NCBI RefSeq assembly: GCF_000013405.1
Contig: NC_007759.1
Span: forward strand, 1,303,001-1,367,000
Direction of reading: 5' to 3'
Source: Syntrophus aciditrophicus SB
GTDB taxonomy: Bacteria; Desulfobacterota; Syntrophia; Syntrophales; Syntrophaceae
DNA length: 64,000 nt
A model generated the notes under the pieces. It did no database searches. It saw nothing but the letters and a program-made list of their open reading frames with translations, and was not told the DNA's origin. A program made the position numbers and the translations under genes. Positions 1-64,000 of the stretch are shown here, one piece after another; positions within the stretch are counted from its first letter, which is position 1; the number at the start of each line of letters is the position of its first letter.

Positions 1-74
1 TGTTTATTTCTGTTTATTTTGTTTATTTGTTGTTAACCGGTATAGTTATTGTGTATCGACATGAAATAACCGAT

Positions 75-1421
75 ATGGCGGTTAATATGATCGAATCAGG
101 AAAAATAATTGAAATATTAAATAAGTACAATTCATACTGGTCAACGGGGACGATATCATGCGGGATTCGCCGCGATATGCTGGATTCCTGCACACGGCAA
201 CTGGACGCAAAGGAGATCCTGCTGCTGAAGGGCATCCGTCGCAGCGGAAAGTCAACCCTCATGGCCCAGATGATCGGCGCTCTTCTGGAAGCGGGGATTC
301 GACCGGTGCAGATTCTGCGGGTTAACCTCGAAGAGCCGCTTTTTTCCACGGATGCTTCTCTTGATTTTCTGGAGCGAATATACAGACTTTATCGAGACCG
401 AATCTGTCCCGCGGGGCGCTGCTACCTGTTTCTTGACGAAATTCAGAATATCCCGGAGTGGGAGCGCTGGGTTCGGGGGCGTAACGAGACCGAGGACATA
501 AAGATTGTCCTGACCGGCTCTTCTTCGGAACTGCTCAGCAGAGAAACAGGCACAAAGCTGACGGGTCGTCACCTGTCGTTTACGGTTTTTCCCCTGTCCT
601 TTCAGGAATTCCTCCGTTTTAGAAATATCATGATCACTTCCCGGGAAGATTATTATGCCAACAAGCCTCTGGTGCGTCATCTTTTCTCCGAATATCTCCG
701 TTACGGGGGATTTCCGGAAGTTGTCCTGAAGGAGGCGGTGGAAGACAAGGAGCTCCTGCTGTGGCAGTACTTCGAGGACATCGTCTATCGGGATATCGTA
801 TCGAAATACGGGATACGGGATGCCGTGACGCTCAGAAATCTGGCCGTATACCTGATGACGAACATCGGGCGCCTGACGAGTATTTCCAATCTCAAGAAGA
901 CCTTCGGCGTTTCCCAGGATAAAATCGAGAATTACGCGGCGGCTCTTCTTGAAACCTGTCTTGCCCATCGGGTGTCGAAATTTTCCTGGTCCCTGAAGCG
1001 CAGCCTCCGGGAACGTTTCAATATCTACGCTGTCGACACGGGACTTCGCAACCGGGTTGCCTTTTCTTTCTCCGAGGATTCCGGCTGGCTGGTGGAGAAT
1101 GTTGTACTGAATTTTTTGAAGAGTCAATTTGAAGAAATTTATTTCGAAAGCAACGGCGGCGAGATTGATTTCGTCATCAAGGAAGGTGTGGACCTGACGC
1201 ATCGCCTTCAGGTCTGGTACGCCGATCCAGCCGATACGGATATCCCGGAGAGAGAACTTCGGTGCTGGACCGGCTCGAAGACCTCGCATGAGGAAGCCCG
1301 GCCGTCGCGGACAGAACGGATCCGGAATATCCTGATCACCAACGATCTCGAAAAGGAACTGGTGCTGGGTGAGACGAAAGTTGAGTGTCTGCCCGTAATC
1401 CTTTTTCTTCTGGGCAAATAG
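75..1421 (+). CDS. AAA-family ATPase with DUF4143 domain
   Basis: 448 residues from ATG 75. The N-terminal AAA_14 domain has a Walker A (GIRRSGKST, about residue 52) and a Walker B (YLFLDEIQNI, about 115). The C-terminal half is DUF4143-like and ends in a nuclease-fold-like strand pair (GGEIDFVIKE). Families of this type are common accessory ATPases in bacteria and archaea. Their substrate is mostly unknown and a link to toxin-antitoxin or defence loci is only suspected. The frame is open upstream to a TTG at 27 and also has ATG 87. None has a convincing ribosome site, so the start is uncertain. The gene stands alone, preceded by an AT-rich tract with a repeated tgtttattt. Family call is firm, role is not. 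Confidence 0.85.
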   Translation: MAVNMIESGKIIEILNKYNSYWSTGTISCGIRRDMLDSCTRQLDAKEILLLKGIRRSGKSTLMAQMIGALLEAGIRPVQILRVNLEEPLFSTDASLDFLERIYRLYRDRICPAGRCYLFLDEIQNIPEWERWVRGRNETEDIKIVLTGSSSELLSRETGTKLTGRHLSFTVFPLSFQEFLRFRNIMITSREDYYANKPLVRHLFSEYLRYGGFPEVVLKEAVEDKELLLWQYFEDIVYRDIVSKYGIRDAVTLRNLAVYLMTNIGRLTSISNLKKTFGVSQDKIENYAAALLETCLAHRVSKFSWSLKRSLRERFNIYAVDTGLRNRVAFSFSEDSGWLVENVVLNFLKSQFEEIYFESNGGEIDFVIKEGVDLTHRLQVWYADPADTDIPERELRCWTGSKTSHEEARPSRTERIRNILITNDLEKELVLGETKVECLPVILFLLGK

Positions 1422-2067
1422 GGGCGGCGCCTGCATAGTATGGGCGCTGTCCCTCTTTTTCTCCTGCCTGGCGGGAGACCACAATTCCGACCACGGGGAA
1501 CTGTCGGAGAGATTTTTCAATGGTTTCCTGTAATATTCTATGAATCATCCTTGCAAATGAAAACATTATGTTTCAATTTGCAAGGTAACTTATTTTGGGG
1601 AATGATAAGCCTGATCATATAGGATGAAAATTACTTTCAACACAACGACCAAAGAGGGCAAAACTTTTCAACCATCGTAGAATAGGTAATGAATACAAAT
1701 AGATGAGTGGTGTCGGTGCGCCGACACTAAATTATTCCGTGCGAAACCAAGGTTGGAAAAATACCGTTAAAGAATAAAGGTGATTTGACCTTCAACTTAC
1801 CGGATCAGAAAGTCACCGTGGCAACCCGAAGTGCAAATAGCGCATTTTTTCACATGTCAGACTATTATTCACTGTCTGTTGGTGAACCTTTAAAAGGGAT
1901 GGAACGAAAAGCGCCTCCGATCTCATGGAGGCGCTTTTCGTATGGGTTGAGATTGGCGGCTTGCGGGGTTTCCAGCGCCCCGGCAATCTTATCATCGGCC
2001 AGTTAAACCACGGCGGTCTGAGTTAACGGCCAGCAAAGCCTTTTTGTACAATCAACTGATGTTGACG
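1422..2067. other. 646-base intergenic region with hairpins
   Basis: I see no convincing gene here. The short open frames lack ribosome sites and recognisable domains. It holds a small hairpin at 1710-1727 (7-bp stem gtgtcgg/ccgacac, 4-base loop) and a strong hairpin at 1904-1941, listed separately. The rest is AT-rich and may be degraded gene sequence. Confidence 0.5.
1904..1941 (-). terminator. Hairpin terminator, end of the tad operon
   Basis: A perfect 15-bp inverted repeat (acgaaaagcgcctcc / ggaggcgcttttcgt) with an 8-base loop. The outer stem is A/T-rich (gaaaa/ttttc), so either strand would give a GC hairpin followed by a short U run. It lies 127 bases beyond the last tad gene read leftward and about 480 beyond the AAA ATPase read rightward, so it may serve both. 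Confidence 0.7.
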
Positions 2068-3411
2068 TCATTGCACCAGACGCAGCTTGATATCCTTGGC
2101 GATCTTGTTGAATATAGCCTGAAGTTCACCGGAAGTGGGAGCATAGAACTCGAATGATGGGCCGCTTGCTATCTGGGACAGAAAGTCACGATCAATGTTT
2201 CCCAGGCCGATCGTATAGATCTTTACATTATTGTCCTTGAGTTCCTGTGCATGCTCAACGGCCATCCCTCTTGCAGTGGTGCAAATATAAGTGGACAGCG
2301 GCGCAGTTGTGTTTGACGAACCGACTGTCGGGATGAAGCAGGATTCCGAGTTATAGGTCGTTCCCCTGTAAGTCAGTCGATAATCGGGATCATCCAGTAC
2401 GTACCATTTGGTGGTGTTGACGTAGGAACCTCCATATCGTGTTGTGCATTTTGAGGTTCCCGTTCCTGGGGGCTTTGGTTTGCCGTCGCCGGTAAATCGC
2501 GGGTTGTAGCTCAACCACTCTTCCCTCTCGGGTTTGCCGAGCTTGGTGTAAACCGTACCACAGTCGTTGCCGGTACCGCAGACCACGGCGTCGATATTGT
2601 CTGTGCCGTTGTATTTGAATTTCCCTCTGAATGCCGTAGGATTCCCGTCCGAGAAGAAAATCACGAACTGCTGGACGCGTTTGTTTCCTGGAACCCCGCT
2701 CTGGTCTGTGAGTCCTCCCTTTGCAGGGTTGCCTGCCTGCGACAGGGAATCCTCGGCATTTGTCGCGCCGACGGCGTCCATCGCGTTGATTTTGCTGGTC
2801 ATGGAGGAAACATAATTATTTCCAAGGGGAACATCGACCTTCACACTTGTGGCAAAGCTGACGAGACCCATCTTGTCCTGGTCCTGAGTCTCTTCAAAGA
2901 AGCTGACAAAGCTCCGTGCGGCTTTCTTCAGGTCGTTCATAGGCGTACCGTCCATCGATCCCGAGCGGTCGAGCACCAGCATGATTTCCACTTCATTCTT
3001 TTTGGCCACGCCCATGGCGCTCGTGGCGACCCAATCCACCCCGAAGAGTCCGGCAAGATTCCCGGGAGAACTTACTGTGCCCTCCACCCGGATGCGATGA
3101 TCCTCGTCCGCATAAGCGGTGAAGGTTGCCGATCTTTCCCCTGAATCCGGAGTCATCAGATAGCCGGCGGAGAAGTTCTCTCTGGCGACCTCCTCTGCCA
3201 GTCTCAAATGTCCGTCTTCTCCGAGATAGGGATTTGAGATGTTCTTTGCGCCGGCGATGGCCCCCGCATCGACGCTCTTGGAAAGTTCGGAGCGCGTCGT
3301 GTACCAGCGTCCCACATCAACTGCCAGCGCCGTGAACCCGAGAAGCACGATCAACAGAAGAGCGAAAATGATCAGGACCGCTCCTTTCTGATTCTTAATC
3401 GTTGTGTTCAT
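2068..3411 (-). CDS. TadG-like pilus protein with von Willebrand A domain
   Basis: 447 residues. The N terminus is a TadE/TadG pseudopilin-type segment: KGAV followed by one long hydrophobic helix (residues 8-31). A von Willebrand A domain follows, with an intact metal-ion adhesion site start (DRSGS, D148-S150-S152), and the C-terminal half resumes with TIGLG near residue 410. Between these lies an extra stretch of about 100 residues containing five cysteines and many Thr/Gly/Tyr. Surface-exposed vWA pseudopilins are known as adhesive or tip components in Tad-type systems, and that role is inferred here. Strong ribosome site (AAAGGAG, 7 bases before ATG). It is the last gene of the leftward tad operon. 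Confidence 0.85.
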   Translation of the reverse strand: MNTTIKNQKGAVLIIFALLLIVLLGFTALAVDVGRWYTTRSELSKSVDAGAIAGAKNISNPYLGEDGHLRLAEEVARENFSAGYLMTPDSGERSATFTAYADEDHRIRVEGTVSSPGNLAGLFGVDWVATSAMGVAKKNEVEIMLVLDRSGSMDGTPMNDLKKAARSFVSFFEETQDQDKMGLVSFATSVKVDVPLGNNYVSSMTSKINAMDAVGATNAEDSLSQAGNPAKGGLTDQSGVPGNKRVQQFVIFFSDGNPTAFRGKFKYNGTDNIDAVVCGTGNDCGTVYTKLGKPEREEWLSYNPRFTGDGKPKPPGTGTSKCTTRYGGSYVNTTKWYVLDDPDYRLTYRGTTYNSESCFIPTVGSSNTTAPLSTYICTTARGMAVEHAQELKDNNVKIYTIGLGNIDRDFLSQIASGPSFEFYAPTSGELQAIFNKIAKDIKLRLVQ

Positions 3412-3452
3412 GATTTTGCTCCTTTCCGCGGATGTCTTATCGTATCATTAAT

Positions 3453-4055
3453 TTAAAAGACAGCTTTGCTGCTGATGATCATATTGCCCAACAGGGGGGT
3501 GCCCCAGAAGGTCTGGGCAATCTGGGTGATAGGAGTAATCGGAGTGTAACGATAAAAGACCTCGACAACGGTGATATCGCTGATATCCGCGGTAGCATTT
3601 GCGTCATTGAATACAAGATGATCGTAAAGCTCGCTGGACAAGCCGAGATTGGTCATATCGTCCCCGATGGAACTCGCCACCCCCAGAGATCCTGCGCTGT
3701 CACTATTGGAGGCATCGATAGTGGGGTCAGGATCATCCTCGCTGCTGCCGGCGTCGATTTTCCAGACATAGATTCTTCCCGCTGCATTAAGGTCCAGAGG
3801 CGATGACCCTGCTTGGAGCATCGTAATGATGTCCGATGCGGATTGAATGTCCCGGGAAACGAGGCTCCCGCCTTCCCTGGCTAGATTGGTAATGACGAGA
3901 CGAGCCTGAAACAGTCTCCCGAAATCAATGACCGCAAAGGCAATGAGGATCAGCAGAGGAAGGATGATCGCCAGTTCCAGGGCGGCAATCCCCCGCTCGC
4001 CTGAATGATAGTAACGGCGATGCCGTTTCTCTGTAATAGCTTCCGGATCCTTCAT
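3453..4055 (-). CDS. TadE-like pseudopilin
   Basis: 200 residues. After a 20-residue basic N terminus comes the TadE signature: ERGIAALELAIILPLL, one hydrophobic helix with a Glu near its start, then FGRLF. TadE proteins are cleaved by the prepilin peptidase and assembled as minor pilins of Tad pili. The extracellular part is Asp/Ser-rich without a known domain. The ribosome site (AGGAGGT) is well spaced. It lies between another TadE gene and the vWA TadG gene, 41 bases from the latter, so the three probably form a co-transcribed minor-pilin set. Confidence 0.85.
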   Translation of the reverse strand: MKDPEAITEKRHRRYYHSGERGIAALELAIILPLLILIAFAVIDFGRLFQARLVITNLAREGGSLVSRDIQSASDIITMLQAGSSPLDLNAAGRIYVWKIDAGSSEDDPDPTIDASNSDSAGSLGVASSIGDDMTNLGLSSELYDHLVFNDANATADISDITVVEVFYRYTPITPITQIAQTFWGTPLLGNMIISSKAVF

Positions 4056-4108
4056 ATCGTACCTCCTGATGGCAATCTAAGCGGAAAATACTGTGTATTG
4101 AAAAACTT

Positions 4109-4597
4109 TCAGAACAGCTCGTTCCTGTATAGCGCCTGGGCTTGGATCACGTTGGCCCCCGACGGGAAGAAATTTCCAATAAGTGGGGTAAGAAAATGAT
4201 AGGTGTAGCGAACACGCACCCGCATGTAGTCGCCGCCGCTGCCGGGGTTCTGACTCTCCTCCCAGCCTTCCGGATCAGAATAGCCCGCGGCGACGGGATA
4301 GATGCTTATCTGGAGTGCAGCCGGGTCCACCGCTAAGGCTGCGTTATCCTGGATTGTCTTTATGATCGAATCTTCCCGGCTCATTTCATTGCCGTCTTTG
4401 TCCTTGAGTTGAACTCCGACAAGGGCAAGCCTGGTTCCCTCGCGGGTGGCGAACTGGATCGTGTGCTGAGAGTAAAAGTACCAGCCGAAATCAATGATGG
4501 CAAAAAGCAGGAGGAAGAAAAACGGCATGATCAGTGCGAACTCGACGGCTGTCACGCCTCTGCTGTCGGAAAGAATCCGTTTGCTTATTTTCTTCAT
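4109..4597 (-). CDS. TadE-like pseudopilin
   Basis: 162 residues from ATG 4597, chosen because GGAGGT lies 7 bases upstream; the frame is open 33 bases further but without a ribosome site. The protein begins MKKISKRIL, then SRGVTAVEFALIMPFFFLL, the TadE motif with Glu in the first part of the membrane helix, followed by FGWYFYSQHTIQ and REGTR. It is the second TadE gene in the left part of the tad operon. The likely role is a minor pilin processed by the peptidase encoded at 16147-16689. Confidence 0.87.
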   Translation of the reverse strand: MKKISKRILSDSRGVTAVEFALIMPFFFLLLFAIIDFGWYFYSQHTIQFATREGTRLALVGVQLKDKDGNEMSREDSIIKTIQDNAALAVDPAALQISIYPVAAGYSDPEGWEESQNPGSGGDYMRVRVRYTYHFLTPLIGNFFPSGANVIQAQALYRNELF

Positions 4598-4635
4598 TCC
4601 GTCCACCTCCTTGATTGAAATCCTCGCCAAGTAAA

Positions 4636-4851
4636 TCAGGCCCGATGTAAGAGCTTACATTTCTTGAGAAGCCGTTGTTTGTCCCCGGTGGCGTTTTTCC
4701 TGGCTGATTCGGCCTGGCCAATATTTTCATGGGCTTTGACATGGAAACCGGGTTTTAATTCAAGAGCCTTTTCAAAGGTGGCCAGTTTTCTACCCTCCAT
4801 GTAAAAAGCAGGGGAGCAACTTGGCAACTGGTTCGCTGGACGACTCATCAT
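4636..4851 (-). pseudogene. Remnant of a TPR protein gene
   Basis: A 71-codon frame whose middle (about residues 15-52) resembles the C-terminal end of the complete TPR lipoprotein encoded just upstream (5076-6074). Both have a FEKA-ELKP core and then FHVKAHENIGQAESARKN here against FYVKASENMAKAKAAMKN there. There is a 4-residue gap in the repeat. No signal peptide and no full TPR pair remain, and the first 13 residues look unrelated. Most likely a decayed partial duplication; a small expressed protein cannot be excluded. Confidence 0.55.
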
Positions 4852-5075
4852 ATTATCTGGTTTGATGTTAATAAATCGGGTTAAAAAGGATTTATCGCGT
4901 TGAAAATTCTTATTTTCATCTAAGTGAAAATACTTAAATTCAGGGACGATTTTCCGCTGCTACCAATGAGTTTCGGAATCCCTGTCCCGTTTACTCCTGA
5001 TTTTGCCATTGATCGGGTTTCTGAATTAAATCAGCTCTGTATCCGTTGTCATGAAAGCCGGCGCAAAAAGTAAGG

Positions 5076-6074
5076 TTATGGTGTTGAGGGGGTGTTTTTC
5101 ATGGCTGCTTTAGCTTTTGCCATGTTTTCGCTGGCCTTGACGTAAAAAGTGGGTTTCAGTTCAATAGCTTTTTCGAAGGCTGTCAGGGCTTTTTCGTATT
5201 TTTTGTCGGCCATGTAAATCATGCCCAGGTTATTGCAGGCAGATGCTTCGTCGCCGGCCCTCTTGAAGGCATTCATGGCGTCGTCAAAGCGCCCCAGTTT
5301 TCCGAGGGCCATGCCCAGGTTGTTGTAAGTCGCCGGCACTTTTTCGTTGATTCTCAGCGCCTTCGTGTACGCTTCTACGGATTTGCCGTATTCGCCCATC
5401 ATGTAATATGACATCCCCAGATTGTTGTAGAGCAGGAAAGAATCGGGCTTGACGGCAATCGCCTTCTGATAGGATTCAATTGCGTCATTGTAGCGATTCT
5501 GACGGTCATACATGAAGGCAAAAAGGCCATGGCACTGCCAGAAATCCGGCTTGATCTGAAGAGCCTTTTCCAGATTCTTTCCGGCCTTTTCATAATTTTT
5601 CAGGGCGAGGTGAACCCGGGCGATGCCTTCATAGGCCAGGGCGTTTTTCGGATCTTTCTTTTTCATCTCCTCGAAGGTCTTCATGGCTTCATTATTCAGA
5701 CCACGATTGAGAAGAAGCCGGCCCATTTTGTAGCGCGCGGAACCGGAATCCGAATCGAGACTCAGGGCCTTTTCGTACTGCAGAAAGGCCATATCCATAT
5801 TGCCCTGACGGATGTAGTTGTCCCCAACCTGTTCATAGCCTTCCGCCTTCATTTCGGGGACCTTGATGGCCAGCTCCTTTTCAAAGGCCATGTCGGCCTC
5901 CGCCCTCTGCTGGGCCAGTTCCTGATGGTAGGCCATCTGCTTCATCATGGCCTTCTGAGGATTGTTCGACGTGGCGCAACCCGGAATTCCCAAGGCTGCC
6001 GTGGTCACTGTGAGCAGGAGCGCGAGCTTTGTCAAAACGCCGCGGGCACTTGAACGTGAGCTGAAATCCTTCAT
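5076..6074 (-). CDS. TPR-repeat lipoprotein, TadD-like
   Basis: 332 residues. A type II signal peptide ends in a lipobox (GIPGC, lipid-modified C33), so it is probably anchored in a membrane facing the periplasm. About six to seven tetratricopeptide repeats follow (residues about 75-320), with repeated A-Y--LG--Y and A-------P patterns. In Tad loci such proteins are called TadD and act as pilotins or scaffolds for secretin or pilus assembly; that is the likely role here. The start codon overlaps the stop of the upstream gene by one base (TAATG), implying translational coupling. Ribosome site GGAGG lies inside the upstream gene. Confidence 0.85.
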   Translation of the reverse strand: MKDFSSRSSARGVLTKLALLLTVTTAALGIPGCATSNNPQKAMMKQMAYHQELAQQRAEADMAFEKELAIKVPEMKAEGYEQVGDNYIRQGNMDMAFLQYEKALSLDSDSGSARYKMGRLLLNRGLNNEAMKTFEEMKKKDPKNALAYEGIARVHLALKNYEKAGKNLEKALQIKPDFWQCHGLFAFMYDRQNRYNDAIESYQKAIAVKPDSFLLYNNLGMSYYMMGEYGKSVEAYTKALRINEKVPATYNNLGMALGKLGRFDDAMNAFKRAGDEASACNNLGMIYMADKKYEKALTAFEKAIELKPTFYVKASENMAKAKAAMKNTPSTP

Positions 6075-7087
6075 TAACCCCGATCCTCCGTGAAGACCTT
6101 TTTATAGGGAATAAGATCCTTGCCGACCAGAACGCGGACGCGAACGTCTTTTCTGTTTCCATCATTAAGCTTTTTCATATCCACTTCGCCGGGGATGATG
6201 GCCGCGATTTCCTGTGCGGTTTGCCGACCGTCCGGGCGATAGCTGACATTGCCTTTGGAATAGTTATAGGAATCGGCGTTTGTAAGCCGCACGACATTGT
6301 ATCCCTGCTTCTTCAGATACTCGCCTACATTGCGGGCCATGTGGCGCACGCCGTTGCCGTTTGCGACTTCAATGGCGATGTCGGCCTTATTTACGGAATT
6401 GGAAGGAATCGTGGCGGATGCGGAAGCCCGGGAAGCGGGCTGATCCGCCAGGGGATTCCGCTGAATCATGTGATTCCTGATGTGACCGTCCAGATCGAAG
6501 GAATTCACGGAGACAGCCGCGATTCGAGTCGACGCAGGCGCATCCTGCTGAATGGCGGCAGCCATCTGCGGCTTTTCGGAAAGGGCCAGGGCCATATTCA
6601 GGTTGTTGCCGATTTTGCCTCTCATGGCTTCATTTCCCGTCTGTTCAGCCGCTTTGCGGAAGGCCAGAACCGCCTCATTGTAGCGCTTCTGAAGGACATA
6701 GGAATAGCCGAGGTTGTTGTAAACATAACCGGCCTGGGGATTCAGCTTCAACGCTTTTTCATAGGCCAGATAGGCGCGGGGGAAATCCTTCAGCGCGTCG
6801 CAGGATATTCCGATTCCGTTATACGCCCGGACATCACCGGGATTGATGGCGATAACCTTCCTGAATTCTTCCAGCGCCTCCCGATGCCGGTTCCTGTCCT
6901 GATAATGACAGGCAAGCTGATAATGCGCCTCGGCATTGCCCCGGAAGGGCCTTACCTGAGAAAAATATTTCTCCTGAAACGCGTTTTTTTCCGACGTGCA
7001 TGATGTCAGAAAAAAGGGAAGAAAAAGAACAAGGAAAATGACAAGAGGTTTACAAAGCAAGGGAATCAATTGAATGCGTGTCTTCAT
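6074..7087 (-). CDS. TPR lipoprotein with LytR C-terminal domain
   Basis: 337 residues. The signal peptide ends in a lipobox (LTSC, C30). Three to four TPRs occupy about residues 50-165 and a low-complexity linker (A/S/P/N) about 165-235. A LytR_C-type domain (about 237-335) begins IAIEVANGNGVRHMARN and runs through YNVVRLTNADSYNY. Such domains occur in envelope proteins and may bind cell-wall or protein partners. Position within the tad operon suggests a second assembly or pilotin protein. Ribosome site GGGAGG, 7 bases before ATG. It overlaps the next gene by one base. Confidence 0.85.
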   Translation of the reverse strand: MKTRIQLIPLLCKPLVIFLVLFLPFFLTSCTSEKNAFQEKYFSQVRPFRGNAEAHYQLACHYQDRNRHREALEEFRKVIAINPGDVRAYNGIGISCDALKDFPRAYLAYEKALKLNPQAGYVYNNLGYSYVLQKRYNEAVLAFRKAAEQTGNEAMRGKIGNNLNMALALSEKPQMAAAIQQDAPASTRIAAVSVNSFDLDGHIRNHMIQRNPLADQPASRASASATIPSNSVNKADIAIEVANGNGVRHMARNVGEYLKKQGYNVVRLTNADSYNYSKGNVSYRPDGRQTAQEIAAIIPGEVDMKKLNDGNRKDVRVRVLVGKDLIPYKKVFTEDRG

Positions 7088-7154
7088 GTTCAGCCTCCCT
7101 GGAAAATTGAATGTGTATAATGTTATTCAAATTTTATTTTGCTAAATTATCTGC

Positions 7155-8108
7155 TTATCTGCTGCTCAGTGCGTGGAAAACCTGAATCATCGCGGGTCCC
7201 ATGATGACGACAAACAGGGACGGGAAAATAAAGAAAATGAGCGGAAACAAAAGTTTGAGAGGAAGCTTCGCCGCCTTTTCTTCCGCCCGCTGGCGCCGCT
7301 GAACCCTCATGGAATCGGAATGAACACGGAGCGCCTGACCAATGCTCGTTCCAAACTGATCCGTCTGAATCAAAAGGGTAACAAGGCTCGTCACATCATC
7401 AAGTTCCGTCCGGTTGGCCATGTTTCTCAGGGCTTCCCTGCGGGATTTTCCCATGCGCATCTCCATGTTGAGCGTCCTGAATTCATCGGAAATCGGCGGG
7501 CAGCTCAGTTTCATTTCCTCACCGACCCGGTTGATCGCCTGATCCAGCCCCATTCCCGCTTCCACGCAGATGACCATCAAATCGAGGGCATCGGGGAAAC
7601 CCTCCATGATTTTTTCTTTCCGCGCCCCGATTTTCAGACGCAGCCAGAGATTGGGCAGGTAAAAGCCGACCAGAGCGAGGGCCAGGGTAATAATCATTAC
7701 AGCAAGGGGATTCACGGCGATGCCTGCAAGAAGTTTTGCCATCAGAAACAATGCCGGCAAAAGAACGGCAAGCAGAACCTTGATCCCGAAAAAAAACAAG
7801 GTGGCATGCGCTCCCCGGTAGCCGATCCGGGCCAGGGGCTTCTGAAAATTGGCGACCTCATCTTCTTTTTTAGGTTTGACCAGTTCACCTAAACGCCCTG
7901 TAATCCTGACGAATAAAGCTCGCAGTTGACGAGCGGGAGAGACATCGCTCCCCGAGTCGAGGTCCATAGAAGGAATTGAAGAGCCTTTCTCTATTTTGTC
8001 AAGCAGTTGCGCGTGTTCTCGTACGTACCTGATGTAAAGATAAAGGCCTGTTAAAAAAAGAATCGTGGCGCCAAAAATCATGACCGAGATCAGGATCAGC
8101 GTATTCAT
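7155..8108 (-). CDS. tadC: Tad pilus inner-membrane platform protein TadC
   Basis: 317 residues. An N-terminal membrane helix is followed by a charged cytoplasmic region, two further helices (about 105-160), a type II secretion system F domain (about 170-295; note GMGLDQAINRV and the DQFGTSIGQALRVHSDSMR stretch) and a C-terminal membrane helix. TadB and TadC are homologous and together form the membrane platform on which the CpaF ATPase drives pilin polymerisation. It lies 13 bases after tadB. Ribosome site GAGGAGAG before the ATG. Confidence 0.92.
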   Translation of the reverse strand: MNTLILISVMIFGATILFLTGLYLYIRYVREHAQLLDKIEKGSSIPSMDLDSGSDVSPARQLRALFVRITGRLGELVKPKKEDEVANFQKPLARIGYRGAHATLFFFGIKVLLAVLLPALFLMAKLLAGIAVNPLAVMIITLALALVGFYLPNLWLRLKIGARKEKIMEGFPDALDLMVICVEAGMGLDQAINRVGEEMKLSCPPISDEFRTLNMEMRMGKSRREALRNMANRTELDDVTSLVTLLIQTDQFGTSIGQALRVHSDSMRVQRRQRAEEKAAKLPLKLLFPLIFFIFPSLFVVIMGPAMIQVFHALSSR

Positions 8109-8121
8109 GGCATCTCTCCTC

Positions 8122-9099
8122 TCACACCTTGATTTGAATCGTTTTTTTCATGATATAGATGCCCACAGCCATCATGACCAACGAGGTGAAAGCAAGTGCT
8201 TTACCGATGGGATCCGTAGCAAGGACCGTGATATACTGGGGATTCATGATGCTCAATGCAAAGGCGACGAAAAAGGGAATCGCCACAAGGATAATGGCCG
8301 ATAAACGGCCTTCCGCCGACAGGGTCCGGATGGTGCCCATCAGTTTAAACCGTTCACGGATGATGCGGGCGATACTTTCCAGAATTTCCGCGAGATTTCC
8401 CCCCGATTCCCGCTGAATCATAACGGCAATGGCAAAAAATTTCAGGTCAGAGGATGAGTCAAACCGGTTTGCAAGGTTCCGCAGGGCTTCCTCAACGCCC
8501 ACGCCGAAGTTCGTTTCCTCCACAACCTTGGCAAACTCGATTCCGATCGGGTCATCAAATTCCTTGGCCACCATCTGAATCCCGCCGGGAAAGGCGTGCC
8601 CGGCCTTGAGGGCGCGAGCCATGAGGTCCAGGGCATCGGGAAGCTGTGCATCGAATTTTTTCATCCGGCTGTTCTTTTTCATAATAAGGAATAGGAAGGG
8701 CAGGTAGCTCATCGCCAGACCCGCAGGAACCGCCACAAGGAAGGTTTTTGTTAAGGCGTGGAATATTAATGTTCCTACAAAAAAGAGCAGAAGCGCGGCC
8801 AGAATGTAAACACTCATGGTGTAAGGCGCTCTGGCCTGTTCGATAAGGCGGTCGGTCGGCAGCAGGCGAGGGATCTTCTGCAGCAGCTCGTTAAGCCAGG
8901 GAACACTGCTCAATTCTCTGGTCTTACGCGTAATGTCGAAATCATCATAGGCAAGTTGCTCCTTCTGGCGTGACAGCATCTTCAACTGCTGGTTGATCCG
9001 TTTCTTCTCCGGATTAGTTCGCCAGGAAATGAGAAAAACAAATCCTTCCACAACGGCGACTACACTGATAAAGATGATGACAAACGGAAGAAAGTCCAT
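8122..9099 (-). CDS. tadB: Tad pilus inner-membrane platform protein TadB
   Basis: 325 residues from ATG 9099. An in-frame ATG two codons earlier (9105) directly abuts the GGGGG of the ribosome site, so the second is preferred (6-base spacing). It has an N-terminal membrane helix, a charged segment, two helices (about 95-140), a T2SSF domain (about 150-275; RESGGNLAEILESIARIIRER) and two C-terminal helices. It is the partner of TadC and lies 11 bases downstream of the cpaF ATPase gene. Confidence 0.92.
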   Translation of the reverse strand: MDFLPFVIIFISVVAVVEGFVFLISWRTNPEKKRINQQLKMLSRQKEQLAYDDFDITRKTRELSSVPWLNELLQKIPRLLPTDRLIEQARAPYTMSVYILAALLLFFVGTLIFHALTKTFLVAVPAGLAMSYLPFLFLIMKKNSRMKKFDAQLPDALDLMARALKAGHAFPGGIQMVAKEFDDPIGIEFAKVVEETNFGVGVEEALRNLANRFDSSSDLKFFAIAVMIQRESGGNLAEILESIARIIRERFKLMGTIRTLSAEGRLSAIILVAIPFFVAFALSIMNPQYITVLATDPIGKALAFTSLVMMAVGIYIMKKTIQIKV

Positions 9100-9110
9100 A
9101 TCCATCCCCC

Positions 9111-10439
9111 TTACAGTTCCATCACTTTATTGGAAAAAAACAGCTCGTTCGGAATGGGAATGCCCATAGACTTGAAGCGTTCAAGGAACTTGGGCAGAAT
9201 CGGGCTGACCTCAAACCGTCCTTTGACCTGGCCTTTGGCATCCACGCCGGTCTGCTTGAAACTGAAGATCTCCTGCATGGTGATGACGTTGCCTTCCATA
9301 CCGGTGATTTCCTGGAGGCTGACCAGCTTTCGACTGCCGTCCACCAGACGGGCCACCTGAATGATGACGTCCAAGGCCGAGCTGACATAACGGCGGATCG
9401 CGTCATTCGGGATATTCAGGCCGGACATGGCGACCAGGGTCTCCATGCGGAGCAGGGCGTCGCGCGGGGTGTTGGCGTGAATCGTCGTCAGGGAGCCGTC
9501 ATGGCCGGTGTTCATGGCCTGAAGCATGTCCAGCACTTCGGCGGAGCGGACTTCGCCGACAATGATCCGGTCCGGCCGCATACGCAGACTGTTCCGAACC
9601 AGATCGCGTTGGGTGACTTCCCCCTTTCCTTCGATGTTTTCCGGCCGCGTTTCCAGACGGACAACGTGTTCCTGCTTGAGCTGAAGTTCGGCGGAATCCT
9701 CGATGGTGACGATTCGCTCGTTGGATGGAATGAACCGGGAAAGGACATTGAGCATCGTGGTTTTCCCCGTACCGGTTCCACCGGAAATCAGGACATTCAG
9801 CCGGGAGGCGACAATCCCCTTGATGAGTTCAGCTATTTCCGGGGTGAGGGTGCGCAGAGTGATAAGATCATCCATTTCAAGAGGATCGGCGGAGAACCGG
9901 CGGATTGAAAGCATGGGGCCGTCGATGGCCAGCGGAGGGATGATGGCATTGACACGGGATCCGTCGGCAAGACGGGCGTCCACCATGGGGCAGGATTCGT
10001 CGATGCGCCTCCCGACGTTGGAAACGATGCGATCGATGATCTTTTTCAGATGGGCGTTGTCTTTGAAGCGGGAGTCGGTGAGATGCAGCTTGCCGAAGCG
10101 CTCCACATAAATGTGATCATGCGCGTTGACGAGAATATCCGTTACCGTGGGATCCTGCATCAGGGGTTCGATCGGGCCGAGTCCCAGCACCTCGTCCTGG
10201 ACTTCCTGACAGAACCTTGCCTTTTCCTCGGCATTCATGGGTATGGCAAATTCATCTTCCGCCAGGATCCTTTCGATGATCCGGCCGATTTCCTGCTTCA
10301 GGCGTGTGGGATCGAGCGTTTCGATCAGGGAAAGATCGAGAATTTCAATGAGCCGGTCATGGACCTTGGCTTTCAGCTCATTCAACTGCTGGGAAAAGAC
10401 ATCAGGTTTCCCCGTTTTGAGCAATTGCACGAATGCCAT
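9111..10439 (-). CDS. cpaF: Tad pilus secretion ATPase CpaF/TadA
   Basis: 442 residues, the usual size of this family. It is a type II/IV secretion hexameric ATPase that powers Flp pilin polymerisation at the inner membrane. Visible motifs: Walker [10 protein letters not shown] (220-228), Asp box with [12 protein letters not shown], Walker B region [16 protein letters not shown], and the His box with [12 protein letters not shown]. The N-terminal domain (1-100) is helical as in CpaF. Strong ribosome site AAAGGAGG. It follows the tadZ-like gene by 31 bases. Confidence 0.95.
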
Positions 10440-10470
10440 GGATAAGTCCTCCTTTAAATTCCTTTATAAT

Positions 10471-11682
10471 TCAGCTTTTGAAAAGATTGTTTACAAAAAG
10501 TGACAGTTTCCCTTTTTTGATTGGAGCCGACAATTCCTTTGATTTGCTTTCCCTTTTTTCTCTTTCGGCGACCAGGGCTGCCAGTTCGTTGAATTTTTGA
10601 CAGATTTCGGATTTGTTGTCGATCGCCGCAATGGGTTTCCCCTGATTGATGGCGCTCATGGTATTACGATAATCGTTTGGGAAGGTGAAATAGACCGTCT
10701 TCCTCAGGGACGATTCGATTTCCTTCTGGGAAATTTCCGCACTCTTAAGTGAACGGTTGGCGACGATCTCCACAGAATCGTCGGAGGGATAACCCAGTCC
10801 ATGGAAGGTTTCCAGAATCCGCTTCAGATTGATGATGCAGGGAAGGCTGGCGATGAAGACCAGCAGAGTCAAGTCGGAGATCTTCATAATAGCCTTGGTG
10901 TTGTCGTCCAGGGACTGTCCACTGTCCAGAATGACATAGTCGAACATCGATTGCATAAGCCGCAGCATCGTCTCTATCACATGGGGGTTGGTTCTGTAAC
11001 CCTCGGTAAGGCGAATGGGGGAGGGCAGAACATGAACTCCCGTTTCGTGCCTTGTCAATGTGCTCATCATGTAGGTGGCATCGAGGCGGTCGATGTTTTT
11101 GGCGACATCGACCCAGTCGAAGGCGGATTCGATACCGAGGAACATGGAGACTTCTCCGAATGAAGAATTCATGTCCAGCAGGGCAACCCTGGGCTTTTCT
11201 TTACGTGCGGCAAGGCTGACCGCGAGATTGACGGCCAGCGTCGTGGTTCCTACACCCCCCTTGCTGCCGAAGAAATTGACGATCTGCCCAAGTTCAACTT
11301 CTGGTTCTTCCGTTCTCGCGGTTGGACTTTCCTGCCAGCTGCCGCGATAATTGATCAGGGCTTCCCGAACATATTTCTTGTCCAGGGGCTGCGGGAAAAA
11401 CCCCTTGATTCCCAGTTTGAAGGCCTCAAGAAGGATCTCCGGCTGGGTGATGGATGAAGTCAGAAAGATCGCGCGGGCCCTTCCTGTTTTCTGAGCCACA
11501 TTGGCGAACTGAAAATCCTTTTCCGGCGGATCGACGACTTCCAGAATCAGGATATCGGACATTTCTGAATAATCATCATTTAAAACGGAAAACCCTTCAA
11601 CAGAAGAAAGAATCTCCTTCAATTTCCTTTCCGTTTCTGTCGCCTTTGCCATGATCTTTACTGACAGCGTTCGTAATGGCAT
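10471..11682 (-). CDS. cpaE: Pilus localisation ATPase TadZ/CpaE
   Basis: 403 residues. A receiver-like domain (about 1-115) lacks a clear phosphoacceptor pattern. A ParA/MinD-type ATPase follows with the modified P-loop GSKGGVGTTT (139-148): the first Lys is kept and the usual second Lys (GKT) is replaced by Thr. Further on are LLDMNSSFGEVSMFLG and DYVILDSGQSL. TadZ/CpaE proteins position the Tad machine at the cell pole. The C-terminal tail (about 375-403) is Lys/Ser-rich. Ribosome site AAAGGAG 8 bases before ATG. Confidence 0.92.
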   Translation of the reverse strand: MPLRTLSVKIMAKATETERKLKEILSSVEGFSVLNDDYSEMSDILILEVVDPPEKDFQFANVAQKTGRARAIFLTSSITQPEILLEAFKLGIKGFFPQPLDKKYVREALINYRGSWQESPTARTEEPEVELGQIVNFFGSKGGVGTTTLAVNLAVSLAARKEKPRVALLDMNSSFGEVSMFLGIESAFDWVDVAKNIDRLDATYMMSTLTRHETGVHVLPSPIRLTEGYRTNPHVIETMLRLMQSMFDYVILDSGQSLDDNTKAIMKISDLTLLVFIASLPCIINLKRILETFHGLGYPSDDSVEIVANRSLKSAEISQKEIESSLRKTVYFTFPNDYRNTMSAINQGKPIAAIDNKSEICQKFNELAALVAEREKRESKSKELSAPIKKGKLSLFVNNLFKS

Positions 11683-11786
11683 CTACTATTTCTCCTTTCC
11701 CGCACATATGAGCATCATCTCAGACTGTGGCATAGCGAAGATTCTGGCTAAGCATAATGTTTTACTTTTCATGGTTTTGTCCGTAC

Positions 11787-12878
11787 TTAATACACAAGCA
11801 CCGGTGGAACCCATGCGCCATAATAGGGACCACCCGGCCCACCGCCCAGATATGCGTTTTCTACGAAATAACCTCTGATATATTTTTCCTTGCCGCTGCT
11901 TACCTTGGTGATATGAAAACCAATAAAGGCTTCTATGGGAGGAGCGGGATTCTGTTTGACTGCATCCCTGAGAACGGCATCGACGACAGGGAGGAAAACA
12001 GTTTGACCTTCATATAGCCCCATATAGTTGTCATGATACCCTACATCCATGGTGCCTGGCTCGATATAAAGCGGATCGCCGATGGAAAGTGGGTTGGAAT
12101 TGCCGTTAACGATTATATCTTTAAGATGATTTGCGTTATTGATGGGATCCGAGGTCAACGACGTCCACTGACCGGCGACGGTGTTCGTATATGGGTCCCC
12201 ATCTGGATTTACAGGAGCATATGCGTCATAGTGATAGGCCGAGCCTATTGTAAGAAGATTTGAAGGGCTGTTGTAATGACTCGCTCTTTTAGCTATCCAA
12301 AGGGGTATGGCCATCGGCACGAGTGTGCCTGGTTTGGCCGTGCCGGGGCTTGAACATATGGCAATGGCGGTCGCGCTCGCATTGGAAGTCAAGTTTCCAA
12401 CAAATGCACCAAACCAGTGACGGATTGACCCGCCATTCGTTCCATCAACTCTCCTCACTGTTACCTTAACTGCCGCGACATCCCTGGTGCCGGGGGTGAT
12501 GCTTTTCGGCTGAAGGCCCGCCGGGTTCTGATCCAGGTTCCAGTAGCCCGTCTCCACTTCGTAGCTGGTGAGGGTAACGCCATCCGATTTATTGGCCGGA
12601 TCAATCGTGCTTGCCGCAGACTCAGCAGCGGCCCAGTCCGGTGTTGGAGGGGTCGCCGAGGTAAATCCGGATGGTGTATGTGCATATAACAAATTTGCTC
12701 TCGCAAGGGCGTCGGCATCTGCGGCATTATGGAGTTCGTTCTTCACCACCATGATGTGTCCGACATCCACGGCCATGGCGGCAATACCCAGGAATACCGT
12801 CATGGCCAGAGCCACGATAACGGCTACAGCCCCTTTCCGTTCCCTCAGCTTAAAACCGAAGTGTTCAGCTGTTTTCAT
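11787..12878 (-). CDS. TadG-like pilus-assembly protein
   Basis: 363 residues from ATG 12878, which has GAGG 8 bases upstream; an upstream in-frame TTG has none. The N terminus is the TadG-type segment: RERKGAVAVIVALAMTVFLG, one hydrophobic helix, then AVDVGHIMVVKNELHNAADA. The remainder is a large extracellular domain rich in Asn, Pro, Tyr and Thr, with no vWA metal site, unlike the TadG-like gene at the operon end. It probably belongs to the minor-pilin group, anchored by its N-terminal helix. It lies between tadE and cpaE. Confidence 0.82.
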   Translation of the reverse strand: MKTAEHFGFKLRERKGAVAVIVALAMTVFLGIAAMAVDVGHIMVVKNELHNAADADALARANLLYAHTPSGFTSATPPTPDWAAAESAASTIDPANKSDGVTLTSYEVETGYWNLDQNPAGLQPKSITPGTRDVAAVKVTVRRVDGTNGGSIRHWFGAFVGNLTSNASATAIAICSSPGTAKPGTLVPMAIPLWIAKRASHYNSPSNLLTIGSAYHYDAYAPVNPDGDPYTNTVAGQWTSLTSDPINNANHLKDIIVNGNSNPLSIGDPLYIEPGTMDVGYHDNYMGLYEGQTVFLPVVDAVLRDAVKQNPAPPIEAFIGFHITKVSSGKEKYIRGYFVENAYLGGGPGGPYYGAWVPPVLVY

Positions 12879-12919
12879 CACAATAACCTCATCAAACAAG
12901 AGACGAATAAAAAATCATG

Positions 12920-13342
12920 TTATTCATATTTCATAACCGTTCTGGCCTTTATCGGGTAGTCAGTGACGGGGAAGAGGATAAAAGAATAGCCATAAGACAC
13001 CGTAACTATGAGCGGATCACCAGAGTCTTGACCTTCGGGAAATTCCACATCAGTATTCAGCGGAATGCTGCTGCCGAATGTTATAAGATAATCGTTCGCG
13101 TAATCATTCACAATGCCCTTAATGGTGTCAGAGTTAGACGCATTTCCTGCGGGAACGCGTGAAGTTCCGTCGATATAAACAATCCCCGCACGTGCCCCTT
13201 CCCGGCTGGCATTGGTAAGCACTTGCTTGTTGTATATAAGTATCCCGAACTCTATGATGCCGAAAACCAGGACCAGCAGAATCGGAAGAACAATGGCAAA
13301 CTCTACAACCGCGGCGCCTTTATGTTCTCTTAACTTTCTCAT
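12920..13342 (-). CDS. TadE-like pseudopilin
   Basis: 140 residues from ATG 13342 (GGAGGG 8 bases upstream; an earlier in-frame TTG would put the ribosome site inside the gene). It begins MRKLREHKGAAVVEFAIVLP, a compact TadE motif with the conserved Glu five residues into the helix, then FGILIYNKQVLTNASREGARAG, typical of TadE-like proteins. It is the first of three TadE-like genes in this locus and is paired with the TadG-like gene 41 bases downstream. Confidence 0.88.
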   Translation of the reverse strand: MRKLREHKGAAVVEFAIVLPILLVLVFGIIEFGILIYNKQVLTNASREGARAGIVYIDGTSRVPAGNASNSDTIKGIVNDYANDYLITFGSSIPLNTDVEFPEGQDSGDPLIVTVSYGYSFILFPVTDYPIKARTVMKYE

Positions 13343-13375
13343 GGTGCAACCCTCCAGCAAAGCTGGTTATGACCA

Positions 13376-13654
13376 TTATCTCCCCATCGTTCCCAGATTG
13401 ATGGTCACGTTCTGGGCAGGGGCGGGTTTTTCAAAATCCTTTCGGTACTTCTCCACAACCTTCTCGGAAGCCTGGGCGTCCATGCCGGTAACGGGTTTCA
13501 GATTTTTCTCCGCAGCGGGATTCAATGTCTGATTGAATTTAGCCAGTTTGTGCGATGTGCCGTAATCCATTTCCACGCGACTGGACGTACAGGCTGAAAT
13601 CAGAAAAGACGCTCCTATGATAAATGATGTTACGATCCATAATGATTTTTTCAT
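13376..13654 (-). CDS. Small lipoprotein of the tad operon
   Basis: 92 residues. A signal peptide with lipobox (LISAC, C22) is followed by a short charged region with no known domain, including ASEKVVEKYRKDFEKP and the ending TINLGTMGR. The strong ribosome site (GGAGG) and position between the secretin gene and tadE argue that it is real. By analogy with pilus and type II secretion systems it could be a secretin pilotin or an outer-membrane accessory protein, which is a guess from location and size. Confidence 0.7.
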   Translation of the reverse strand: MKKSLWIVTSFIIGASFLISACTSSRVEMDYGTSHKLAKFNQTLNPAAEKNLKPVTGMDAQASEKVVEKYRKDFEKPAPAQNVTINLGTMGR

Positions 13655-13678
13655 GCTTCAATTCCTCCTTTCCCGCAG

Positions 13679-15190
13679 TTAGGGTCGAATGTATCCGAAA
13701 TCGCCTTCGAGTCCGCCGGTTTTATCACCAGGAAGGGCTGACGAAACCGGGGTCGGAGTCGCAGAGTCGTTCTCTCCCTTGCCTTCAAGACTTCCAAGCA
13801 GATAGAACTCAAAGTCGTTGGGCTCGACGTATTGATCCGTGGGCAGAGTCTGCTTGGTCATATCCAGCGGTTTGACGAGACGAGGTGTGACGATGATGAC
13901 CAGTTCAGTTTCGTTCTTGCGGAATTGGCTGCTGCGGAAAAGACTGCCCAGCACGGGGATATCTCCGAGAAGAGGGACTTTCCGCACGATCTGACGGATA
14001 TCGTCCTTCAGCAGACCCGCAATGGCGAAGCTCTGGCCGTCTGCCAGTTCAACGGTGGTTGCCACTCGCCGTGTCGTAATCGACGGCACCGCATACCCTC
14101 CAACGGCTACGGCGTTAGTATAATCCAGGTCAGACACTTCCGGTGATACCTGCATACTGATTTTTTTGTTGCTTAACACGGTCGGGGTGAAGTTCAAGCC
14201 CACACCGAAGGGTTTGTATTCGATGGTGATATTTTCCTCTTGCGGAACCGGGATGGGGAATTCGCCGCCAGCAAGGAAACTGGCCGTCTTACCGCTCAAA
14301 GTGAGCAGGGTGGGCTCTGCCAGGACTTTCAGCAGACCCTGGTCTTTCATGGCATCAATAAAGAGGGTCCAGGTTGCTCCTCCGCCGAAGAAACGGAATG
14401 CAAGGCCCACACTGCTGGAAACAAGCGTTCCAACAGATACCGCGCCTTCAGATGCTGAAAGGTGGGTCATCGGTTGAATGTTGGCATCACTCGGAGAGAC
14501 TGTGTATGTGAGATTATCCAGCATAGACATTCCGAAAGTATTGCCGCCTTCGCTCAGGTAATTCCAATTAATCCCCAGTTTTTTGATCAGGCTGCGGGAC
14601 ATCTCCGAAACCCGAACTTCCAGCATGACCTGATGAACGCCGCCCACTTCCAGGAAATTGTTGACGCCGCCGGTCTTGTCCTTGCCTTTTGGAGCATAGG
14701 AATTGGCCAGAGACATTACCTGGTTCATGTTGGCCGCACTGGAGACCGTTCCGGAAAGGGTGATGGCATCAGGAGTTGCCGTCACTCGGATATCTTTCTC
14801 ATCGGGCATCATCGAATGGATCTTTTCCTTGAGGCCGACGACATCGGGGAGGACTTCCACATCGATGACGGACATGACGGAGTTATCGCTCCGCCAGAGT
14901 GTCAGATTGGTATTCCCCGCCATCTTTCCCGTCAGGTAGATCTGGCGGGGGGAGAGGGTAAGGATGTCGGCGTAATCCGGGGCGGCGATGGAAACGCGTT
15001 TCAGGTTCTGCGGGCATTCGACGATTGTCGATTTTCCCACGGTTAAGGTTAACTTTTGAGGACGGGATGTGTTGACGACTACCCTATCCGGTCCGGCTGC
15101 TACGCAGGGCAGGGCAATAAGAAAACATAATGCAATTGATATCAGACAACAGGCGACGAAATGCACTTTCAAACCAGGACAAGGTCTCAT
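13679..15190 (-). CDS. cpaC: Outer-membrane secretin CpaC/RcpA
   Basis: 503 residues. Signal peptide (about 1-31, cleavage after VAA), pilus-formation N-terminal domain (about 35-115), BON-like domain (about 118-170) and secretin core (about 195-450), with LKVLAEPTLLTLSGKTASFL and the final TELVIIVTPRLVKP. Secretins form the outer-membrane pore through which the Flp pilus passes. Five bases separate the cpaB stop from this ATG, and the ribosome site (GGGGGAA) overlaps the end of cpaB, indicating coupling. Confidence 0.94.
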   Translation of the reverse strand: MRPCPGLKVHFVACCLISIALCFLIALPCVAAGPDRVVVNTSRPQKLTLTVGKSTIVECPQNLKRVSIAAPDYADILTLSPRQIYLTGKMAGNTNLTLWRSDNSVMSVIDVEVLPDVVGLKEKIHSMMPDEKDIRVTATPDAITLSGTVSSAANMNQVMSLANSYAPKGKDKTGGVNNFLEVGGVHQVMLEVRVSEMSRSLIKKLGINWNYLSEGGNTFGMSMLDNLTYTVSPSDANIQPMTHLSASEGAVSVGTLVSSSVGLAFRFFGGGATWTLFIDAMKDQGLLKVLAEPTLLTLSGKTASFLAGGEFPIPVPQEENITIEYKPFGVGLNFTPTVLSNKKISMQVSPEVSDLDYTNAVAVGGYAVPSITTRRVATTVELADGQSFAIAGLLKDDIRQIVRKVPLLGDIPVLGSLFRSSQFRKNETELVIIVTPRLVKPLDMTKQTLPTDQYVEPNDFEFYLLGSLEGKGENDSATPTPVSSALPGDKTGGLEGDFGYIRP

Positions 15191-15195
15191 CTTCG

Positions 15196-16083
15196 CTATT
15201 CCCCCTTTTCAAAATTCTGTTCGCTGACTTTGCTTCCTTTAATCACTTCAACTGTAAAGACCGCTGGTTTCTGCGGCGCTGCGGCGACAACGGGTCTTGC
15301 CTTCTGGACGGCTGGCCGGGAAACAGTTCGGGCCGATGCAGGAGCGGGTGGCGCATAGGTGGCGGCGCCTAAAAGATTGGGAATCTTGGCACCGCGGGTG
15401 GCTACGGCTTCATTGTCGCCGAAGTTGCGGAGAGCAAGCTGAATCTTTCCTTCTGTGGATGCCAGAGCAAGCTTTTCTCCTTCTTCCGGCGTCACCTCCA
15501 GGGTGATGACATCCACGTTGGCTGGCTTTTCTCCTTTTTTCGTTTCGTTGAATTCCGGTCCGGAAGCAAGAACAAGGATATTCTCAAGTACAATCTTAGT
15601 CACAGGTGCAGTTACTTCCCCTCTCTGCTCGTTCAATGTGACCAGAACATCGACCCGATTTCCCGGATGGATGTAACCGGAAACACCCACCACCTTGTCT
15701 ACCTTGACGGACATGGCCCGTTTGCTCGGTGTGATCACGGCGGCAACCCCTCCTGTCCTTATGCTGGTCGGGGCGAGACGGGCTTCCGTAATGGGTTCGT
15801 TGGTCCGGATGGGCTGGATCACGGTTCTGCCGACAATCTGGGCGGGATCGAGATAATAGCCATTGGGAAGACTTTCCTTGAGAAACGTGGCGGTGCGGAC
15901 CATGTCTTTGGTCAGCACGGTGCTCCAGGGAACGTCGAATGCGGCAACGACCACCTTCTGCATTTCCTGGGGCTTGGCCTTTGCCGTGGCTGTTTTTTGA
16001 ATCCAGTTGTAGGCAAGCAGGGTTACAATCAGGGCGAGAAAAACTGCCCCTCCAAGGAAAATGAGATGCTTCTTTTTATCCAT
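15196..16083 (-). CDS. cpaB: Tad pilus periplasmic protein CpaB/RcpC
   Basis: 295 residues. One N-terminal membrane helix (about 8-27) is followed by an SAF domain (about 44-110; VVVAAFDVPWSTVLTKDMV) and the CpaB-specific domain with VDKVVGVSGYIHPGNRVDVL. The tail (about 235-290) is Ala/Pro-rich. CpaB links the inner-membrane platform and the secretin, and the SAF domain may bind peptidoglycan. Strong ribosome site (AAAGGAGAGG). Confidence 0.93.
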   Translation of the reverse strand: MDKKKHLIFLGGAVFLALIVTLLAYNWIQKTATAKAKPQEMQKVVVAAFDVPWSTVLTKDMVRTATFLKESLPNGYYLDPAQIVGRTVIQPIRTNEPITEARLAPTSIRTGGVAAVITPSKRAMSVKVDKVVGVSGYIHPGNRVDVLVTLNEQRGEVTAPVTKIVLENILVLASGPEFNETKKGEKPANVDVITLEVTPEEGEKLALASTEGKIQLALRNFGDNEAVATRGAKIPNLLGAATYAPPAPASARTVSRPAVQKARPVVAAAPQKPAVFTVEVIKGSKVSEQNFEKGE

Positions 16084-16146
16084 TGCTCCTCTCCTTAAAA
16101 AACAAATTCATCTCCCGAAGGAGATGCGTTAACTATGAATAACCGA

Positions 16147-16689
16147 TTACAAAATCATCCGGTATGCCACACTGGCCAATGTTCCCAGCGAGATCGCGAC
16201 GCCGTAACAGAGCAGGGGCGCCTTTTCTGGCCGTGGGGGAGGTATGTAAATAAACTTTTTTGTCATAAAAAAAGTTTTAAGCATCAACACGAAACGCTTC
16301 ATGGTATCCATAAGATAACCTTTTGCAGCTAAAATAATGAGTGCGTAAATTCCACCAATCAGTGCCGTTCCGAGGAAGGCAGCGAAAACACCCTGGGGGC
16401 CAAGGAGGGAGCCTACGGCAGCCATCAGTTTGACATCCCCTGCGCCCATTCCCCCCACAAGATAAAACACAATCAGGAGGGCTAAACCTAGAAAAAGGCC
16501 GCTGAGACTCTGAAGAAATCCAAAAAAGCCAGCAGTTAAACTGTAAAAAATCAATCCAAAGAGCATTGTGGAATAAGTAAGTCGGTTTGATATCCTGTGT
16601 GCTCGGAGATCAGTGACAGACGCAGTAATAAGTATGCCCACCAATAAGGTAATTATAATGGCGTTACTACTAAAATTAGGGCATGTCAT
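16147..16689 (-). CDS. cpaA: Prepilin peptidase CpaA/TadV
   Basis: 180 residues, almost all membrane helices. This is a type IV prepilin aspartyl peptidase (A24) of the short form without the methylase domain. The two catalytic Asp are visible: D27 in SVTDLRAHRISN and D85 in GGMGAGDVKLMAAVG (GxGD). It should cleave the Flp pilins and TadE/TadG-like proteins of this locus. It follows the second pilin gene by 69 bases. Confidence 0.94.
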   Translation of the reverse strand: MTCPNFSSNAIIITLLVGILITASVTDLRAHRISNRLTYSTMLFGLIFYSLTAGFFGFLQSLSGLFLGLALLIVFYLVGGMGAGDVKLMAAVGSLLGPQGVFAAFLGTALIGGIYALIILAAKGYLMDTMKRFVLMLKTFFMTKKFIYIPPPRPEKAPLLCYGVAISLGTLASVAYRMIL

Positions 16690-16758
16690 AATGTCTTGCC
16701 TTAATATCCTTATGCATTCCTAAAATAACCAAAATTTACATTGCCGAACAATTTTTCA

Positions 16759-16923
16759 TTATTCAAATGCATCTGCAATCTTATCGTATAAAACTGTTTT
16801 AACGCTTTGACCAAGAAATGATACCGAGCTAACGATGGCTAGAAAAATCAGGCCGGCGATCAGGGCGTACTCGATTGCTGTTGCACCGTCTTCAGATTTA
16901 AGAAAAAAAATAGTTTTACTCAT
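16759..16923 (-). CDS. flp: Flp-family pilin (second copy)
   Basis: A 54-residue protein read by hand. It begins MSKTIFFLKSEDGATAIEYA and continues with a hydrophobic helix and a short C-terminal tail ending IADAFE. The Flp motif is complete: a Gly for prepilin cleavage (EDG|A), Glu at +5 and Tyr at +6 (AIEYALIAGLI). The mature protein would be about 41 residues. The Ser-rich part of the helix (AIVSSVSF) and the acidic tail differ from the neighbouring pilin. Good ribosome site (GGAGGG, 3 bases before ATG). Confidence 0.9.
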   Translation of the reverse strand: MSKTIFFLKSEDGATAIEYALIAGLIFLAIVSSVSFLGQSVKTVLYDKIADAFE

Positions 16924-16993
16924 AAGCCCTCCGCATAACCATCACATAATAAAAGAAAAAATTGCCTTTTGATAACCCACTACATCATGATAT

Positions 16994-17047
16994 GGGCGGG
17001 GCATTACTTTTACTCAAAAAACGTGTTTGAAAAGTAATACCCCACCC
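16994..17047 (-). promoter_or_regulatory. Long stem-loop between the two pilin genes
   Basis: An 18-bp inverted repeat (gggcggggcattactttt at 16994-17011; its partner at 17030-17047) with an 18-base loop. As leftward RNA, all 18 positions pair if two G-U pairs are allowed. It lies 68 bases after the first pilin stop and 71 before the second pilin start. No U run follows, so it is more likely an RNA-processing or stabilising stem, or a partial terminator, setting the ratio of pilin to downstream messages. Confidence 0.6.
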
Positions 17048-17114
17048 ACTATTGAGGTAAAATAGTTAATATCCCAAAACTGTTTCTATATACAGAAATT
17101 GGGTTTGTTAACCT

Positions 17115-17285
17115 TTACTCACCCTCACCAAGTTCACCTGCTACCTCTCTGAATGTGCCATCGAGCCCCTTACCAACCAAGGTAACTGCACCAATAATAA
17201 CCACCGCAATCAACGCTGCAATCAAACCATACTCAATCGCCGTCACGCCTTCTTCATCCTTCAAAAATCTCTTAATCAGTTCCAT
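17115..17285 (-). CDS. flp: Flp-family pilin (first copy, major pilin candidate)
   Basis: A 56-residue protein read by hand: MELIKRFLKDEEGVTAIEYG followed by LIAALIAVVIIGAV and a short tail ending AGELGEGE. The cleavage site is EEG|V with Glu +5 and Tyr +6, the classic Flp pattern. It has the best ribosome site of the locus (AAGGAGG) and is the first gene of the leftward operon, followed by a stable stem-loop, so it is the likely major subunit. The peptidase at 16147-16689 should process it. Confidence 0.93.
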   Translation of the reverse strand: MELIKRFLKDEEGVTAIEYGLIAALIAVVIIGAVTLVGKGLDGTFREVAGELGEGE

Positions 17286-17334
17286 TCTCTTTTCCTCCTT
17301 CTTAAAATAGTTTTTAAATTTTATTTCTACATTT

Positions 17335-17356
17335 CTGAACAGCTCACACCGTTCAG
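17335..17356. repeat. Short inverted repeat upstream of the flp operon
   Basis: ctgaac and gttcag (6 bp) separated by 10 bases, 50 bases upstream of the first pilin start. It could be an operator or an mRNA leader hairpin. I could not see a clear sigma-54 or sigma-70 promoter around it. Confidence 0.3.
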
Positions 17357-17402
17357 TCTCCCGCTTCTTTGTTATTCACCCCTTCCGCACCCCCGATCCG
17401 CT

Positions 17403-17903
17403 TCAGAAGGCAATCCGAACTGACCCGGCGCTGGAACGGGTTTCCATATCCTTGTTTCTGCTCACCTTGGACTCTGAAACATCGGTCTTTCGCCTTCGGC
17501 CCATCCTCTGGATCGTTTCGTCATCAAGTTCCAGGTACCAGCCCGCGGCCCGGTAACTGGTCACCGTGGTCAGGCGCAGAATCTCTTCGGCGAAGCGTGC
17601 CGTGAAACGGCCCTTGATCCAGTCCAGGATTTCCACCCTGATTTTTCGATCCTTATCGCAGAGGAGTTTCCTTTTGGGGACCTGAAGGAAAACCCGCCTT
17701 CCGCAAATGTTCAGATCCTGAACCGTGATGCTCCCCATGCTGTGGACAGGGACGTTGTGGGGCTCACCGCACCCGGAACAGACCGGCGTTCCCGGATCGA
17801 TCGGTTCCACTGCCAGGTGGAGGTTCTTCGGCGTGCTCTGGATGATCCGGGTGACTCTGTAATTGGGGATGTTCAGGAGTTTGGTGATCGTTTCCAATTC
17901 CAT
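17403..17903 (-). pseudogene. Truncated ISL3-family transposase
   Basis: A 166-codon frame matching only the N-terminal part of ISL3-type transposases: the zinc-ribbon with CSGCGEPHNVPVHS and a later Cys (KLLCDK), then a helix-turn-helix-like segment (KGRFTARFAEEILRLT). The DDE catalytic domain, which should follow for another 250 or so residues, is absent and the last 30 residues (rich in Arg/Ser) look out of frame. It still has a start region with AAAGGATG. It is an IS remnant with its 3' end about 118 bases from the pilin start. Terminal inverted repeats were not identified. Confidence 0.75.
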
Positions 17904-18343
17904 TTTGAGGTCATCCTTTCGTTTCTTTCCCAGGGATTCGGAAATCCATTAAATCCCGACACCCCTTATTTCCGTTTTTCCGTCAACTTTTGATCCGATC
18001 ATACAGGATGTTTTTGAAGGCATCCATCGGGGGCAACCTTAATTTCTTTCTCAGTTACCCTTAAGTTTTTCTAAGGGTTATTCTTATTTGTGGGGATAAC
18101 TTTTTCCGGGTATGCTCAACTCCATTTGTCGGATTTATTACAGGAGGTTGAAAAGGATAACCATCGGGATAACTCTTATTTTATGTAAGGGTATTGATGA
18201 ACAACAATCATCCATTGGATTAAGAATTGAGGGAATACACTTAGATTACAGGCAATTAATCCGGTTTGAGCTGCATAATCATCTTGCGGATATTGCAGGG
18301 ATTTGCTAAAAATACCGCTATTTAAACCTCGGGCGGAGACGGG
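17904..18343. other. 440-base intergenic region, likely IS-derived
   Basis: No convincing gene. A 65-codon frame (18112-18309, plus strand) has no domain and no ribosome site. There is a hairpin at 18057-18078 (accctta/taagggt), then two similar AT-rich stretches containing ggataac and cttatt (about 18078-18105 and 18156-18190). This is probably flanking debris from the ISL3 element plus the promoter region of the NlpC/P60 gene. Confidence 0.4.
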
Positions 18344-19171
18344 ATGAGGAAGGGAAGGGAAGAAAAAAGGCGGAAAGTTGAAAATCCTGTGAGAATCCTG
18401 ACAGGCGCGTTCCTGCTGATCGTCTGTGCCGCGTTTCCGGCCTTTTTCGGGGGCTGTTCATCAAAAACTTACTGGCCCCAGCAGCGGCCTGAAGTGCGCG
18501 TCAAACCAACACCGGCGAAAAAGCTGGCCAACATGGGCTTCACCATTCAGGCCGGGGCCTTTTCCCGGGTCGAAAACGCCGCGCGGCTGACGGAGGCTCT
18601 CCGCCTTCAGGGGCTGGATGCCTATTATTTCGTCCATTCCTCCGGCCTTTACAAGGTCCGTTTCGGCAACTTTACAGCGAAGGCGCAGGCCCGGAAAAGG
18701 GCGGAAACCCTCAGGCAGGCCGGCGTGATTGCCGAGTATTACATCGTAACTCCTGAGGAGTACAATGTTGCGCAGCGGCCCCGGCTCGGCGACGACCACT
18801 TTCGGGAACAGCTTATCAAAACGGCGCACAGTTTTATCGGCGTGCCCTATCTCTGGGGCGGAACGTCGCGGGAAAACGGGTTTGACTGCAGCGGCCTGGT
18901 CATGGCGGTTTACCAGTTGAACGGCCTGGATCTGCCCCGCACCTCCCGGGAGCAGTTTGAAGCGGGGACGCCCGTGGATCGTGACTGCCTGCGGAAGGGG
19001 GATCTCGTTTTTTTCGCCAACGGCAACGGTGCACCCATCTCCCACGTGGGGATCTATATCGGCGACGGGCGGTTTATCCACGCGCCGGCCACGGGCAAAA
19101 ACATCCGCGTCGAATCCCTGGACAGAGACTACTACGCGAGGCGTTACGCGGGCAGCCGGACGTATCTGTAA
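18344..19171 (+). CDS. SPOR-NlpC/P60 cell-wall hydrolase lipoprotein
   Basis: 275 residues. A basic N terminus and hydrophobic segment end in a lipobox (FFGGC, C38). A SPOR domain (about 65-140) binds peptidoglycan stripped of stem peptides, usually at the division site. An NlpC/P60 endopeptidase domain (about 152-272) follows, with catalytic Cys182 (FDCSGLV), His234 (SHVGIYIG) and His246. It probably cuts gamma-D-glutamyl-diaminopimelate bonds in the periplasm. Start chosen at ATG with GGAGAC just upstream. Monocistronic in appearance. Confidence 0.9.
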   Translation: MRKGREEKRRKVENPVRILTGAFLLIVCAAFPAFFGGCSSKTYWPQQRPEVRVKPTPAKKLANMGFTIQAGAFSRVENAARLTEALRLQGLDAYYFVHSSGLYKVRFGNFTAKAQARKRAETLRQAGVIAEYYIVTPEEYNVAQRPRLGDDHFREQLIKTAHSFIGVPYLWGGTSRENGFDCSGLVMAVYQLNGLDLPRTSREQFEAGTPVDRDCLRKGDLVFFANGNGAPISHVGIYIGDGRFIHAPATGKNIRVESLDRDYYARRYAGSRTYL

Positions 19172-19309
19172 AATCTTGACTATGGAGACCCGGCAGCGTT
19201 TCTTGTCGAAATTACAATCATATACAGATTACACAAGTGAAATTCTGTCAACAGGTATGTCACGGAAATCAAATCCCGTGCATTTTGTGGAATTATGGTG
19301 TTTTGCCTG

Positions 19310-19337
19310 TTGACTTTGAGCATTTTTTAAATAAGAT
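19310..19337 (+). promoter_or_regulatory. Possible sigma-70 promoter of sufC-sufB
   Basis: TTGACT (19310-19315) and TAAGAT (19332-19337) separated by 16 bases, 75 bases upstream of the sufC start. The -35 matches 5 of 6 and the -10 matches 4 of 6 consensus bases. Confidence 0.4.
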
Positions 19338-19411
19338 GAATCCTTCCGAAAAGACGGACATTCATTGTTAATTTCGTGGAAACATTACGGGAAAGAGAAA
19401 GGTTGCCTGCA

Positions 19412-20176
19412 ATGCTGGAACTCAGAGATCTGCACTTTGCGGTGGACCGCGGCGAGGGCTCCGAAGGCGGAGGAAAGCGCGGGATCATCAACGGTATCAA
19501 TTTTAATTTCGAAAAGGGGAAATTCTATGCCATCACCGGTCCCAACGGTAGCGGCAAAACGACCCTGGCAAAACTGATCATGGGCATCAATCCGGTCACG
19601 TCCGGATCGATTATCTTTGACGGTCAGGATATTACGGATTTTTCCATCACGGATCGGGCCAAGGCCGGCATCGCTTACAGCTTCCAGCAGCCGGCCCGTT
19701 TCAAGGGGATCACCTTCCGGGAACTGCTGAGCCTGGCCACAGGCATCGAGGAGGAGGACAAGCTGGTCGAACTGCTCATGCGCGTGGGGATCTGCCCCCT
19801 CGACTTCCTGGACAAGGCGGTGGACGCGAAACTCTCCGGCGGCGAAATCAAGAAGATCGAACTGGCCACCACCATCGCCCGCAATCCCAAGCTGGCTATC
19901 TACGACGAACCCGACACGGGGATCGACCTGTGGACCATCGGCCCCATGGTGGACCTTCTTAAAAAAGAGCAGAAAGAATACGGCACGACGACGATCGTGG
20001 TCAGCCATAACAAGGTCTTTCTGGATGCGGCCGACGAGATCCTGATCATCAATGGCGGGCAGTTTGTTTTCCGCGGCACCCTGGACGAAGCACTGCCCCT
20101 GCTCAACGATCTGAGTATCTGTAATTTCAAACCCTGCTGCGAAGGAGAGGAACACAATGTTAGATGCTTTAGATAA
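19412..20176 (+). CDS. sufC: Fe-S assembly ABC ATPase SufC
   Basis: 254 residues from ATG 19412 (AAAGG 9 bases upstream); the frame is open to a GTG at 19376, which lacks a ribosome site. It is a soluble ABC ATPase with Walker A GPNGSGKT (43-50), signature LSGGEIKKIEL and Walker B LAIYDEPDTGIDL, the last being a SufC hallmark with the extra acidic residues. It works with the SufB-type scaffold encoded next; the two genes overlap by 20 bases. No sufS, sufU, sufD or sufE is in the neighbourhood. Confidence 0.93.
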   Translation: MLELRDLHFAVDRGEGSEGGGKRGIINGINFNFEKGKFYAITGPNGSGKTTLAKLIMGINPVTSGSIIFDGQDITDFSITDRAKAGIAYSFQQPARFKGITFRELLSLATGIEEEDKLVELLMRVGICPLDFLDKAVDAKLSGGEIKKIELATTIARNPKLAIYDEPDTGIDLWTIGPMVDLLKKEQKEYGTTTIVVSHNKVFLDAADEILIINGGQFVFRGTLDEALPLLNDLSICNFKPCCEGEEHNVRCFR

Positions 20177-21077
20177 GGACCTGCTCAAGGCTGTCGCCGA
20201 CCTGGAAGACATTCCCAAGGGGGCCTACAATATAAGAAAGAACGGGAAACTGCTGACACGGGCAACCACCGCCAATATCGATATCGAAAGCAACGCCGAC
20301 GGCACGGGGATCGTGGTGACCATCGCGCCGGGGACGAAAGACGAATCGGTGCATATCCCCGTGATTCTCAGCCAGGCAGGCCTCTACGATGTGGTTTACA
20401 ACAACTTCATCATCGGCGATGGGGCGGACGTGACCATCGTGGCGGGCTGCGGCATCCACTGCGGGACGGCCAGCCCGGAAGGGCACGCGGGCATCCATGA
20501 ATTCCGCGTCGGCAAAGGGGCAAAGGTGAAATACGTGGAGAAGCATTACGCCACGGGTGCTGGATCGGGCAGGCGGACGCTCAATCCCACGACGAAGGTT
20601 TTTCTTGCGGAAGGGGCGCAGGCGGAAATGGAACTGACCCAGATCGGCGGCGTGGATGAGGCCAATCGCGTCAATGAAGCGACCCTGGAGGCGAACAGCC
20701 TGCTGATGATCATGGAGCGCGTCCTGACGGAGAAGGAGCAGTCGGCCGTATCGAAAAATGAAATCAGGCTGGCGGGCGACAACAGCCGGGCCAACATGAT
20801 TTCCCGTTCCGTCATCAAGGGAAACTCCAATCAGAATTTCTACGCAACCATCGAGGCCCTGGCGAAATGCTTCGGTCACATCGAATGCGACGCCATCATC
20901 ATGGACAACGGAACCAACGAGACCATCCCCTCTCTGAAGGCCAAACACTCTGACGCCGAACTCACCCACGAGGCTTCCATCGGCAAGATCGCCAGCGACC
21001 AGCTCATGAAGCTCATGAGCCTCGGCCTTTCCTACGACGACGCCGTCAACCGCATCATCCAGGGCTTCCTGAAGTAG
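20157..21077 (+). CDS. sufB: Short SufB/SufD-type Fe-S scaffold protein
   Basis: 306 residues, well short of the roughly 480-residue SufB and 430-residue SufD of E. coli. It carries the SufBD beta-helix core: about 70-130 with CGIHCGTASPEGHAG and VKYVEKHYATG, then SVIKGNSNQNFYA and the C-terminal LMKLMSLGLSYDDAVNRIIQ. The N-terminal part of full SufB is missing. A sufC followed by one short sufB matches the minimal SUF-like (SMS) type found mainly in anaerobes and archaea. The ribosome site (GGAGAGG) lies in the end of sufC. Confidence 0.88.
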   Translation: MLDALDKDLLKAVADLEDIPKGAYNIRKNGKLLTRATTANIDIESNADGTGIVVTIAPGTKDESVHIPVILSQAGLYDVVYNNFIIGDGADVTIVAGCGIHCGTASPEGHAGIHEFRVGKGAKVKYVEKHYATGAGSGRRTLNPTTKVFLAEGAQAEMELTQIGGVDEANRVNEATLEANSLLMIMERVLTEKEQSAVSKNEIRLAGDNSRANMISRSVIKGNSNQNFYATIEALAKCFGHIECDAIIMDNGTNETIPSLKAKHSDAELTHEASIGKIASDQLMKLMSLGLSYDDAVNRIIQGFLK

Positions 21078-21107
21078 AAAGCGAGGGGTGAGGAGAGATA
21101 AATCGCA

Positions 21108-22199
21108 ATGAAAATAGAGAATCTGATGGTGACAGGGGGCTGCGGGTTTATCGGCAGCAACTTTATTCGATATCTGCTGGAAGAGGCGAATTTTGCGGGG
21201 CGGATTGTCAATGTGGACAAGTTGACGTACGCGGGCAATCCGGAAAATCTGGCGGGGCTGGCAGAAAAATTCGGGGAGCGATACTGCTTTGAAAAGGCGG
21301 ATATCTGCGATGCCGACCGGATGAAGGCAATTTTTGCGGAATACGAAATCGACGCCGTCTGCCATTTTGCCGCCGAGTCTCATGTGGACCGGTCGATCCG
21401 CAGGCCGGAGAGCTTCATCCAGACCAACATCGTGGGGACATTCAATCTGCTCGAACTGGCCAGGGCGCGGGGGGATCGCTTCCAGATTTTCCATCACGTC
21501 AGCACGGACGAGGTTTATGGCAGCCTGGGGCCGGAAGGCTACTTCACGGAGGAGACTCCGTATCGGCCTAACAGTCCCTATTCCGCTTCCAAGGCGTCGT
21601 CGGATCACTTGGTACGGGCCTATCACGTGACTTATGGCCTTCCCATTACCCTTTCCAACTGCTCCAACAATTACGGACCCTATCAGTTTCCCGAGAAGCT
21701 CATCCCCCTGATCGTCATCAACGCCCTGGAAGGCAAGACCCTCCCGGTTTACGGCGACGGGAAGAACGTCCGGGACTGGCTGTATGTCCGCGATCATTGC
21801 GAGGCGATCTGGACGATCATGAATTCCGGCCGCCGGGGGGAAACCTACAACGTGGGCGGCCAGTCTGAGATGGAGAACATCGCCATTGTCCGGCTGATCT
21901 GTGATATCCTCGATGAAGTGCGTCCGGCGGGTGATGGGAAATCCCGGCAGGAGCTGATCACCTTCGTGGCGGACCGTCCCGGGCATGATCACCGCTACGC
22001 CATCGATTTTACGAAACTGAATGCGGAATTGAAGTGGAGTCCCCGGGAGTCCTTTACCACGGGGTTGAGACGGACGATCAACTGGTATCTCGACAATCCC
22101 GGATGGATCGACCGGATACGCAGCGGGGCATATGCCGCATGGATCGATGAACAATACGGGGATTCATCCGTCAGTCAGACAGCAGCCGTGGAAAAATAG
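21108..22199 (+). CDS. rfbB: dTDP-glucose 4,6-dehydratase
   Basis: 363 residues, normal for the family. It catalyses the second step of dTDP-sugar (for example rhamnose) synthesis using bound NAD+. Visible: Rossmann motif GGCGFIG (10-16), FAAESHVDRSI, the catalytic HVSTDEVYG, YSASKASSDHLV (Tyr and Lys of the SDR pair) and NVRDWLYVRDH. Ribosome site GAGGAGAG. The partner genes rfbA, rfbC and rfbD are not in the window. It may be co-transcribed with sufCB (30-base gap), though functionally unrelated. Confidence 0.95.
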   Translation: MKIENLMVTGGCGFIGSNFIRYLLEEANFAGRIVNVDKLTYAGNPENLAGLAEKFGERYCFEKADICDADRMKAIFAEYEIDAVCHFAAESHVDRSIRRPESFIQTNIVGTFNLLELARARGDRFQIFHHVSTDEVYGSLGPEGYFTEETPYRPNSPYSASKASSDHLVRAYHVTYGLPITLSNCSNNYGPYQFPEKLIPLIVINALEGKTLPVYGDGKNVRDWLYVRDHCEAIWTIMNSGRRGETYNVGGQSEMENIAIVRLICDILDEVRPAGDGKSRQELITFVADRPGHDHRYAIDFTKLNAELKWSPRESFTTGLRRTINWYLDNPGWIDRIRSGAYAAWIDEQYGDSSVSQTAAVEK

Positions 22200-22252
22200 A
22201 GCGGTTGAAACAGGCCGGAAAAAACAAGGAGAAATCGGAGGACAGGAAAAGA

Positions 22253-22711
22253 ATGGATGCCTTTCTCAATGAACCGATGGCCTTCCGGGGGATTCTCTGG
22301 GGGCAGCGCCGGGATAGCCTGACCGGCCGGACCTTTCTGCCTGTCCGTGAGGACGGGGACATCACGTCTTTCCGCCTGGAGGGAGACCTGCTGGAGATCG
22401 ACGACACGAAGGTTTCCGACATCGTTTACTCCTTTTACCGGAACCGGTTTTACCGCGTCAGCGTCATCGTCGATTCCCGTGAAGATTTCAAGAAAATCAG
22501 AAGACACTTTTTTGACACCCACGGCGAAGGCGTCTCCGTAAGCAACGAAGAGGAGGAGACGGAAAGCTGTTACTGGGCGGGCGCCGAACTGGATATCTGC
22601 CTCAGATACAGCGAAAAATCAGGCGGCCGCATCGAATACTCCTTCCGCCCCATTCACAAACGGGAAGAAAAAGAAGCCAAGCTGAAAGCCATCCACGACT
22701 GGGAAAAATAA
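22253..22711 (+). CDS. Conserved-looking protein of unknown function
   Basis: I do not recognise this 152-residue protein. ATG 22253 is preferred (GGAGGACAGG upstream) over an in-frame TTG at 22205. It is soluble and charged, with a possible alpha/beta fold. The segment with SFYRNRFYRVSVIVDSREDF, followed by an acidic loop (NEEEETES), resembles surface-binding domains but has no catalytic signature. It follows rfbB closely and ends 7 bases from the stop of the convergent RdgC-like gene. Confidence 0.65.
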   Translation: MDAFLNEPMAFRGILWGQRRDSLTGRTFLPVREDGDITSFRLEGDLLEIDDTKVSDIVYSFYRNRFYRVSVIVDSREDFKKIRRHFFDTHGEGVSVSNEEEETESCYWAGAELDICLRYSEKSGGRIEYSFRPIHKREEKEAKLKAIHDWEK

Positions 22712-22718
22712 GTCCGGT

Positions 22719-23849
22719 TTACTGCTGCAGCCAGTTCTTGATGCGGGGGGCTTCGGTGGAAAGCCAGCGGGGAGAAAGGCGCAGATCGAGAAACAGGCGG
22801 AAGAGTGAAATCATCGTTTTTGTGGCCGTCTCGATCAGATACATCCGTTCGAGGATCGCGCCGTCGCGGTCTTCCGGGTCGTCCAGCTTGTCCGTCATGA
22901 CGGGGAGCTTCAGGGACTGGAAGGAGAAACGATCAGCCTTCAGAGTGAATTCCCAGTTATCTTCATCCTTGCCCAGCTTGATCCGGGCTTCTTTGATCTT
23001 CTTTCCCTGGCGCAGGGCTTCCTTCCCCTCTCGCAGATCGGCGTGCATCCCCTGACAGACCACGGTTTCCGCGTATTCCCCGTCTCCCGATTCGAGGACC
23101 AGGCGGCGGACGAAGATCAGCTCCACATCCCCCTTCCCTGGAATTTCAATCATCCCGTTTCGTTCTTCGCTTTTGAACCACAGCCAGGTCAGGAACTCGC
23201 GGCCCAGGGAGGTCCGGTCCACGGCTGCCAGTCCCGCAGTGCCGACGGCATCGGGCAGTCCGGCCTTTTCCGCCAGGGAGAGGCGGCTTGTCAGTTCTTC
23301 ATCCAGCCAGAGGGGATCCCAGGGGGTGTAGGGGTAGAGGGGCAGGGAAAAGGTCTGCTTGAAGAAATCCTGAAAATCGTCGATCACTTTTTCGGACAAT
23401 GTGCATAACAGCAGAGTTTTCTGCGACACGGACCAGCAGAATTCGTAAAAGGCCGGAACCGGCGGGGTCTTGCTGAACAGTTCAAGATGGACCCGCTCCC
23501 GGATATCCTCCCGCTGTTCCCGGTAAACTCTCTTCTGTCCTGTTTCGGCGAGGAAATCCTGCTCCGCTTCCATCAGGCGGATTTTGAGAAGGGAGGGGGG
23601 GACTGTTTTTTTATCGACCCGCAGGGCCAGCATGAGATAATCGCCCCAGATGTATTTCGCGCCCTCAAAGTCCGTATCCAGCACGTTTTCCAGGCTGGTC
23701 CAGCCCATGGCCTTCTCTTCCGAGGTCAGGCCGATGTTGCGGAAGGCAAAAGCCTGGAGCTGCTGGTTGATGAAATCGTCGGCCTGTTGAGGCAATGAGC
23801 CTTCCAGACGGTAAAGTGAAAAAGTCAGTGTTCCTTTAAGCAGTCCCAT
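22719..23849 (-). CDS. RdgC-like recombination-associated protein
   Basis: 376 residues from ATG 23849, chosen for GAGG 8 bases upstream and because GLLKGTLTFSLYRLEG is the expected N terminus; the longer open frame to 23948 lacks a site. It shares the RdgC layout: an N-terminal strand-rich half with GWTSLENVLDTDFEGAKYIWGDYLMLALRVDKK, then a helical middle and C-terminal half. RdgC of E. coli is a DNA-binding ring that restrains RecA. The assignment rests on overall pattern. Confidence 0.65.
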   Translation of the reverse strand: MGLLKGTLTFSLYRLEGSLPQQADDFINQQLQAFAFRNIGLTSEEKAMGWTSLENVLDTDFEGAKYIWGDYLMLALRVDKKTVPPSLLKIRLMEAEQDFLAETGQKRVYREQREDIRERVHLELFSKTPPVPAFYEFCWSVSQKTLLLCTLSEKVIDDFQDFFKQTFSLPLYPYTPWDPLWLDEELTSRLSLAEKAGLPDAVGTAGLAAVDRTSLGREFLTWLWFKSEERNGMIEIPGKGDVELIFVRRLVLESGDGEYAETVVCQGMHADLREGKEALRQGKKIKEARIKLGKDEDNWEFTLKADRFSFQSLKLPVMTDKLDDPEDRDGAILERMYLIETATKTMISLFRLFLDLRLSPRWLSTEAPRIKNWLQQ

Positions 23850-24018
23850 AAGATAAGCCTCGCCGGGCAGAAAAGCCCTGAAAATTTGAATGCGCGAACC
23901 TATCCCATCCGGTTGAATTTTGTCAAGAGGAATACCGGGACGGTACAATTATATCGTGGACACTGCGGGTTGTTTATGATACTTCAGTGCAGTTTTTTCT
24001 CCATGAAGGAGCCGGGGG

Positions 24019-24906
24019 ATGCAGGGCGGAAAGCGGATTAAAAAAATCGGGATTATCGCCAATATTCGGAAGGAAAAGGCGCTGGGATGCGCCGCGGAAC
24101 TGAAGGCCTGGCTGCTGGATCAGGGCATGGAGGTTTTCCTCGATGAGGAGATTGCCGGGGTTCTGGGGGAGCCCGGCGGGATGAACCGGCGTTCCCTGGC
24201 CGCTCAGGCCGATCTGCTGATTGTTCTCGGAGGGGACGGCACCATGCTGAGAGCGGCGCGTTCCGTCCGGGAATTCGACATTCCCATCGTGGGCATCAAT
24301 CTCGGGGCCTTCGGCTACCTGACGGACATCAACCTCAACGAAATGTATCCCTCCCTGGAGCGGATACTTTGCGGGAATTACGCGACGGAAAAGCGGATGA
24401 TGCTCGATATGGAGGTGATGCGAGGCGGGCGGATTCTCTGCGAGCACACCGTACTCAACGACGTGGTCATCAACCGGGGTAATCTTTCCCGGATCATCGA
24501 CATGGAGACCGCCGTCGACGACCATTATCTGACGACATTCCGGGCCGACGGGCTGATCATCAGCACCCCCACCGGTTCGACGGCCTATTCGCTCTCCGCA
24601 GGAGGGCCGATCGTCTTTCCTTCCCAGGATGCCATCATCATTAATCCGATTTGTCCCCATACGCTGACCAACCGGCCTGTTATCCTGCCCTGCACAATGA
24701 CCGTTTCCGTGAAGATCTGGTCGGAAGATGAAGGGGTGAACGTCGACCTTGACGGACAGGAGTCCGTTGCGTTGAAATCGGGGGACATTCTGATCATCCG
24801 CCGATCCCGCTACATGACCACCCTGGTTTCTTCTCAGAACCGGGATTATCTCGAAATCCTGCGATCCAAACTGGGATGGGGCCGACTGCCCGCCATGAAC
24901 CGATAA
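24019..24906 (+). CDS. nadK: NAD kinase
   Basis: 295 residues. It phosphorylates NAD+ to NADP+. Signature motifs are present: GGDGT (71-75), LGAFGYLTDI, LNDVVINRG, and the glycine-rich STPTGSTAYSLSAGGPIVFP that forms the active site. Ribosome site GAAGGAG. recN follows 7 bases after the stop and a GNAT gene after that, the common nadK-recN pairing of many bacteria. Confidence 0.95.
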   Translation: MQGGKRIKKIGIIANIRKEKALGCAAELKAWLLDQGMEVFLDEEIAGVLGEPGGMNRRSLAAQADLLIVLGGDGTMLRAARSVREFDIPIVGINLGAFGYLTDINLNEMYPSLERILCGNYATEKRMMLDMEVMRGGRILCEHTVLNDVVINRGNLSRIIDMETAVDDHYLTTFRADGLIISTPTGSTAYSLSAGGPIVFPSQDAIIINPICPHTLTNRPVILPCTMTVSVKIWSEDEGVNVDLDGQESVALKSGDILIIRRSRYMTTLVSSQNRDYLEILRSKLGWGRLPAMNR

Positions 24907-24913
24907 GCTCAGG

Positions 24914-26596
24914 ATGCTGGCGCAACTCAAGATTCGCAACTTCGCCCTGATCGACGCCCTGGATGTATCCTTCGACCGGGGGCTGAATATTCTTTCCGGT
25001 GAAACCGGCGCGGGGAAGTCCATCATCATCGGCGCCATTGGACTTCTGCTGGGAGACCGGGCCTCAACGGAGATGATCCGCTCCGGGGCCGAAGCGGCGG
25101 AGGTGGAGGCTTTCTTCGATCTGGACGAAGGCGACCCCGTGCGGGAAAAGCTGGCGGAGGCAGGCCTTGACGACGGCGAGGGGATGATTGTAAGGCGGGT
25201 GATGTCCCGTTCGGGCAGAAACCGGGTCTACATCAACGGCAGCATGGCGACCCTGAACCTCCTGGCCGACCTGGGCGAATCGCTGATGAACATCTGCGGT
25301 CAGCGGGAACATTCAGTCATGTTGAATGCGGATCGTCATCTGGACATGCTGGATGCCTTCGGCGACCTGAATCCCCTTCGATCCGGCTACGGCGCGTTGT
25401 ACGAAACCCGGCAGGATCTTCTGGGACGCGTTGAAAAATTGACGGAGGCAAAAAACCGGCGCACGGAGCAGGAAGAACTGGCCCGCTTTCAACTGGACGA
25501 AATCCATAAGGCAGCCGTGATCCCCGGTGAAGATGTCCGGCTGACCGCGGAAAGGCAGGTGCTCCTTTCCGTGCAGAAGCTGATGGACGCCGCCGGGCAG
25601 GCCCATGAGCTCCTCTACGATCGCGGAGACTCCGTTCTGGCGTCCCTGAAAAGCGTAATTTCCTGTGTGCGGGACATCCGGAAACTCGATGAATCTCTGA
25701 ATCTCTCTGAAGCGGAGCTGGACGCCCTGTATTATTCCCTGGAGGAAGCCGCCTTTACCCTGCGGGATTACCGGCAGCGACTCGTTCCGGACCCCGGCAG
25801 GCTCGCTGGCATTGAAGAGCGGCTTGAAATCCTGGGGCGGCTGAAAAGAAAATATGGCGGCTCCCTTGATGGAGTGCTGGAAAAGCAGGCGGAACTGGAA
25901 AATTCCCTGTCGGAGCTGTCCGGCCTGGAAGAGACTCTGGAGAAAGCCCAGGCATCGCTGCGGGAAATCGAAACCCGCATGAGAGAGAAGGCGGAAGAGC
26001 TTTCCGCGGCAAGGCGGCGGGCGGCGGCCGTGCTGGAGCAGGCGATCGAGGAGGAGCTGCGCGGCCTGCGCATGGAGGCGGCGGACTTTGACGTCGTCTT
26101 TCAGGAGAGAGGAGAAGAGGGCAATCCGCCATTCAATCCCCGGGGAATAGATCTGGTCGAGTTTTACCTTTCCGCCAACGCCGGAGAGGAGCCGAAGCCG
26201 CTCAACCGCATTGCTTCCGGCGGGGAGCTGTCGCGCATCATCCTGGCGATGAAGAAGGTCCTGGCCCGGGCCGGCGCCGTGGGCGTCATCGTTTTCGACG
26301 AAGTGGACAGCGGCATCGGCGGGGAGACGGCGGATCGCGTGGGAGACAGACTCCGCGATGTGGCGCGCCATCATCAGGTGCTCTGCATCACCCATCTGCC
26401 CCAGATTGCCTGCTACGGGGAACGGCACTATCGGGTAATCAAGGCGGCGGAAGGCGACCGGACGACAACCCGGATTGAACTTCTTTCCGATGAGGAGCGC
26501 CCGGAAGAAATCGCCCGGATGCTTGGGGGGAGGGAAATGACGGAAACGACGAAGCGCCATGCCAGGGAAATGCTGGCCCGGGCGGCCGGGAGGTAG
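24914..26596 (+). CDS. recN: DNA repair protein RecN
   Basis: 560 residues, full length. An SMC-like ATPase for double-strand break repair. Head: Walker A GETGAGKS (29-36), Q-loop region with NICGQREHS, signature LNRIASGGELSRIILAM (about residue 430) and Walker B VIVFDEVDSGIGGETA. The middle (about 150-400) is a coiled coil. The ribosome site is weak, and translation may be coupled to nadK (7-base gap). Confidence 0.95.
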   Translation: MLAQLKIRNFALIDALDVSFDRGLNILSGETGAGKSIIIGAIGLLLGDRASTEMIRSGAEAAEVEAFFDLDEGDPVREKLAEAGLDDGEGMIVRRVMSRSGRNRVYINGSMATLNLLADLGESLMNICGQREHSVMLNADRHLDMLDAFGDLNPLRSGYGALYETRQDLLGRVEKLTEAKNRRTEQEELARFQLDEIHKAAVIPGEDVRLTAERQVLLSVQKLMDAAGQAHELLYDRGDSVLASLKSVISCVRDIRKLDESLNLSEAELDALYYSLEEAAFTLRDYRQRLVPDPGRLAGIEERLEILGRLKRKYGGSLDGVLEKQAELENSLSELSGLEETLEKAQASLREIETRMREKAEELSAARRRAAAVLEQAIEEELRGLRMEAADFDVVFQERGEEGNPPFNPRGIDLVEFYLSANAGEEPKPLNRIASGGELSRIILAMKKVLARAGAVGVIVFDEVDSGIGGETADRVGDRLRDVARHHQVLCITHLPQIACYGERHYRVIKAAEGDRTTTRIELLSDEERPEEIARMLGGREMTETTKRHAREMLARAAGR

Positions 26597-26599
26597 GGA

Positions 26600-27058
26600 A
26601 TGCTCAGAAAAGCAAGGATCAGCGATGTGAGAACGATTCATCGATTGATCAACATCTCTTCGGGAAAGGGGGAGATGCTGTCCCGTTCCCTCATGGACAT
26701 TTACGGCAATCTGCGGGATTTTTTCGTATACATCGATGAAGAAAAGAACGCCATTATCGGCATCTGCGCCATGAGCATCATCTGGGAAAACCTGGCCGAG
26801 ATTCGTTCTCTTTATGTCGACGAATCGCGGCGGAAGGAAGGAATCGGCCGAAAACTTGTAGAAGCCTGTGTTTCCGAGGCCATTACCCTGGATCTCTTCC
26901 GCATCTTTACCCTGACCTATCAGGTGGATTTCTTTTCGCGGCTGGGATTCAAGATTGTGGACCGGGCGACTCTTTCGGAAAAGGTCTGGTCGGACTGCTT
27001 CCGTTGCGCGAAATATCCCGACTACTGCGACGAAGTCGCCATGGACCTCGAACTTTGA
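26600..27058 (+). CDS. GNAT acetyltransferase, short N-acetylglutamate synthase type
   Basis: 152 residues. The GNAT fold has acetyl-CoA loop ESRRKEGIGRKLVEA (about 75-90), the preceding EIRSLYVD strand, and the ending with SDCFRCAKYPDYCDEVAMDLEL, with Cys residues typical of single-domain N-acetylglutamate synthases (short ArgA) found beside recN or nadK genes in deltaproteobacteria. It would start arginine synthesis by acetylating glutamate, but the substrate is inferred. It follows recN with a 3-base gap, so probably shares its transcript. Confidence 0.75.
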   Translation: MLRKARISDVRTIHRLINISSGKGEMLSRSLMDIYGNLRDFFVYIDEEKNAIIGICAMSIIWENLAEIRSLYVDESRRKEGIGRKLVEACVSEAITLDLFRIFTLTYQVDFFSRLGFKIVDRATLSEKVWSDCFRCAKYPDYCDEVAMDLEL

Positions 27059-27087
27059 GCAGGAACGACGAAAAAGGAAGATGAATT

Positions 27088-28515
27088 ATGAAGATGACGA
27101 TGAATAACTGGAAAAGGGGAACGGTTCCCATTGCCCTGGCATTTTTCCTTTCCATGGGGATGGCCGGCTGCGCGGCGCGAAAAGGAGTGGATGAAGCTTA
27201 CAGGCTGCCACCGCCGGCAGCAAAAGTGGAGCCGGCTCCGAAGACCGTCCCTTCGCCGGCTCCGAAAACCGTTCCGCCTCCCTCTGTAAAACCAGCTCCG
27301 ACGCCCGCACCGCCCCCCACACCGCCTCCCGCTCCGAAACTGGAACCTCCGGAGCCTTATGAACCGACTCCGCTGACCTCGTCGCTGACGCCCATCAAAC
27401 CTCAGGAAGTGCCCCAGCTGCTGGATGATCTCGATACGGAATCCCTGCTGGCGGCTATCGAAAAAAGCCTGCTGTTCTACAGCCGAGTTCCGGCGGACAG
27501 CCGCTACCCTCTGGGAGAATCAACCTGCACCGCCGGGGAATTGAAGGCAACCCTGCTGGCCTTGCGGGAAATCCTTCAGACCTGCGGGTCCGATGAATGC
27601 AGAAGAACGAAAATCGCCGGGAACTTCGATTTTTATAAAGCCGCCGGTCAGGATCAGAAAGGAACCGTCCTGTTTACCGGATATTTTGAACCGGTGATGA
27701 AGGGTTCGCTGGAAAAAACGGATTTCTATTCTTTTCCTCTGTATGGCCCTCCGGAAGAAACCGTCGTGATCAATCTGGGTAAGTTCAATTCGAAATATGA
27801 AGGAGAAACCCTGACCGGGCGGGTTCTTAACGGCGAAGTCGTTCCCCATTACAGCCGTGAGGAGATCGACGGGAAAGGAATTCTTCAGGGACGGAATCTT
27901 GAAATCGCCTGGGCAGCGGACCCTGTGGAGCTGTTTTTTCTTCATATTCAGGGATCAGGCATCATGGAACTGCCTGACGGCCGTAGAATCCGCGTCGGCT
28001 ACGCCAGATCCAACGGGCGCCCTTTCCGCGGTCTGGCGAAGGTGCTTCTGGATCGGGGAAAGATTACGGAACGGGAGATGTCTCATGAAGGCGTCAAAAA
28101 CTGGCTTCTGGACAATCCGGAGGAACGGGACGAAATGATGTACCGGAACCCGAGTTATGTCTTTTTCCGGATCATGGATGGTGAAAATGTCGGTTCCCAC
28201 AATGTGCCCCTGACTGCGGGGCGGTCCATCGCCACGGACGCAAAATTTTTCCCCAGGGGAGCGCCGGCCCTGATTCGACTGCGGAAGCCTGTTTTTCCTG
28301 AAGAGGGCGGCGGGTTGGAGTGGGTCCCCTTCTCCCGCTTAGTTCTCAATCAGGACGCGGGCGGAGCGATCAAGGGGACGGGGCGGGTTGACATTTACTG
28401 CGGCACGGGAAGAGAAGCGGAACGGGTTGCCGGAAGCCTCAAGGAACCGGGGGAACTGTATTTTCTGCTGAAGAAAAACAGTGTGACCGGCAAGGTGGCG
28501 TCCACGGTCTTTTGA
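27088..28515 (+). CDS. mltA: Membrane-bound lytic murein transglycosylase A
   Basis: 475 residues. Lipobox MAGC follows a signal peptide. An unusually Pro/Ala/Lys-rich linker covers about residues 35-95 (repeated APKTVP and PPAP units) and probably spans the periplasm. The MltA domain (about 170-370; FTGYFEPVMKGS, IAWAADPVELFFLHIQGSG) and a C-terminal 3D barrel (VLNQDAGGAIKGTGRVDIYCG) with the catalytic Asp follow. It cleaves glycan strands to 1,6-anhydro ends. Ribosome site GGAAG. Family assignment is firm. Confidence 0.92.
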   Translation: MKMTMNNWKRGTVPIALAFFLSMGMAGCAARKGVDEAYRLPPPAAKVEPAPKTVPSPAPKTVPPPSVKPAPTPAPPPTPPPAPKLEPPEPYEPTPLTSSLTPIKPQEVPQLLDDLDTESLLAAIEKSLLFYSRVPADSRYPLGESTCTAGELKATLLALREILQTCGSDECRRTKIAGNFDFYKAAGQDQKGTVLFTGYFEPVMKGSLEKTDFYSFPLYGPPEETVVINLGKFNSKYEGETLTGRVLNGEVVPHYSREEIDGKGILQGRNLEIAWAADPVELFFLHIQGSGIMELPDGRRIRVGYARSNGRPFRGLAKVLLDRGKITEREMSHEGVKNWLLDNPEERDEMMYRNPSYVFFRIMDGENVGSHNVPLTAGRSIATDAKFFPRGAPALIRLRKPVFPEEGGGLEWVPFSRLVLNQDAGGAIKGTGRVDIYCGTGREAERVAGSLKEPGELYFLLKKNSVTGKVASTVF

Positions 28516-28774
28516 ACCTTACGGGAGTGTGAGATCCATGCATTGTGCGGTTTTTCATATTGCCACCCCGGCAAACCCCTATTTTTAATTGATAAGGGGC
28601 ATGTTTTATGTTAAAAATCAACAACAATCAGCATTGAGCCTGTTCCCGGAAACGGAACGGTCTGCTGTAAAGGGTTCAGCGTATCCGGGTGTCGCTTGAA
28701 CTTTTCTGGGCGGCAGATATTCGGCATTTCACTCTAACCATTTCATTACAAAATATCGAAGGGGGATTTGAAGG

Positions 28775-29047
28775 ATGACGAAGGCGGAATTGATTTCGGT
28801 AATAGCAGAAGAAGCAGGCATTACAAAGGCCTCAGCGTCGAAAGCTCTGGAAAGTTATGTAAATACGGTAGCGAAGGAACTGAACAAAACTGGGAAACTG
28901 GGGCTGGTCGGCTTCGGAACTTTTTCCGTCGTCATGAGGGAAGCCCGCGAGGGTAGAAATCCTCAAACGGGCGATATCATCAAGATTCCGGCCAAGAAAG
29001 TCGTCAAATTCAAACCGGGAAAGGAATTGTCGGAAAAAATCAAATAA
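28775..29047 (+). CDS. hup: HU-family DNA-binding protein
   Basis: 90 residues, exactly the HU length. N-terminal helices (TKAELISVIAEEAG) then the beta-arm (EGRNPQTGDIIKIPAKKVVKF), a canonical HU signature. It is a nucleoid protein that binds and bends DNA. ATG preceded by GAAGGGGGA at somewhat long spacing. A strong terminator follows 28 bases after the stop, so it is probably its own transcription unit. Confidence 0.95.
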   Translation: MTKAELISVIAEEAGITKASASKALESYVNTVAKELNKTGKLGLVGFGTFSVVMREAREGRNPQTGDIIKIPAKKVVKFKPGKELSEKIK

Positions 29048-29074
29048 ATTTTCTGTTGCGTTTTTCGAGTCTGG

Positions 29075-29110
29075 AGAAAGCCCCCGGAAGAATAATTTCG
29101 GGGGCTTTCT
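29075..29110 (+). terminator. Rho-independent terminator after HU gene
   Basis: A 12-bp perfect stem (agaaagcccccg / cgggggctttct) with a 12-base loop, 28 bases after the HU stop. The 3' side carries ttt within the stem. It separates hup from trpS. Confidence 0.75.
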
Positions 29111-29164
29111 TGCGTTTACCGGTTATCTTTGATAAAGGACGGAAAAATTTTTCAGGGGGGCATC

Positions 29165-30154
29165 TTGACAGCGAAACGAATTTTAAGCGGAATGAGGCCC
29201 ACGGGGAAACTCCACCTGGGCAACCTGCACGGTGCGTTGAAAAACTGGGTTGACCTTCAGAATCAAGGTACGTATGAGTGCTTCTACTTCGTAGCAGACT
29301 GGCACGCCTTGACAAGTGACTACAGCAGCACGGATTCGATCCGGGAGAACATCATCGACATGGTGATCGACTGGCTGAGCGTCGGGCTTGACCCGCGGAA
29401 AAGCACCCTGTTCGTCCAGTCGAAAATCAGGGAACACGCGGAGCTTTTCCTCCTGCTGTCCATGATCACCCCGCTGGCCTGGCTGGAACGGAACCCGACC
29501 TATAAGGAGATGAAAGAGGAGCTGACCAACCGGGATCTGTCGACTTTCGGTTTCCTGGGCTACCCCGTGCTTCAGGCGGCGGACATCATCATGTACAAGG
29601 CCCATGGCGTGCCCGTGGGGGTGGATCAGTTGCCCCATGTGGAGCTGACGCGGGAAATCACCCGGCGCTTCAATTTTCTCTACCGGGAAATCTTTCCCAT
29701 TCCCGAGCCCCTGCTGACCAATGTCCCCAAACTCCTGGGCATCGACGGCAGGAAAATGAGCAAATCCTACGACAACTCCATCTTCATCAGCGATCGCGGC
29801 GATGCCCTGAACAGGAAGATCATGGCGATGTTCACCGATCCGCAGCGCATGCGAAAGACCGATCCGGGGCGGCCTGAGCTTTGCAATGTCTTCAGCTTTC
29901 ACGGGCTTTACTCTGAAGAAGCCGCCGTCGGGGAAATCGAAGTGGAGTGCCGCAGGGCGGGAATCGGCTGCATTGAATGCAAGAAGCGCCTGGCGGCCCG
30001 TATCGCCGGGGAGCTGAAAACCGTTCATGAACGGCAGGACTACTATCGCAGTCATATGGATGAGGTTCGGGGAATCATCGATGACGGCAATGCCCGCGCC
30101 CTGAAAATCGCCCGCGCGACCATGGAAGAAGTCCGGGAAGCGGTAAAAATCTGA
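29165..30154 (+). CDS. trpS: Tryptophanyl-tRNA synthetase
   Basis: 329 residues from TTG 29165, chosen because GGGGGG lies 4 bases upstream and the product begins just before RILSGMRPTGKLHLGNLHG. An earlier in-frame TTG at 29129 has no ribosome site. Class I signatures are visible: PTGKLHLGNLHG (HIGH region, about 10-21) and GRKMSKSYD (KMSKS). It charges tRNA-Trp. The start codon type is unusual but well supported. Confidence 0.93.
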   Translation: MTAKRILSGMRPTGKLHLGNLHGALKNWVDLQNQGTYECFYFVADWHALTSDYSSTDSIRENIIDMVIDWLSVGLDPRKSTLFVQSKIREHAELFLLLSMITPLAWLERNPTYKEMKEELTNRDLSTFGFLGYPVLQAADIIMYKAHGVPVGVDQLPHVELTREITRRFNFLYREIFPIPEPLLTNVPKLLGIDGRKMSKSYDNSIFISDRGDALNRKIMAMFTDPQRMRKTDPGRPELCNVFSFHGLYSEEAAVGEIEVECRRAGIGCIECKKRLAARIAGELKTVHERQDYYRSHMDEVRGIIDDGNARALKIARATMEEVREAVKI

Positions 30155-30299
30155 TTTCAATCCCGGCTCTGCGATGAGTGAAAGGCAGCGGAATCGATGC
30201 AGGCGGACGCAAGGCGATCTTGTGGAACCGGCGTCGGGCAGAAAGCGAAGAACGCGCTTGAATCTGGAATCGGAATGAAAGGAAGGGCAGGACATCATC

Positions 30300-31055
30300 A
30301 TGGAAGAGCGGCTGCAGAAAATTCTCGCCCGATCGGGGGTGGCGTCCCGGCGTAAAGCGGAAGAGATGATCCGCGAAGGGCGGGTTAGCGTCAATTCGGA
30401 AATCGTCCGGGAGCTGGGCTCAAAGGCCGACATCGAGCGGGACGAGATCCGTGTGGACGGCAAGCTGATCTGCGCGGAAGAAACGAAGGTCTATGTAATG
30501 CTGAACAAGCCTCGAGGGTATGTGACGGCGCTCAGCGATCCGCAGAAACGGCCCCTGGTGATTCACCTCCTGCCGGAGTTGGGAGTCCGGCTTTTTCCCG
30601 TCGGCAGGCTGGATTACGATTCCGAAGGTCTGCTCCTGCTGACTAATGACGGCGGCTTCGCCCAGCGCGTCCAGCATCCCCGCTATCGTATTTCCAAGAC
30701 CTATCGGGTCAAGATCTCCGGCAGACTGAATGCCGCGGAATTCAACCGCCTGCAGAAGGGGCTGGAGCTGGAAGACGGGAAGTTTGCTCCCGATGAGGTG
30801 GCGCTCGAAGAGATCAATCCAAAGAGCAGCTGGTTGACCATGAAGATCAGTGAAGGGCGCAACCGGGTTATCCGCCGGGCCTTCGAGCAACTGGGGCACG
30901 AGGTCCTGAGGCTGATCCGGACGGCTGTTGCGGATCTGCATCTGGGCAATCTTCGGGAAGGAGATTACCGGCTTCTCAAGGGCTGGGAGGTTCAGCAGCT
31001 TCTGACGCCGCGAAAGAGGAGCGGATCGAAGATTCTGCCGGAAAAGGAAAAATAA
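30300..31055 (+). CDS. rluB: rRNA pseudouridine synthase (RluB/RsuA family)
   Basis: 251 residues. An N-terminal S4 RNA-binding domain (1-60; LARSGVASRRKAEEMIREG) is followed by the pseudouridine synthase domain with catalytic Asp105 in GRLDYDSEGLLLLTNDG and the C-terminal EGRNRVIRRAFEQLGHEVLRL. RluB modifies 23S rRNA; RsuA or RluE cannot be excluded from sequence alone. It is followed 2 bases later by the DUF4139 gene, suggesting one transcript. Confidence 0.92.
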   Translation: MEERLQKILARSGVASRRKAEEMIREGRVSVNSEIVRELGSKADIERDEIRVDGKLICAEETKVYVMLNKPRGYVTALSDPQKRPLVIHLLPELGVRLFPVGRLDYDSEGLLLLTNDGGFAQRVQHPRYRISKTYRVKISGRLNAAEFNRLQKGLELEDGKFAPDEVALEEINPKSSWLTMKISEGRNRVIRRAFEQLGHEVLRLIRTAVADLHLGNLREGDYRLLKGWEVQQLLTPRKRSGSKILPEKEK

Positions 31056-31057
31056 GA

Positions 31058-32590
31058 ATGAGGACAATTCTCTGCTTCAGGATATGGCCGGCGGCAATGG
31101 TTCTGATCTGTCTGATTGTCCTGTGCGGCAGGGCGGAGGCGACGCCGGTGGCAGCGACCCTTTCCCCGGAATCGGCCCAGGTGACGGAAGTTTCCCGTCT
31201 GTCGGTTCGAATGGAGGGCGGGGGAGAGGGCAGGGCGGTGTTGATTCTACCCGGCCCGGCTAAGCCCGAATCACTGAAAATCTTTCCGGTGGAAGATCCG
31301 GCACTGAAGATTTCCTCTCTTTCCTGGCGGGCCTTGACGGACAAAGGATCCGCAGTCAACGACGCAAAGCGGAAGCAGCACCGGAGCCTGACGGCGGAAC
31401 GAAATCGGCTGGCGGCGGAGATCAAGGGCCTGGAGGCGCGGATCGCCTTCTGGCAGTCCCAGACAAAAGCGAAAACCAGATCGTTGAACGATGCCGTCAA
31501 TCTTTCTGCAGTGATTTCCCGGAATACGAAAAAAGCCTGGCAGGAAAAGATGACCCTGGAGGAGGAACGCGAAGAACTGGATCAGCGCATCGCGACTCTT
31601 CAGGCTGAGATGAAGAATCCCCGTGAAGCGGCAAAGGCGGACTGGGAAGTCAGCCTGTCTCTGTTGGGTTTGAAGCCGGAGAGCCGATCGATTATCTTGA
31701 GATATTCCTATACCCTGTCCGACTGCGGCTGGAAGCCGCTCTATCGCCTTGAAGCCAATCCAGGGCAGGAACGCGTCTCCTTTTCCTGGGAAGCCGAGGT
31801 CTGGCAGAACTCCCCTCATGACTGGGCCGGCGTGGAGCTATCCCTGGCGACCCACCCGGAAGGGACTCCGACCGTTCCGGACAAAGCACCGGAGTGGCGA
31901 ATCGGCGTGGAGAAAACAGGGGCTCGTCAGGCTTCAAAGAAAACGGAAAAAACAGAAGCGGCAGGGACGCCGATGCGGAATCCCGTTGCCCCGTTTTTCC
32001 GTTTCCTGGGGACACGAAGCGTCCCGGCAGGCCAAAAGGTGGTTCTTCCCGTGGAAAGCGCGAACTGGCCGGCTGTCTTTACCCGTATCCTGAAACCATT
32101 TTCCGGCCGGAATGCGGAGATGCGGGCAGTGATCACCCTGCCGTCACCCGTGACGATTCCGGAAAATCCGGCTTTGTTTCTGAGGGACGGCGTATTGCTG
32201 GGCCGTCGGGAATTCGGTTTTTCCGGACGGGAGAAAAGTCTGCTTTTCGGGAGCTGTCCGGATGTTCAGGCGGAGATCAACATGCTGTCGGAGCCGGGAA
32301 ACGCGCCTGCATTCGATGCAAATAAACAGGTGTGGGATTGGCGCTGGCAGACGGTCGTAAAAAATGAAGGCGGCAAGCTGCTGAAAGTCCGGGTCGAAGA
32401 GCCCGTCCCTCAAATCCGGGACCGCCGGATCACGTTCGCAATGACGGGAGAACCAGGTTATCCGGAAGAAAAAGCGGAGATGGGAGTGCGGGAACTGGAG
32501 CTGCCGCCGGGCACCGGCCGGACGCTGGAAACCTTTCTCCACATCGCAGCGCCACGGGACTTGAATGTGGAGATGAGCTGGACCCCCTGA
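31058..32590 (+). CDS. DUF4139 (mucoidy-inhibitor-like) envelope protein
   Basis: 510 residues. A signal peptide (about 1-28, ending RAEA), a DUF4140-like strand domain, a coiled coil (about 105-190) and the DUF4139 domain (about 205-510) with RYSYTLSDCGWKPLYRLEA and EVWQNSPHDWAGVELSLAT. Members are exported proteins of unknown biochemical role; the name derives from MuiA. Co-transcribed with rluB. It ends 9 bases from the convergent GH57-GT5 gene. Confidence 0.8.
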   Translation: MRTILCFRIWPAAMVLICLIVLCGRAEATPVAATLSPESAQVTEVSRLSVRMEGGGEGRAVLILPGPAKPESLKIFPVEDPALKISSLSWRALTDKGSAVNDAKRKQHRSLTAERNRLAAEIKGLEARIAFWQSQTKAKTRSLNDAVNLSAVISRNTKKAWQEKMTLEEEREELDQRIATLQAEMKNPREAAKADWEVSLSLLGLKPESRSIILRYSYTLSDCGWKPLYRLEANPGQERVSFSWEAEVWQNSPHDWAGVELSLATHPEGTPTVPDKAPEWRIGVEKTGARQASKKTEKTEAAGTPMRNPVAPFFRFLGTRSVPAGQKVVLPVESANWPAVFTRILKPFSGRNAEMRAVITLPSPVTIPENPALFLRDGVLLGRREFGFSGREKSLLFGSCPDVQAEINMLSEPGNAPAFDANKQVWDWRWQTVVKNEGGKLLKVRVEEPVPQIRDRRITFAMTGEPGYPEEKAEMGVRELELPPGTGRTLETFLHIAAPRDLNVEMSWTP

Positions 32591-32598
32591 GCGGCTTC

Positions 32599-35304
32599 CT
32601 ATCCCAGAGGTTTTCCTCCGTTTAGCTTTTCATAAATCCGGATATACTGGGCAATCATCGTCTGAAGGTCGTATTTTTCACGGCATTGCCTCATAATCCT
32701 CCGGATCTGGGCCTCACGCACCGCCGGGGGTTTCCGGTGAAATTTAATGCTTTTTTCCAGTCCGTACCACAATCCACCCGGATCATAATCCCGAAAAAGA
32801 AAGCCGTTGCCCACATCCTGGGGCGCGCCGTCCATTTTTAAGCGCAATTCGGTGATCTTGTCATGATAGCCGCCCGTATCCCGGTTCGTGGCTGTCGCGC
32901 CGAAAAGATTTCCCACCTGATCGATCTGTCCGCAGGGCTCGTAAAGGGATGCGCCGAAGACGTCGTTTGCCGCGGCAAAACCGAGCATAGACAGAGCTTC
33001 ATCAAAGCGGTGGTATGCGATTTTACCCTCGGAGCCATAGGCGATCCGGCCGAAAATCTCAACATGGGTGCGGTCGCTGCCAATTCCGTCCCCCACAATG
33101 GCGATCTGGGCGTCGGGATAGGCCGTCACGAATTTCTGAGCGATTGCCTCCAGAAGTTCGATGCCCTTCTGAACAGGATCCAGACGGGAAGGCCAGTAGA
33201 AGAGAATGGCGTCGGGGTTGACGTTCAGTCCGGTGCGCTGTTGAAAAGCCACCAGGTTTTCCCGCTTTGCCTGCAGAATGGGATCGTCCAGCCCGTATTT
33301 TCTGATTAGAAAAGGACAGTTTTCGGGGTACATGGAGGAGGCCGGGGCATTGATGATCGCCCGGGCTGCGTCATTGAAATACTTCGCTTTGACTTCATTC
33401 CTGACGCTGAGCGGGACAAGCGGGCGATCGAGAAAATAGTCTTCCACCACCTCGCGGAGAAATTGTTTTCCCACGAAATTGATTATCGTGGCATTTTTGA
33501 TCGCCGTTGCCTGGCAGTCAATGCATGGCTGGCCGTAAGCCTCCGAGTAGTAGAGATAATCGGAAATGCCGCTCAGATTGATTCCCGACAAAAGGTCCAG
33601 GGGCAGGTTTTCCGTGAAGACATTGTGCACCGTATGCAGAACGGGCACATCCGTCAATTTCGCATAGGCGGTGATCGCGCCGCCGGCCATCCAGTCATGG
33701 CTGTGGATGATCAGGCGGCCTTCGTGCTTTGAACGGACGATCTTAAGGATATTGTTGACGATTTCCCGCTGAAATTCGGCGGCGGTCCGCAGGGGATCCC
33801 CGGAATAAGCGCTGAGATTGTCGGCAAAAATGGCGGAACTGACCAGATGAATGTTCTCCGGATCGATTTTGTAGCGGATTTCCCGCCACTGACTCTCTGT
33901 CATCTGGGATTCCATCTGAAACCGCTTCTTCAGATTCAGGGTGGCCAGATGAACATCGATTCCTCTCTCCAGAAGTCCCTCGCACAGCGCGGAAACTACC
34001 TCGCCCTGGCCGCCGCTTTTTCCGGAGATGTATTTGGCCAGCATCCCCATGTCGAACGGCAGCCTCCCGGTTTCCGGGGTAATCAGAAGAATCGGCGTCT
34101 TTTCCGTTCGCTTCAGAATCTCGAAACGCTTGATGAACATCTCCAGATAGTCGATTTTTCGCGTCAGAATCTGAGTGGCGCGGATGGTCGATCGTTCATA
34201 GGGATTTTCGTAGCGGCAAAGGACATGTTCATCCATGCTCCGGTCTTTAAGGTAATAAATGTGGTCCGAAGCGGTCAGATTGCGCCAGCGGGTCAGCAGT
34301 TCTCCTCCTGCCCGGCGGGCCACGCCTTCCATGCCTTCCATATCCTTGAAAAGCTCAAACTGCGCCGCGCTTTCCAGCCAGCCGAAGGTATTTCTGATGA
34401 CATCCAGCCAGGAAGAGGTGGACAGACCGGAGATATCCAGGGAAGGAAGAGGCGCATCCTTGAAGCGGGTGGCGACGCTCGTCGGTGTTTCGACGAGGAG
34501 ATCCGGATATTGTTCCAGGGCGGCGGGCAATCCCCTCCAGAAGTCGAAAATGCCTTTTTCCTCGCGGATATGGCCGCCGATGTGCTCCAGATCGTAGCCG
34601 AGCAGAATCACCTCGCCGTCACCGCGCGCTATGGAGGCGGCATATTCTTCCGGAGTCAGGGGGTGACTGGAAAAACGGAAGGCCACATCGTTGCTGAGCG
34701 CGATATTACGGGGGATAACGACCAGATGGGTGCCCCGGGCGCGAAATACCGAATTGGGAGAAATTGATCCGGTGCCAGCGCCCATGTGTGAATTTTCTCT
34801 CGGTTCGCACAGAATGGAGACATAACCCATGTCGGCAACGATGTCGGCAATTGAATTGTTATAGATCAGCTCCGTATTTCGAAACGAAAGCGGAAATATG
34901 CCGAAGAGTTTTCTTATGGCTTCCCGGTGAAGAGAGACCTGATCCCGAAATTCCTGCTTGTGTGGATCGTTGAAGAGGGAGGCCAGGGAGTGATAATAGG
35001 TTTCACAGAGGAATTCGACCTGCTGACTTTCTTTTCCCGCGTCGAGAAGAGACCGCAGGGCCTGAATCAGGCTCGGATGATAAGTCTGGGCCTGTTCCAG
35101 AAAGGTCCCCGACATGCTCAGGGTAATCCGGAAACCGGGGTGATTCCGGATGAGATCGGTAAACATGCCGATTGCGGGGATATAAGAGCGTTCGGAGGCT
35201 TTAAGAAAAATTTCCCTGTTTTCTTCATCCCAGAGGAATTTATCCCTGTCGGGATGAAGACGCAGGGGCTGGTGCAGTTGAAAATAGAAAATCACAGATG
35301 ACAT
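32599..35304 (-). CDS. GH57 glycosidase-glycogen synthase (GT5) fusion
   Basis: 901 residues. The N-terminal half (about 1-405) is a GH57 glycoside hydrolase: start MSSVIFYFQLHQPLRLH, SFRNTELIYNN (probable nucleophile Glu) and YDLEHIGG. The C-terminal half (about 410-900) is a GT5 glycogen/starch synthase: the ADP-glucose loop usually KTGGL reads KSGGQGEV (about 435), HDWMAGGAITAY, RLDPVQKGIELL and YEPCGQIDQ, then DTGGYHD. Both activities would act on alpha-glucans, either synthesis plus branching or trimming. ATG has a poor ribosome site. It is convergent with the DUF4139 gene. Confidence 0.88.
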   Translation of the reverse strand: MSSVIFYFQLHQPLRLHPDRDKFLWDEENREIFLKASERSYIPAIGMFTDLIRNHPGFRITLSMSGTFLEQAQTYHPSLIQALRSLLDAGKESQQVEFLCETYYHSLASLFNDPHKQEFRDQVSLHREAIRKLFGIFPLSFRNTELIYNNSIADIVADMGYVSILCEPRENSHMGAGTGSISPNSVFRARGTHLVVIPRNIALSNDVAFRFSSHPLTPEEYAASIARGDGEVILLGYDLEHIGGHIREEKGIFDFWRGLPAALEQYPDLLVETPTSVATRFKDAPLPSLDISGLSTSSWLDVIRNTFGWLESAAQFELFKDMEGMEGVARRAGGELLTRWRNLTASDHIYYLKDRSMDEHVLCRYENPYERSTIRATQILTRKIDYLEMFIKRFEILKRTEKTPILLITPETGRLPFDMGMLAKYISGKSGGQGEVVSALCEGLLERGIDVHLATLNLKKRFQMESQMTESQWREIRYKIDPENIHLVSSAIFADNLSAYSGDPLRTAAEFQREIVNNILKIVRSKHEGRLIIHSHDWMAGGAITAYAKLTDVPVLHTVHNVFTENLPLDLLSGINLSGISDYLYYSEAYGQPCIDCQATAIKNATIINFVGKQFLREVVEDYFLDRPLVPLSVRNEVKAKYFNDAARAIINAPASSMYPENCPFLIRKYGLDDPILQAKRENLVAFQQRTGLNVNPDAILFYWPSRLDPVQKGIELLEAIAQKFVTAYPDAQIAIVGDGIGSDRTHVEIFGRIAYGSEGKIAYHRFDEALSMLGFAAANDVFGASLYEPCGQIDQVGNLFGATATNRDTGGYHDKITELRLKMDGAPQDVGNGFLFRDYDPGGLWYGLEKSIKFHRKPPAVREAQIRRIMRQCREKYDLQTMIAQYIRIYEKLNGGKPLG

Positions 35305-35364
35305 GGCTCTCCATGGAGTGGATCCGCCGGACCCTCGAGAAAAAAAATTTTTGTTTGGTGACGA

Positions 35365-37326
35365 CTATTTCCGATCGACAAGAACAAAATATTTGGATAC
35401 CAGGCGCCTTGCTTTCGCGAGAAGTTTTCCGCTGTGAGGAGCGTTTTTTTGAACGTGAAAAAACTCAACTGTATTGTAAGAGCTTTCCGCGATATTTTCA
35501 AGAAATGAAATGAACCTTTCCTGGAGGGTAAACCGGTTTACAAATAATTCTCCCCAGTTGTTGAGACGAATGACGGAAAGAGTATGGATAACGTCGGCGT
35601 GGGGAGGAGCCGCGAAATTGATGATGATAAGCAATTTCTCCGTATGCTCCGGCTGCAGGAAATTCTGAAAATCGATGGAACTGACGTCGTAGACGCCGAA
35701 AACCTCACGGATTTTTTGCAGCAGATTGATGATTTCCTGCATTGCCGCCGAAGTCGGGTTGGGAAGCATCCGCAATTGCCCGGGGAAATAGAGATCGTTC
35801 CAGGCGAGGTAAGCAAGGCAGTACACGAGATCCCTCTTCTCAACGATCATTGCGCCGTCGTCGTTATCCGGGAAAACCTGCCACCTGTTTTCACAGAAGC
35901 GCAAGGTCAGCGAAGGCATTTTCAAGGTTTCCAGGGGCTTGGAAAGAACCGGGATCTTGTGCGGTTTCTTTTTCAGGGAAGCGGAAAGTTTTTGGCCAAG
36001 GATTGTCAGATCCTGAGCGGCCACATCACCCGTCACGTCCCTGGCGATATGGGCGATGTCTTTGTAGATGTCTACCAGGAGCAGGACGATGAATTCCCCA
36101 AACCGGATCTGCGAGGAATATGTCCAGGATGAAAAGCGATTGAGTTCATATATCGTCTCCCTGTCCAGCCCGTATCTCCGGAAAAGCTCGAGGGCCGTTT
36201 CCTCTTTGACCGTCATGGTTCTGGAAAAGAGTTTGACCTTATACCGCAGGTAAAAGCATTTCAGGATAAACTGGAGCGTTTGCGGGTCCATGTTCTGGTA
36301 AAAATCCAGGACGGCGATGAGCGTGAAAGCACCGGGGTCAACAAAGGAATGGGGCTTCCGGGGCTGATCGAGAATCAGCCGGCGGAAGCGGTGACAGAGA
36401 AGCTCCTCCTTCGGTGATTCGAGAAACATTTTCAGCAGCAGCATCTTGAGAATGGATTTGAGGGGATGAGTCAGTGATTTGTTGAACTGCCAGAGCGCCG
36501 CGCCGAAGGATTCTCTTTTATCTATGAAATCCAGATTTCCCAGATCGATCAGATCATAGTAGACCGACGGGGCGGACTGCCACTCCCTGACGGCATCATC
36601 ATAACACAGGGTTTGCCGCCGGTCCCAGGCAACCCACCAGAGGGGAATTTTGCCGGCTGTGAGTATGGCCGTCCGATAAAACTCTTCCTTGAGGACTTTT
36701 TTCTGGGTGCTGCCGCAGCTCTCACAATCCACGCCGCCAAACCGGCATGCACGGATATCCTCGACATCGCAGAGAAAAAAACAGACGGGCATTTTCAGCC
36801 GGGAATCCATCCAATCTTTGATCCGGTCGATTTTCAGGGTGAGCAGATCAAAGGCCTCTTCGTCGTAAAGCGTTTTGTCGATGCAGATCCAGAGATCGCA
36901 GTCCGAAGAGGAAGTCTGACTGATCGTCCCGACGCTTCCGATGGTGTAAATACCCTCGACGGGCAGGGATTTTTCAGCAGGCTTGAGCACGGTCAAGTCG
37001 TTCCGGATGTGGAAGGTTTTCTTGAAAAGGCGTTCCCGTTTCAGGATATCCTTTTCGGTTTCGATGTTGAAAACACGGAAATTTTGCTTTATATGATCAA
37101 CGTAACCGGGGATTGATACGTCGTTGACGCTGAGCATCCAGGGCAGCAGATAGAGGATGATCTCGCTGTCTTTCGGGGCAAGCTCGGAAAACAGACGCTT
37201 TCGGAACCGGTTGTATTCAAGAAAGATGCTTTTGTTTTGGATAAGAATTCTGGACAGGGCCATTCTGATTCCTGCGTCCTCCCTGCTTCGGCAAAGATCA
37301 ATTGCGGTTTTCCGGATGTTGTCCAA
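35365..37326 (-). CDS. cyaA: Class I adenylate cyclase
   Basis: 653 residues from TTG 37326; ATG 37260 (AGGA 6 bases upstream) is a good alternative and would give 631. The catalytic nucleotidyltransferase motif is GSVGTISQTSSSDCDLWIC (130-148) with Asp142 and Asp144, as in E. coli CyaA (GSTGSIGQTSSSD). LNKSLTHP-type KSLTHPLKSILKMLLLKMF also fits. It lacks about 200 residues of the E. coli C-terminal regulatory part. It makes cAMP from ATP. Divergent from hrpA. Confidence 0.87.
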   Translation of the reverse strand: MDNIRKTAIDLCRSREDAGIRMALSRILIQNKSIFLEYNRFRKRLFSELAPKDSEIILYLLPWMLSVNDVSIPGYVDHIKQNFRVFNIETEKDILKRERLFKKTFHIRNDLTVLKPAEKSLPVEGIYTIGSVGTISQTSSSDCDLWICIDKTLYDEEAFDLLTLKIDRIKDWMDSRLKMPVCFFLCDVEDIRACRFGGVDCESCGSTQKKVLKEEFYRTAILTAGKIPLWWVAWDRRQTLCYDDAVREWQSAPSVYYDLIDLGNLDFIDKRESFGAALWQFNKSLTHPLKSILKMLLLKMFLESPKEELLCHRFRRLILDQPRKPHSFVDPGAFTLIAVLDFYQNMDPQTLQFILKCFYLRYKVKLFSRTMTVKEETALELFRRYGLDRETIYELNRFSSWTYSSQIRFGEFIVLLLVDIYKDIAHIARDVTGDVAAQDLTILGQKLSASLKKKPHKIPVLSKPLETLKMPSLTLRFCENRWQVFPDNDDGAMIVEKRDLVYCLAYLAWNDLYFPGQLRMLPNPTSAAMQEIINLLQKIREVFGVYDVSSIDFQNFLQPEHTEKLLIIINFAAPPHADVIHTLSVIRLNNWGELFVNRFTLQERFISFLENIAESSYNTVEFFHVQKNAPHSGKLLAKARRLVSKYFVLVDRK

Positions 37327-37345
37327 AGGAAAATCAGGACAATAA

Positions 37346-40300
37346 GTGCAAGAAACAATCCATGTAAATAAACGTCCGGGGCGGATGCGCTCCGGGAATA
37401 AGAAGGAGCTTCGGCGGAAAAACCGTCCCCGGGTGACCTATCCGGCGGATCTGCCGATTACGGCCCGGCGAAGGGAAATCGTTCAGGCCATCGCGCGTCA
37501 TCGCGTGGTGGTTATTACGGGAGAGACCGGTTCGGGAAAGACGACTCAGCTCCCCAAGATGTGCCTGGAGGCAGGGCGAGGCATCAACGGGATCATCGGC
37601 TGCACGCAGCCCCGGAGGGTCGCCGCGGTGACTGTGGCGGAGCGGATTGCCGAGGAACTGGGGCAGACCGTCGGCCAGGCGGTGGGCTACCGCATCCGCT
37701 TTGAAGACCGTTCCGGTCCTTCCCCGTATATACGGATCATGACCGACGGCATTCTCCTGATGGAAACCCAGTCGGACCCTCTCCTGCACGCCTACGACAC
37801 GATCATCGTCGATGAGGCGCACGAGCGGAATCTCAATATCGACTTTCTCCTCGGTTACCTGAAAACCCTCCTGCGGAAGAGAAACGATCTCAAGATCATC
37901 ATCACCTCGGCCACCATCGATACGGAGAAATTCGCCGCCGCCTTTGACGGCGCTCCGGTAATCGAAGTCACGGGAAGGGTTTATCCCGTGGAAGTCCTTT
38001 ACCGGCCCATCGAACAGGGTGACGGAGACGAGGAAATCACCCACGTCGAAGCCGCGGTGCGGGCTGTGGAGGAACTGCGAGCCAGGCGTTCCGACCGTGG
38101 AGACATCCTGATTTTTATGCCCACGGAACAGGACATCCGGGACACCTGTGAGCTGCTTGAGGGAAGACGCTATGAGAACCTGGTCATTCTTCCCCTTTTT
38201 GCCCGTCTGTCCTGGGCGGAGCAGCGCCGCATCTTTTCGGCGACGACCGCGCAGAAAATCATTGTAGCCACGAACATTGCCGAAACCTCGCTTACCATCC
38301 CCGGCATCCGCTACGTGATTGACACCGGTTACGCCCGTGTTTCCCAGTATAATCCGCGGACCCGGACCAACAGCCTCCCCGTGCGGGCGATATCACGGAG
38401 CAGCGCCGATCAGCGCAAAGGGCGGTGCGGGCGCGTGCAGAACGGCGTCTGCATCCGGCTTTACGAGGAAGAGGATTATCTGAACCGTCCCCAGTTTTCC
38501 GTACCGGAAATTCTGCGCTCCAATCTGGCGGAGGTCATCCTCCGCATGCTGAAACTTCGATTGGGCCACCCGGCGGCTTTTCCCTTCATCGATGCCCCGA
38601 ATCCCAAAAGCGTCCGCGACGGGTTTGAAATCCTGAAGGAACTGGGAGCCATCTCCATCGAGAAAAACAGGAACAGCAGAGAAGAAGGGAATGGGGAAGC
38701 GGACGTGCGGCTGACCGAGAGAGGGCGCCGGATGGCCCGTCTGCCCATGGACCCGCGGATTGCCCGGATTCTTCTGGAGGCGGAAAAGGAAGGGTGTGTG
38801 GAGGAAGCGACGATCATCGCCTCCGGGCTCTGCATTCAGGATCCCCGGGAGAGGCCCGTCGATGAGGAAGGCCTGGCCGACGCGGCTCATCGCGTTTTTC
38901 TCGATCCAACGTCCGATTTTCTGACGCTGCTGCGCATCTGGGACAAGTATCAGAGGGCTCAGGAGACGCTGAAAAGTCAGGGAAAGATGCGGAAATACTG
39001 CCGGGTGAACTATCTGTCCTGGAGAAGAATGCGGGAATGGAAAGACATTTACGAGCAGATCCGGACAATTCGGCGCGAAGAGGAAAAAGCGGACCGGAGC
39101 ATCTCGAAAAAGTTAGCGGCGGCTCCGGAAGATCTGAACGCCGCCATCCACCGCTCCATCCTCAGCGGCTATCTGTCCGGCATTGCCGTCAAGAAGGAGA
39201 AAAACATCTATTCGGCGACTCGGGGAAGGGAAGTCATGCTCTTTCCGGGTTCGGGACTCTTCAATTCCGGGGGGAACTGGATCGTGGCCGCTGAAATGGT
39301 GGAGACGTCCCGGCTCTTCGCCCGCATCGCCGCGAATATTTCCAGCGAGTGGATCGAGGAATTGGCCGGAAATCTCTGCACCTCCACCTATTCCGAACCG
39401 CACTGGGAAAAGCGCCGGGAAGAGGTTGTGGCTTATCAGCAGGTCTCGCTTTTCGGCCTGGTCATCGTTCCGCAGCGAAAGGTGTCATACGCGCATATCG
39501 ATCCCGAGGAAGCCTCGCGCATCTTTGTCCGCAGCGCCCTGGTGGAAGGGGAGTTGAAAACGCCTCTGCCGTTCCTGCTCTACAACCGTCAGCTCGTGGC
39601 GGAGGTCATCGGGATGGAGGACAAAATCCGCCGCCGCGATCTTCTCCAGGATGAATCCGTGCTGAACGATTTTTACGCGTCGAGGCTGCCGGGGATCTGC
39701 AATGTGCGGACGCTTAAGAGAAAGATCCGGGAACAGGGCGGCGACGCCTTTCTGAGGATGACTCCCGCGGATGTCCTGACCCGGCTTCCCGATGAGGAGG
39801 AATTATCCCTTTTCCCCGACGAGGTGACCGTCGGAGGGCGGAGCTACCGCTGCGTCTACCGTTTCGATCCGGGCAAGGCCGACGACGGCGTGACCCTGAA
39901 AATTCCCGATGTCCTGCTGCCCGATGTCCCTGCCGCGGCTGCCGACTGGATGATTCCGGGACATCTGCGGGACCGGATTCTGGCCCTGCTTAGGGGACTG
40001 CCCAAGGAGTATCGTAAGAAACTTCAGCCGCTGGCCGGGACAGCGGATTACATCGTAAAGCATCTGGGCGGCCCCTCAGGTCCGCTTCTTTCCGCCGTGG
40101 CCGGCCTGCTCCGGGAAAGACTGGGTGTGGACATCCCCGCATCGGCCTGGTCCGCCAGAGAAGTCCCCGATTTCCTGCAGGTGCGCTTTGCCGTTGTGGA
40201 TGGCGAGGGTCGCGAGAAGGCTGCCGGCCGGGACCTCTCGTTACTTCAGCAGACCCTGACCGCGGAGCAGGATTCCCGGGCTTTTGAACAGGCGCGGAGA

Positions 40301-41194
40301 AAATGGGAAAAATCGGATCTGACGGCGTGGGATTTCGGGGAGATTCCTGAATCCATCGATCTCCACGCGAACGGGTCATTCAAGGGATGCGCCTGGCCTG
40401 CCCTGACCCCGGGAGACGGATGCGTCCATCTCCGCCTTTATAAGACCCGTGAGGAAGCGGCCTGCGTGCATCGGGAAGGGATCGCTGCACTTTACGGCCT
40501 TTATTTTACCCGGGAGTTGAAAGAGCTGAAAAAGGCGCTCAAATTGACGGAACCATTGAAAACCTGGGCGGAGTCTTTTATCGGCGTTCGGAATATGGAA
40601 AGCCGGCTGCTCGAAAAGGTGAAAAAAGATCTCTTTGCCGTGGATGTCCGGACAGCGGAGGATTTCGAGGCCCATGCCCGGAAGATAGCGGGGAAGATAT
40701 TGATCTCCGGACAGGAGGGGATCAGGACTGTGGAGCCCCTGTTGAAGGCCTGGTTCGAAATCGCGGGAGATTTCAGGAATCTTGAGATCGTCAACCGGGG
40801 AAACAGCGGGGCGCGGGAATTCATTCTTCAACTTCGACGGGAAATGGAGGGACTGCTGCCGGCGGATTTTCTGTGCCGCTTCGATGCGGGGCGGCTTTCG
40901 CATATCCCCCGTTATCTGAAGGCCCTGAAGATACGCGCCGAACGGGGCCTGCTCAATCCTGAAAAAGACCGGCGCCGGGAACGGGAGCTTCTTCCTTTCG
41001 TCACCCGGCATAATGAACTTGTGCAAAACATGACGTCCGGTGTCTCCGATGAAAAGCAGCAGGCTCTTGCAGACCTTTCCCTGATGATCGAGGAGTTCAA
41101 GGTGTCGCTTTTCGCCCAGGAGCTGAAAACGGCTTTCCCCGTATCCGCCCGTCGGCTCGAGGAAAAACTGAACGAAATCGTCAGGATGTTTTAA
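37346..41194 (+). CDS. hrpA: ATP-dependent RNA helicase HrpA
   Basis: 1282 residues, the normal size of HrpA. It starts at GTG 37346 (AGGA 6 bases upstream). Domains: DEAH helicase core with Walker A GETGSGKT (59-66) and DEAH motif VDEAHERN, QRKGRCGR (motif VI), HA2 and OB domains, and a long C-terminal DUF3418 region. HrpA rescues stalled ribosomes and processes RNA. It is divergent from cyaA with only about 20 bases between starts, so their promoters must overlap the opposite gene. Confidence 0.94.
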   Translation: MQETIHVNKRPGRMRSGNKKELRRKNRPRVTYPADLPITARRREIVQAIARHRVVVITGETGSGKTTQLPKMCLEAGRGINGIIGCTQPRRVAAVTVAERIAEELGQTVGQAVGYRIRFEDRSGPSPYIRIMTDGILLMETQSDPLLHAYDTIIVDEAHERNLNIDFLLGYLKTLLRKRNDLKIIITSATIDTEKFAAAFDGAPVIEVTGRVYPVEVLYRPIEQGDGDEEITHVEAAVRAVEELRARRSDRGDILIFMPTEQDIRDTCELLEGRRYENLVILPLFARLSWAEQRRIFSATTAQKIIVATNIAETSLTIPGIRYVIDTGYARVSQYNPRTRTNSLPVRAISRSSADQRKGRCGRVQNGVCIRLYEEEDYLNRPQFSVPEILRSNLAEVILRMLKLRLGHPAAFPFIDAPNPKSVRDGFEILKELGAISIEKNRNSREEGNGEADVRLTERGRRMARLPMDPRIARILLEAEKEGCVEEATIIASGLCIQDPRERPVDEEGLADAAHRVFLDPTSDFLTLLRIWDKYQRAQETLKSQGKMRKYCRVNYLSWRRMREWKDIYEQIRTIRREEEKADRSISKKLAAAPEDLNAAIHRSILSGYLSGIAVKKEKNIYSATRGREVMLFPGSGLFNSGGNWIVAAEMVETSRLFARIAANISSEWIEELAGNLCTSTYSEPHWEKRREEVVAYQQVSLFGLVIVPQRKVSYAHIDPEEASRIFVRSALVEGELKTPLPFLLYNRQLVAEVIGMEDKIRRRDLLQDESVLNDFYASRLPGICNVRTLKRKIREQGGDAFLRMTPADVLTRLPDEEELSLFPDEVTVGGRSYRCVYRFDPGKADDGVTLKIPDVLLPDVPAAAADWMIPGHLRDRILALLRGLPKEYRKKLQPLAGTADYIVKHLGGPSGPLLSAVAGLLRERLGVDIPASAWSAREVPDFLQVRFAVVDGEGREKAAGRDLSLLQQTLTAEQDSRAFEQARRKWEKSDLTAWDFGEIPESIDLHANGSFKGCAWPALTPGDGCVHLRLYKTREEAACVHREGIAALYGLYFTRELKELKKALKLTEPLKTWAESFIGVRNMESRLLEKVKKDLFAVDVRTAEDFEAHARKIAGKILISGQEGIRTVEPLLKAWFEIAGDFRNLEIVNRGNSGAREFILQLRREMEGLLPADFLCRFDAGRLSHIPRYLKALKIRAERGLLNPEKDRRRERELLPFVTRHNELVQNMTSGVSDEKQQALADLSLMIEEFKVSLFAQELKTAFPVSARRLEEKLNEIVRMF

Positions 41195-41197
41195 AGG

Positions 41198-41225
41198 GTT
41201 CAACGTTCAATGTTCAAAGCTCGAC
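41198..41225. repeat. Heptad-repeat tract gttcaac
   Basis: Four consecutive seven-base units after hrpA: gttcaac, gttcaat, gttcaaa and a diverged gctcgac. It lies in the 144-base gap between the convergent hrpA and MBL-fold genes. It may be a degenerate short tandem repeat or part of a terminator-like structure (caacg and cgttg pair across it). Confidence 0.4.
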
Positions 41226-41338
41226 GTTGTAGGTCGCTGCCCGAAAATTCAGCCTTTAAGCTTGATCGTGAAACTTGGAACTTTGCGGTCCGAACTGATT
41301 TGGCGCTCTGATGTGGAGCGGCTTGTGAGGAACCATTT

Positions 41339-42025
41339 TCAGGCGTTGTTGCGGTCTATGTGCTGACGAATGAACCTTTCAACGGCTTCCCAGGGCTCAA
41401 AGATGCCGAAATGCCCTTCGCAGAGAAGGTCCGCTTTGAGGCTCAACAATTTTTCCATGGATTGCCGCCAGGCTTGAAGATCGGCCCCCAGCCGGGGGAT
41501 GAAGGGACCGTGTATGTCCTGCCCGAAGAGGATGCGGCGCCCATCCCGGTCGAGGTACAGGGAGAGGGAGCCGGGCGTGTGCCCGGGGGTAAAAAGGATA
41601 TGCAGGGATTCTCCGTCGAACGAAAGCGTCTCCTCTTCTCCGGAAACACGGATATCGACGGGCGTCGGCGGAAAGCTCGTTCCGTACCAGTCGGCCACAG
41701 TCTGGACGGGATCGCCCTGTTCCACGGCATCGGCATCGAGGTCATGCATGAGAATCCTGCATCCGAAGCGTTCGCGGAAATAAGGCGCCGCGCCGATGTG
41801 GTCGATGTGGCGGTGCGTGAGGATCAGCGTCGAAATTCCGTGGGGATCAAAACCTGCCGCCCGTATGTTTTCCTCAAGGCGTTTCGCCGAACGGCCCGCG
41901 CCTGAGTCGATCATGACCTGTTCCGTGCCGAAATCGATCAGATAGACTGCGGCGTCTTCCGAACGGGTGAGGTTCGCCCCCCCGATGAGATAAATTCCGC
42001 TTACAATCGTAACGGCGCGTCCCAT
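41339..42025 (-). CDS. Metallo-beta-lactamase-fold hydrolase
   Basis: 228 residues from ATG 42025 (AAAAGG about 9 bases upstream); the frame extends to a GTG 24 bases earlier. Zinc-binding motif LTHRHIDHIG, later HTPGSLSLYLDRDG, and FGQDIHGPF. Glyoxalase-II-like family members hydrolyse thioesters and related bonds, and the substrate is unknown here. It is the last gene of the leftward operon that begins with the PTS IIA gene, 61 bases after pyrD. Confidence 0.85.
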   Translation of the reverse strand: MGRAVTIVSGIYLIGGANLTRSEDAAVYLIDFGTEQVMIDSGAGRSAKRLEENIRAAGFDPHGISTLILTHRHIDHIGAAPYFRERFGCRILMHDLDADAVEQGDPVQTVADWYGTSFPPTPVDIRVSGEEETLSFDGESLHILFTPGHTPGSLSLYLDRDGRRILFGQDIHGPFIPRLGADLQAWRQSMEKLLSLKADLLCEGHFGIFEPWEAVERFIRQHIDRNNA

Positions 42026-42085
42026 AACTCGCTGCCTTTTCGCTGTCACTGTTCTTTTCGAATGCCCAGGATGGTTGAAAACTGT

Positions 42086-43036
42086 TTACAGCCTGCCGAG
42101 TGTCCCGATCAATTCCGAAATGTCGGACAGCTTGTGTTTCCTGAGATAATGCGTCATTCCATCGAGAATTTTCATCGTGGCGCGGGGGTCCACAAAATTG
42201 GCCGTACCGACCTGAACGGCCTTCGCCCCGACAATCAGAAATTCCAGGGCATCATTCGCCGTCATGATCCCGCCGAGGCCGATGACAGGAATTTGGACCC
42301 GGCTGGCCACCTGCCAGACCATCCGCAGGGCGACAGGCTTGACGGCAGGTCCGGAAAGGCCGCCGGTCATGTTGTAAAGATGAGGCTTCCGCCGTTCCAC
42401 ATCGACGGACATTCCGGTCAGGGTATTGATGAGGGAGACGGCATCCGCGCCGGCGGCTTCGACGCTTTCCGCGATAGCGGAAATGTCCGTCACATTGGGG
42501 GAAAGCTTCATAATCACCGGCAGATTCGTGGACTGTTTGACCCTTCCGGTTACCTCGGCGGCCATCTCCGGGTCAGCCCCGAAAGCGATGCCTCCCTTTT
42601 TGACATTGGGACAGGAGATATTGACCTCAAGCGCGGCGACTCCTCCGGCCGCGGTGAGGATTTCCGCCACTTTCTCATATTCGTCCAGGGTCTCCCCGAA
42701 AATATTGGCGATGACTGCCGTTGTAAAATCTTTCAGGAAAGGAAGCTTCTGCTCGACGAAAGCTCTGACGCCGATGTTCTGCAGACCGATGGCATTGAGC
42801 ATTCCGCATGGGGTTTCCGCGAGACGGGGCGGCGGATTGCCTGCCCTGGGTTCAAGGGACAAACCCTTCACGATCACGGCTCCCAGGCGGTTCAAGTCGA
42901 CAAAGGGGGCATATTCCTCGCCGTAACCAAAGGTCCCGGAGGCCGTCATGACCGGATTGCAGAGGCGAAGCCCTCCGATGTCGACAGCCAGACGGGGTTC
43001 GATTGCCTGAGTTCTCTTGTCTTCTCCAGATGTCAT
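42086..43036 (-). CDS. pyrD: Dihydroorotate dehydrogenase B, catalytic subunit
   Basis: 316 residues from ATG 43036 (GCGGGAA upstream; the frame runs on to 43078 without a ribosome site). It oxidises dihydroorotate to orotate with FMN. The class 1 catalytic Cys is in EVNISCPNVKKGG. FMN phosphate binding: GLGGIMTANDALEFLIVGAKAVQVGT. Class 1B enzymes need PyrK to pass electrons to NAD+; pyrK is two genes upstream. Confidence 0.94.
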   Translation of the reverse strand: MTSGEDKRTQAIEPRLAVDIGGLRLCNPVMTASGTFGYGEEYAPFVDLNRLGAVIVKGLSLEPRAGNPPPRLAETPCGMLNAIGLQNIGVRAFVEQKLPFLKDFTTAVIANIFGETLDEYEKVAEILTAAGGVAALEVNISCPNVKKGGIAFGADPEMAAEVTGRVKQSTNLPVIMKLSPNVTDISAIAESVEAAGADAVSLINTLTGMSVDVERRKPHLYNMTGGLSGPAVKPVALRMVWQVASRVQIPVIGLGGIMTANDALEFLIVGAKAVQVGTANFVDPRATMKILDGMTHYLRKHKLSDISELIGTLGRL

Positions 43037-43118
43037 GAAGTTCCCGCAAATAAAATAAGAATGGTGAGACTGCATCAAAAAAACGATTCCGAATCTTTTA
43101 TTTCTCCAGGCAGGTATT

Positions 43119-44141
43119 TCACCGTCCGGGAACGGTCATGGAGCGCCATACTTTCAACAGGGTGCAGGCTTCTTCACTGCCGAGTCTGCAGGCATGACGG
43201 AGATCTTCCTCGGATTTTTTGATCTGCCCCAGGTTTTTATAGGCCAGCCCGCGCCCGAGATAGGATTCCGAATATCGAGGCTTCAGGGCAATGGCCGTAT
43301 TGTAATCGTTGATGGCCATTTCGTTATCGCCCTTCAGATACCAGGTATCGCCGCGCTTGATATACCCTTCCGCAAATTTCGCATCGATCCGGAGCGCATT
43401 CGAAAAGCTCTGAAGCGCCAAATCATATTGTTCCTTGATGAGATGTTTGATTCCCTGGTTATAATAAAATGAAGCATCCTGTTTCGGATCAAAGGGGTAC
43501 ACCTGAGGCGCCTGCTTTACAGTTTGAGGCGTTTTTCCGGAAGAAGGCACAGAGGAGGTCTCGACAGACTTCCCCGCTTCTGCCCTGGCAGGCTCAGGGG
43601 CCGGCTTCGCTGCCTGATCCGAGGGTTTTACCGCCACGGGTGTCTTCTCAGGGGGCTGAGGAGCCGGTCTGGTTGCGGCCGGGGGAGGGGCCGGACGGGA
43701 TTCGGTTTTGGGTGGAAGGGGTTTTACTTCCTGGGGGGGCGGCAGAATTTCGCCTTTTACTTCGGTCGCCGTGTTACCGGCTTCAATGGCGTAATAGGAG
43801 ATGACCTTGTCGCTCTTGAGCTTCTGCAGGACAGTAACCGCCGACTTCCGGCTATTGAAGGGACCGACATAAACACGATGATAGAGACCCTTTCCGGGAA
43901 TATTCATTTTCTTCGTCCATGCCTTCACCCCTTTGCTTTCGATCTGTTTCGCCTGAATTCCTGCTTTCGTCTCAGTTTTGAAGGAGGCGACATGGGCGAT
44001 AAAGGTTGTGGAGCTGTTTTGCTCAGCGGCCCGACCGGAGCCGGGGAGAGCCGGAAAAAAGACAAGGCAGGACAGAACGAACAAAAAGCAGGAGACATGT
44101 TTTGCCTGCAACATTGGGAAACAGTTTTTCTTCATCTTCAT
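43119..44141 (-). CDS. SPOR-TPR envelope protein
   Basis: 340 residues. A signal peptide (about 1-38) is followed by a SPOR-like domain (about 45-120; IAHVASFKTETKAGIQAKQIES, YHRVYVGPFNSRKSAVTVLQ), a Pro/Ala/Lys-rich linker (about 128-210) and three TPRs (about 225-325). SPOR domains bind denuded peptidoglycan, so it probably sits at the septum or bridges wall and membrane. Ribosome site AGGAGG is 13 bases upstream of the ATG, rather far. It separates pyrK from pyrD. Confidence 0.85.
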   Translation of the reverse strand: MKMKKNCFPMLQAKHVSCFLFVLSCLVFFPALPGSGRAAEQNSSTTFIAHVASFKTETKAGIQAKQIESKGVKAWTKKMNIPGKGLYHRVYVGPFNSRKSAVTVLQKLKSDKVISYYAIEAGNTATEVKGEILPPPQEVKPLPPKTESRPAPPPAATRPAPQPPEKTPVAVKPSDQAAKPAPEPARAEAGKSVETSSVPSSGKTPQTVKQAPQVYPFDPKQDASFYYNQGIKHLIKEQYDLALQSFSNALRIDAKFAEGYIKRGDTWYLKGDNEMAINDYNTAIALKPRYSESYLGRGLAYKNLGQIKKSEEDLRHACRLGSEEACTLLKVWRSMTVPGR

Positions 44142-44243
44142 TGATAAAGGGGTTCCTCCTTCAGGATGCGTATTTTCTGACTTTTCATACAGGGAAAGAT
44201 CGATCCTGTTTAAAGACTCTCCGATGTTTTGTCAATTTTCCGG

Positions 44244-45071
44244 TCAAAATGACCAGACCATGGCGCTGATGTCAAAAACCGGCCCGTCCTTGCATACACG
44301 GCGATAGGCCACATCGCCGGAATCCGTTCTGACCGGTACGGCACACCCCAGACAGGCGCCCAGACCGCAGGCCATTCTTTCCTCGACGGAAACCTGGCAG
44401 GGCAGAGGGTGCCCCCGCAGCACTTCGGCCAGCCGCTTCATCATGCCCTCAGGTCCACAGGTGTATATCCGGGAATCCTTCGCATCGTATCCGGGAAGGT
44501 CTCTTGCAAACAGGTCCGTGACTGTGCCGCGATAGCCTGTGCTGCCGTCGTCTGTGCAGATCCGGATGTCTGAACAGTGCGCGGCCAGCCGTTCCAGCCC
44601 GGCGAGAAAATCTGCGGAGCGCGCTCCGACATAGGCCGTGATTTCCAAGGGAACATTCTTCCGTCTCTCCTCTAAATGGGCGGCGAGGAAAGTCAGGGGA
44701 GATATTCCGATTCCTCCGGAAATCAGGATCGCGCGCCTGCAGTCGGCATCCACCGTAAAGCCCTTGCCCAGTGGGCCGAGAATCTGGACCTTGTGATCGG
44801 ATTGAAAAAGAGAGAAATTCCGGGTTCCTTCACCGGCGACGCGGTAGAAAATTTCCAGAAAGGCGGAGTCCCGATTCCGTTCGAAGGCATAGATACTCAT
44901 GGGCCTCGACAGAAGGGGGGCCTGAGCCGCACTGTCACGGATCATGACAAACTGACCGGGAAGGGCTTGCGGAAAAGCAGGGGACAGTTCGATCCGCATT
45001 AGAAAATGTTCGTTGACCACTTTGCTGTTGACCAGAATTTTACCCGCTATCGACATGGGAAATATATGCAT
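44244..45071 (-). CDS. pyrK: Dihydroorotate dehydrogenase electron-transfer subunit
   Basis: 275 residues. FAD-binding ferredoxin-reductase fold (about 1-110; SRPMSIYAFERN), NAD-binding domain (GGIGISPLTFLAAHLEE) and a C-terminal 2Fe-2S cluster site with CGLGACLGCAVPV and a fourth Cys in RRVCKDGPVF. It couples PyrD to NAD+ reduction. ATG 45071 (AGGTT 6 bases upstream) is used; ATG 45056 is possible. It follows rimI in the leftward operon. Confidence 0.93.
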   Translation of the reverse strand: MHIFPMSIAGKILVNSKVVNEHFLMRIELSPAFPQALPGQFVMIRDSAAQAPLLSRPMSIYAFERNRDSAFLEIFYRVAGEGTRNFSLFQSDHKVQILGPLGKGFTVDADCRRAILISGGIGISPLTFLAAHLEERRKNVPLEITAYVGARSADFLAGLERLAAHCSDIRICTDDGSTGYRGTVTDLFARDLPGYDAKDSRIYTCGPEGMMKRLAEVLRGHPLPCQVSVEERMACGLGACLGCAVPVRTDSGDVAYRRVCKDGPVFDISAMVWSF

Positions 45072-45232
45072 CGGTTGAACCTGCCGTTTCGATTTCAGAT
45101 CAGGGCGACCGCAGCGGTGGTTTTGTTCTCATCTCCTGCGCCGTTGCCTGGTGCGAGCCTGTATCGCCTCTGCCTTTCCGTTCTGATATCATTTCTGATC
45201 CGGAATTGGAATCACAATGAGGCATTCTGTTC

Positions 45233-45736
45233 TCAAAGTTCAGAAGAGCCGCTTCCAGCGGGGATGTCCCTCCCCATGACCAGCGCGTCTTCACCCTGTT
45301 CCACATAGTATGATTTCCGGATTCCCTTTACCACAAAACCAAGTTTTTCATAGAGCCGAATTGCTGCCTCATTTGAAGGACGGACCTCCAGAAAGGCTTG
45401 CGTGCATCCCTCCTTCCCAGCTTTTTGAAGCAGGGCTTTAATCAAAAATGTCGCCGCACTCCGGCGGCGGAACTCCGGTTTTACAGCGATTCTCTGGATA
45501 TCGACTTCATCTGCGGCAATCCGGAATACCGCGTAGCCGACGAGGATGCTGCGCCCCCGGCTGGATATCCGGATTGTCAGATTGCGGGCGACAGAGGAGG
45601 AAAACTCCTCGAGAAAGAGATTACGGGACCAGGGAGACGGAAAGGCGGCTGTCTCAATAGCCAGCACGTCCTCCAGATCATCCGGGGTCATCGGTTCAAG
45701 AAGGAAGCTGTTGGAACGGCCGTTTTCAGATGACAT
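45233..45736 (-). CDS. rimI: Ribosomal protein S18 N-acetyltransferase
   Basis: 167 residues from ATG 45736, which overlaps the last 11 bases of the PTS IIC gene; the frame continues upstream to a TTG. GNAT signatures: VKPEFRRRSAATFLIKALLQ for acetyl-CoA, FLEVRPSNEAAIRLYEKLGF and the RimI tail KSYYVEQGEDALVMGRDI. It is expected to acetylate the N-terminal Ala of ribosomal protein S18. Ribosome site is weak, with translational coupling to the IIC gene likely. Confidence 0.87.
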   Translation of the reverse strand: MSSENGRSNSFLLEPMTPDDLEDVLAIETAAFPSPWSRNLFLEEFSSSVARNLTIRISSRGRSILVGYAVFRIAADEVDIQRIAVKPEFRRRSAATFLIKALLQKAGKEGCTQAFLEVRPSNEAAIRLYEKLGFVVKGIRKSYYVEQGEDALVMGRDIPAGSGSSEL

Positions 45737-46421
45737 GGAAGAATTCCAGAATTCCGGCAATCGCCAGAAAAATGGCGCAGAAAACAGGGACCATCCTCCG
45801 CAGATGAATTGTATTCAAAGCCACGGCAATTCCCAGAAGAGGGAAGAAAAAAAAGGTCATATTCAGCGCTTTGAGTACTGAAAGGGGGAAACGGGGAAAA
45901 AGGAACGTGGTCATCACTGTTCCAGACAGCAGAAAGAAAAGAATAAGGAAAAAGGTAAGGAGAAAATAAACGACCGGAGACAACAGATGTCGCGCCGCGA
46001 CGCCGTTGACATCAGCTTTTCCCGCGCAGAGCAATGCCGCTCTTGCAAGGCGGTCGTTCATTTGAATGTGGATAGATTCCATTTTCTGTCCCACATAACC
46101 ACAGGGGATAAAGATAAGGATGGAAAAGGCCATGATTTCCCGGAAGTGATGACCGATCTCCCGGCTGGAGAAAATGCAGGAAGCCGTAATCAGAATAGCG
46201 GTGAGGGAATCATGTGGAGGGATGTAGGTGCCTACCGGCAAACGGTCGATCCAGAACAACTCGATCAAGGCGCCGATCAGCAGACCGGAATAAGGATCGC
46301 CGAGAAAAAACCCCATCAGGGGAGCGGCGATCACGGGTCTGGCGATCATGCTCTGAATCAAGATCCTGTCAAGACAGATCAGACTTCCCAGTAGAGAAGC
46401 CATTACGCATTGGATGAACAT
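45726..46421 (-). CDS. PTS mannose/sorbose-type permease IIC
   Basis: 231 residues, almost entirely membrane helices. Recognisable by MFIQCVMASLLGSLICLDR, LMGFFLGDPYSGLLIGALIELFWI and TYIPPHDSLTAILITAS. It is an EIIC of the mannose-fructose-sorbose family, which normally works with a IID membrane partner; none is nearby. ATG follows GGACGG directly; ATG 46403 is an alternative. It follows the IIB gene with a 33-base gap. Confidence 0.83.
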   Translation of the reverse strand: MFIQCVMASLLGSLICLDRILIQSMIARPVIAAPLMGFFLGDPYSGLLIGALIELFWIDRLPVGTYIPPHDSLTAILITASCIFSSREIGHHFREIMAFSILIFIPCGYVGQKMESIHIQMNDRLARAALLCAGKADVNGVAARHLLSPVVYFLLTFFLILFFLLSGTVMTTFLFPRFPLSVLKALNMTFFFFPLLGIAVALNTIHLRRMVPVFCAIFLAIAGILEFFHVI

Positions 46422-46454
46422 CCGTCCGGCCCGTCCACAAAGAAATGCTTGAAG

Positions 46455-47018
46455 TTAAGGCTTCTGTATTTTTAAAAAATTTCGGAGATCGGAAGATCTC
46501 TCCCGGGGAATGCGCCGCAGTTCCACCGTTACATCGTTTTTCATAAGAACCTTGAGATGGTCTATATCCCAGGTTCCAAGGAGGATGGAGGGCAGGCATG
46601 TCATTGCGCAGTGCTCGCTGTAGACGTTGCCGATATTCAGGTGATGAAAATGGAAGCCTGATTCGTAAGCGCGGACTGCATCGGATATGCAGGAAAAAAG
46701 GACAAGCGTTCGCTTCCCTCTTGTTTGTGAGTAGGGATAATTTCCTGAAAATTCGTCTATAGACCGGACAATGACTTCCGTTTCACTGGGAACGGCCATC
46801 CGCATGACCGTTTCCCGGAAAAAGTCGGAAGCTACTTCATCATTGGCGATAATGATACTGGATGCCTTCAGAAAAGGCACCCAGGCTTCCAGAATCTGTC
46901 CATGAATAAGCCGGTCATCCACTCTTACAAGGACAATCTCGTGACTGCTGTACAAGTTATGGTCAGCCAACTTTCCTGTCGAGGACCTCGCTGGCCAGGT
47001 AAATATTCTTTCTGCCAT
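46455..47018 (-). CDS. PTS mannose/sorbose-type IIB
   Basis: 187 residues if the ATG at 47018 is used, overlapping the IIA gene by 56 bases without a ribosome site. The family N terminus (IVLVRVDDRLIHGQ, with the phosphorylated His) only begins at residue 28, so the true start is more likely a TTG at 46970 or 46955. The domain continues with IIIANDEVASDFFRETVM. It takes phosphate from IIA and would pass it to the sugar bound by the IIC protein. Confidence 0.82.
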   Translation of the reverse strand: MAERIFTWPARSSTGKLADHNLYSSHEIVLVRVDDRLIHGQILEAWVPFLKASSIIIANDEVASDFFRETVMRMAVPSETEVIVRSIDEFSGNYPYSQTRGKRTLVLFSCISDAVRAYESGFHFHHLNIGNVYSEHCAMTCLPSILLGTWDIDHLKVLMKNDVTVELRRIPRERSSDLRNFLKIQKP

Positions 47019-47370
47019 AATCGGTCACATAAGCGGCAAAATCCCGGAGGGTCATATCCTCGCGGACGTCGGAAACCTTCAGAAGCATGGGAAGGTTGAC
47101 GCCCGTAACCACTTCGACTTTGTCTCTCTTTAAAAATGAAAAGGATAAATTGGAGGGCGTTCCCCCGAAGAGATCGGTAAGAATAAGCACGCCCTGACCT
47201 TTATCGAGCTTTTTGATGGCTGAACTGATTTCTTTTTTCAGGGATTCGACACCCTTGGACGGGTCAACGGACACATGCATGAGCACCTTCGAAGGGCCCT
47301 TGATCAGCTCGGCCGCTTTGATCAGCTCATCGCCGACGTTCCCATGCGTTATAATCAACACCCCGATCAT
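46963..47370 (-). CDS. PTS mannose-type IIA
   Basis: 135 residues from ATG 47370 (GGGAGG 7 bases upstream); the frame is open to 47430 with no site. MIGVLIITHGNVGDEL contains the phosphoacceptor His9 of the EIIA-Man family, followed by LILTDLFGGTPSN. In deltaproteobacteria similar sets serve regulation as well as transport. No ptsI or ptsH is seen in the window. First gene of the leftward operon. Confidence 0.87.
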   Translation of the reverse strand: MIGVLIITHGNVGDELIKAAELIKGPSKVLMHVSVDPSKGVESLKKEISSAIKKLDKGQGVLILTDLFGGTPSNLSFSFLKRDKVEVVTGVNLPMLLKVSDVREDMTLRDFAAYVTDYGRKNIYLASEVLDRKVG

Positions 47371-47411
47371 GAACGAACCTCCCTGGAAAACCAATACAAT
47401 CGAAAAAAGGA

Positions 47412-47440
47412 ACGCTAATGGATTCAGCATAAAATGTCAA
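47412..47440 (-). promoter_or_regulatory. Possible sigma-70 promoter of the PTS/pyr operon
   Basis: On the minus strand: TTGACA (47435-47440), 17 bases, TAGCGT (47412-47417). The -35 is a perfect match, the -10 matches only 3 of 6 bases. It lies 42 bases upstream of the IIA start and diverges from the flagellar promoter. Confidence 0.4.
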
Positions 47441-47637
47441 GAATTATGAAACAATTGAAGTCTCCCGAGAAAACGGTTTTTATTCGGATGGATGAAGGGA
47501 GAAGAAATTTCCAGATGGATGAGAGAAAACCGGGACAATCCGGAATTAATTTCCAGAATGGTTTCCCCGCAGCGACTGACGGGTATTCTGTCTGCTGTCA
47601 AGTGCGAGTATTTATTGAATAAAATAAAATTTATTCA

Positions 47638-47653
47638 TGGCATGTTCTCTGCA
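47638..47653 (+). promoter_or_regulatory. Sigma-54-type promoter before fliK
   Basis: tggcatgttctctgca: GG and GC are exactly 10 bases apart (47639-47640 and 47651-47652), as the -24/-12 elements require. It matches TGGCACG-N4-TTGCA at all but two positions. Transcription would start near 47664, about 25 bases before the fliK ATG. Confidence 0.65.
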
Positions 47654-47688
47654 ATTTCCCATTCGGACAAGAATAGTTGAGGGGGAAT

Positions 47689-49431
47689 ATGGACGCAATC
47701 GCAACCGGCATTGAAAGTGCTGTTGAACTGATACAGGCTGCGCAGCCGATCATGACGGCCGGATCGAAAACCTCGGGCGTCGTTGGAAAGAGTATGACGA
47801 CAGAAAAAGATCCGGTTGAAGGGCCAACGGATGCGGCATCGTTTTGTGTTTGTCTGAAAGAATCTGTGGAGCAGAAAACTTTACGGGAAAACGGGATTGA
47901 TCAGGATCTGGAAAGGGAACATGTCAAATCGACTGAAGGGGAGAAGATCGGATGGATGATAAAATCTGTAAACGATCCTGTGTTCCCGGAGGCTTGCTGC
48001 CATGGAAACGGGTTTCCGGCAATTCCGAACGATCTGGGCTCTGATCCTGAGAAAAACGGGGCAAACAGAGAAACATCCGACATGACGACCAGTATTTCCG
48101 GGAAAAATTCCCTTCCCTATAGCGGGAATGATGGTGCTTTGCTGTTCGGGAATGAAAGCGGGACCGGTTTATACTCTGCTTCAAAGAATATGGATGTGCC
48201 GCTTGAGGGGGAAACAGTACAGGCGTTGAATGATAAGGCGTTCATCCGGAAATTCGATCTTGCGGCATTGAAAGGTATGCATCATCAGAAAGAAGTTATC
48301 AGCAACATGACAGAAGGGGAAATGGCAAGTGCCGATTCCGGCGTCGGGAACCTTCCTCCTGCAAGGGACATCAAAACAAGCCAAGGACAGGCCATTCCCG
48401 GGCAAAATGCTTTAAAATCAAGCGATTCTTTCTCTCTCCCTCAAAAATTGACTTCTCAAGAAAATCGTAAAAATATTGAAGGAAGCGGATCCTCGAAGTC
48501 TCCGGTAATATCGGGAGAAACCTTTCAAACAACAAAAAAAGAAGCGTCATTACATTCCCGCGCGCTTCAGACCCCCCTGTCGAACGGACTCAGATCTACA
48601 GAGTCTCCAGTAAAATCGGGAGAAACCCTTCAAAAAACAGAGATTGATGCGCCGTTAACTTCCCGCGTACTTCAGCCACACAATCTGAATGGGCAAGCTT
48701 CTCCAGAAAATGATTCATACCAGCCAACAGGGATTGAACCGATCAAAAGAGATTATTATGTTCTCGATGATAAGCAGAGTCCGAGCATGGTTATTCGGGA
48801 AAATCTTTTGGACAGCTCTTCCGTGCGAAAAGAAGAGGGGAACGGAAGTCAGGGGAAGAGATTCAGCCAGGGGTTGAAAGAGGTTTTCGAACGTTCGAAT
48901 TCAGAACAACCAGGGTCCGCATTTTTTTCTGCGGAAAACAAAATTTCCATTGAAAAATCCTGGGAGTCCCGGCTTGTTCGGCCACAGGCCATGATGGATC
49001 AGGTTGTCGAAGGCGGGATCGAGATGGTCCGGAAAGGCGGCGGCCGGCTTAGAATGACCCTGAATCCTCCGAATCTGGGATCTCTGGACATGGATATCCA
49101 GGTCAGAAACAATAAGGTGGAGGTGTTGTTTTTAGTTGATACGGCAGAAATACAGTCGTCGCTGCAGGCGAACGCGGATCTTCTCAAAACGGCACTGAGT
49201 CAGCAGGGTTTGAAAGTCGATGGTTACAATGTCCTGATCCAGGGCAATACGGATCATCACAGTGCGTATTATTCCGATGATAACGCATCATGGCTGAATT
49301 CAAGGCGGGAAGGCGGCAAGGATGAGAACAGAAAAGATCAGCAGGAACAGGCTGATGGCATAATGGATCTGCTCAAGGGATCGAGGTTTTATCCGGGTGA
49401 TCGTTATAACCGAATAAGCCTGTTTATTTAG
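47689..49431 (+). CDS. fliK: Flagellar hook-length control protein FliK
   Basis: 580 residues from ATG 47689 (GAGGGGGAA upstream). Most of it is a Ser/Gly/Glu-rich ruler region with low similarity expected. Two 35-residue repeats occur at about 271-340 (SPVISGETF and SPVKSGETL starts). The conserved C-terminal domain (about 445-530) has RLRMTLNPPNLGSLDMDIQV and LKTALSQQGLKVDGYNVLIQ, the Flg_hook domain that switches export specificity. It is exported by the flagellar system. Followed by flgD and flgE. Confidence 0.9.
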   Translation: MDAIATGIESAVELIQAAQPIMTAGSKTSGVVGKSMTTEKDPVEGPTDAASFCVCLKESVEQKTLRENGIDQDLEREHVKSTEGEKIGWMIKSVNDPVFPEACCHGNGFPAIPNDLGSDPEKNGANRETSDMTTSISGKNSLPYSGNDGALLFGNESGTGLYSASKNMDVPLEGETVQALNDKAFIRKFDLAALKGMHHQKEVISNMTEGEMASADSGVGNLPPARDIKTSQGQAIPGQNALKSSDSFSLPQKLTSQENRKNIEGSGSSKSPVISGETFQTTKKEASLHSRALQTPLSNGLRSTESPVKSGETLQKTEIDAPLTSRVLQPHNLNGQASPENDSYQPTGIEPIKRDYYVLDDKQSPSMVIRENLLDSSSVRKEEGNGSQGKRFSQGLKEVFERSNSEQPGSAFFSAENKISIEKSWESRLVRPQAMMDQVVEGGIEMVRKGGGRLRMTLNPPNLGSLDMDIQVRNNKVEVLFLVDTAEIQSSLQANADLLKTALSQQGLKVDGYNVLIQGNTDHHSAYYSDDNASWLNSRREGGKDENRKDQQEQADGIMDLLKGSRFYPGDRYNRISLFI

Positions 49432-49444
49432 GAGGTGTCAGGAG

Positions 49445-50107
49445 ATGTGGGGCGTGACGAATATAGGCAAGGCGGCCAGCGCAGGTTCAGAAGGAACATC
49501 AACGAATAAATTAACGGGAAAAGATGAATTTTTGAAGATGCTCATTGCGCAGCTTCAAAATCAGAATCCTCTAAATCCCCTTGATGGAACCGATTTTGCC
49601 GCTCAGCTCGCCCAGTTTTCGAGTCTGGAACAGCTGACCAACATGAATTCAACACTGGAATCCTTAAGCGCACTTCAGACAACGCAGAACGGCATCATGG
49701 CTGCGAATCTGATCGGCAGGCAGGTTTCGGCCAATCAGGAGGGAGGGAATATCCTTACCGTGACCGGATCCAGCGCAAATTTGAGTTACAGCCTCGCTAA
49801 AGATGCAAAGAAGGTGACGGTAAACATTTACAATGAGGAAGGCAAACTGGTGAAAACCCTCGAAGGAAGAAATCAAAGCGCCGGACACAATACCCTCACA
49901 TGGGACTGCGGTGTCGATGCGCAGGGCGCCTATACCTTTGATGTCAGCGCGGAAGATTCCAGTGGAAACGATGTATCTGTGAATACGACGATTACAGGCA
50001 TTGTGACGGAGGTCCGGTTCACGGATCAATCTCTTCTGGTGACGGTGAACGGCCGGCAGATTTCCATTGCCGATATTGTCGAAGTCAGCGGCACACCGGC
50101 AACTTGA
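49445..50107 (+). CDS. flgD: Flagellar hook-capping protein FlgD
   Basis: 220 residues. The N-terminal export and oligomerisation region has KDEFLKMLIAQLQNQNPLNP and FAAQLAQFSSLEQLTNMN. Then a Tudor-like and FnIII-like pair including AKKVTVNIYNEEGKLVKTL and WDCGVDAQG. It scaffolds polymerisation of the hook subunit FlgE. It lies 13 bases after fliK with a very strong ribosome site (GGAGGTGTCAGGAG). Confidence 0.95.
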   Translation: MWGVTNIGKAASAGSEGTSTNKLTGKDEFLKMLIAQLQNQNPLNPLDGTDFAAQLAQFSSLEQLTNMNSTLESLSALQTTQNGIMAANLIGRQVSANQEGGNILTVTGSSANLSYSLAKDAKKVTVNIYNEEGKLVKTLEGRNQSAGHNTLTWDCGVDAQGAYTFDVSAEDSSGNDVSVNTTITGIVTEVRFTDQSLLVTVNGRQISIADIVEVSGTPAT

Positions 50108-50202
50108 TGGTTCAGCGGCAGGACATGTTTTTCATCAGGAATGAAAAGCGATTTTTATAAAAATGAAAATTGAAGATTATATGGAAAATCAGGAGGAGAG
50201 AG

Positions 50203-51726
50203 ATGTCGAATGCGTTATGGATCGGAACGACGGGATTGAATGCCAGCCAGAGGCAGATGGATATCATCGGAAACAATCTGGCCAACTCCAGTACTCTGGG
50301 TTATAAATCGGCAGATACCCAGTTTGCCAATATGCTGAGCCAGAGCCTTACCAGCGGTTCCGGATCGTTCCAGGTCGGTCAGGGTGTCGCAATTTCCTCT
50401 GTCAATACGAAATTTGACCAGGGGTCCTTTGAGTCGACGGGCAGCGTCACGGATATGGCCATCGATGGAGAAGGCTTTTTCCCGGTCAAGGACAAAGAAG
50501 GGGCGATTTATTATACGCGGGCAGGTGCTTTCGTTATCGATAAGGATGGATATCTTGTCGATGTCAACGGATACAGAGTCCAGGGGATTAATCTTTTTTC
50601 AGCTCCCGGGGATGCGGAGCTGACGGATATCTGCCTGAAAAATATTCAGTCAGCGCCAAGTGCCACGAAGACATTCGGAATCGGGGTCAACCTCAATGAC
50701 AGTGAAGATGCCGGCACATCATTTGTTGTTTCGCAGAACGTCTTTGATTCCAAAGGGGCAATTCATAATCTTTCTCTTACGTTCACGAAGACAGAGGGTG
50801 ACGGCTATTGGGGGTGTCAGGCCAAACTGGATAATGTTGAAACCATCAATTCGTCATGCTGCGGGATCAAGTTTGATGAAAGTGGCAATCTGAAAAACAC
50901 CTATTTAACTTCCTGCTCTGCCGGAGCAGTCAGCGGCGGTGGAGCCATTACATCCACGACAGTGAACAAGCCTGGACAGTTATATCTAAATGGAACAATT
51001 GCATGCACCCGTGGCGCCGATGCAGATACATGGACGATTTCAAGTTCTGAGTATCCGAATCTGGAATTTTCTCTGGGAGATCTGGGTAATGATGATGAAA
51101 TTGCCATCGATCTGGACGGCAAAGGAGGAACGGATATCACCCTTGCTCTGGGCGCCGGCTTTGCTGATCTGTCAAGCTTTGACCTGACAATCAGCCAGGT
51201 GGAAAGCAACGCAGCCGATGTGACTTTTGAATTTCCCGGTCTTGCCAATGGAGCCGACATCGGAAGCGGCAATGCGTTGACATGGAACCTGATCGGCGAC
51301 GATGCGCTTCAGGTGACTGGTTACGCGGCGACTTCAGTCATCAAGGCTCTGGAAGTCGACGGTTACACATCGGGGGTCCTGAAGTCTTTAAGCGTTGAAA
51401 AGGACGGCATCATATCCGGAATCTTCACCAACGGGCAAACATCTGATCTTGGCCAGGTCGTATTGGCAAATTTTCCCAATGTCGGAGCCTTGAGAAAAAT
51501 AGGGAGTTATTTTGCCGAAACCAATTTTTCCGGTGCCGCGATTATCAACTCGCCTGGAACGGGAGGTCTGGGAGAAATCATGTCCAACTCCCTTGAACAA
51601 TCCAACACCGATGTTTCCATGGAATTTGTGAACATGATCAACGCCCAGAGGGCTTATCAGGCCAGCGCCAGAATTATTACCACTTCAGATGAGATGCTGA
51701 CGGAACTGATGAATATCAAACGCTGA
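50203..51726 (+). CDS. flgE: Flagellar hook protein FlgE
   Basis: 507 residues from ATG 50203 (AGGAGGAG just upstream; a longer frame from 50170 is less likely). Conserved rod/hook N terminus: [20 protein letters not shown] and [16 protein letters not shown]-terminal hook end: [38 protein letters not shown]. The central region (about 150-430) is the variable hook domain and contains Cys residues (about 220-245), unusual in a hook protein. A terminator follows. Confidence 0.94.
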
Positions 51727-51757
51727 TAAATTACTCTGGACACAGGGAAACTATTCT

Positions 51758-51789
51758 AAGGGGGATGAAAACTTTTCATTCCCCTTTTT
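51758..51789 (+). terminator. Rho-independent terminator after flgE
   Basis: Inverted repeat aagggggatgaaaa / ttttcattcccctt (14 bp with one G-U pair, apex partly unpaired) followed by a T run. It ends the fliK-flgD-flgE transcript before the fliL promoter. Confidence 0.75.
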
Positions 51790-51848
51790 CAGTTTGTAGA
51801 ACACGAATGAAATTCAGCTTCGTGCCGTTGATAAATAGTGTCACTGAC

Positions 51849-51864
51849 TGGTGCGCTAATTGCT
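51849..51864 (+). promoter_or_regulatory. Sigma-54-type promoter before fliL
   Basis: tggtgcgctaattgct: GG (51850-51851) and GC (51862-51863) spaced by 10 bases, with an exact TTGCT -12 element and CG in the -24 block. Two mismatches to the consensus. A weaker candidate lies at 51876-51891 (tggaattgaaaatgcc). It is about 110 bases before fliL. Confidence 0.5.
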
Positions 51865-51973
51865 TTGTTCCGGAATGGAATTGAAAATGCCAGTATCGAT
51901 TCATGAATCTGTTTGTCGAGATAACCACGTTTATTTCTGAATATTTTTTATGAAAAAGAAAGGGGGCGCCTGA

Positions 51974-52468
51974 ATGACAATGGAGGATCAGACGCAGCCG
52001 GATTCAAAAACGGTAACTCATGAAAGAAAAACGGGTACGTTCATTAAATGGCTGATCATCGGAATTGCTGGAATTATCATTATTGCGGGAGGTCTGACCG
52101 GTGGGCTTCTTTACATTAAGCACGTATCGAAGGGCACGGAAAATCAGAAAAGTGGAAAATCATCCGTCGGCATTTTATGGCCGATGGAACCCTTCGTTGT
52201 CAATCTGGCAGACAGCACAGGCGACCGGTATTTAAAGGCGGTGATACAGATTGAGGTTTCCGATCAGGAAAATACGGCGGCGTTGGATCAACTCAAGCCC
52301 AAGTTCAGGGATTCGATACTGGATATCCTCTCATCCAAATCCTACAAGGAGCTTATGGAGGTCAGCGGAAAGCAACGGCTTCGTGAGGATATTGCATTCA
52401 AGCTGAACAGCTTTTTATCAAAAGGCAGAATCATGCGCGTTTATTTTACAGAATTTGTCATTCAGTAA
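51974..52468 (+). CDS. fliL: Flagellar basal-body protein FliL
   Basis: 164 residues. A short cytoplasmic N terminus, one membrane helix (about 25-50; WLIIGIAGIIIIAGG) and a periplasmic domain starting at GILWPMEPFVVNLAD and ending RIMRVYFTEFVIQ, as expected. FliL stabilises stator units. Ribosome site AGGGGG before the ATG. First gene of the fliL-flhB/flhA run, 10 bases before fliM. Confidence 0.93.
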   Translation: MTMEDQTQPDSKTVTHERKTGTFIKWLIIGIAGIIIIAGGLTGGLLYIKHVSKGTENQKSGKSSVGILWPMEPFVVNLADSTGDRYLKAVIQIEVSDQENTAALDQLKPKFRDSILDILSSKSYKELMEVSGKQRLREDIAFKLNSFLSKGRIMRVYFTEFVIQ

Positions 52469-52477
52469 GAGTTCTTC

Positions 52478-53479
52478 ATGTCGCAGATTTTAACTCAGGA
52501 AGAAGTCGACGCTCTGCTGCGCGGCATTACAGGCGGTCAGATCGATACCGAAATTGATGAGGAAGAGGAGCCCTCCGATATCGTCATCTACGATCTGGCC
52601 AGTCAGGACCGGATCATCCGGGGGCGGATGCCCACCCTGGAAATGACGAATGAGAAATTCGCACGCATGTTCCGGACGACCTTGTCTTCCATGCTGCGCA
52701 AGGTAGTGGCGGTCAATTCCATGTCGGTCGACATGATTAAATTCGGGGAATTTCTGAAAACCCTTCCCGTGCCGACGAGCCTGCATATTTTCCGGATGGA
52801 GCCGCTTCGAGGAAACGCGATCTTTGTGATGGAGTCCAAGGTCATTTTTACCCTTGTGGATGTACTTTTCGGTGGAGCGGGGAAGGAACTGTTCAAGGTT
52901 GAAGGCAGAGAGTTTACAGCCATCGAGACGAATCTGATCAAAAAGGTGATTCTCAGTGCCCTTTCCGACCTGGAAAAAGCCTGGAAGACCATGCATGACA
53001 TTCGCGTGATTTATCAACGGTCTGAAATCAACCCCCAATTCGCGCAGATTGTTCCTCCCACGGATCTGGTTTTTGTCGTCGATTTTGAAATTGAGGTTGA
53101 ATACATCACCGGAATTCTCAAACTCTGCATTCCTTATTCAACGGTGGAGCCCATCCGGGAAAAATTACAGGCCGGATTCCAAAGTGAGCAGCTGGAAGTG
53201 GACAAGGTATGGATGAAGCGGTTTCGCGATAATCTCATGCTGGCTCATCTCGATATCCTGATCGAGTTGGGCAGCACGCTGATATCCGCCAAAGATGTGG
53301 TCAATCTCAAGCCCGGTGACGTCATTACCCTGGATCAGTACTGCACCGATCCGGTGAATATCTTTGTCGAGGGCATGATGAAATTTAAGGGATATCCGGG
53401 AACATATAAAGGAAATCAAGCCGTAAGGATTTCGGAGATTGTTCAGGACAAAGAGGTTATGGATTATGGAACAGAATGA
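52478..53479 (+). CDS. fliM: Flagellar switch protein FliM
   Basis: 333 residues. The N-terminal MSQILTQEEVDALLRGI is the start typical of FliM, and the region up to about residue 40 contains the CheY-binding-type segment. The middle domain (CheC-like) has LEMTNEKFARMFRTTLSSMLRK, and the C-terminal SpoA domain (about 250-320) has the C-ring function. It forms the rotor switch with FliN and FliG. Overlaps fliN by 14 bases. Confidence 0.95.
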   Translation: MSQILTQEEVDALLRGITGGQIDTEIDEEEEPSDIVIYDLASQDRIIRGRMPTLEMTNEKFARMFRTTLSSMLRKVVAVNSMSVDMIKFGEFLKTLPVPTSLHIFRMEPLRGNAIFVMESKVIFTLVDVLFGGAGKELFKVEGREFTAIETNLIKKVILSALSDLEKAWKTMHDIRVIYQRSEINPQFAQIVPPTDLVFVVDFEIEVEYITGILKLCIPYSTVEPIREKLQAGFQSEQLEVDKVWMKRFRDNLMLAHLDILIELGSTLISAKDVVNLKPGDVITLDQYCTDPVNIFVEGMMKFKGYPGTYKGNQAVRISEIVQDKEVMDYGTE

Positions 53480-53930
53480 GATCGATGAACTTCTTAATGA
53501 AATCGATATGGATGAAAACTCGAATTCGAGTATGGGTTTGAGCGATGACGACAATTTCGGTTGGGAAGATGTCAAGGAAGAACTTGCGCAGTCGCAGGTA
53601 AAAACTCCAAAGGTAGAGGTCAGCCCGGCTGATTTTAAGGAAATCCCTGCCGGTCCGAAAATGGATCCCCAGTTAGATCTCGATTTCATTCTCGATATTC
53701 CCCTGACTCTGAGTGTCGAACTGGGCCGGTGTCGAATGCTGATCAGTGAATTGCTCCAACTGGGACAGGGATCCATTATCGAACTGGTCAAACTGGCAGG
53801 CGAGCCTATGGATGTATACGTTAATCAGCGGCTCATCGCACGGGGAGAAGTGGTTGTGGTCAATGAAAAATTCGGGATACGGTTGACGGACATCGTTTCG
53901 CCGGCGGAACGTGTTAATAAACTGAGGTAA
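53466..53930 (+). CDS. fliN: Flagellar switch protein FliN
   Basis: 154 residues from ATG 53466, inside the end of fliM (GAGGT 8 bases upstream). The acidic N-terminal region (about 1-70) is followed by the SpoA domain with LDFILDIPLTLSVELGRCRM and KLAGEPMDVYVNQRLIARGEVVVVNEKFGIRLTDI. It forms the lower C-ring and docks export cargo. Co-translated with fliM. Confidence 0.95.
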   Translation: MEQNEIDELLNEIDMDENSNSSMGLSDDDNFGWEDVKEELAQSQVKTPKVEVSPADFKEIPAGPKMDPQLDLDFILDIPLTLSVELGRCRMLISELLQLGQGSIIELVKLAGEPMDVYVNQRLIARGEVVVVNEKFGIRLTDIVSPAERVNKLR

Positions 53931-53976
53931 CGGAATCACGTAACCATCTCCACAGACGAAATATACAGGAAACAAT

Positions 53977-54369
53977 ATGGAAACGGTGTCGTTTTTTCCT
54001 TCTCTTTTAAAGATGCTGTTCGCTCTGGCCATAGTTTTGGGCATGATGATCGGAGCCATGTATTTCATCAAAAGAATTCTGCATTCAACAACTCCAGAAA
54101 TAGACAGAGGGGCTTTAATCAGAATCGTGGCAAGTCGGTATCTGGGACCGAAAAACAGCATCATGGTTGTTGACGTTGCCGGACAAATTATTGTCATCGG
54201 CCTGTCAAATCAGCAAATGACCGTACTGAAGACGATTTCCGATAAGGAGGCGCTGGAAAGGATGAGAAAACTGCCGGTCGAATCGGAGATGCCTTCCGCT
54301 GCTTTTGCGGAACAGTTTTCCCGTTATAAGGAAAAAATAATGTCTGCTATGGATAGCAAGATGAAATGA
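53977..54369 (+). CDS. fliO: Flagellar protein FliO
   Basis: 130 residues. One membrane helix near the N terminus (about 10-32; MLFALAIVLGMMIGAMYFIKR), then a FliO-like cytoplasmic domain with RIVASRYLGPKNSIMVVDVAGQIIVIGLSNQQM. FliO assists assembly of the FliP ring. Ribosome site AGGAAA. The gene overlaps fliP by 4 bases (ATGA). Confidence 0.9.
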   Translation: METVSFFPSLLKMLFALAIVLGMMIGAMYFIKRILHSTTPEIDRGALIRIVASRYLGPKNSIMVVDVAGQIIVIGLSNQQMTVLKTISDKEALERMRKLPVESEMPSAAFAEQFSRYKEKIMSAMDSKMK

Positions 54370-55154
54370 TGACTAGATACATCAATGATGCCCTGAAAGA
54401 TATTGTTCCTGAAGTTTTACTGCTTGTTATCCTTTTCACTGTGTTGGGGCCAGGGGTTGCTTCCGCGGAACCTTTATCTTTGCCGAACATCAGCTTGACT
54501 GTCGGTGGAAATGCGGATTCTCCGGACAAAGTGGCAACGGTCATTCAGCTTCTTTTCATCCTGACCGTGTTGTCACTGACACCGGCGATCCTGTTGATGC
54601 TTACCTCATTTACCCGCATTGTGATCGTCCTTTCTCTGCTAAGGCAGGCCATGGGCACGCAGCAGATGCCTTCAAATCAGATTATCATCGGTTTGTCTCT
54701 GTTCCTGACCTTTTTTATTATGTCTCCCGTGTGGCAGAGCGTGCACAGTGAAGCGTTAAAACCTTATTATGATGAGGAAATATCAGGAGAACAGGCAATC
54801 GAAAGGGCCGTCATTCCCGTTAAAGCATTTATGCTGAAGCAGACTCGAGAGAAGGACATTGCCCTGTTTCTGCAGATATCCAAAGGAAAAAGACCGGAGA
54901 AGCCAGCCGATCTGGCGCTTTCCGTTCTGGTTCCCGCCTTTGTGATCAGTGAGCTTAAAACGGCATTCCAGATCGGATTTCTGTTGTTTTTGCCTTTTTT
55001 TATTATTGACATGGTGGTTGCCAGCGTTCTGCTTTCCATGGGGATGATGATGCTTCCCCCGATTATGATGAGTCTGCCTTTCAAGCTGCTGTTATTCGTC
55101 CTGGTGGATGGATGGTATTTGATTATCGGATCGCTCGTTCAGAGTTTTCATTAG
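54366..55154 (+). CDS. fliP: Flagellar export gate protein FliP
   Basis: 262 residues with an apparent signal sequence (about 1-36, ending VASA), then the FliP domain: LTPAILLMLTSFTRIVIVLS and RQAMGTQQMPSNQIIIGLSLFLTFF. It forms the core of the export channel with FliQ and FliR. Start overlaps the fliO stop. Confidence 0.95.
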   Translation: MMTRYINDALKDIVPEVLLLVILFTVLGPGVASAEPLSLPNISLTVGGNADSPDKVATVIQLLFILTVLSLTPAILLMLTSFTRIVIVLSLLRQAMGTQQMPSNQIIIGLSLFLTFFIMSPVWQSVHSEALKPYYDEEISGEQAIERAVIPVKAFMLKQTREKDIALFLQISKGKRPEKPADLALSVLVPAFVISELKTAFQIGFLLFLPFFIIDMVVASVLLSMGMMMLPPIMMSLPFKLLLFVLVDGWYLIIGSLVQSFH

Positions 55155-55177
55155 AAAATTTTATAAGGAAAGAATTC

Positions 55178-55447
55178 ATGACTCCTGATTTTGTTGTCGG
55201 TATCATGGCTGAAGCCATCAAAGTCACACTCTTAGTGGCCGGTCCACTCCTGATCGTCGGGCTTGTTGTTGGTGTGGCGATCAGTCTGTTCCAGGCCGTC
55301 ACGCAAGTGCAGGAAATGACGCTGGTTTTTGTTCCGAAAATCGTTGCCGTACTTGTTGCCCTGGTGGCCACACTGCCCTGGATGATCAATCTTCTGCTTA
55401 CATTTACCCATAACCTTTATTCCAACATCCCCAATTATGTAAAATAA
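55178..55447 (+). CDS. fliQ: Flagellar export gate protein FliQ
   Basis: 89 residues from ATG 55178 (AAGGAAAG upstream). This is the usual FliQ size; a longer frame from 55112 overlaps fliP and is not expected. Two membrane helices, with MAEAIKVTLLVAGPLL, SLFQAVTQVQEMTL and FVPKIVAVLVALVATLPWM. Part of the FliPQR gate. Confidence 0.95.
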   Translation: MTPDFVVGIMAEAIKVTLLVAGPLLIVGLVVGVAISLFQAVTQVQEMTLVFVPKIVAVLVALVATLPWMINLLLTFTHNLYSNIPNYVK

Positions 55448-55489
55448 AGATCAGGCAATAGACGTGTTTTCAACCCCCGGGATATTCTC

Positions 55490-56269
55490 ATGAACCTGCC
55501 TGTCATTACTCCGGAGCAGATTGCCTGTCTGATTTTCATTTTTTTGCGAGTCAGCTCCATGATCGTCGTCATGCCCATCTTCGGAGGCGACAAGACAATT
55601 CCCGTGGGCATCAAAGGAGGGCTGTCCCTTCTGATTACCTTCCTTCTGTTTCCTTTTGTGCGAATGGATTTCGGCTTTCAGTTGATGGAGCTCACCCCAA
55701 TGGTCGTAATCATGATCGGTGAAATCCTCATCGGGGTGATTATCGGTTTTGTGGCCCGTTTCATCTTTGCCGGAATTCAGTTTGCAGGAGAATTAATCGG
55801 GTTTCAAATGGGATTTTCCGTCGTCAACATTATCGATCCCGTAACCAGCACTCAGGTTTCCCTGATATCGCAGCTGAAATATTTCCTGGCCATGCTGGTC
55901 TTTCTGGCTGTAAACGCTCACCACATCTTTCTTTCCGCCATGGCGGAAAGTTTTGTGAGGATTTCGCCGATGCAGTTTCATCTGACAGAAAGGGTGATTG
56001 CACCCTTATGTCTTCTTTCAATGGAGGTTTTCATAATTGCTGTAAAAATCAGTGCTCCGGTGGTAGCCGTGCTCATTTTTACTCATGTCGCCCTGGGTGT
56101 TGTGGCAAGGACGGTTCCCCAAATCAATATCTTTATTGTCGGATTCCCTCTACAGATTGCCTTGGGATTAATTTTTCTGGGATTGAGCGCACCGATTTTT
56201 GTCAATTATTGCATCCGACTTTTCAACGGCTTGGCAAAACAGATCCATATGCTTGTTCTGCTGATGTGA
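55490..56269 (+). CDS. fliR: Flagellar export gate protein FliR
   Basis: 259 residues with about six membrane helices. Typical features: LRVSSMIVVMPIFGGDKTIP and FAGIQFAGELIGFQMGFSVVNIIDP. It completes the FliPQR gate. 42 bases after fliQ. No clear ribosome site just upstream (GGGATATTCTC). Confidence 0.94.
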   Translation: MNLPVITPEQIACLIFIFLRVSSMIVVMPIFGGDKTIPVGIKGGLSLLITFLLFPFVRMDFGFQLMELTPMVVIMIGEILIGVIIGFVARFIFAGIQFAGELIGFQMGFSVVNIIDPVTSTQVSLISQLKYFLAMLVFLAVNAHHIFLSAMAESFVRISPMQFHLTERVIAPLCLLSMEVFIIAVKISAPVVAVLIFTHVALGVVARTVPQINIFIVGFPLQIALGLIFLGLSAPIFVNYCIRLFNGLAKQIHMLVLLM

Positions 56270-56389
56270 AATAAATGTAAAATTAAAACTGTCGCTAAGC
56301 AAGGCCGTTTTTTCCTCTTAATCATGAAAAGGCCTGTTTCTTATCAAAAAAGTGTGTTTCATGTCTCCGATATCTGATTTCTGAACTCC

Positions 56390-57454
56390 ATGGCTGAATC
56401 GAACAAAGATCAGGAACGAACTGAAGAAGCGACCCCGAAAAGAAGGGAAGAAGCACGTGAACAGGGACAGGTAGCGAAGAGCCGGGACTTGGCTTCCGTT
56501 GCTATTCTGAGCGCGTGCCTTCTCTATTTTTATTTTGGAGCCAACAGCTTTCTTCATCAGCTCATGGATCTGATGAAAAGCTCTTTTTCAAGTCTAGATT
56601 CTTCCCTTGTGACAACGGAAAATATTCAATCTCTCCTCTTTTCAGCTTTCTATAAGACCATTACCTTAATGACGCCGTTTTTGTTGGTGGTTTGTATTGC
56701 AGCTCTGTCATCCAATATACTGCAGGTCGGTTTTAAGATATCAACAAAAGCCATTGCCCCGAAGTTGTCGAAAATTGATCCTGCCAAAGGGTTCGCCAGA
56801 CTTTTTTCGCTTCAATCCCTGATTGAATTCATAAAGAGCATTTTCAAAATAAGCATCGCCGGGTTTGTCGCATATCTGACCGTCAAAAGTGAGCTGGTGG
56901 ATATCCTTCCTCTTGCTGATTCGAGTGTCTGGGAAATTCTGGTTTATATCACCGGGACTTCTTTCCGTATCCTTCTGACTACCTGTTGGGTTCTCATTAT
57001 CCTTGCCTTGATGGATTACCTTTATCAACGCTGGGAATATGAACGAAATTTAAAAATGTCCCGACAGGAGATCAAGGACGAAAACAAGCAGACCGAAGGC
57101 GATCCGATCGTCAAAGCCAGAATTAGAAGGCTTCAGCGGGAGATGGCTCAAAGAAGAATGATGGCGAATGTTCCAAAAGCGGATGTGATCATCACCAACC
57201 CGACGCATCTCGCTGTTGCCCTTCAATATGACCAGGACTCCATGATCGCCCCGAAGGTCATTGCCAAAGGGGCTGGATATTTAGCTGAAAAAATTAAGGA
57301 AATAGCCAGAGAAAGCCGTGTGCCTCTTGTTGAAAATAAACCACTGGCACAGGTATTGTATAAAATGGTCGAGGTGAGCGGTACGATTCCTGACAGTTTA
57401 TACAAAGCCGTGGCTGAGATCCTGGCATATATTTATTCAATCAAACGGGAATAG
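56390..57454 (+). CDS. flhB: Flagellar export switch protein FlhB
   Basis: 354 residues. Cytoplasmic N-terminal start DQERTEEATPKRREEAREQG, four membrane helices (about 35-210), and a C-terminal domain with the self-cleaving NPTH (270-273), then HLAVALQYD. FlhB controls the change from hook to filament substrates. The 120-base upstream gap contains no strong ribosome site or visible promoter. Confidence 0.95.
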   Translation: MAESNKDQERTEEATPKRREEAREQGQVAKSRDLASVAILSACLLYFYFGANSFLHQLMDLMKSSFSSLDSSLVTTENIQSLLFSAFYKTITLMTPFLLVVCIAALSSNILQVGFKISTKAIAPKLSKIDPAKGFARLFSLQSLIEFIKSIFKISIAGFVAYLTVKSELVDILPLADSSVWEILVYITGTSFRILLTTCWVLIILALMDYLYQRWEYERNLKMSRQEIKDENKQTEGDPIVKARIRRLQREMAQRRMMANVPKADVIITNPTHLAVALQYDQDSMIAPKVIAKGAGYLAEKIKEIARESRVPLVENKPLAQVLYKMVEVSGTIPDSLYKAVAEILAYIYSIKRE

Positions 57455-57589
57455 AACAGATTGCCTTCAGAATGTTGAAATACGGCAGGAAGCGGGCGGC
57501 GCTTTCGAGCGCATCATAATGGAAAAGCGATGACAAGAAGCGAAGAAAGACGACCAGGTTCTGAGTTGAGCCCTTGAAGGGATGACGTG

Positions 57590-59662
57590 ATGCAGGCAAC
57601 GGGAGCAGTCGGGAGATTCTCCGAATTAACAAGAAGCAGCAGCATGATGATGGCCCTGGGGGTGATCGGAATCCTCATGGTCATGATGATCCCGCTGCCG
57701 ACTCTGTTGCTGGACATTCTGCTGTCTTTCAGCATCACCGTGTCGATTATCATCCTGCTCATGTCCATGTATGTTCTCAAACCCCTTGATTTCTCCATTT
57801 TTCCTTCCATTCTTCTTGTTGTCACTTTATTGAGGCTGTCTCTAAACGTAGCCTCGACGCGCTTGATTCTCCTGCATGGGAATGAAGGAGCAACGGCCGC
57901 CGGTCATGTTATCCATGCATTCGGCACGTTTGTGGTCGGGGGCAATTATGTTGTCGGTCTGATTGTTTTTACCGTACTTGTGCTGATTAATTTCATCGTC
58001 ATTACCAAGGGATCAACGCGTATCGCGGAAGTAGCAGCCCGTTTCACCCTCGACGCCATGCCGGGGAAGCAGATGAGCATTGATGCAGACCTCAATGCCG
58101 GTTTGATCTCGGATGTGGATGCCCGTAAAAGAAGAGGCGACCTTGAAAAGGAAACCAATTTTTATGGTGCGATGGACGGCGCCAGCAAATTTGTACGCGG
58201 AGATGCTGTGGCGGGCATTGTCATCACACTGATCAATATCATCGGTGGATTGGTTATTGGTGTTTTACAGCAGGGAATGCCGTTTGTTGATGCCGCAAGA
58301 AATTATACCTTATTGACAGTAGGTGATGGACTGGTTTCTCAGATTCCCGCTTTGATTGTTTCAACAGCAGCCGGAATGCTGGTCACAAGATCCGCCGCGT
58401 CCTCCGATCTGGGCGACGAGGTGCGTCACCAGTTGTTGATGCAGCCAAACGCAATTGCCACGGCGTCAATCATGATTCTTGCTTTTTCCCTGATCCCCGG
58501 TATGCCCAAGTTCTCTTTTGTTCTGGTTTCCGCCATGATCGGTTGGCTGGCTTGGAACCTTTACAGTACAGCGGATCAATCCCGGGAAACCGAAGAAGAA
58601 CCAGCACAGTTTCCAGTCCAGGAAGAACCGGAAGATCTGCTCATTCCATTGGATGTCTTGGGGCTGGAAGTGGGATACGGTCTCATTCCCCTGGTAGATG
58701 CCAGTCAGGGAGGGGAATTGCTCCATCGGATCAAGGCACTGCGAAAGCAGATGGCGATGGAAATGGGGTTCATCGTTCCTGCAATTCATATCAGAGACAA
58801 TCTTCAATTAAATGTCAATTCATACTCGGTAATCCTGAAAGGAGTCGAAATTGCCGATGGAGAACTGATGCCGGGACATCATATGGCTATTAACACAGGA
58901 GATCAAAGTTTCAATCTCAAGGGAATAGAAACAAAGGAACCGGCTTTTGGCCTGCCGGCTGTGTGGATACCTGAAAAAGAAAGAGAAAGCGTGCAAGCGA
59001 AAGGATACGTTGTTGTTGATCCATCAACAGTTGTTACGACGCATTTAACGGAAATTATCAAGCTGCACGCAGATGAATTGATGGGAAGGCATGAAGTTCA
59101 GATGCTGATCGATAATTTAAGCCGGATGTACCCCAAGGTTGTTGAAGACCTTGTGCCGAAGATCGTTCCCTACGGGATTCTCCAGAAAGTTCTGCAAAGA
59201 TTGCTGCGGGAACGTGTTTCCATCCGCGACCTTTATACCATTACAGAAACCCTGGCTGATTATGTGTCGATGACAAAGAATGTCGATATCTTGACAGGGT
59301 ATGTCCGACAGGCGCTGGCCAGATCCATTACAAAACAGTATCTGGATTCGAATGGGAGTTTGACGGTCATGATGATTTCTCCCGACATCGAAGATACGAT
59401 AGGGAAGGCGGTTCAACATACGGAACAGGAATCTTATGTAAACCCTGATCCGATCATGATCAGAAAACTAGTCAATAAGGTGCAGAAATTGATCAATTCT
59501 TTTACGGCAAAAGGATTGCAGCCGATAATCCTCTGTTCTCCCGCGGTCCGGATTCATCTCAGAAATATCATGGAGAAATTCTTTCCCAGCGTCGTAGTCC
59601 TTTCTCATAATGAGGTTACGCGGGAAACATCCATCAAATCCTTAGGCATGGTAGAGCTGTAA
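57590..59662 (+). CDS. flhA: Flagellar export protein FlhA
   Basis: 690 residues, full size, from ATG 57590 (GAAGGG about 7 bases upstream; a GTG directly precedes it). About eight membrane helices up to residue 330, the FHIPEP signature region RFTLDAMPGKQMSIDADLNAG and ARKRRGDLEKETNFYGAMDGAS, then the cytoplasmic ring domain. It uses the proton motive force and docks chaperone-substrate complexes. Confidence 0.96.
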   Translation: MQATGAVGRFSELTRSSSMMMALGVIGILMVMMIPLPTLLLDILLSFSITVSIIILLMSMYVLKPLDFSIFPSILLVVTLLRLSLNVASTRLILLHGNEGATAAGHVIHAFGTFVVGGNYVVGLIVFTVLVLINFIVITKGSTRIAEVAARFTLDAMPGKQMSIDADLNAGLISDVDARKRRGDLEKETNFYGAMDGASKFVRGDAVAGIVITLINIIGGLVIGVLQQGMPFVDAARNYTLLTVGDGLVSQIPALIVSTAAGMLVTRSAASSDLGDEVRHQLLMQPNAIATASIMILAFSLIPGMPKFSFVLVSAMIGWLAWNLYSTADQSRETEEEPAQFPVQEEPEDLLIPLDVLGLEVGYGLIPLVDASQGGELLHRIKALRKQMAMEMGFIVPAIHIRDNLQLNVNSYSVILKGVEIADGELMPGHHMAINTGDQSFNLKGIETKEPAFGLPAVWIPEKERESVQAKGYVVVDPSTVVTTHLTEIIKLHADELMGRHEVQMLIDNLSRMYPKVVEDLVPKIVPYGILQKVLQRLLRERVSIRDLYTITETLADYVSMTKNVDILTGYVRQALARSITKQYLDSNGSLTVMMISPDIEDTIGKAVQHTEQESYVNPDPIMIRKLVNKVQKLINSFTAKGLQPIILCSPAVRIHLRNIMEKFFPSVVVLSHNEVTRETSIKSLGMVEL

Positions 59663-59663
59663 T

Positions 59664-60836
59664 ATGCAGATCAAACGATATGAAGTTGCAAATGTCCAGG
59701 AGGCCGTTAAAAAAATAAAAAAGGACCTGGGTCCGGATGCAATTATTCTGTCGTCAAAAAAGTTGAGAGGTTCCGGGGGGGGCATGTTGGAGGTTATTGC
59801 TGCCAGAGATCTGGATTTCACAACCAATGCCGGCCAAAACGATCTTTCCGGCAACAATGAGTGGCGAATAGAACAAGATCGGGGAAAGAGTCTTGAAGAT
59901 CTGGCATCTTACTTAAAGAATAATTTTGAGGAATTAAAAAGACTGTTTCAAGATCTGAAGAATGAACGGTATATGCTTACCGAGCTGGCGGAATTAAAGG
60001 ATTCCATGAACACATTCTTCGATGTTCTTGGCTTGAAGCGAAACAGGACAGGGTGTGTGCAGACGGATCAAATTTACTATAATCTGATTTCAAAAGGCAT
60101 TTCAAAAGAGAAAGCCTGGAAGGCTGTGGAAAAGGTCAAGAATGAATTTGCCTCCGGGCAGATTGAAAATGTACAGGCAGGTTTGTCTGTGATTGAAAGT
60201 CTGATTGGACAATCTCTTCCATTTGTAAATCATTCCGAAAAGGAAAAAAGGGTTAAAGTTTTTATTGGTCCTACAGGCGTCGGAAAAACAACGACACTTG
60301 CAAAACTTTCAGCTTATCATGCCCTAAGTAAAAAAAAGACCGTGGGACTCATAACGACCGACACATACCGGATTGCCGCGGTTGAACAATTGAAAACATA
60401 CGCCAGAATCATAGGTATTCCTTTGAGAGTCGCTCCCAGGAAGGATGATTTCAAACAATCCCTGAAAAAGTTTGCTGATAAGGATGTCATCCTTGTTGAC
60501 ACACCGGGAAGGAGCAGCAACGACATTGTAAATTTGAAAAAGCTCAATGAAACCCTGAGGTCGGATATTCCCTTTGAGTCGAATCTTCTCATAAGCCTTA
60601 CCTCAAGTAGAGAGTCCATGATGGAGGTGGCATTGCGCTACAGGATTTTTGATTATGATCGGATTATCCTGACCAAGGCCGATGAATCCTTACGTGTTGG
60701 TTTCCTCTGGGATGTTCTTGATCGGATTTCCAAACCTGTTTCCTATATTACAAATGGACAAAACGTGCCTCATGACATTGAAGAAGCAACTCCGCAAAAA
60801 ATTGCCAGGATGATTATAGGTAACGATTTGAATTGA
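59664..60836 (+). CDS. flhF: Flagellar biosynthesis GTPase FlhF
   Basis: 390 residues. N-terminal basic domain B (1-150, with KDLGPDAIILSSKK), then the SRP-type NG domain with G1 GPTGVGKT (202-209), TTDTYRIAAVEQLKTYARI and VILVDTPGRSSND. FlhF places the flagellum, usually at a pole, and is controlled by FlhG encoded next. Its ATG lies one base after the flhA stop, so it is co-translated. Confidence 0.95.
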   Translation: MQIKRYEVANVQEAVKKIKKDLGPDAIILSSKKLRGSGGGMLEVIAARDLDFTTNAGQNDLSGNNEWRIEQDRGKSLEDLASYLKNNFEELKRLFQDLKNERYMLTELAELKDSMNTFFDVLGLKRNRTGCVQTDQIYYNLISKGISKEKAWKAVEKVKNEFASGQIENVQAGLSVIESLIGQSLPFVNHSEKEKRVKVFIGPTGVGKTTTLAKLSAYHALSKKKTVGLITTDTYRIAAVEQLKTYARIIGIPLRVAPRKDDFKQSLKKFADKDVILVDTPGRSSNDIVNLKKLNETLRSDIPFESNLLISLTSSRESMMEVALRYRIFDYDRIILTKADESLRVGFLWDVLDRISKPVSYITNGQNVPHDIEEATPQKIARMIIGNDLN

Positions 60837-60928
60837 ATGTTCCGCTGACAGGGTAGTGCATCGGGAAACGCCGGAAAAGAGCCTTTCCAATGTTGAAGAC
60901 AACCGACTATGCAATGAGGGGTAAAAGA

Positions 60929-61843
60929 GTGGATCAGGCCGAATCTCTAAGAGAACTGGTAAGGAAAAGAAACGAGACAAAATTTGGAAACCAGTCAGAA
61001 ATCGAGAAAAAAAATCGCATGAAAAAAAATTATGACCGAGTCAGAACCATTGCAATAACGAGTGGAAAAGGGGGTGTGGGAAAAACCAACATTACCGCAA
61101 ATCTGGCGTGTATGTTGGCTAAAATGAACAAAAAAACACTCGTTCTCGATGCGGACGTCGGACTGGCCAATATTGATGTCGTTCTCGGACTGACTCCGAA
61201 ATACAATTTGCATCATGTTCTTACTGGAGAACGAAGATTGTCGGAAGTGATTGTAGCCGGTCCAGGTGGTGTGAAGATTTTGCCTTCCGCGTCGGGTATT
61301 CACGAAATGACGGATCTGTCGCGGGGTCAGAAATTAACCCTGCTGGATGATTTAAATTCCATAAAAGAAAGTCTCGATTTCATGCTGATTGATACCGGTG
61401 CCGGTATTGCCGGGAATGTCATGTATTTCAATATGGCAGCAAGAGAAATCATTGTTGTTACTTCTCCGGAGCCAACGTCTCTTACTGACGCCTATGCTCT
61501 GATTAAAGTTTTGTATCAGCGATATGCAAAAAAAAGATTCCGGTTGTTAATCAATATGGTGAGAAGCGCTGCTGAAGCCAATAAAGTCTATCTTCGCCTC
61601 AGTTCAGCAACGGATCATTTCCTGAATTTAAACATTGAGTTCATGGGTTATATCCTTCATGACAAAAAATTACAGGAAGCCGTTAAACTGCGAAAGGCCC
61701 TCGTGGAGCTTTATCCTGATTCCAAGGCAAGTCTTTGTGTAAAGAAGGTGGCTGAAAAAATATGTGAAGAAAATCCTGAGTACGATGAAAGCGGGAGCAT
61801 CAGTTTCTTCGGGGAAAAAATCCTGGGTAATGAATGCAGATAA
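60929..61843 (+). CDS. flhG: Flagellar number regulator FlhG
   Basis: 304 residues from GTG 60929 (GAGGGG 7 bases upstream), giving the expected DQAESLRELV N terminus; the DQAxxLR motif is known to stimulate FlhF GTPase. Another ATG at 60890 lacks a ribosome site. MinD-like ATPase with Walker A KGGVGKT (47-53), VLDADVGLANIDVVLGL and FMLIDTGAGI. It limits the number of flagella. Overlaps the sigma factor gene by 14 bases. Confidence 0.93.
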   Translation: MDQAESLRELVRKRNETKFGNQSEIEKKNRMKKNYDRVRTIAITSGKGGVGKTNITANLACMLAKMNKKTLVLDADVGLANIDVVLGLTPKYNLHHVLTGERRLSEVIVAGPGGVKILPSASGIHEMTDLSRGQKLTLLDDLNSIKESLDFMLIDTGAGIAGNVMYFNMAAREIIVVTSPEPTSLTDAYALIKVLYQRYAKKRFRLLINMVRSAAEANKVYLRLSSATDHFLNLNIEFMGYILHDKKLQEAVKLRKALVELYPDSKASLCVKKVAEKICEENPEYDESGSISFFGEKILGNECR

Positions 61844-62549
61844 GAAAGATCGTGAAGCATTAATCTTGAAATATCTTCCCTTTGTAAAAGCTGTTGTAGG
61901 CCGCATGGCATCCAAAATACCCATTGATGCCGGGGACAAGGAAGATCTGATTCACGTGGGAATTATCGGCTTGATGTCCGCAATTGAAAAATATGATACC
62001 AGGAGAAACGTCCGCTTTGAAACCTATGCTGGAATCAGAATTCGAGGCGCTGTTCTTGACGAGTTAAGGGCAAGGGATTGGGTTCCAAGAGCTGTGCGCA
62101 GCAGGGATAATGAAATTACGAAGGCTATTTCGTCGTTGCAGAAGATATTGAGAAGAGCGCCGGACGATCATGAAATATCGGAATATTTGGGACTGTCTAT
62201 TGAAGAGTATTTTAAATTGCTGGATGATTCCCGTTGCATTTCACTGATCAGCAGCGAAGATTTACCCGGAGATTATCTGGATCGTTATTCCTGTTCCGAT
62301 GTAATCAGGGCCGTCGAACAGGGCAGTGCTCTAGATTTAATCACGGACCATGAGTTCAGAATGCAACTGAAGAAAGCCATGGAGCTGCTGCCTGACAAAG
62401 AGCGCCTGGTTTTGACATTATATTATTATGAGGAACTGACGATGAAGGAAATCGGTAAAGTTCTGGATTTAACGGAGTCGAGGGTATGTCAGCTTCATTC
62501 TCAGGCCATTTTCCGCCTCAGGGCGGCGGTAAAGAAAATTAACTTGTAA
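61830..62549 (+). CDS. fliA: Flagellar sigma factor FliA (sigma-28)
   Basis: 239 residues from ATG 61830, inside the end of flhG. Regions: 2 with HVGIIGLMSAIEKYD and RFETYAGIRIRGAVLDELRARDWVPR, the sigma-28 signature; 3 with LQKILRRAPDDHEISEYLGL; 4 with LPDKERLVLTLYYYEELTMKEIGKVLDLTESRVCQLH. It directs late flagellar gene transcription. Co-translated with flhG. Confidence 0.95.
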   Translation: MNADKKDREALILKYLPFVKAVVGRMASKIPIDAGDKEDLIHVGIIGLMSAIEKYDTRRNVRFETYAGIRIRGAVLDELRARDWVPRAVRSRDNEITKAISSLQKILRRAPDDHEISEYLGLSIEEYFKLLDDSRCISLISSEDLPGDYLDRYSCSDVIRAVEQGSALDLITDHEFRMQLKKAMELLPDKERLVLTLYYYEELTMKEIGKVLDLTESRVCQLHSQAIFRLRAAVKKINL

Positions 62550-62657
62550 GGCTTTAAGACAAACTGAAAACAGGGTGCCGGGATTGAGAGTCGGGATTAA
62601 TCAGAATAAGAGATAAGCGAAGTTTTTACCACGTGGCCATTCTATTGACGAGATACT

Positions 62658-63236
62658 ATGAAGAAGATTAAAAAAGACATTTCGGATTTCAGTCATCATG
62701 AGAACGACAATTGTGGAGAAGATTATTCCACCGGAGAGTCAAATCGATCCGACTCGCTGTCTCAAGAGAAAAATTTCGGGAGCCGTTGGAAGAAATCAAA
62801 AAAAAATGCAGTCGGTTATTGTTTAGCATTTGTTGCATTTTCTTCAGGCATTGCTTTTTTCCTGGTAGATTTCCATACATTGAAATTTAACAACGCTCCG
62901 GTTGAGAATATCACACCTGTTCAGCAGCCCGTAAAGTGTAAATTCGCATCGTTGCAGGATTTTATTATCAATTTTAAAGACGGCGGCGGAAAGGAAAAAA
63001 TTTTTGTTTGTGCCTTGGCGCTGGAAATAAGCCCGGATCACAAACTTGCATTCAAAGACGATCATTTTGACATCAGGAAAATGATTTATAAAAAACTTTT
63101 AACCTGCAGCCGGGAGAATACTTCTTTTCTTCAGGATAGAAACCGGTTAAGGGATTTCCTTTTCGTTGAACTTAATCAGCAACTTGGGGGAAATATCGTT
63201 ACCGGAATCTATTTCACAAAATTTATGATTTTGTAA
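62658..63236 (+). CDS. FliL-like second protein
   Basis: 192 residues. A charged cytoplasmic N terminus (about 1-50; many Asp/Ser/Lys) is followed by one membrane helix (about 52-72; YCLAFVAFSSGIAFFLVDF) and a periplasmic domain ending NIVTGIYFTKFMIL, close to the FliL ending (IMRVYFTEFVIQ), with the FliL-like FIINFKDGGGKEKIFVCALALEI strand. FliL homologue is likely. It lies 108 bases after fliA. Codon use is more AT-rich than the earlier genes. Confidence 0.7.
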   Translation: MKKIKKDISDFSHHENDNCGEDYSTGESNRSDSLSQEKNFGSRWKKSKKNAVGYCLAFVAFSSGIAFFLVDFHTLKFNNAPVENITPVQQPVKCKFASLQDFIINFKDGGGKEKIFVCALALEISPDHKLAFKDDHFDIRKMIYKKLLTCSRENTSFLQDRNRLRDFLFVELNQQLGGNIVTGIYFTKFMIL

Positions 63237-63301
63237 TATCTTTCTGTTTTTTTAACTGAGTATATCGGCATCGCTGAAGCGTCAGAGAGAGGAATTGATT
63301 G

Positions 63302-64000
63302 ATGAAGATTGCTGTAAGAACGAAAGAGTCTGCATACAAGGCTCTGGAAAGAGAATTTGAGTCAACGCTGGTAAATGAACTCATTCCCGGTATTCTGCAT
63401 AATTTCGCCAACCCCCTCAACGGAATCATGGGGCGTTCGAAACTGTTGCAAAGACGGATGAATGAGCATTTCAATAAAATTAAGGAATGTTGTCCGGATT
63501 TTGCCAGGGAAATCGTCGATGAGCAGGATAAATTGTCAACCGATGTGATCTCTATTTGCAAAGAATCCGATCGTTTTTTCTACTTGTTTCAGGATCTGGC
63601 ATCGAAGTTTTATGTTATCTCGGATAATAGGTTTGAGCGGATTAACTTAAAGAAACTCATCGAAAATGAACTTCGTTTTTTGGAATTTTACCTGGATTTC
63701 AAGCATGAAATAAAAAAAACGATCAAACTGACCAGCGATATGCCCTGGATATATGGGACTCAATCCGGTTATTCGCTATGTTTTTCCGCACTTTTAAGAA
63801 GCAGCATGTACAGAATGAAGAAAAGTGAAACAAAAGAATTATCCATTATAACCGATTGCGATGAGAGAAATATTATGGTTGTTATTCAGGATACCGGGGC
63901 AAAGATGATCGTCAATACGGATTCTGCAACTGAAGGGGATAGCTTACTGTCCTGCAATGTTGATATGTCAAGTCTTGTGTGTGTCCAGCTTCTTTTCAAA
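63302..64000 (+). CDS. Histidine-kinase-like protein, incomplete at window end
   Basis: 233 residues are visible, read by hand, with no stop before the end of the window. The start (ATG 63302, GAGG 9 bases upstream) gives MKIAVRTKESAYKALEREFE. The H-box LVNELIPGILHNFANPLNGI, with phosphoacceptor His33, fits a HisKA dimerisation domain. The region that should be the ATP-binding domain (about 140-230) is weak: no NxxxNA box, and DTGAKM where DxGxG is expected. It may be a degenerate kinase or a phosphotransfer protein. Confidence 0.65.
   Translation, partial: MKIAVRTKESAYKALEREFESTLVNELIPGILHNFANPLNGIMGRSKLLQRRMNEHFNKIKECCPDFAREIVDEQDKLSTDVISICKESDRFFYLFQDLASKFYVISDNRFERINLKKLIENELRFLEFYLDFKHEIKKTIKLTSDMPWIYGTQSGYSLCFSALLRSSMYRMKKSETKELSIITDCDERNIMVVIQDTGAKMIVNTDSATEGDSLLSCNVDMSSLVCVQLLFK

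Follow-up and report, generated by a model that had tools for sequence, protein, structure and literature searches.

A GH57–GT5 fusion protein of Syntrophus and its order as a candidate for the missing GH57 glycogen branching enzyme

Thermotoga maritima AmyC was once classed among the GH57 alpha-amylases but turned out to be a branching enzyme (PMC6616209). A review published in 2024 pointed out that archaea without classical branching enzymes always keep a GH57 protein of the AAMY type, and asked whether this is the missing branching enzyme (PMC11046441). The AAMY subfamily is marked by its CSR features, with Q/E at position 1, R/E at position 12, and YY at positions 35–36 (PMC6037648). A description of a GH57–GT5 fusion was not found in the open-access literature searched. 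The constituent families are known; the architecture, the signature of the GT5 half, and the GlgB-dependent decay reported here are new as far as can be told.

The window, a stretch of 64,000 nucleotides analyzed here, is part of one 3,179,300-base contig of Syntrophus aciditrophicus. The initial annotation had placed a GH57 glycosidase and a GT5 glycogen synthase on one chain, and this observation is confirmed. The gene is a single unbroken open reading frame (Table 1), the protein matches both PF03065 (GH57; 192.5 bits, gathering cut-off 21.2) and PF08323 (Glyco_transf_5; residues 429–624, 49.1 bits, cut-off 22.7) in Pfam, and 73 fused homologues were found in the order. A frameshift joining two separate genes, or an assembly artifact, is excluded by fused orthologues across the order. 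Among the Syntrophus fusions, dN was 0.18–0.20 for the GH57 half and 0.07–0.10 for the GT5 half, with dS ranging from about 0.9 to saturation (NG86; YN00 was unusable because of saturation). Since dN lies well below dS in both halves, neither half drifts freely. An AlphaFold model computed from a four-sequence alignment reached a pLDDT of 37 and was set aside. The gene for a class I adenylate cyclase (cyaA) lies 60 bp upstream on the same strand, and co-transcription is possible. This pairing is kept at the loci L003, L004, L132, and L142. It is found in the Syntrophus copies and in G402 of family f111 (L142), hinting at a cAMP-linked control of glucan metabolism.

Table 1. Features of the fusion gene and its upstream neighbor (positions refer to the window)
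Feature	Position	Strand	Basis or remark
cyaA, class I adenylate cyclase	35365..37326	(−)	NF006981, 910 bits, above cut-off
GH57–GT5 fusion gene, 901 aa	32599..35304	(−)	single unbroken ORF; fused orthologues known
GH57 catalytic domain, alpha-amylase (AAMY) type, residues 5–284	34453..35292	(−)	PF03065; CSR-type motifs
Glu145, predicted GH57 nucleophile (FRNTE)	34870..34872	(−)	aligns with Glu123 of T. litoralis 4-alpha-glucanotransferase 1K1W
Asp238, predicted GH57 acid/base (GYDLEHIGGH)	34591..34593	(−)	aligns with Asp214 of 1K1W
GT5-type glycosyltransferase domain, residues about 400–895	32620..34107	(−)	Pfam, NCBIfam, and profile matches
KSGGQ loop, residues 429–433, counterpart of E. coli GlgA KTGGL	34006..34020	(−)	Lys429 invariant, Gln433 variable
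SRLDPVQKG, phosphate-binding Arg707 and Lys713 (E. coli R300, K305)	33163..33189	(−)	alignment to E. coli GlgA
EPCGQID, residues 789–795, catalytic Glu789 (E. coli E377), then subfamily signature	32920..32940	(−)	
TGGY, residues 810–813, replacing TGGL	32866..32877	(−)	

In a sample of 395 genomes of the phylum, the full fusion was confined to genomes of the same order. Within the order (155 genomes searched), fused copies occur in many families and in no genome of family f2. Orthologues sharing 60–82% identity were found in Syntrophus MAGs and many other genomes, the closest named relatives being Syntrophus MAGs at 77–82%. The comparison set comprised 94 proteins, of which 73 are nonidentical fusions of full length and 21 are close GT5 paralogues without the fusion. 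In the GH57 tree, fused and standalone domains fall into separate groups, the fused group itself being weakly supported, a topology that fits one old fusion. The close unfused GT5 copies may be products of fission or pre-fusion duplicates (tree support 0.24). Genomes (G), families (f), genera (g), and loci (L) are cited by working handles where needed.

The catalytic dyad of GH57 consists of a Glu nucleophile at beta4 and an Asp acid/base at beta7. In the GH57 half, a profile match predicts Glu145 and Asp238 as this pair, from sequence alone. The aligned residues of 1K1W, Glu123 and Asp214, are the catalytic ones of that enzyme. Glu145 is kept in 65 of the 73 fused proteins and an Asp is found at position 238 in 62. 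The motifs QLHQP, FRNTEL, and DHIYYL of the window protein carry the AAMY features (Q at CSR-1, R at CSR-3, and YY at CSR-5); in the majority of its fused relatives, CSR-5 reads YF instead. The BE_C domain (PF09210) was found neither in the Pfam scan of the fusion protein nor in any of 16 genomes (S. aciditrophicus and 15 relatives). A further type of GH57 protein is present in one Syntrophus relative (L247, G459:C154; motifs ALDGENAWEY and SDWFWWY), which shares only 23% identity with the standalone AAMY type.

The GT5 half resembles glycogen and starch synthases in profile searches (starch synthase 4, 6gne, E 4e-34; E. coli GlgA, 2qzs, E 1e-32). The alignment to the ADP-glucose-type glgA model TIGR02095 spans residues 429–894 and scored 123.3 bits, below the curated NCBIfam cut-off of 328.45. 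A GT5 active site was judged by the K of KxGG, the H of VHN, the R and K of SRLxxxQKG, and the E of EPCG, and the predicted catalytic residues K429, H560, R707, K713, and E789 are all retained. The two loops read as the initial annotation described them. It suggested that the donor or acceptor may differ. A survey of the fusion and its loops in other genomes, which it had called for, revealed a donor-side change that is real and subfamily-wide: EPCGL(T/S/P)Q is replaced by EPCGQIDQ (94/94 proteins), ALPV by ATATN, and TGGL by TGGY, the Tyr being present in 72 of 73 fused and 21 of 21 unfused members. The stretch ATATNRDTGGYHDK is near-invariant across all 94 fused and close unfused GT5 proteins, with rare variants only. 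EPCGL(T/S/P)Q, ALPV, and TGGL are the state in GlgA and in remoter GT5 homologues from other orders; the genes of many of these homologues belong to GT35–GT5–GlgB groups. Since the three changes are common to the unfused paralogues, they mark the GT5 subfamily and are not an effect of the fusion. The last position of KSGGQ is Q in 55, L in 17, and M in one of the fused proteins, and L in 16 and M in five of the 21 unfused ones; being variable, the Gln cannot alone define a new donor. A donor change specific to the fusion is thereby ruled out. GlgC above the NCBIfam cut-off was absent from 15 of 16 genomes searched, S. aciditrophicus included, so that ADP-glucose made by GlgC is unlikely to be the donor. 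The GlgC-like matches in S. aciditrophicus are RfbA, a cytidylyltransferase, and unnamed sugar nucleotidyltransferases; none is a GlgC.

The initial annotation had also stated that no other glycogen gene lies nearby. This is true of the window, where profile searches gave no other glycogen-family match, but in relatives GlgB or a GT3–GT35 protein, with or without a GH133 debranching enzyme (GDE), is encoded beside the fusion. The GT3–GT35 gene lies immediately upstream on the same strand in genomes of families f119 and f122 (G478–G484, G522, and G523), preceded in several by a GT4-like gene and GDE (the latter in G479, G480, G481, and G523). In f118 genomes, GlgB is located between the fusion and a DUF4139 gene. 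In the GlgB-less genomes G480 and G481, GDE is part of the fusion's operon, implying that there are branches to remove, and in these two and in GlgB-less G385 the debranching enzyme adjoins GT3–GT35 or fusion genes. In four near-complete genomes (G413, G414, G481, and G526), the fused GH57 is the sole PF03065 match and no GlgB match was found. In GlgB-positive G488, the neighbor of GlgB is a close member of the GT5 subfamily (L177:2536–8509), and no GH57 match was obtained genome-wide.

On the S. aciditrophicus chromosome, a glycogen cluster near 0.86–0.87 Mb encodes a GT4/5-like transferase, a standalone GH57 protein whose nucleophile is lost, a GT3–GT35 fusion, and, on the opposite strand, an unfused GT5. 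The GT3–GT35 protein (L036:10521–14774, 1418 aa) joins a glycogen synthase to an alpha-glucan phosphorylase, a synthetic and a degradative domain on one chain. It occurs in nearly all genomes with full-length GH57–GT5 fusions; the drafts G485 and G487 gave no match. The GT4/GT5 transferase (L036:8009–9304), a second synthase-like protein, precedes the standalone GH57, and its operon placement is conserved. A remnant of a GDE gene adjoins the cluster (L036:5290–5712), with fragments of 62 and 48 aa sharing 55% and 35% identity with the intact G406 gene. A GlgB-like gene is located at 0.585 Mb (L085). Its NCBIfam scores are below the curated cut-offs, and it owes its name to family resemblance and to its domain order (CBM48, GH13, C-terminal domain). 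With this GH13 gene present, the fusion is ruled out as the sole branching enzyme of S. aciditrophicus.

The presence of GlgB, scored by whole-genome searches with the GlgB protein of S. aciditrophicus as query, accompanies decay of the GH57 half. Among 25 GlgB-positive tips, 17 have a fused GH57 that no longer matches the canonical CSR-3/CSR-4 motif, as against one of 45 GlgB-negative tips (Fisher 2e-9, phylogeny ignored); the remaining 44 GlgB-less tips keep the catalytic motifs. When departures were mapped on a tree of the GT5 halves only, eight were inferred, seven of them on GlgB-positive branches, which make up 28% of the tree length (permutation p 0.0009). The ratio of GH57 to GT5 branch lengths was 2.70 in GlgB-positive and 1.29 in GlgB-negative parts of the tree. 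The standalone GH57 paralogue has lost the dyad, by several different substitutions, in 13 of 16 GlgB-positive and none of 42 GlgB-negative genomes. For both trees, a two-trait Markov model in which the rate of departure depends on GlgB fitted better than one with independent rates (LR 14.7 and 20.1, 1 df). Absence of GlgB may be false in draft genomes, but the pattern stands at a completeness of at least 90% (fused motif departed in 15/21 versus 1/33, standalone dyad lost in 11/14 versus 0/27 GlgB-positive versus GlgB-negative genomes). The p-values are to be taken as strong but not exact, since Fisher's test takes no account of phylogeny, parts of the gene trees have weak resolution, and the two GH57 genes come from the same genomes. 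The association was first noticed post hoc in the fused copy and then tested there, and the standalone paralogue is a partly independent case, some of its sequences (S. aciditrophicus, G271, G291, G385, G182, G329, and G157) having been seen before the idea was framed.

The departures in the fused copy differ in kind. Both dyad residues are lost in genus g8 of family f5 and in G406, the Asp is replaced by Glu in genus g264 of family f118, and CSR-4 is degraded in G479. In Syntrophus, the dyad is intact and GGH or GGY replaces GEH in CSR-4. There are exceptions on both sides: GlgB-positive f122, G467–G470, and G398 retain the fused motif, and GlgB-negative G291 has lost it, its standalone GH57 being intact. 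Overall, the fused GH57 half has a role that can be dispensed with once GlgB is present. In S. aciditrophicus, the fused GH57 retains the dyad and evolves under constraint; its activity may be reduced.

On balance, we slightly favor a two-headed alpha-glucan enzyme whose GT5 half extends and whose GH57 half branches, and which is a candidate for the missing GH57 branching enzyme. The C-terminal domain would add glucose from a nucleotide sugar, probably not GlgC-made ADP-glucose, to alpha-1,4 chains. The N-terminal AAMY-type domain would cleave such chains by a retaining mechanism, with Glu145 as nucleophile and Asp238 as acid/base, and hand the cut segment to another chain, yielding alpha-1,6 branches along with some hydrolysis. 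In the GlgB-less majority of the order, branching would fall to the fused GH57, the standalone paralogue, or both. In lineages with GlgB, the GH57 half would be under relaxed selection, possibly accounting for the altered CSR-4 in Syntrophus and for the dyad losses in other lineages. Branching is the simplest reading of the sequence data because it is GlgB's own reaction, GH57 enzymes are capable of it, AmyC provides a precedent, and GDE is present in the operon of G480 and G481. The absence of BE_C and the exceptions named above count against it. Sequence comparison directly shows the fusion and its conservation, the catalytic residues, the linkage to glycogen genes, and the loss of catalytic motifs with GlgB; branching in preference to hydrolysis or alpha-1,4 transfer, and the identity of the sugar donor, are inferences from it. 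The initial annotation's interpretation is partly supported: one chain could extend and trim or branch alpha-glucan.

The main rival to branching is a trimming or alpha-1,4-transfer role, in which the GH57 half would act as an alpha-amylase or 4-alpha-glucanotransferase on chains made by the GT5 half, dispensable with GlgB and needed without it. The association with GlgB is accommodated equally well by such a role, which predicts the same correlation, and the motifs of the window protein fit AAMY, whose sole characterized member, from Methanocaldococcus jannaschii, was assayed as a hydrolase (PMC11046441); a GH57 protein of Pontibacter acted as a 4-alpha-glucanotransferase (PMC11206854). The debranching enzyme kept in GlgB-less G480, G481, and G385 is not accounted for by trimming, which we regard as rather unlikely. 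A GH57 half that now serves mainly as a noncatalytic glucan-binding or structural module, leaving the GT5 half alone active, seems improbable given the near-invariance of the dyad in GlgB-less genomes, even though family f5 (G271 and kin), G406, and G291 keep the fusion and the GT5 motifs without the dyad, AAMY-like proteins lacking the dyad are a recognized group (PMC6037648), and dN in Syntrophus is about two to three times higher in the GH57 half than in the GT5 half.

The doubt may also concern the GT5 half, which could make another glucan or a glucoside with a changed donor or acceptor. The invariant EPCGQIDQ and near-invariant ATATN and TGGY on the donor side, the score far under the GlgA cut-off, the missing GlgC in 15 of 16 genomes, and the further candidate synthases (GT3 and GT4/5-like) are in line with this. 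However, the catalytic Lys, His, Arg/Lys, and Glu are all kept, the gene is linked with GT3–GT35, GDE, and GlgB, and distant GT5 homologues of other orders adjoin GT35 and GlgB, so we give little credence to a product other than glycogen.

Extended beyond this protein, the favored reading is that AAMY-type GH57 proteins, fused or free, form a second class of GH57 glycogen branching enzymes without BE_C, supplying branching where GlgB is missing, and that the fusion is a synthase and branching enzyme on a single chain; we consider the chances of this about even. If true, it would identify the glycogen-branching enzyme of those archaea and bacteria in which none of the known ones is present. The order represents a natural experiment across many lineages, in which GlgB accompanies motif decay in two different GH57 genes. 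The question becomes directly testable with mesophilic, expressible proteins, and a rule for archaea and bacteria follows, namely that AAMY-like proteins should lose the dyad in parallel with the presence of GlgB.

Among known systems, E. coli GlgA (2QZS; CAZy GT5) shares with the GT5 half the fold family, as judged by profile (E about 1e-32), and all five catalytic residues (Lys, His, Arg, Lys, and Glu). Compared to bacterial GlgA, the GT5 half is very divergent, with donor-side changes at EPCGQID, ATATN, and TGGY, and is joined to GH57. The chlamydial GlgA–GlgB fusion (GT5 and GH13) likewise joins a glycogen synthase to a branching-type glycosidase, but has GH13 in place of GH57, and its branching part was reported to be inactive (PMC11046441). 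The GH57 branching enzymes TK1436, TT1467, and AmyC are alike in family and catalytic mechanism, and in reaction by our proposal only; they belong to another GH57 subfamily and carry BE_C, which is absent from the 16 genomes tested here. Closest to the GH57 half are the AAMY and AAMY-like proteins of the M. jannaschii type, which share the length of about 395 aa, the CSR features, and the Glu/Asp dyad; an AAMY-like group lacks one or both dyad residues, as do GlgB-positive lineages of this order (PMC6037648). In contrast to typical members of the AAMY group, which are single-domain proteins of 414–443 aa, the domain is here fused to GT5, and its dyad loss tracks GlgB.

Follow-up and report, generated by a model that had tools for sequence, protein, structure and literature searches.

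In HisKA proteins, the acidic residue that follows the phosphoacceptor histidine is needed for kinase activity, while a threonine or asparagine four positions after the histidine is needed for phosphatase activity (PMC3510030). The Caulobacter protein ChpT is described as unable to use ATP or to autophosphorylate, and it shuttles phosphate on His33 (PMC3433190). PhyT from Sphingomonas (formerly PhyP) relays phosphate through a histidine despite its degenerated ATPase domain, and this conserved residue is reported to work between response regulators (PMC5898713). The pseudo-kinase DivL of Caulobacter has a tyrosine at the place of the histidine and is described as devoid of kinase and phosphatase activity (PMC4211667). 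The flagellum-tied kinases FlgS, FlrB and FleS, many of them predicted to be cytoplasmic, are presented as proteins with HisKA and HATPase_c domains and a cognate regulator; FlgS of C. jejuni is cytoplasmic and binds FliF and FliG (PMC7064773).

We analyzed a stretch of 64,000 nucleotides of Syntrophus aciditrophicus SB (G000:C1:1303001-1367000, hereafter the window), which ends within a gene for a histidine-kinase-like protein. We call the product of this open reading frame HKL. The gene lies on the forward strand, starts with an ATG at 63302 (a TTG is in frame at 63299), fills the window up to 64000 and continues to 64090. Its stop codon lies 90 bases past the window end, at G000:C1:1367090, and the full product has 262 amino acids. 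The H-box block PGILHNFANPLNGIMGR (residues 29-45; 63386-63436) contains His33, with its codon at 63398-63400, followed by Asn34 at H+1 and Asn37 at H+4. The signature FYLDFKH (residues 129-135; 63686-63706) belongs to the first helix of a CA-like domain. In the degenerate N-box helix (residues 158-172; 63773-63817) the asparagine is absent at positions 163 and 167, where alanine and serine are found, and the G1 box reads DTGAK (residues 197-201; 63890-63904) and lacks its second glycine. The G2 motif (GLGL) is absent from the last 29 residues, which are encoded beyond the window. An earlier note on the window had described His33 without an N-box asparagine and with DTGAK as G1, from the part of the gene up to 64000; the full gene bears out this description, and no canonical ATP-binding domain appeared in the remaining part. 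Profile scores agree with the degenerate ATP-binding domain that had been proposed there, since Pfam lists no HATPase_c match for HKL at E <= 10. The HisKA match scores 18.2 bits and falls below the cut-off of 26.9. Pfam and NCBIfam scans yielded no functional name, and among the few papers that narrow searches of the open literature returned, none names the protein in its title or at the beginning of its abstract.

The HisKA matches of the same genome, 22 in number, served as controls, and 20 of these were fetched. By eye, all 20 have a glutamate or aspartate after the histidine, and simple patterns recovered the N-box in 17 and DxGxG in 16. Compared with a HisKA sensor kinase, HKL has the phosphoacceptor histidine in a predicted DHp hairpin, but misses the profile cut-off, the acid after the histidine, and the N-box, DxGxG and G2 motifs.

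Within the order, HKL matches at E <= 5.1e-35 were obtained in 34 of 60 genomes, its own included; five further genomes gave weak matches only, to long open frames. A scan of an 84,980-species collection with two peptide patterns yielded 69 loci. They come mostly from sources named Syntrophaceae, Syntrophus, Smithella, Syntrophales or Deltaproteobacteria, with few others such as Desulfobacteraceae, Porphyromonadaceae and one Cloacimonadota. The smaller of two alignments uses 23 of 30 order loci, the larger one 58 of the 69 loci plus the window piece. For counts over 68 rows, L055 (split), L098 (a fragment) and L100 (distant) were excluded, and the query and G003 were added. L055 (7968-8753), from an aflagellate draft genome, is an HKL broken into two frames. 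The Cloacimonadota relative L100 (4281-4961) has the FYLDFKH motif and an N-box-like FLNAL, with 19% identity to the first row of the larger alignment.

The part around the histidine is nearly unchanged in the family. Residues P29, H33, N34, A36, N37, P38, L39, N40, G44 and R45, and with them the motif HNxANPLN, are invariant in all 68 rows. Mean entropy is 0.46 bits for the H-box region (residues 27-48), 1.14 bits around FYLDFKH (residues 123-141), 1.98 bits for the N-box helix and 2.98 bits for the lid region, the most variable part. His135 is present in 67 rows and Arg166 in 65. The residues of the ATP site behave differently: Asn167 and DxGxG occur in one row each, and Asn163 and a GLGL-type box occur in none of the 68; the first three residues of G1 (Asp-Thr/Ser/Asn-Gly) are kept in 30. 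No row has an acidic residue after the histidine. Among 23 aligned members, HisKA was matched at E <= 1 in all (best 1.7e-7), HATPase_c in six (best 0.0021). The same pattern is thus seen across 68 aligned members, and the degeneracy is a conserved trait of the family and not a chance feature of one gene. The idea of a pseudokinase with a decayed ATP site has gained support from the sequence, with the N-box, the second G1 glycine and G2 all missing, although lost motifs do not prove that nucleotide binding is lost. Acceptance of phosphate or binding of a regulator, which the earlier note had offered as functions, is plausible given His33 in all 68 rows.

An AlphaFold2 model of the homologue L032, computed with 59 rows, reached a pLDDT of 88.9 and a pTM of 0.84 and predicts a Bergerat-like domain together with a long DHp hairpin of two helices. 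At the expected place of the lid, residues 218-225, the pLDDT drops below 50. Foldseek matched the model to histidine kinase catalytic cores (HK853, ZraS, YycG), to DivL (4q20) and, at rank 48, to ChpT (4fpp; E 4.5e-9, TMq 0.39). A second structural comparison returned many histidine kinase CA domains at Z scores of 14-16, with NifL at 14.8; ChpT was not in its best 50 rows, which is no evidence against the likeness. Among solved structures, NifL from Azotobacter (9qq6) gave the best profile match (E 0.00016), which is weak and covers mostly the CA domain; in the structural alignment NifL shows 22% identity to HKL. NifL differs from HKL by its PAS domains and by ADP binding. The predicted fold does not by itself reveal the function of HKL.

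Compared with the described systems, the modeled protein resembles ChpT in combining a DHp hairpin with a Bergerat-like domain that would lack the usual ATP lid, and in both proteins His33 is followed by a proline five residues later, Pro38 (PMC3433190). The two differ in phylum and gene neighborhood, and HKL has no match to PF10090 (ChpT/HPTransfase) at E <= 10; the whole genome gave 11 matches at this threshold, none over the cut-off and none at HKL. PhyT shares the degenerated ATPase domain, but is described as membrane-anchored, with an HRxxN motif and a role in the general stress response (PMC5898713). DivL shares the histidine kinase fold and the loss of kinase function, but has PAS domains, and a tyrosine (PMC4211667) where HKL has an invariant histidine. 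The flagellum-tied kinases share the link to flagella; unlike them, as they are outlined in PMC7064773, HKL has no recognizable HATPase_c domain, and a cognate regulator was not found. In a different reading, HKL moves no phosphate and is a pure docking or sensor protein that binds a receiver and alters another protein, as DivL, or sequesters a regulator, as NifL. The CA fold kept as a shell in the AlphaFold2 model, the profile match to NifL, the fold match to DivL and the reported inactivity of DivL as kinase and phosphatase (PMC4211667) all speak for it. A pure binder, however, need not keep its histidine, since DivL has tyrosine there, and HKL has both His33 and Asn37 in every one of the 68 rows; we consider this reading unlikely.

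The HKL gene is part of a co-directional flagellar block with the order flhA-flhF-flhG-fliA-FliL-like-HKL-107 aa ORF-DUF6115-like-FliK-like-flgF-flgG-flgA-flgH-flgI. Pfam or NCBIfam is the basis for flhG, fliA, the FliL-like gene, HKL and the 107 aa, DUF6115-like and FliK-like ORFs, FlhA was recognized by search, and flhF and the flg genes were named from position and sequence. On the forward strand upstream of HKL lie flhG (MinD-like; 60890-61843), fliA (sigma-28; 61764-62549; TIGR02479, 250 bits) and, directly adjacent, the FliL-like gene (62658-63236; Pfam FliL 41.2 bits in one scan and 42.8 bits in another). The latter is a second, divergent FliL of this genome, and the other one, at 52181-52465 of the window, scores 95.2 bits. 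A FliL-like gene recurs upstream of HKL in the loci of relatives. A pattern scan of L001 from 3400 to 6100 found no terminator-like site, against a shuffle mean of 2.1 (sd 1.6). Also in L001, a DUF6115/DUF2802-like protein is encoded at 5521-6003, downstream of fliA; its position presumably recalls that of swrB after sigD in Bacillus.

At least two genes of the flagellar block were recognized near HKL in 48 of the 69 loci, including the broken run of L040, and 42 loci have fliA or a fliL-like gene upstream and the 107 aa ORF or the DUF6115 gene downstream within 1.5 kb. Across the 60 genomes of the order, HKL and FlhA are both present in 30 and both absent in 22, with HKL only in four (G011, G016, G027, G050) and FlhA only in four (G002, G018, G041, G056). 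The co-occurrence has a Fisher p of 1e-8, uncorrected for relatedness. Flagellar genes are present at L082 and L041, the loci that correspond to G027 and G050, and in these two FlhA may be missing from the draft only. HKL is gone in 22 of the 26 FlhA-less relatives; this makes the tie to flagella strong, and within this sample only a minority retains the gene.

HKL is nevertheless kept where flagella appear to be gone. Among the genomes behind the 69 loci, 19 drafts of untold completeness carry HKL although none of FliA, FlhA and FliM reaches its cut-off in them; G011, represented by L079, seems to belong to this set. Two of the 19 show traces of flagellar genes: L040 has a fliA that is split in two and contains a stop, and L056 has an FlhA remnant with a stop. 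L097 looks non-flagellar by its locus, but its genome has FlhA. In 14 loci from 13 of the 19 assemblies HKL is followed by trmFO, on the opposite strand and within 20-2530 bases, and topA was recognized in 13 and dprA in 11 of these; the names trmFO and topA rest on Pfam for L044 and L083 and on similarity for the rest. By size, these two commonest neighbors at non-flagellar loci had been considered as regulator and kinase partners, which was rejected once Pfam identified them in L044 and L083 as TrmFO (GidA) and topoisomerase I. In the genome of the window, trmFO-topA-dprA lies 28 kb from HKL, beyond the flagellin and HD-GYP genes, and trmFO marks the far edge of the flagellar island. With trmFO next to it in these 14 loci, HKL appears to mark the scar that the lost island left. 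A search for 13 further proteins of the block detected none in 13 of the 14 trmFO-adjacent loci, some of whose contigs stop less than 1 kb upstream. Two further island genes, an 80 aa ORF and the HD-GYP gene, are retained in L099; this locus shares its assembly, which is possibly mixed, with L053.

The aflagellate HKLs form several groups in a tree, with seven label changes at best and at least four forced by starred branches. This tree was built by a quick method that leaves out L055, L067, L098 and L100; its deep branches are weak, and a warning was given of long branches meeting (L096 with outside rows). Nine aflagellate pairs with dS of 0.1-1.1 gave dN/dS ratios of 0.10-0.27, and 22 flagellar-locus pairs gave 0.08-0.25, which points to purifying selection in both. 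Constraint is weaker in the aflagellate quartet L050/L051/L059/L065 (0.21-0.27) than in the flagellar sextet (0.08-0.16); the close aflagellate pair L076/L085 has a ratio of 0.80 at a dS of only 0.035, and several aflagellate pairs are saturated. With 19 marker-less draft genomes keeping the gene, HKL is not only a regulator of the flagellar hierarchy, and its retention suggests that its target reaches beyond flagellar assembly. The control of this hierarchy that had been suggested for the protein is accordingly weakened by these 19 genomes and by the purifying selection in nine pairs, whereas the underlying tie to flagella stands, by position and by FlhA co-occurrence.

The nearest receiver domain to HKL in its own genome belongs to a REC-GAF-HD-GYP protein (P0002) encoded about 25 kb downstream, with domains assigned by Pfam on the homologue L040. 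The next REC match is 148 kb away, and there is no other HisKA match within 150 kb. In total, 47 REC matches occur in this genome, 46 of which exceed the cut-off. Several frames elsewhere in the genome hold both HisKA and REC matches, so that possible phosphate donors exist. Just upstream of the regulator gene lies an ORF of about 80 residues (L106:10209-10448; G000:C1:1392209-1392448), and similar ORFs are present in L040, L075, L081, L086, L087, L099, L159 and L160; for those of L106 and L159, Pfam gave no match at E <= 0.01. The HD-GYP regulator and HKL are both present in 30 genomes and both absent in 21, with four and five discordant cases, which is what any gene of the island would show. 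Four of the 19 aflagellate genomes have an orthologue of the regulator, each within 1 kb of HKL (L040, L099, L076, L085), although this closeness may be no more than a result of where the deletions happened to end. No orthologue was found at E <= 1e-100 in the other 15, and we therefore rejected the regulator as the sole partner of HKL. This orphan regulator, whose gene lies at the island's far end, is a candidate partner. Two other arrangements were noticed: in L097 (7089-8723) a CheX gene, a CheY-like receiver gene and HKL stand in a row, with receiver and HKL frames overlapping by five bases, and in L079 the second gene from HKL, on the other strand, encodes an NtrC-type regulator.

One genome without FlhA, G016, retains FliM and a run of fliG-fliM-fliN-flhG-HKL-80 aa ORF-REC-GAF-HD-GYP, in which the homologue of flhG adjoins HKL. 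The run lies at L159:3387-9490 (G016:C23) and is a C-ring gene set without an export gate, in a genome listed as 100% complete. It fits a reading of HKL as a flagellar checkpoint of the FlgS type, which would sense the rotor or C-ring and control a regulator, with ATP use lost and rotor sensing kept. As in FlgS-type kinases, the gene neighborhood is flagellar; HKL has no sensor domain and co-occurs with FlhA, and binding of FliF and FliG by the cytoplasmic C. jejuni FlgS (PMC7064773) would offer a precedent. Against this, a receiver-bearing NtrC-type regulator was not found within 148 kb of HKL, though it may lie elsewhere, and the gene is kept in 19 genomes without flagellar markers, and we regard such a checkpoint as quite unlikely.

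A profile search of 297 genomes of the phylum gave matches at E <= 1e-8 in at least 169; many of the weaker matches fall in long open frames, probably those of ordinary kinases. We read 20 outside homologues, picked from different families. Five of them, L139-L143, keep Asn167 and DxGxG and lack a GLGL-type box; four of the five adjoin fliA, L139-L141 also with flhA, flhF and flhG, and L142 has no recognized flagellar neighbor. Among the other 15, 13 (L144-L152 and L154-L157) keep Asn167, DxGxG and a GLGL or GIGL box, and flagellar neighbors, recognized with proteins of the own genome over about 5 kb, were seen at none of the 15. The remaining two, L153 and L158, are from other families, also miss the N-box and G1 and have no recognized flagellar neighbor; L153 is short. 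The residue after the histidine is asparagine in 19 of the 20 and histidine in L152, so an asparagine at this place was rejected as a decay mark specific to the HKL family. The 13 homologues have no glutamate or aspartate after the phosphoacceptor histidine, yet their ATP site looks intact. Those with asparagine there may still be kinases, and Asn34 alone thus proves nothing.

A tree was calculated from 40 order members, 18 of the 20 outside homologues (L153 and L158 were left out), L100 and three kinases of the own genome. L139-L143 form one group (100/98), and the 13 intact homologues fall with the three own-genome kinases (81/88); L100 and several others are long branches. When rooted on the own-genome kinases, the tree places HKL and L139-L143 on one side. 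On that rooting, and with modest deep-branch support, the acid after the histidine would have disappeared before the origin of the flagellar lineage, and the N-box and G1 would have been the last to go.

The half-decayed homologues bear on the question whether HKL is a residual or unusual kinase, with a rebuilt site that binds ATP and autophosphorylation of His33. Asn167 and DxGxG are kept by L139-L143, and the first three G1 residues by 30 of the 68 rows. With the N-box asparagine in a single row of the order family, and neither a GLGL-type box nor an acid after the histidine in any of the 68, we judge a remaining kinase activity to be very improbable. That HKL is a functionless gene in decay that merely travels with the flagellar block, as its fast-evolving CA part and the split member L055 might indicate, is largely contradicted by the invariant H-box, by the dN/dS ratios of flagellar and aflagellate pairs alike and by retention where flagellar genes went, and it has hardly any probability left.

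We instead favor that HKL acts on receiver domains by ATP-independent phosphotransfer or as a phosphatase, a reading that has about an even chance of being correct and draws on the motifs, the model and the analogy to ChpT and PhyT. The invariant histidine and asparagine at +4, together with the loss of the residues for ATP use, favor these two activities. We propose that HKL is a soluble histidine-kinase-like protein that has no sensor domain and has given up ATP use. Its DHp helices, with His33, Asn37 and the conserved segment beneath the histidine, would serve as the docking site for a response regulator's receiver domain. HKL might then pass a phosphoryl group between receiver domains via His33, like ChpT and PhyT, which is possible but tentative, or it might drain phosphate from a receiver with Asn37, which we think more doubtful. 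The data show the degeneracy, the conservation, the predicted fold, the synteny, the purifying selection and the retention where flagellar markers are missing; from these we infer the absence of ATP use, the docking, the direction of phosphate flow and the partner. HKL may have originated in the flagellar block from a class of soluble kinases in which asparagine replaces the glutamate or aspartate after the histidine; G2 and the lid would have decayed first and the N-box and G1 afterwards, in Syntrophales-type lineages. A more far-reaching, speculative version, which is unlikely as a whole, is that a stepwise-decayed kinase of the flagellar operon links the C-ring/FlhG region to the c-di-GMP HD-GYP regulator as a phosphotransfer protein and is independent enough to have survived several separate losses of the flagellum, with the acid, then G2 and lid, then N-box and G1 lost in this order and the intermediates still alive elsewhere.

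The steps that lead from a kinase to a phosphate shuttle are rarely visible, though ChpT and PhyT show the outcome. Here, intact, half-decayed and fully decayed relatives coexist, and the half-decayed (in four of five cases) and fully decayed ones occupy the same place in the operon, so that each step is testable. The run in G016 raises the question of which role a switch complex has when the export apparatus is absent, and the retention of HKL in genomes without flagellar markers is a natural experiment for finding its partner. As the ATP part has decayed while the phosphate part is near-unchanged, and as some relatives keep the gene after the loss of flagella, HKL probably relays or removes phosphate in a wider signaling pathway. 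A protein that one would file as flagellar seems, from its aflagellate retention, to have another job.
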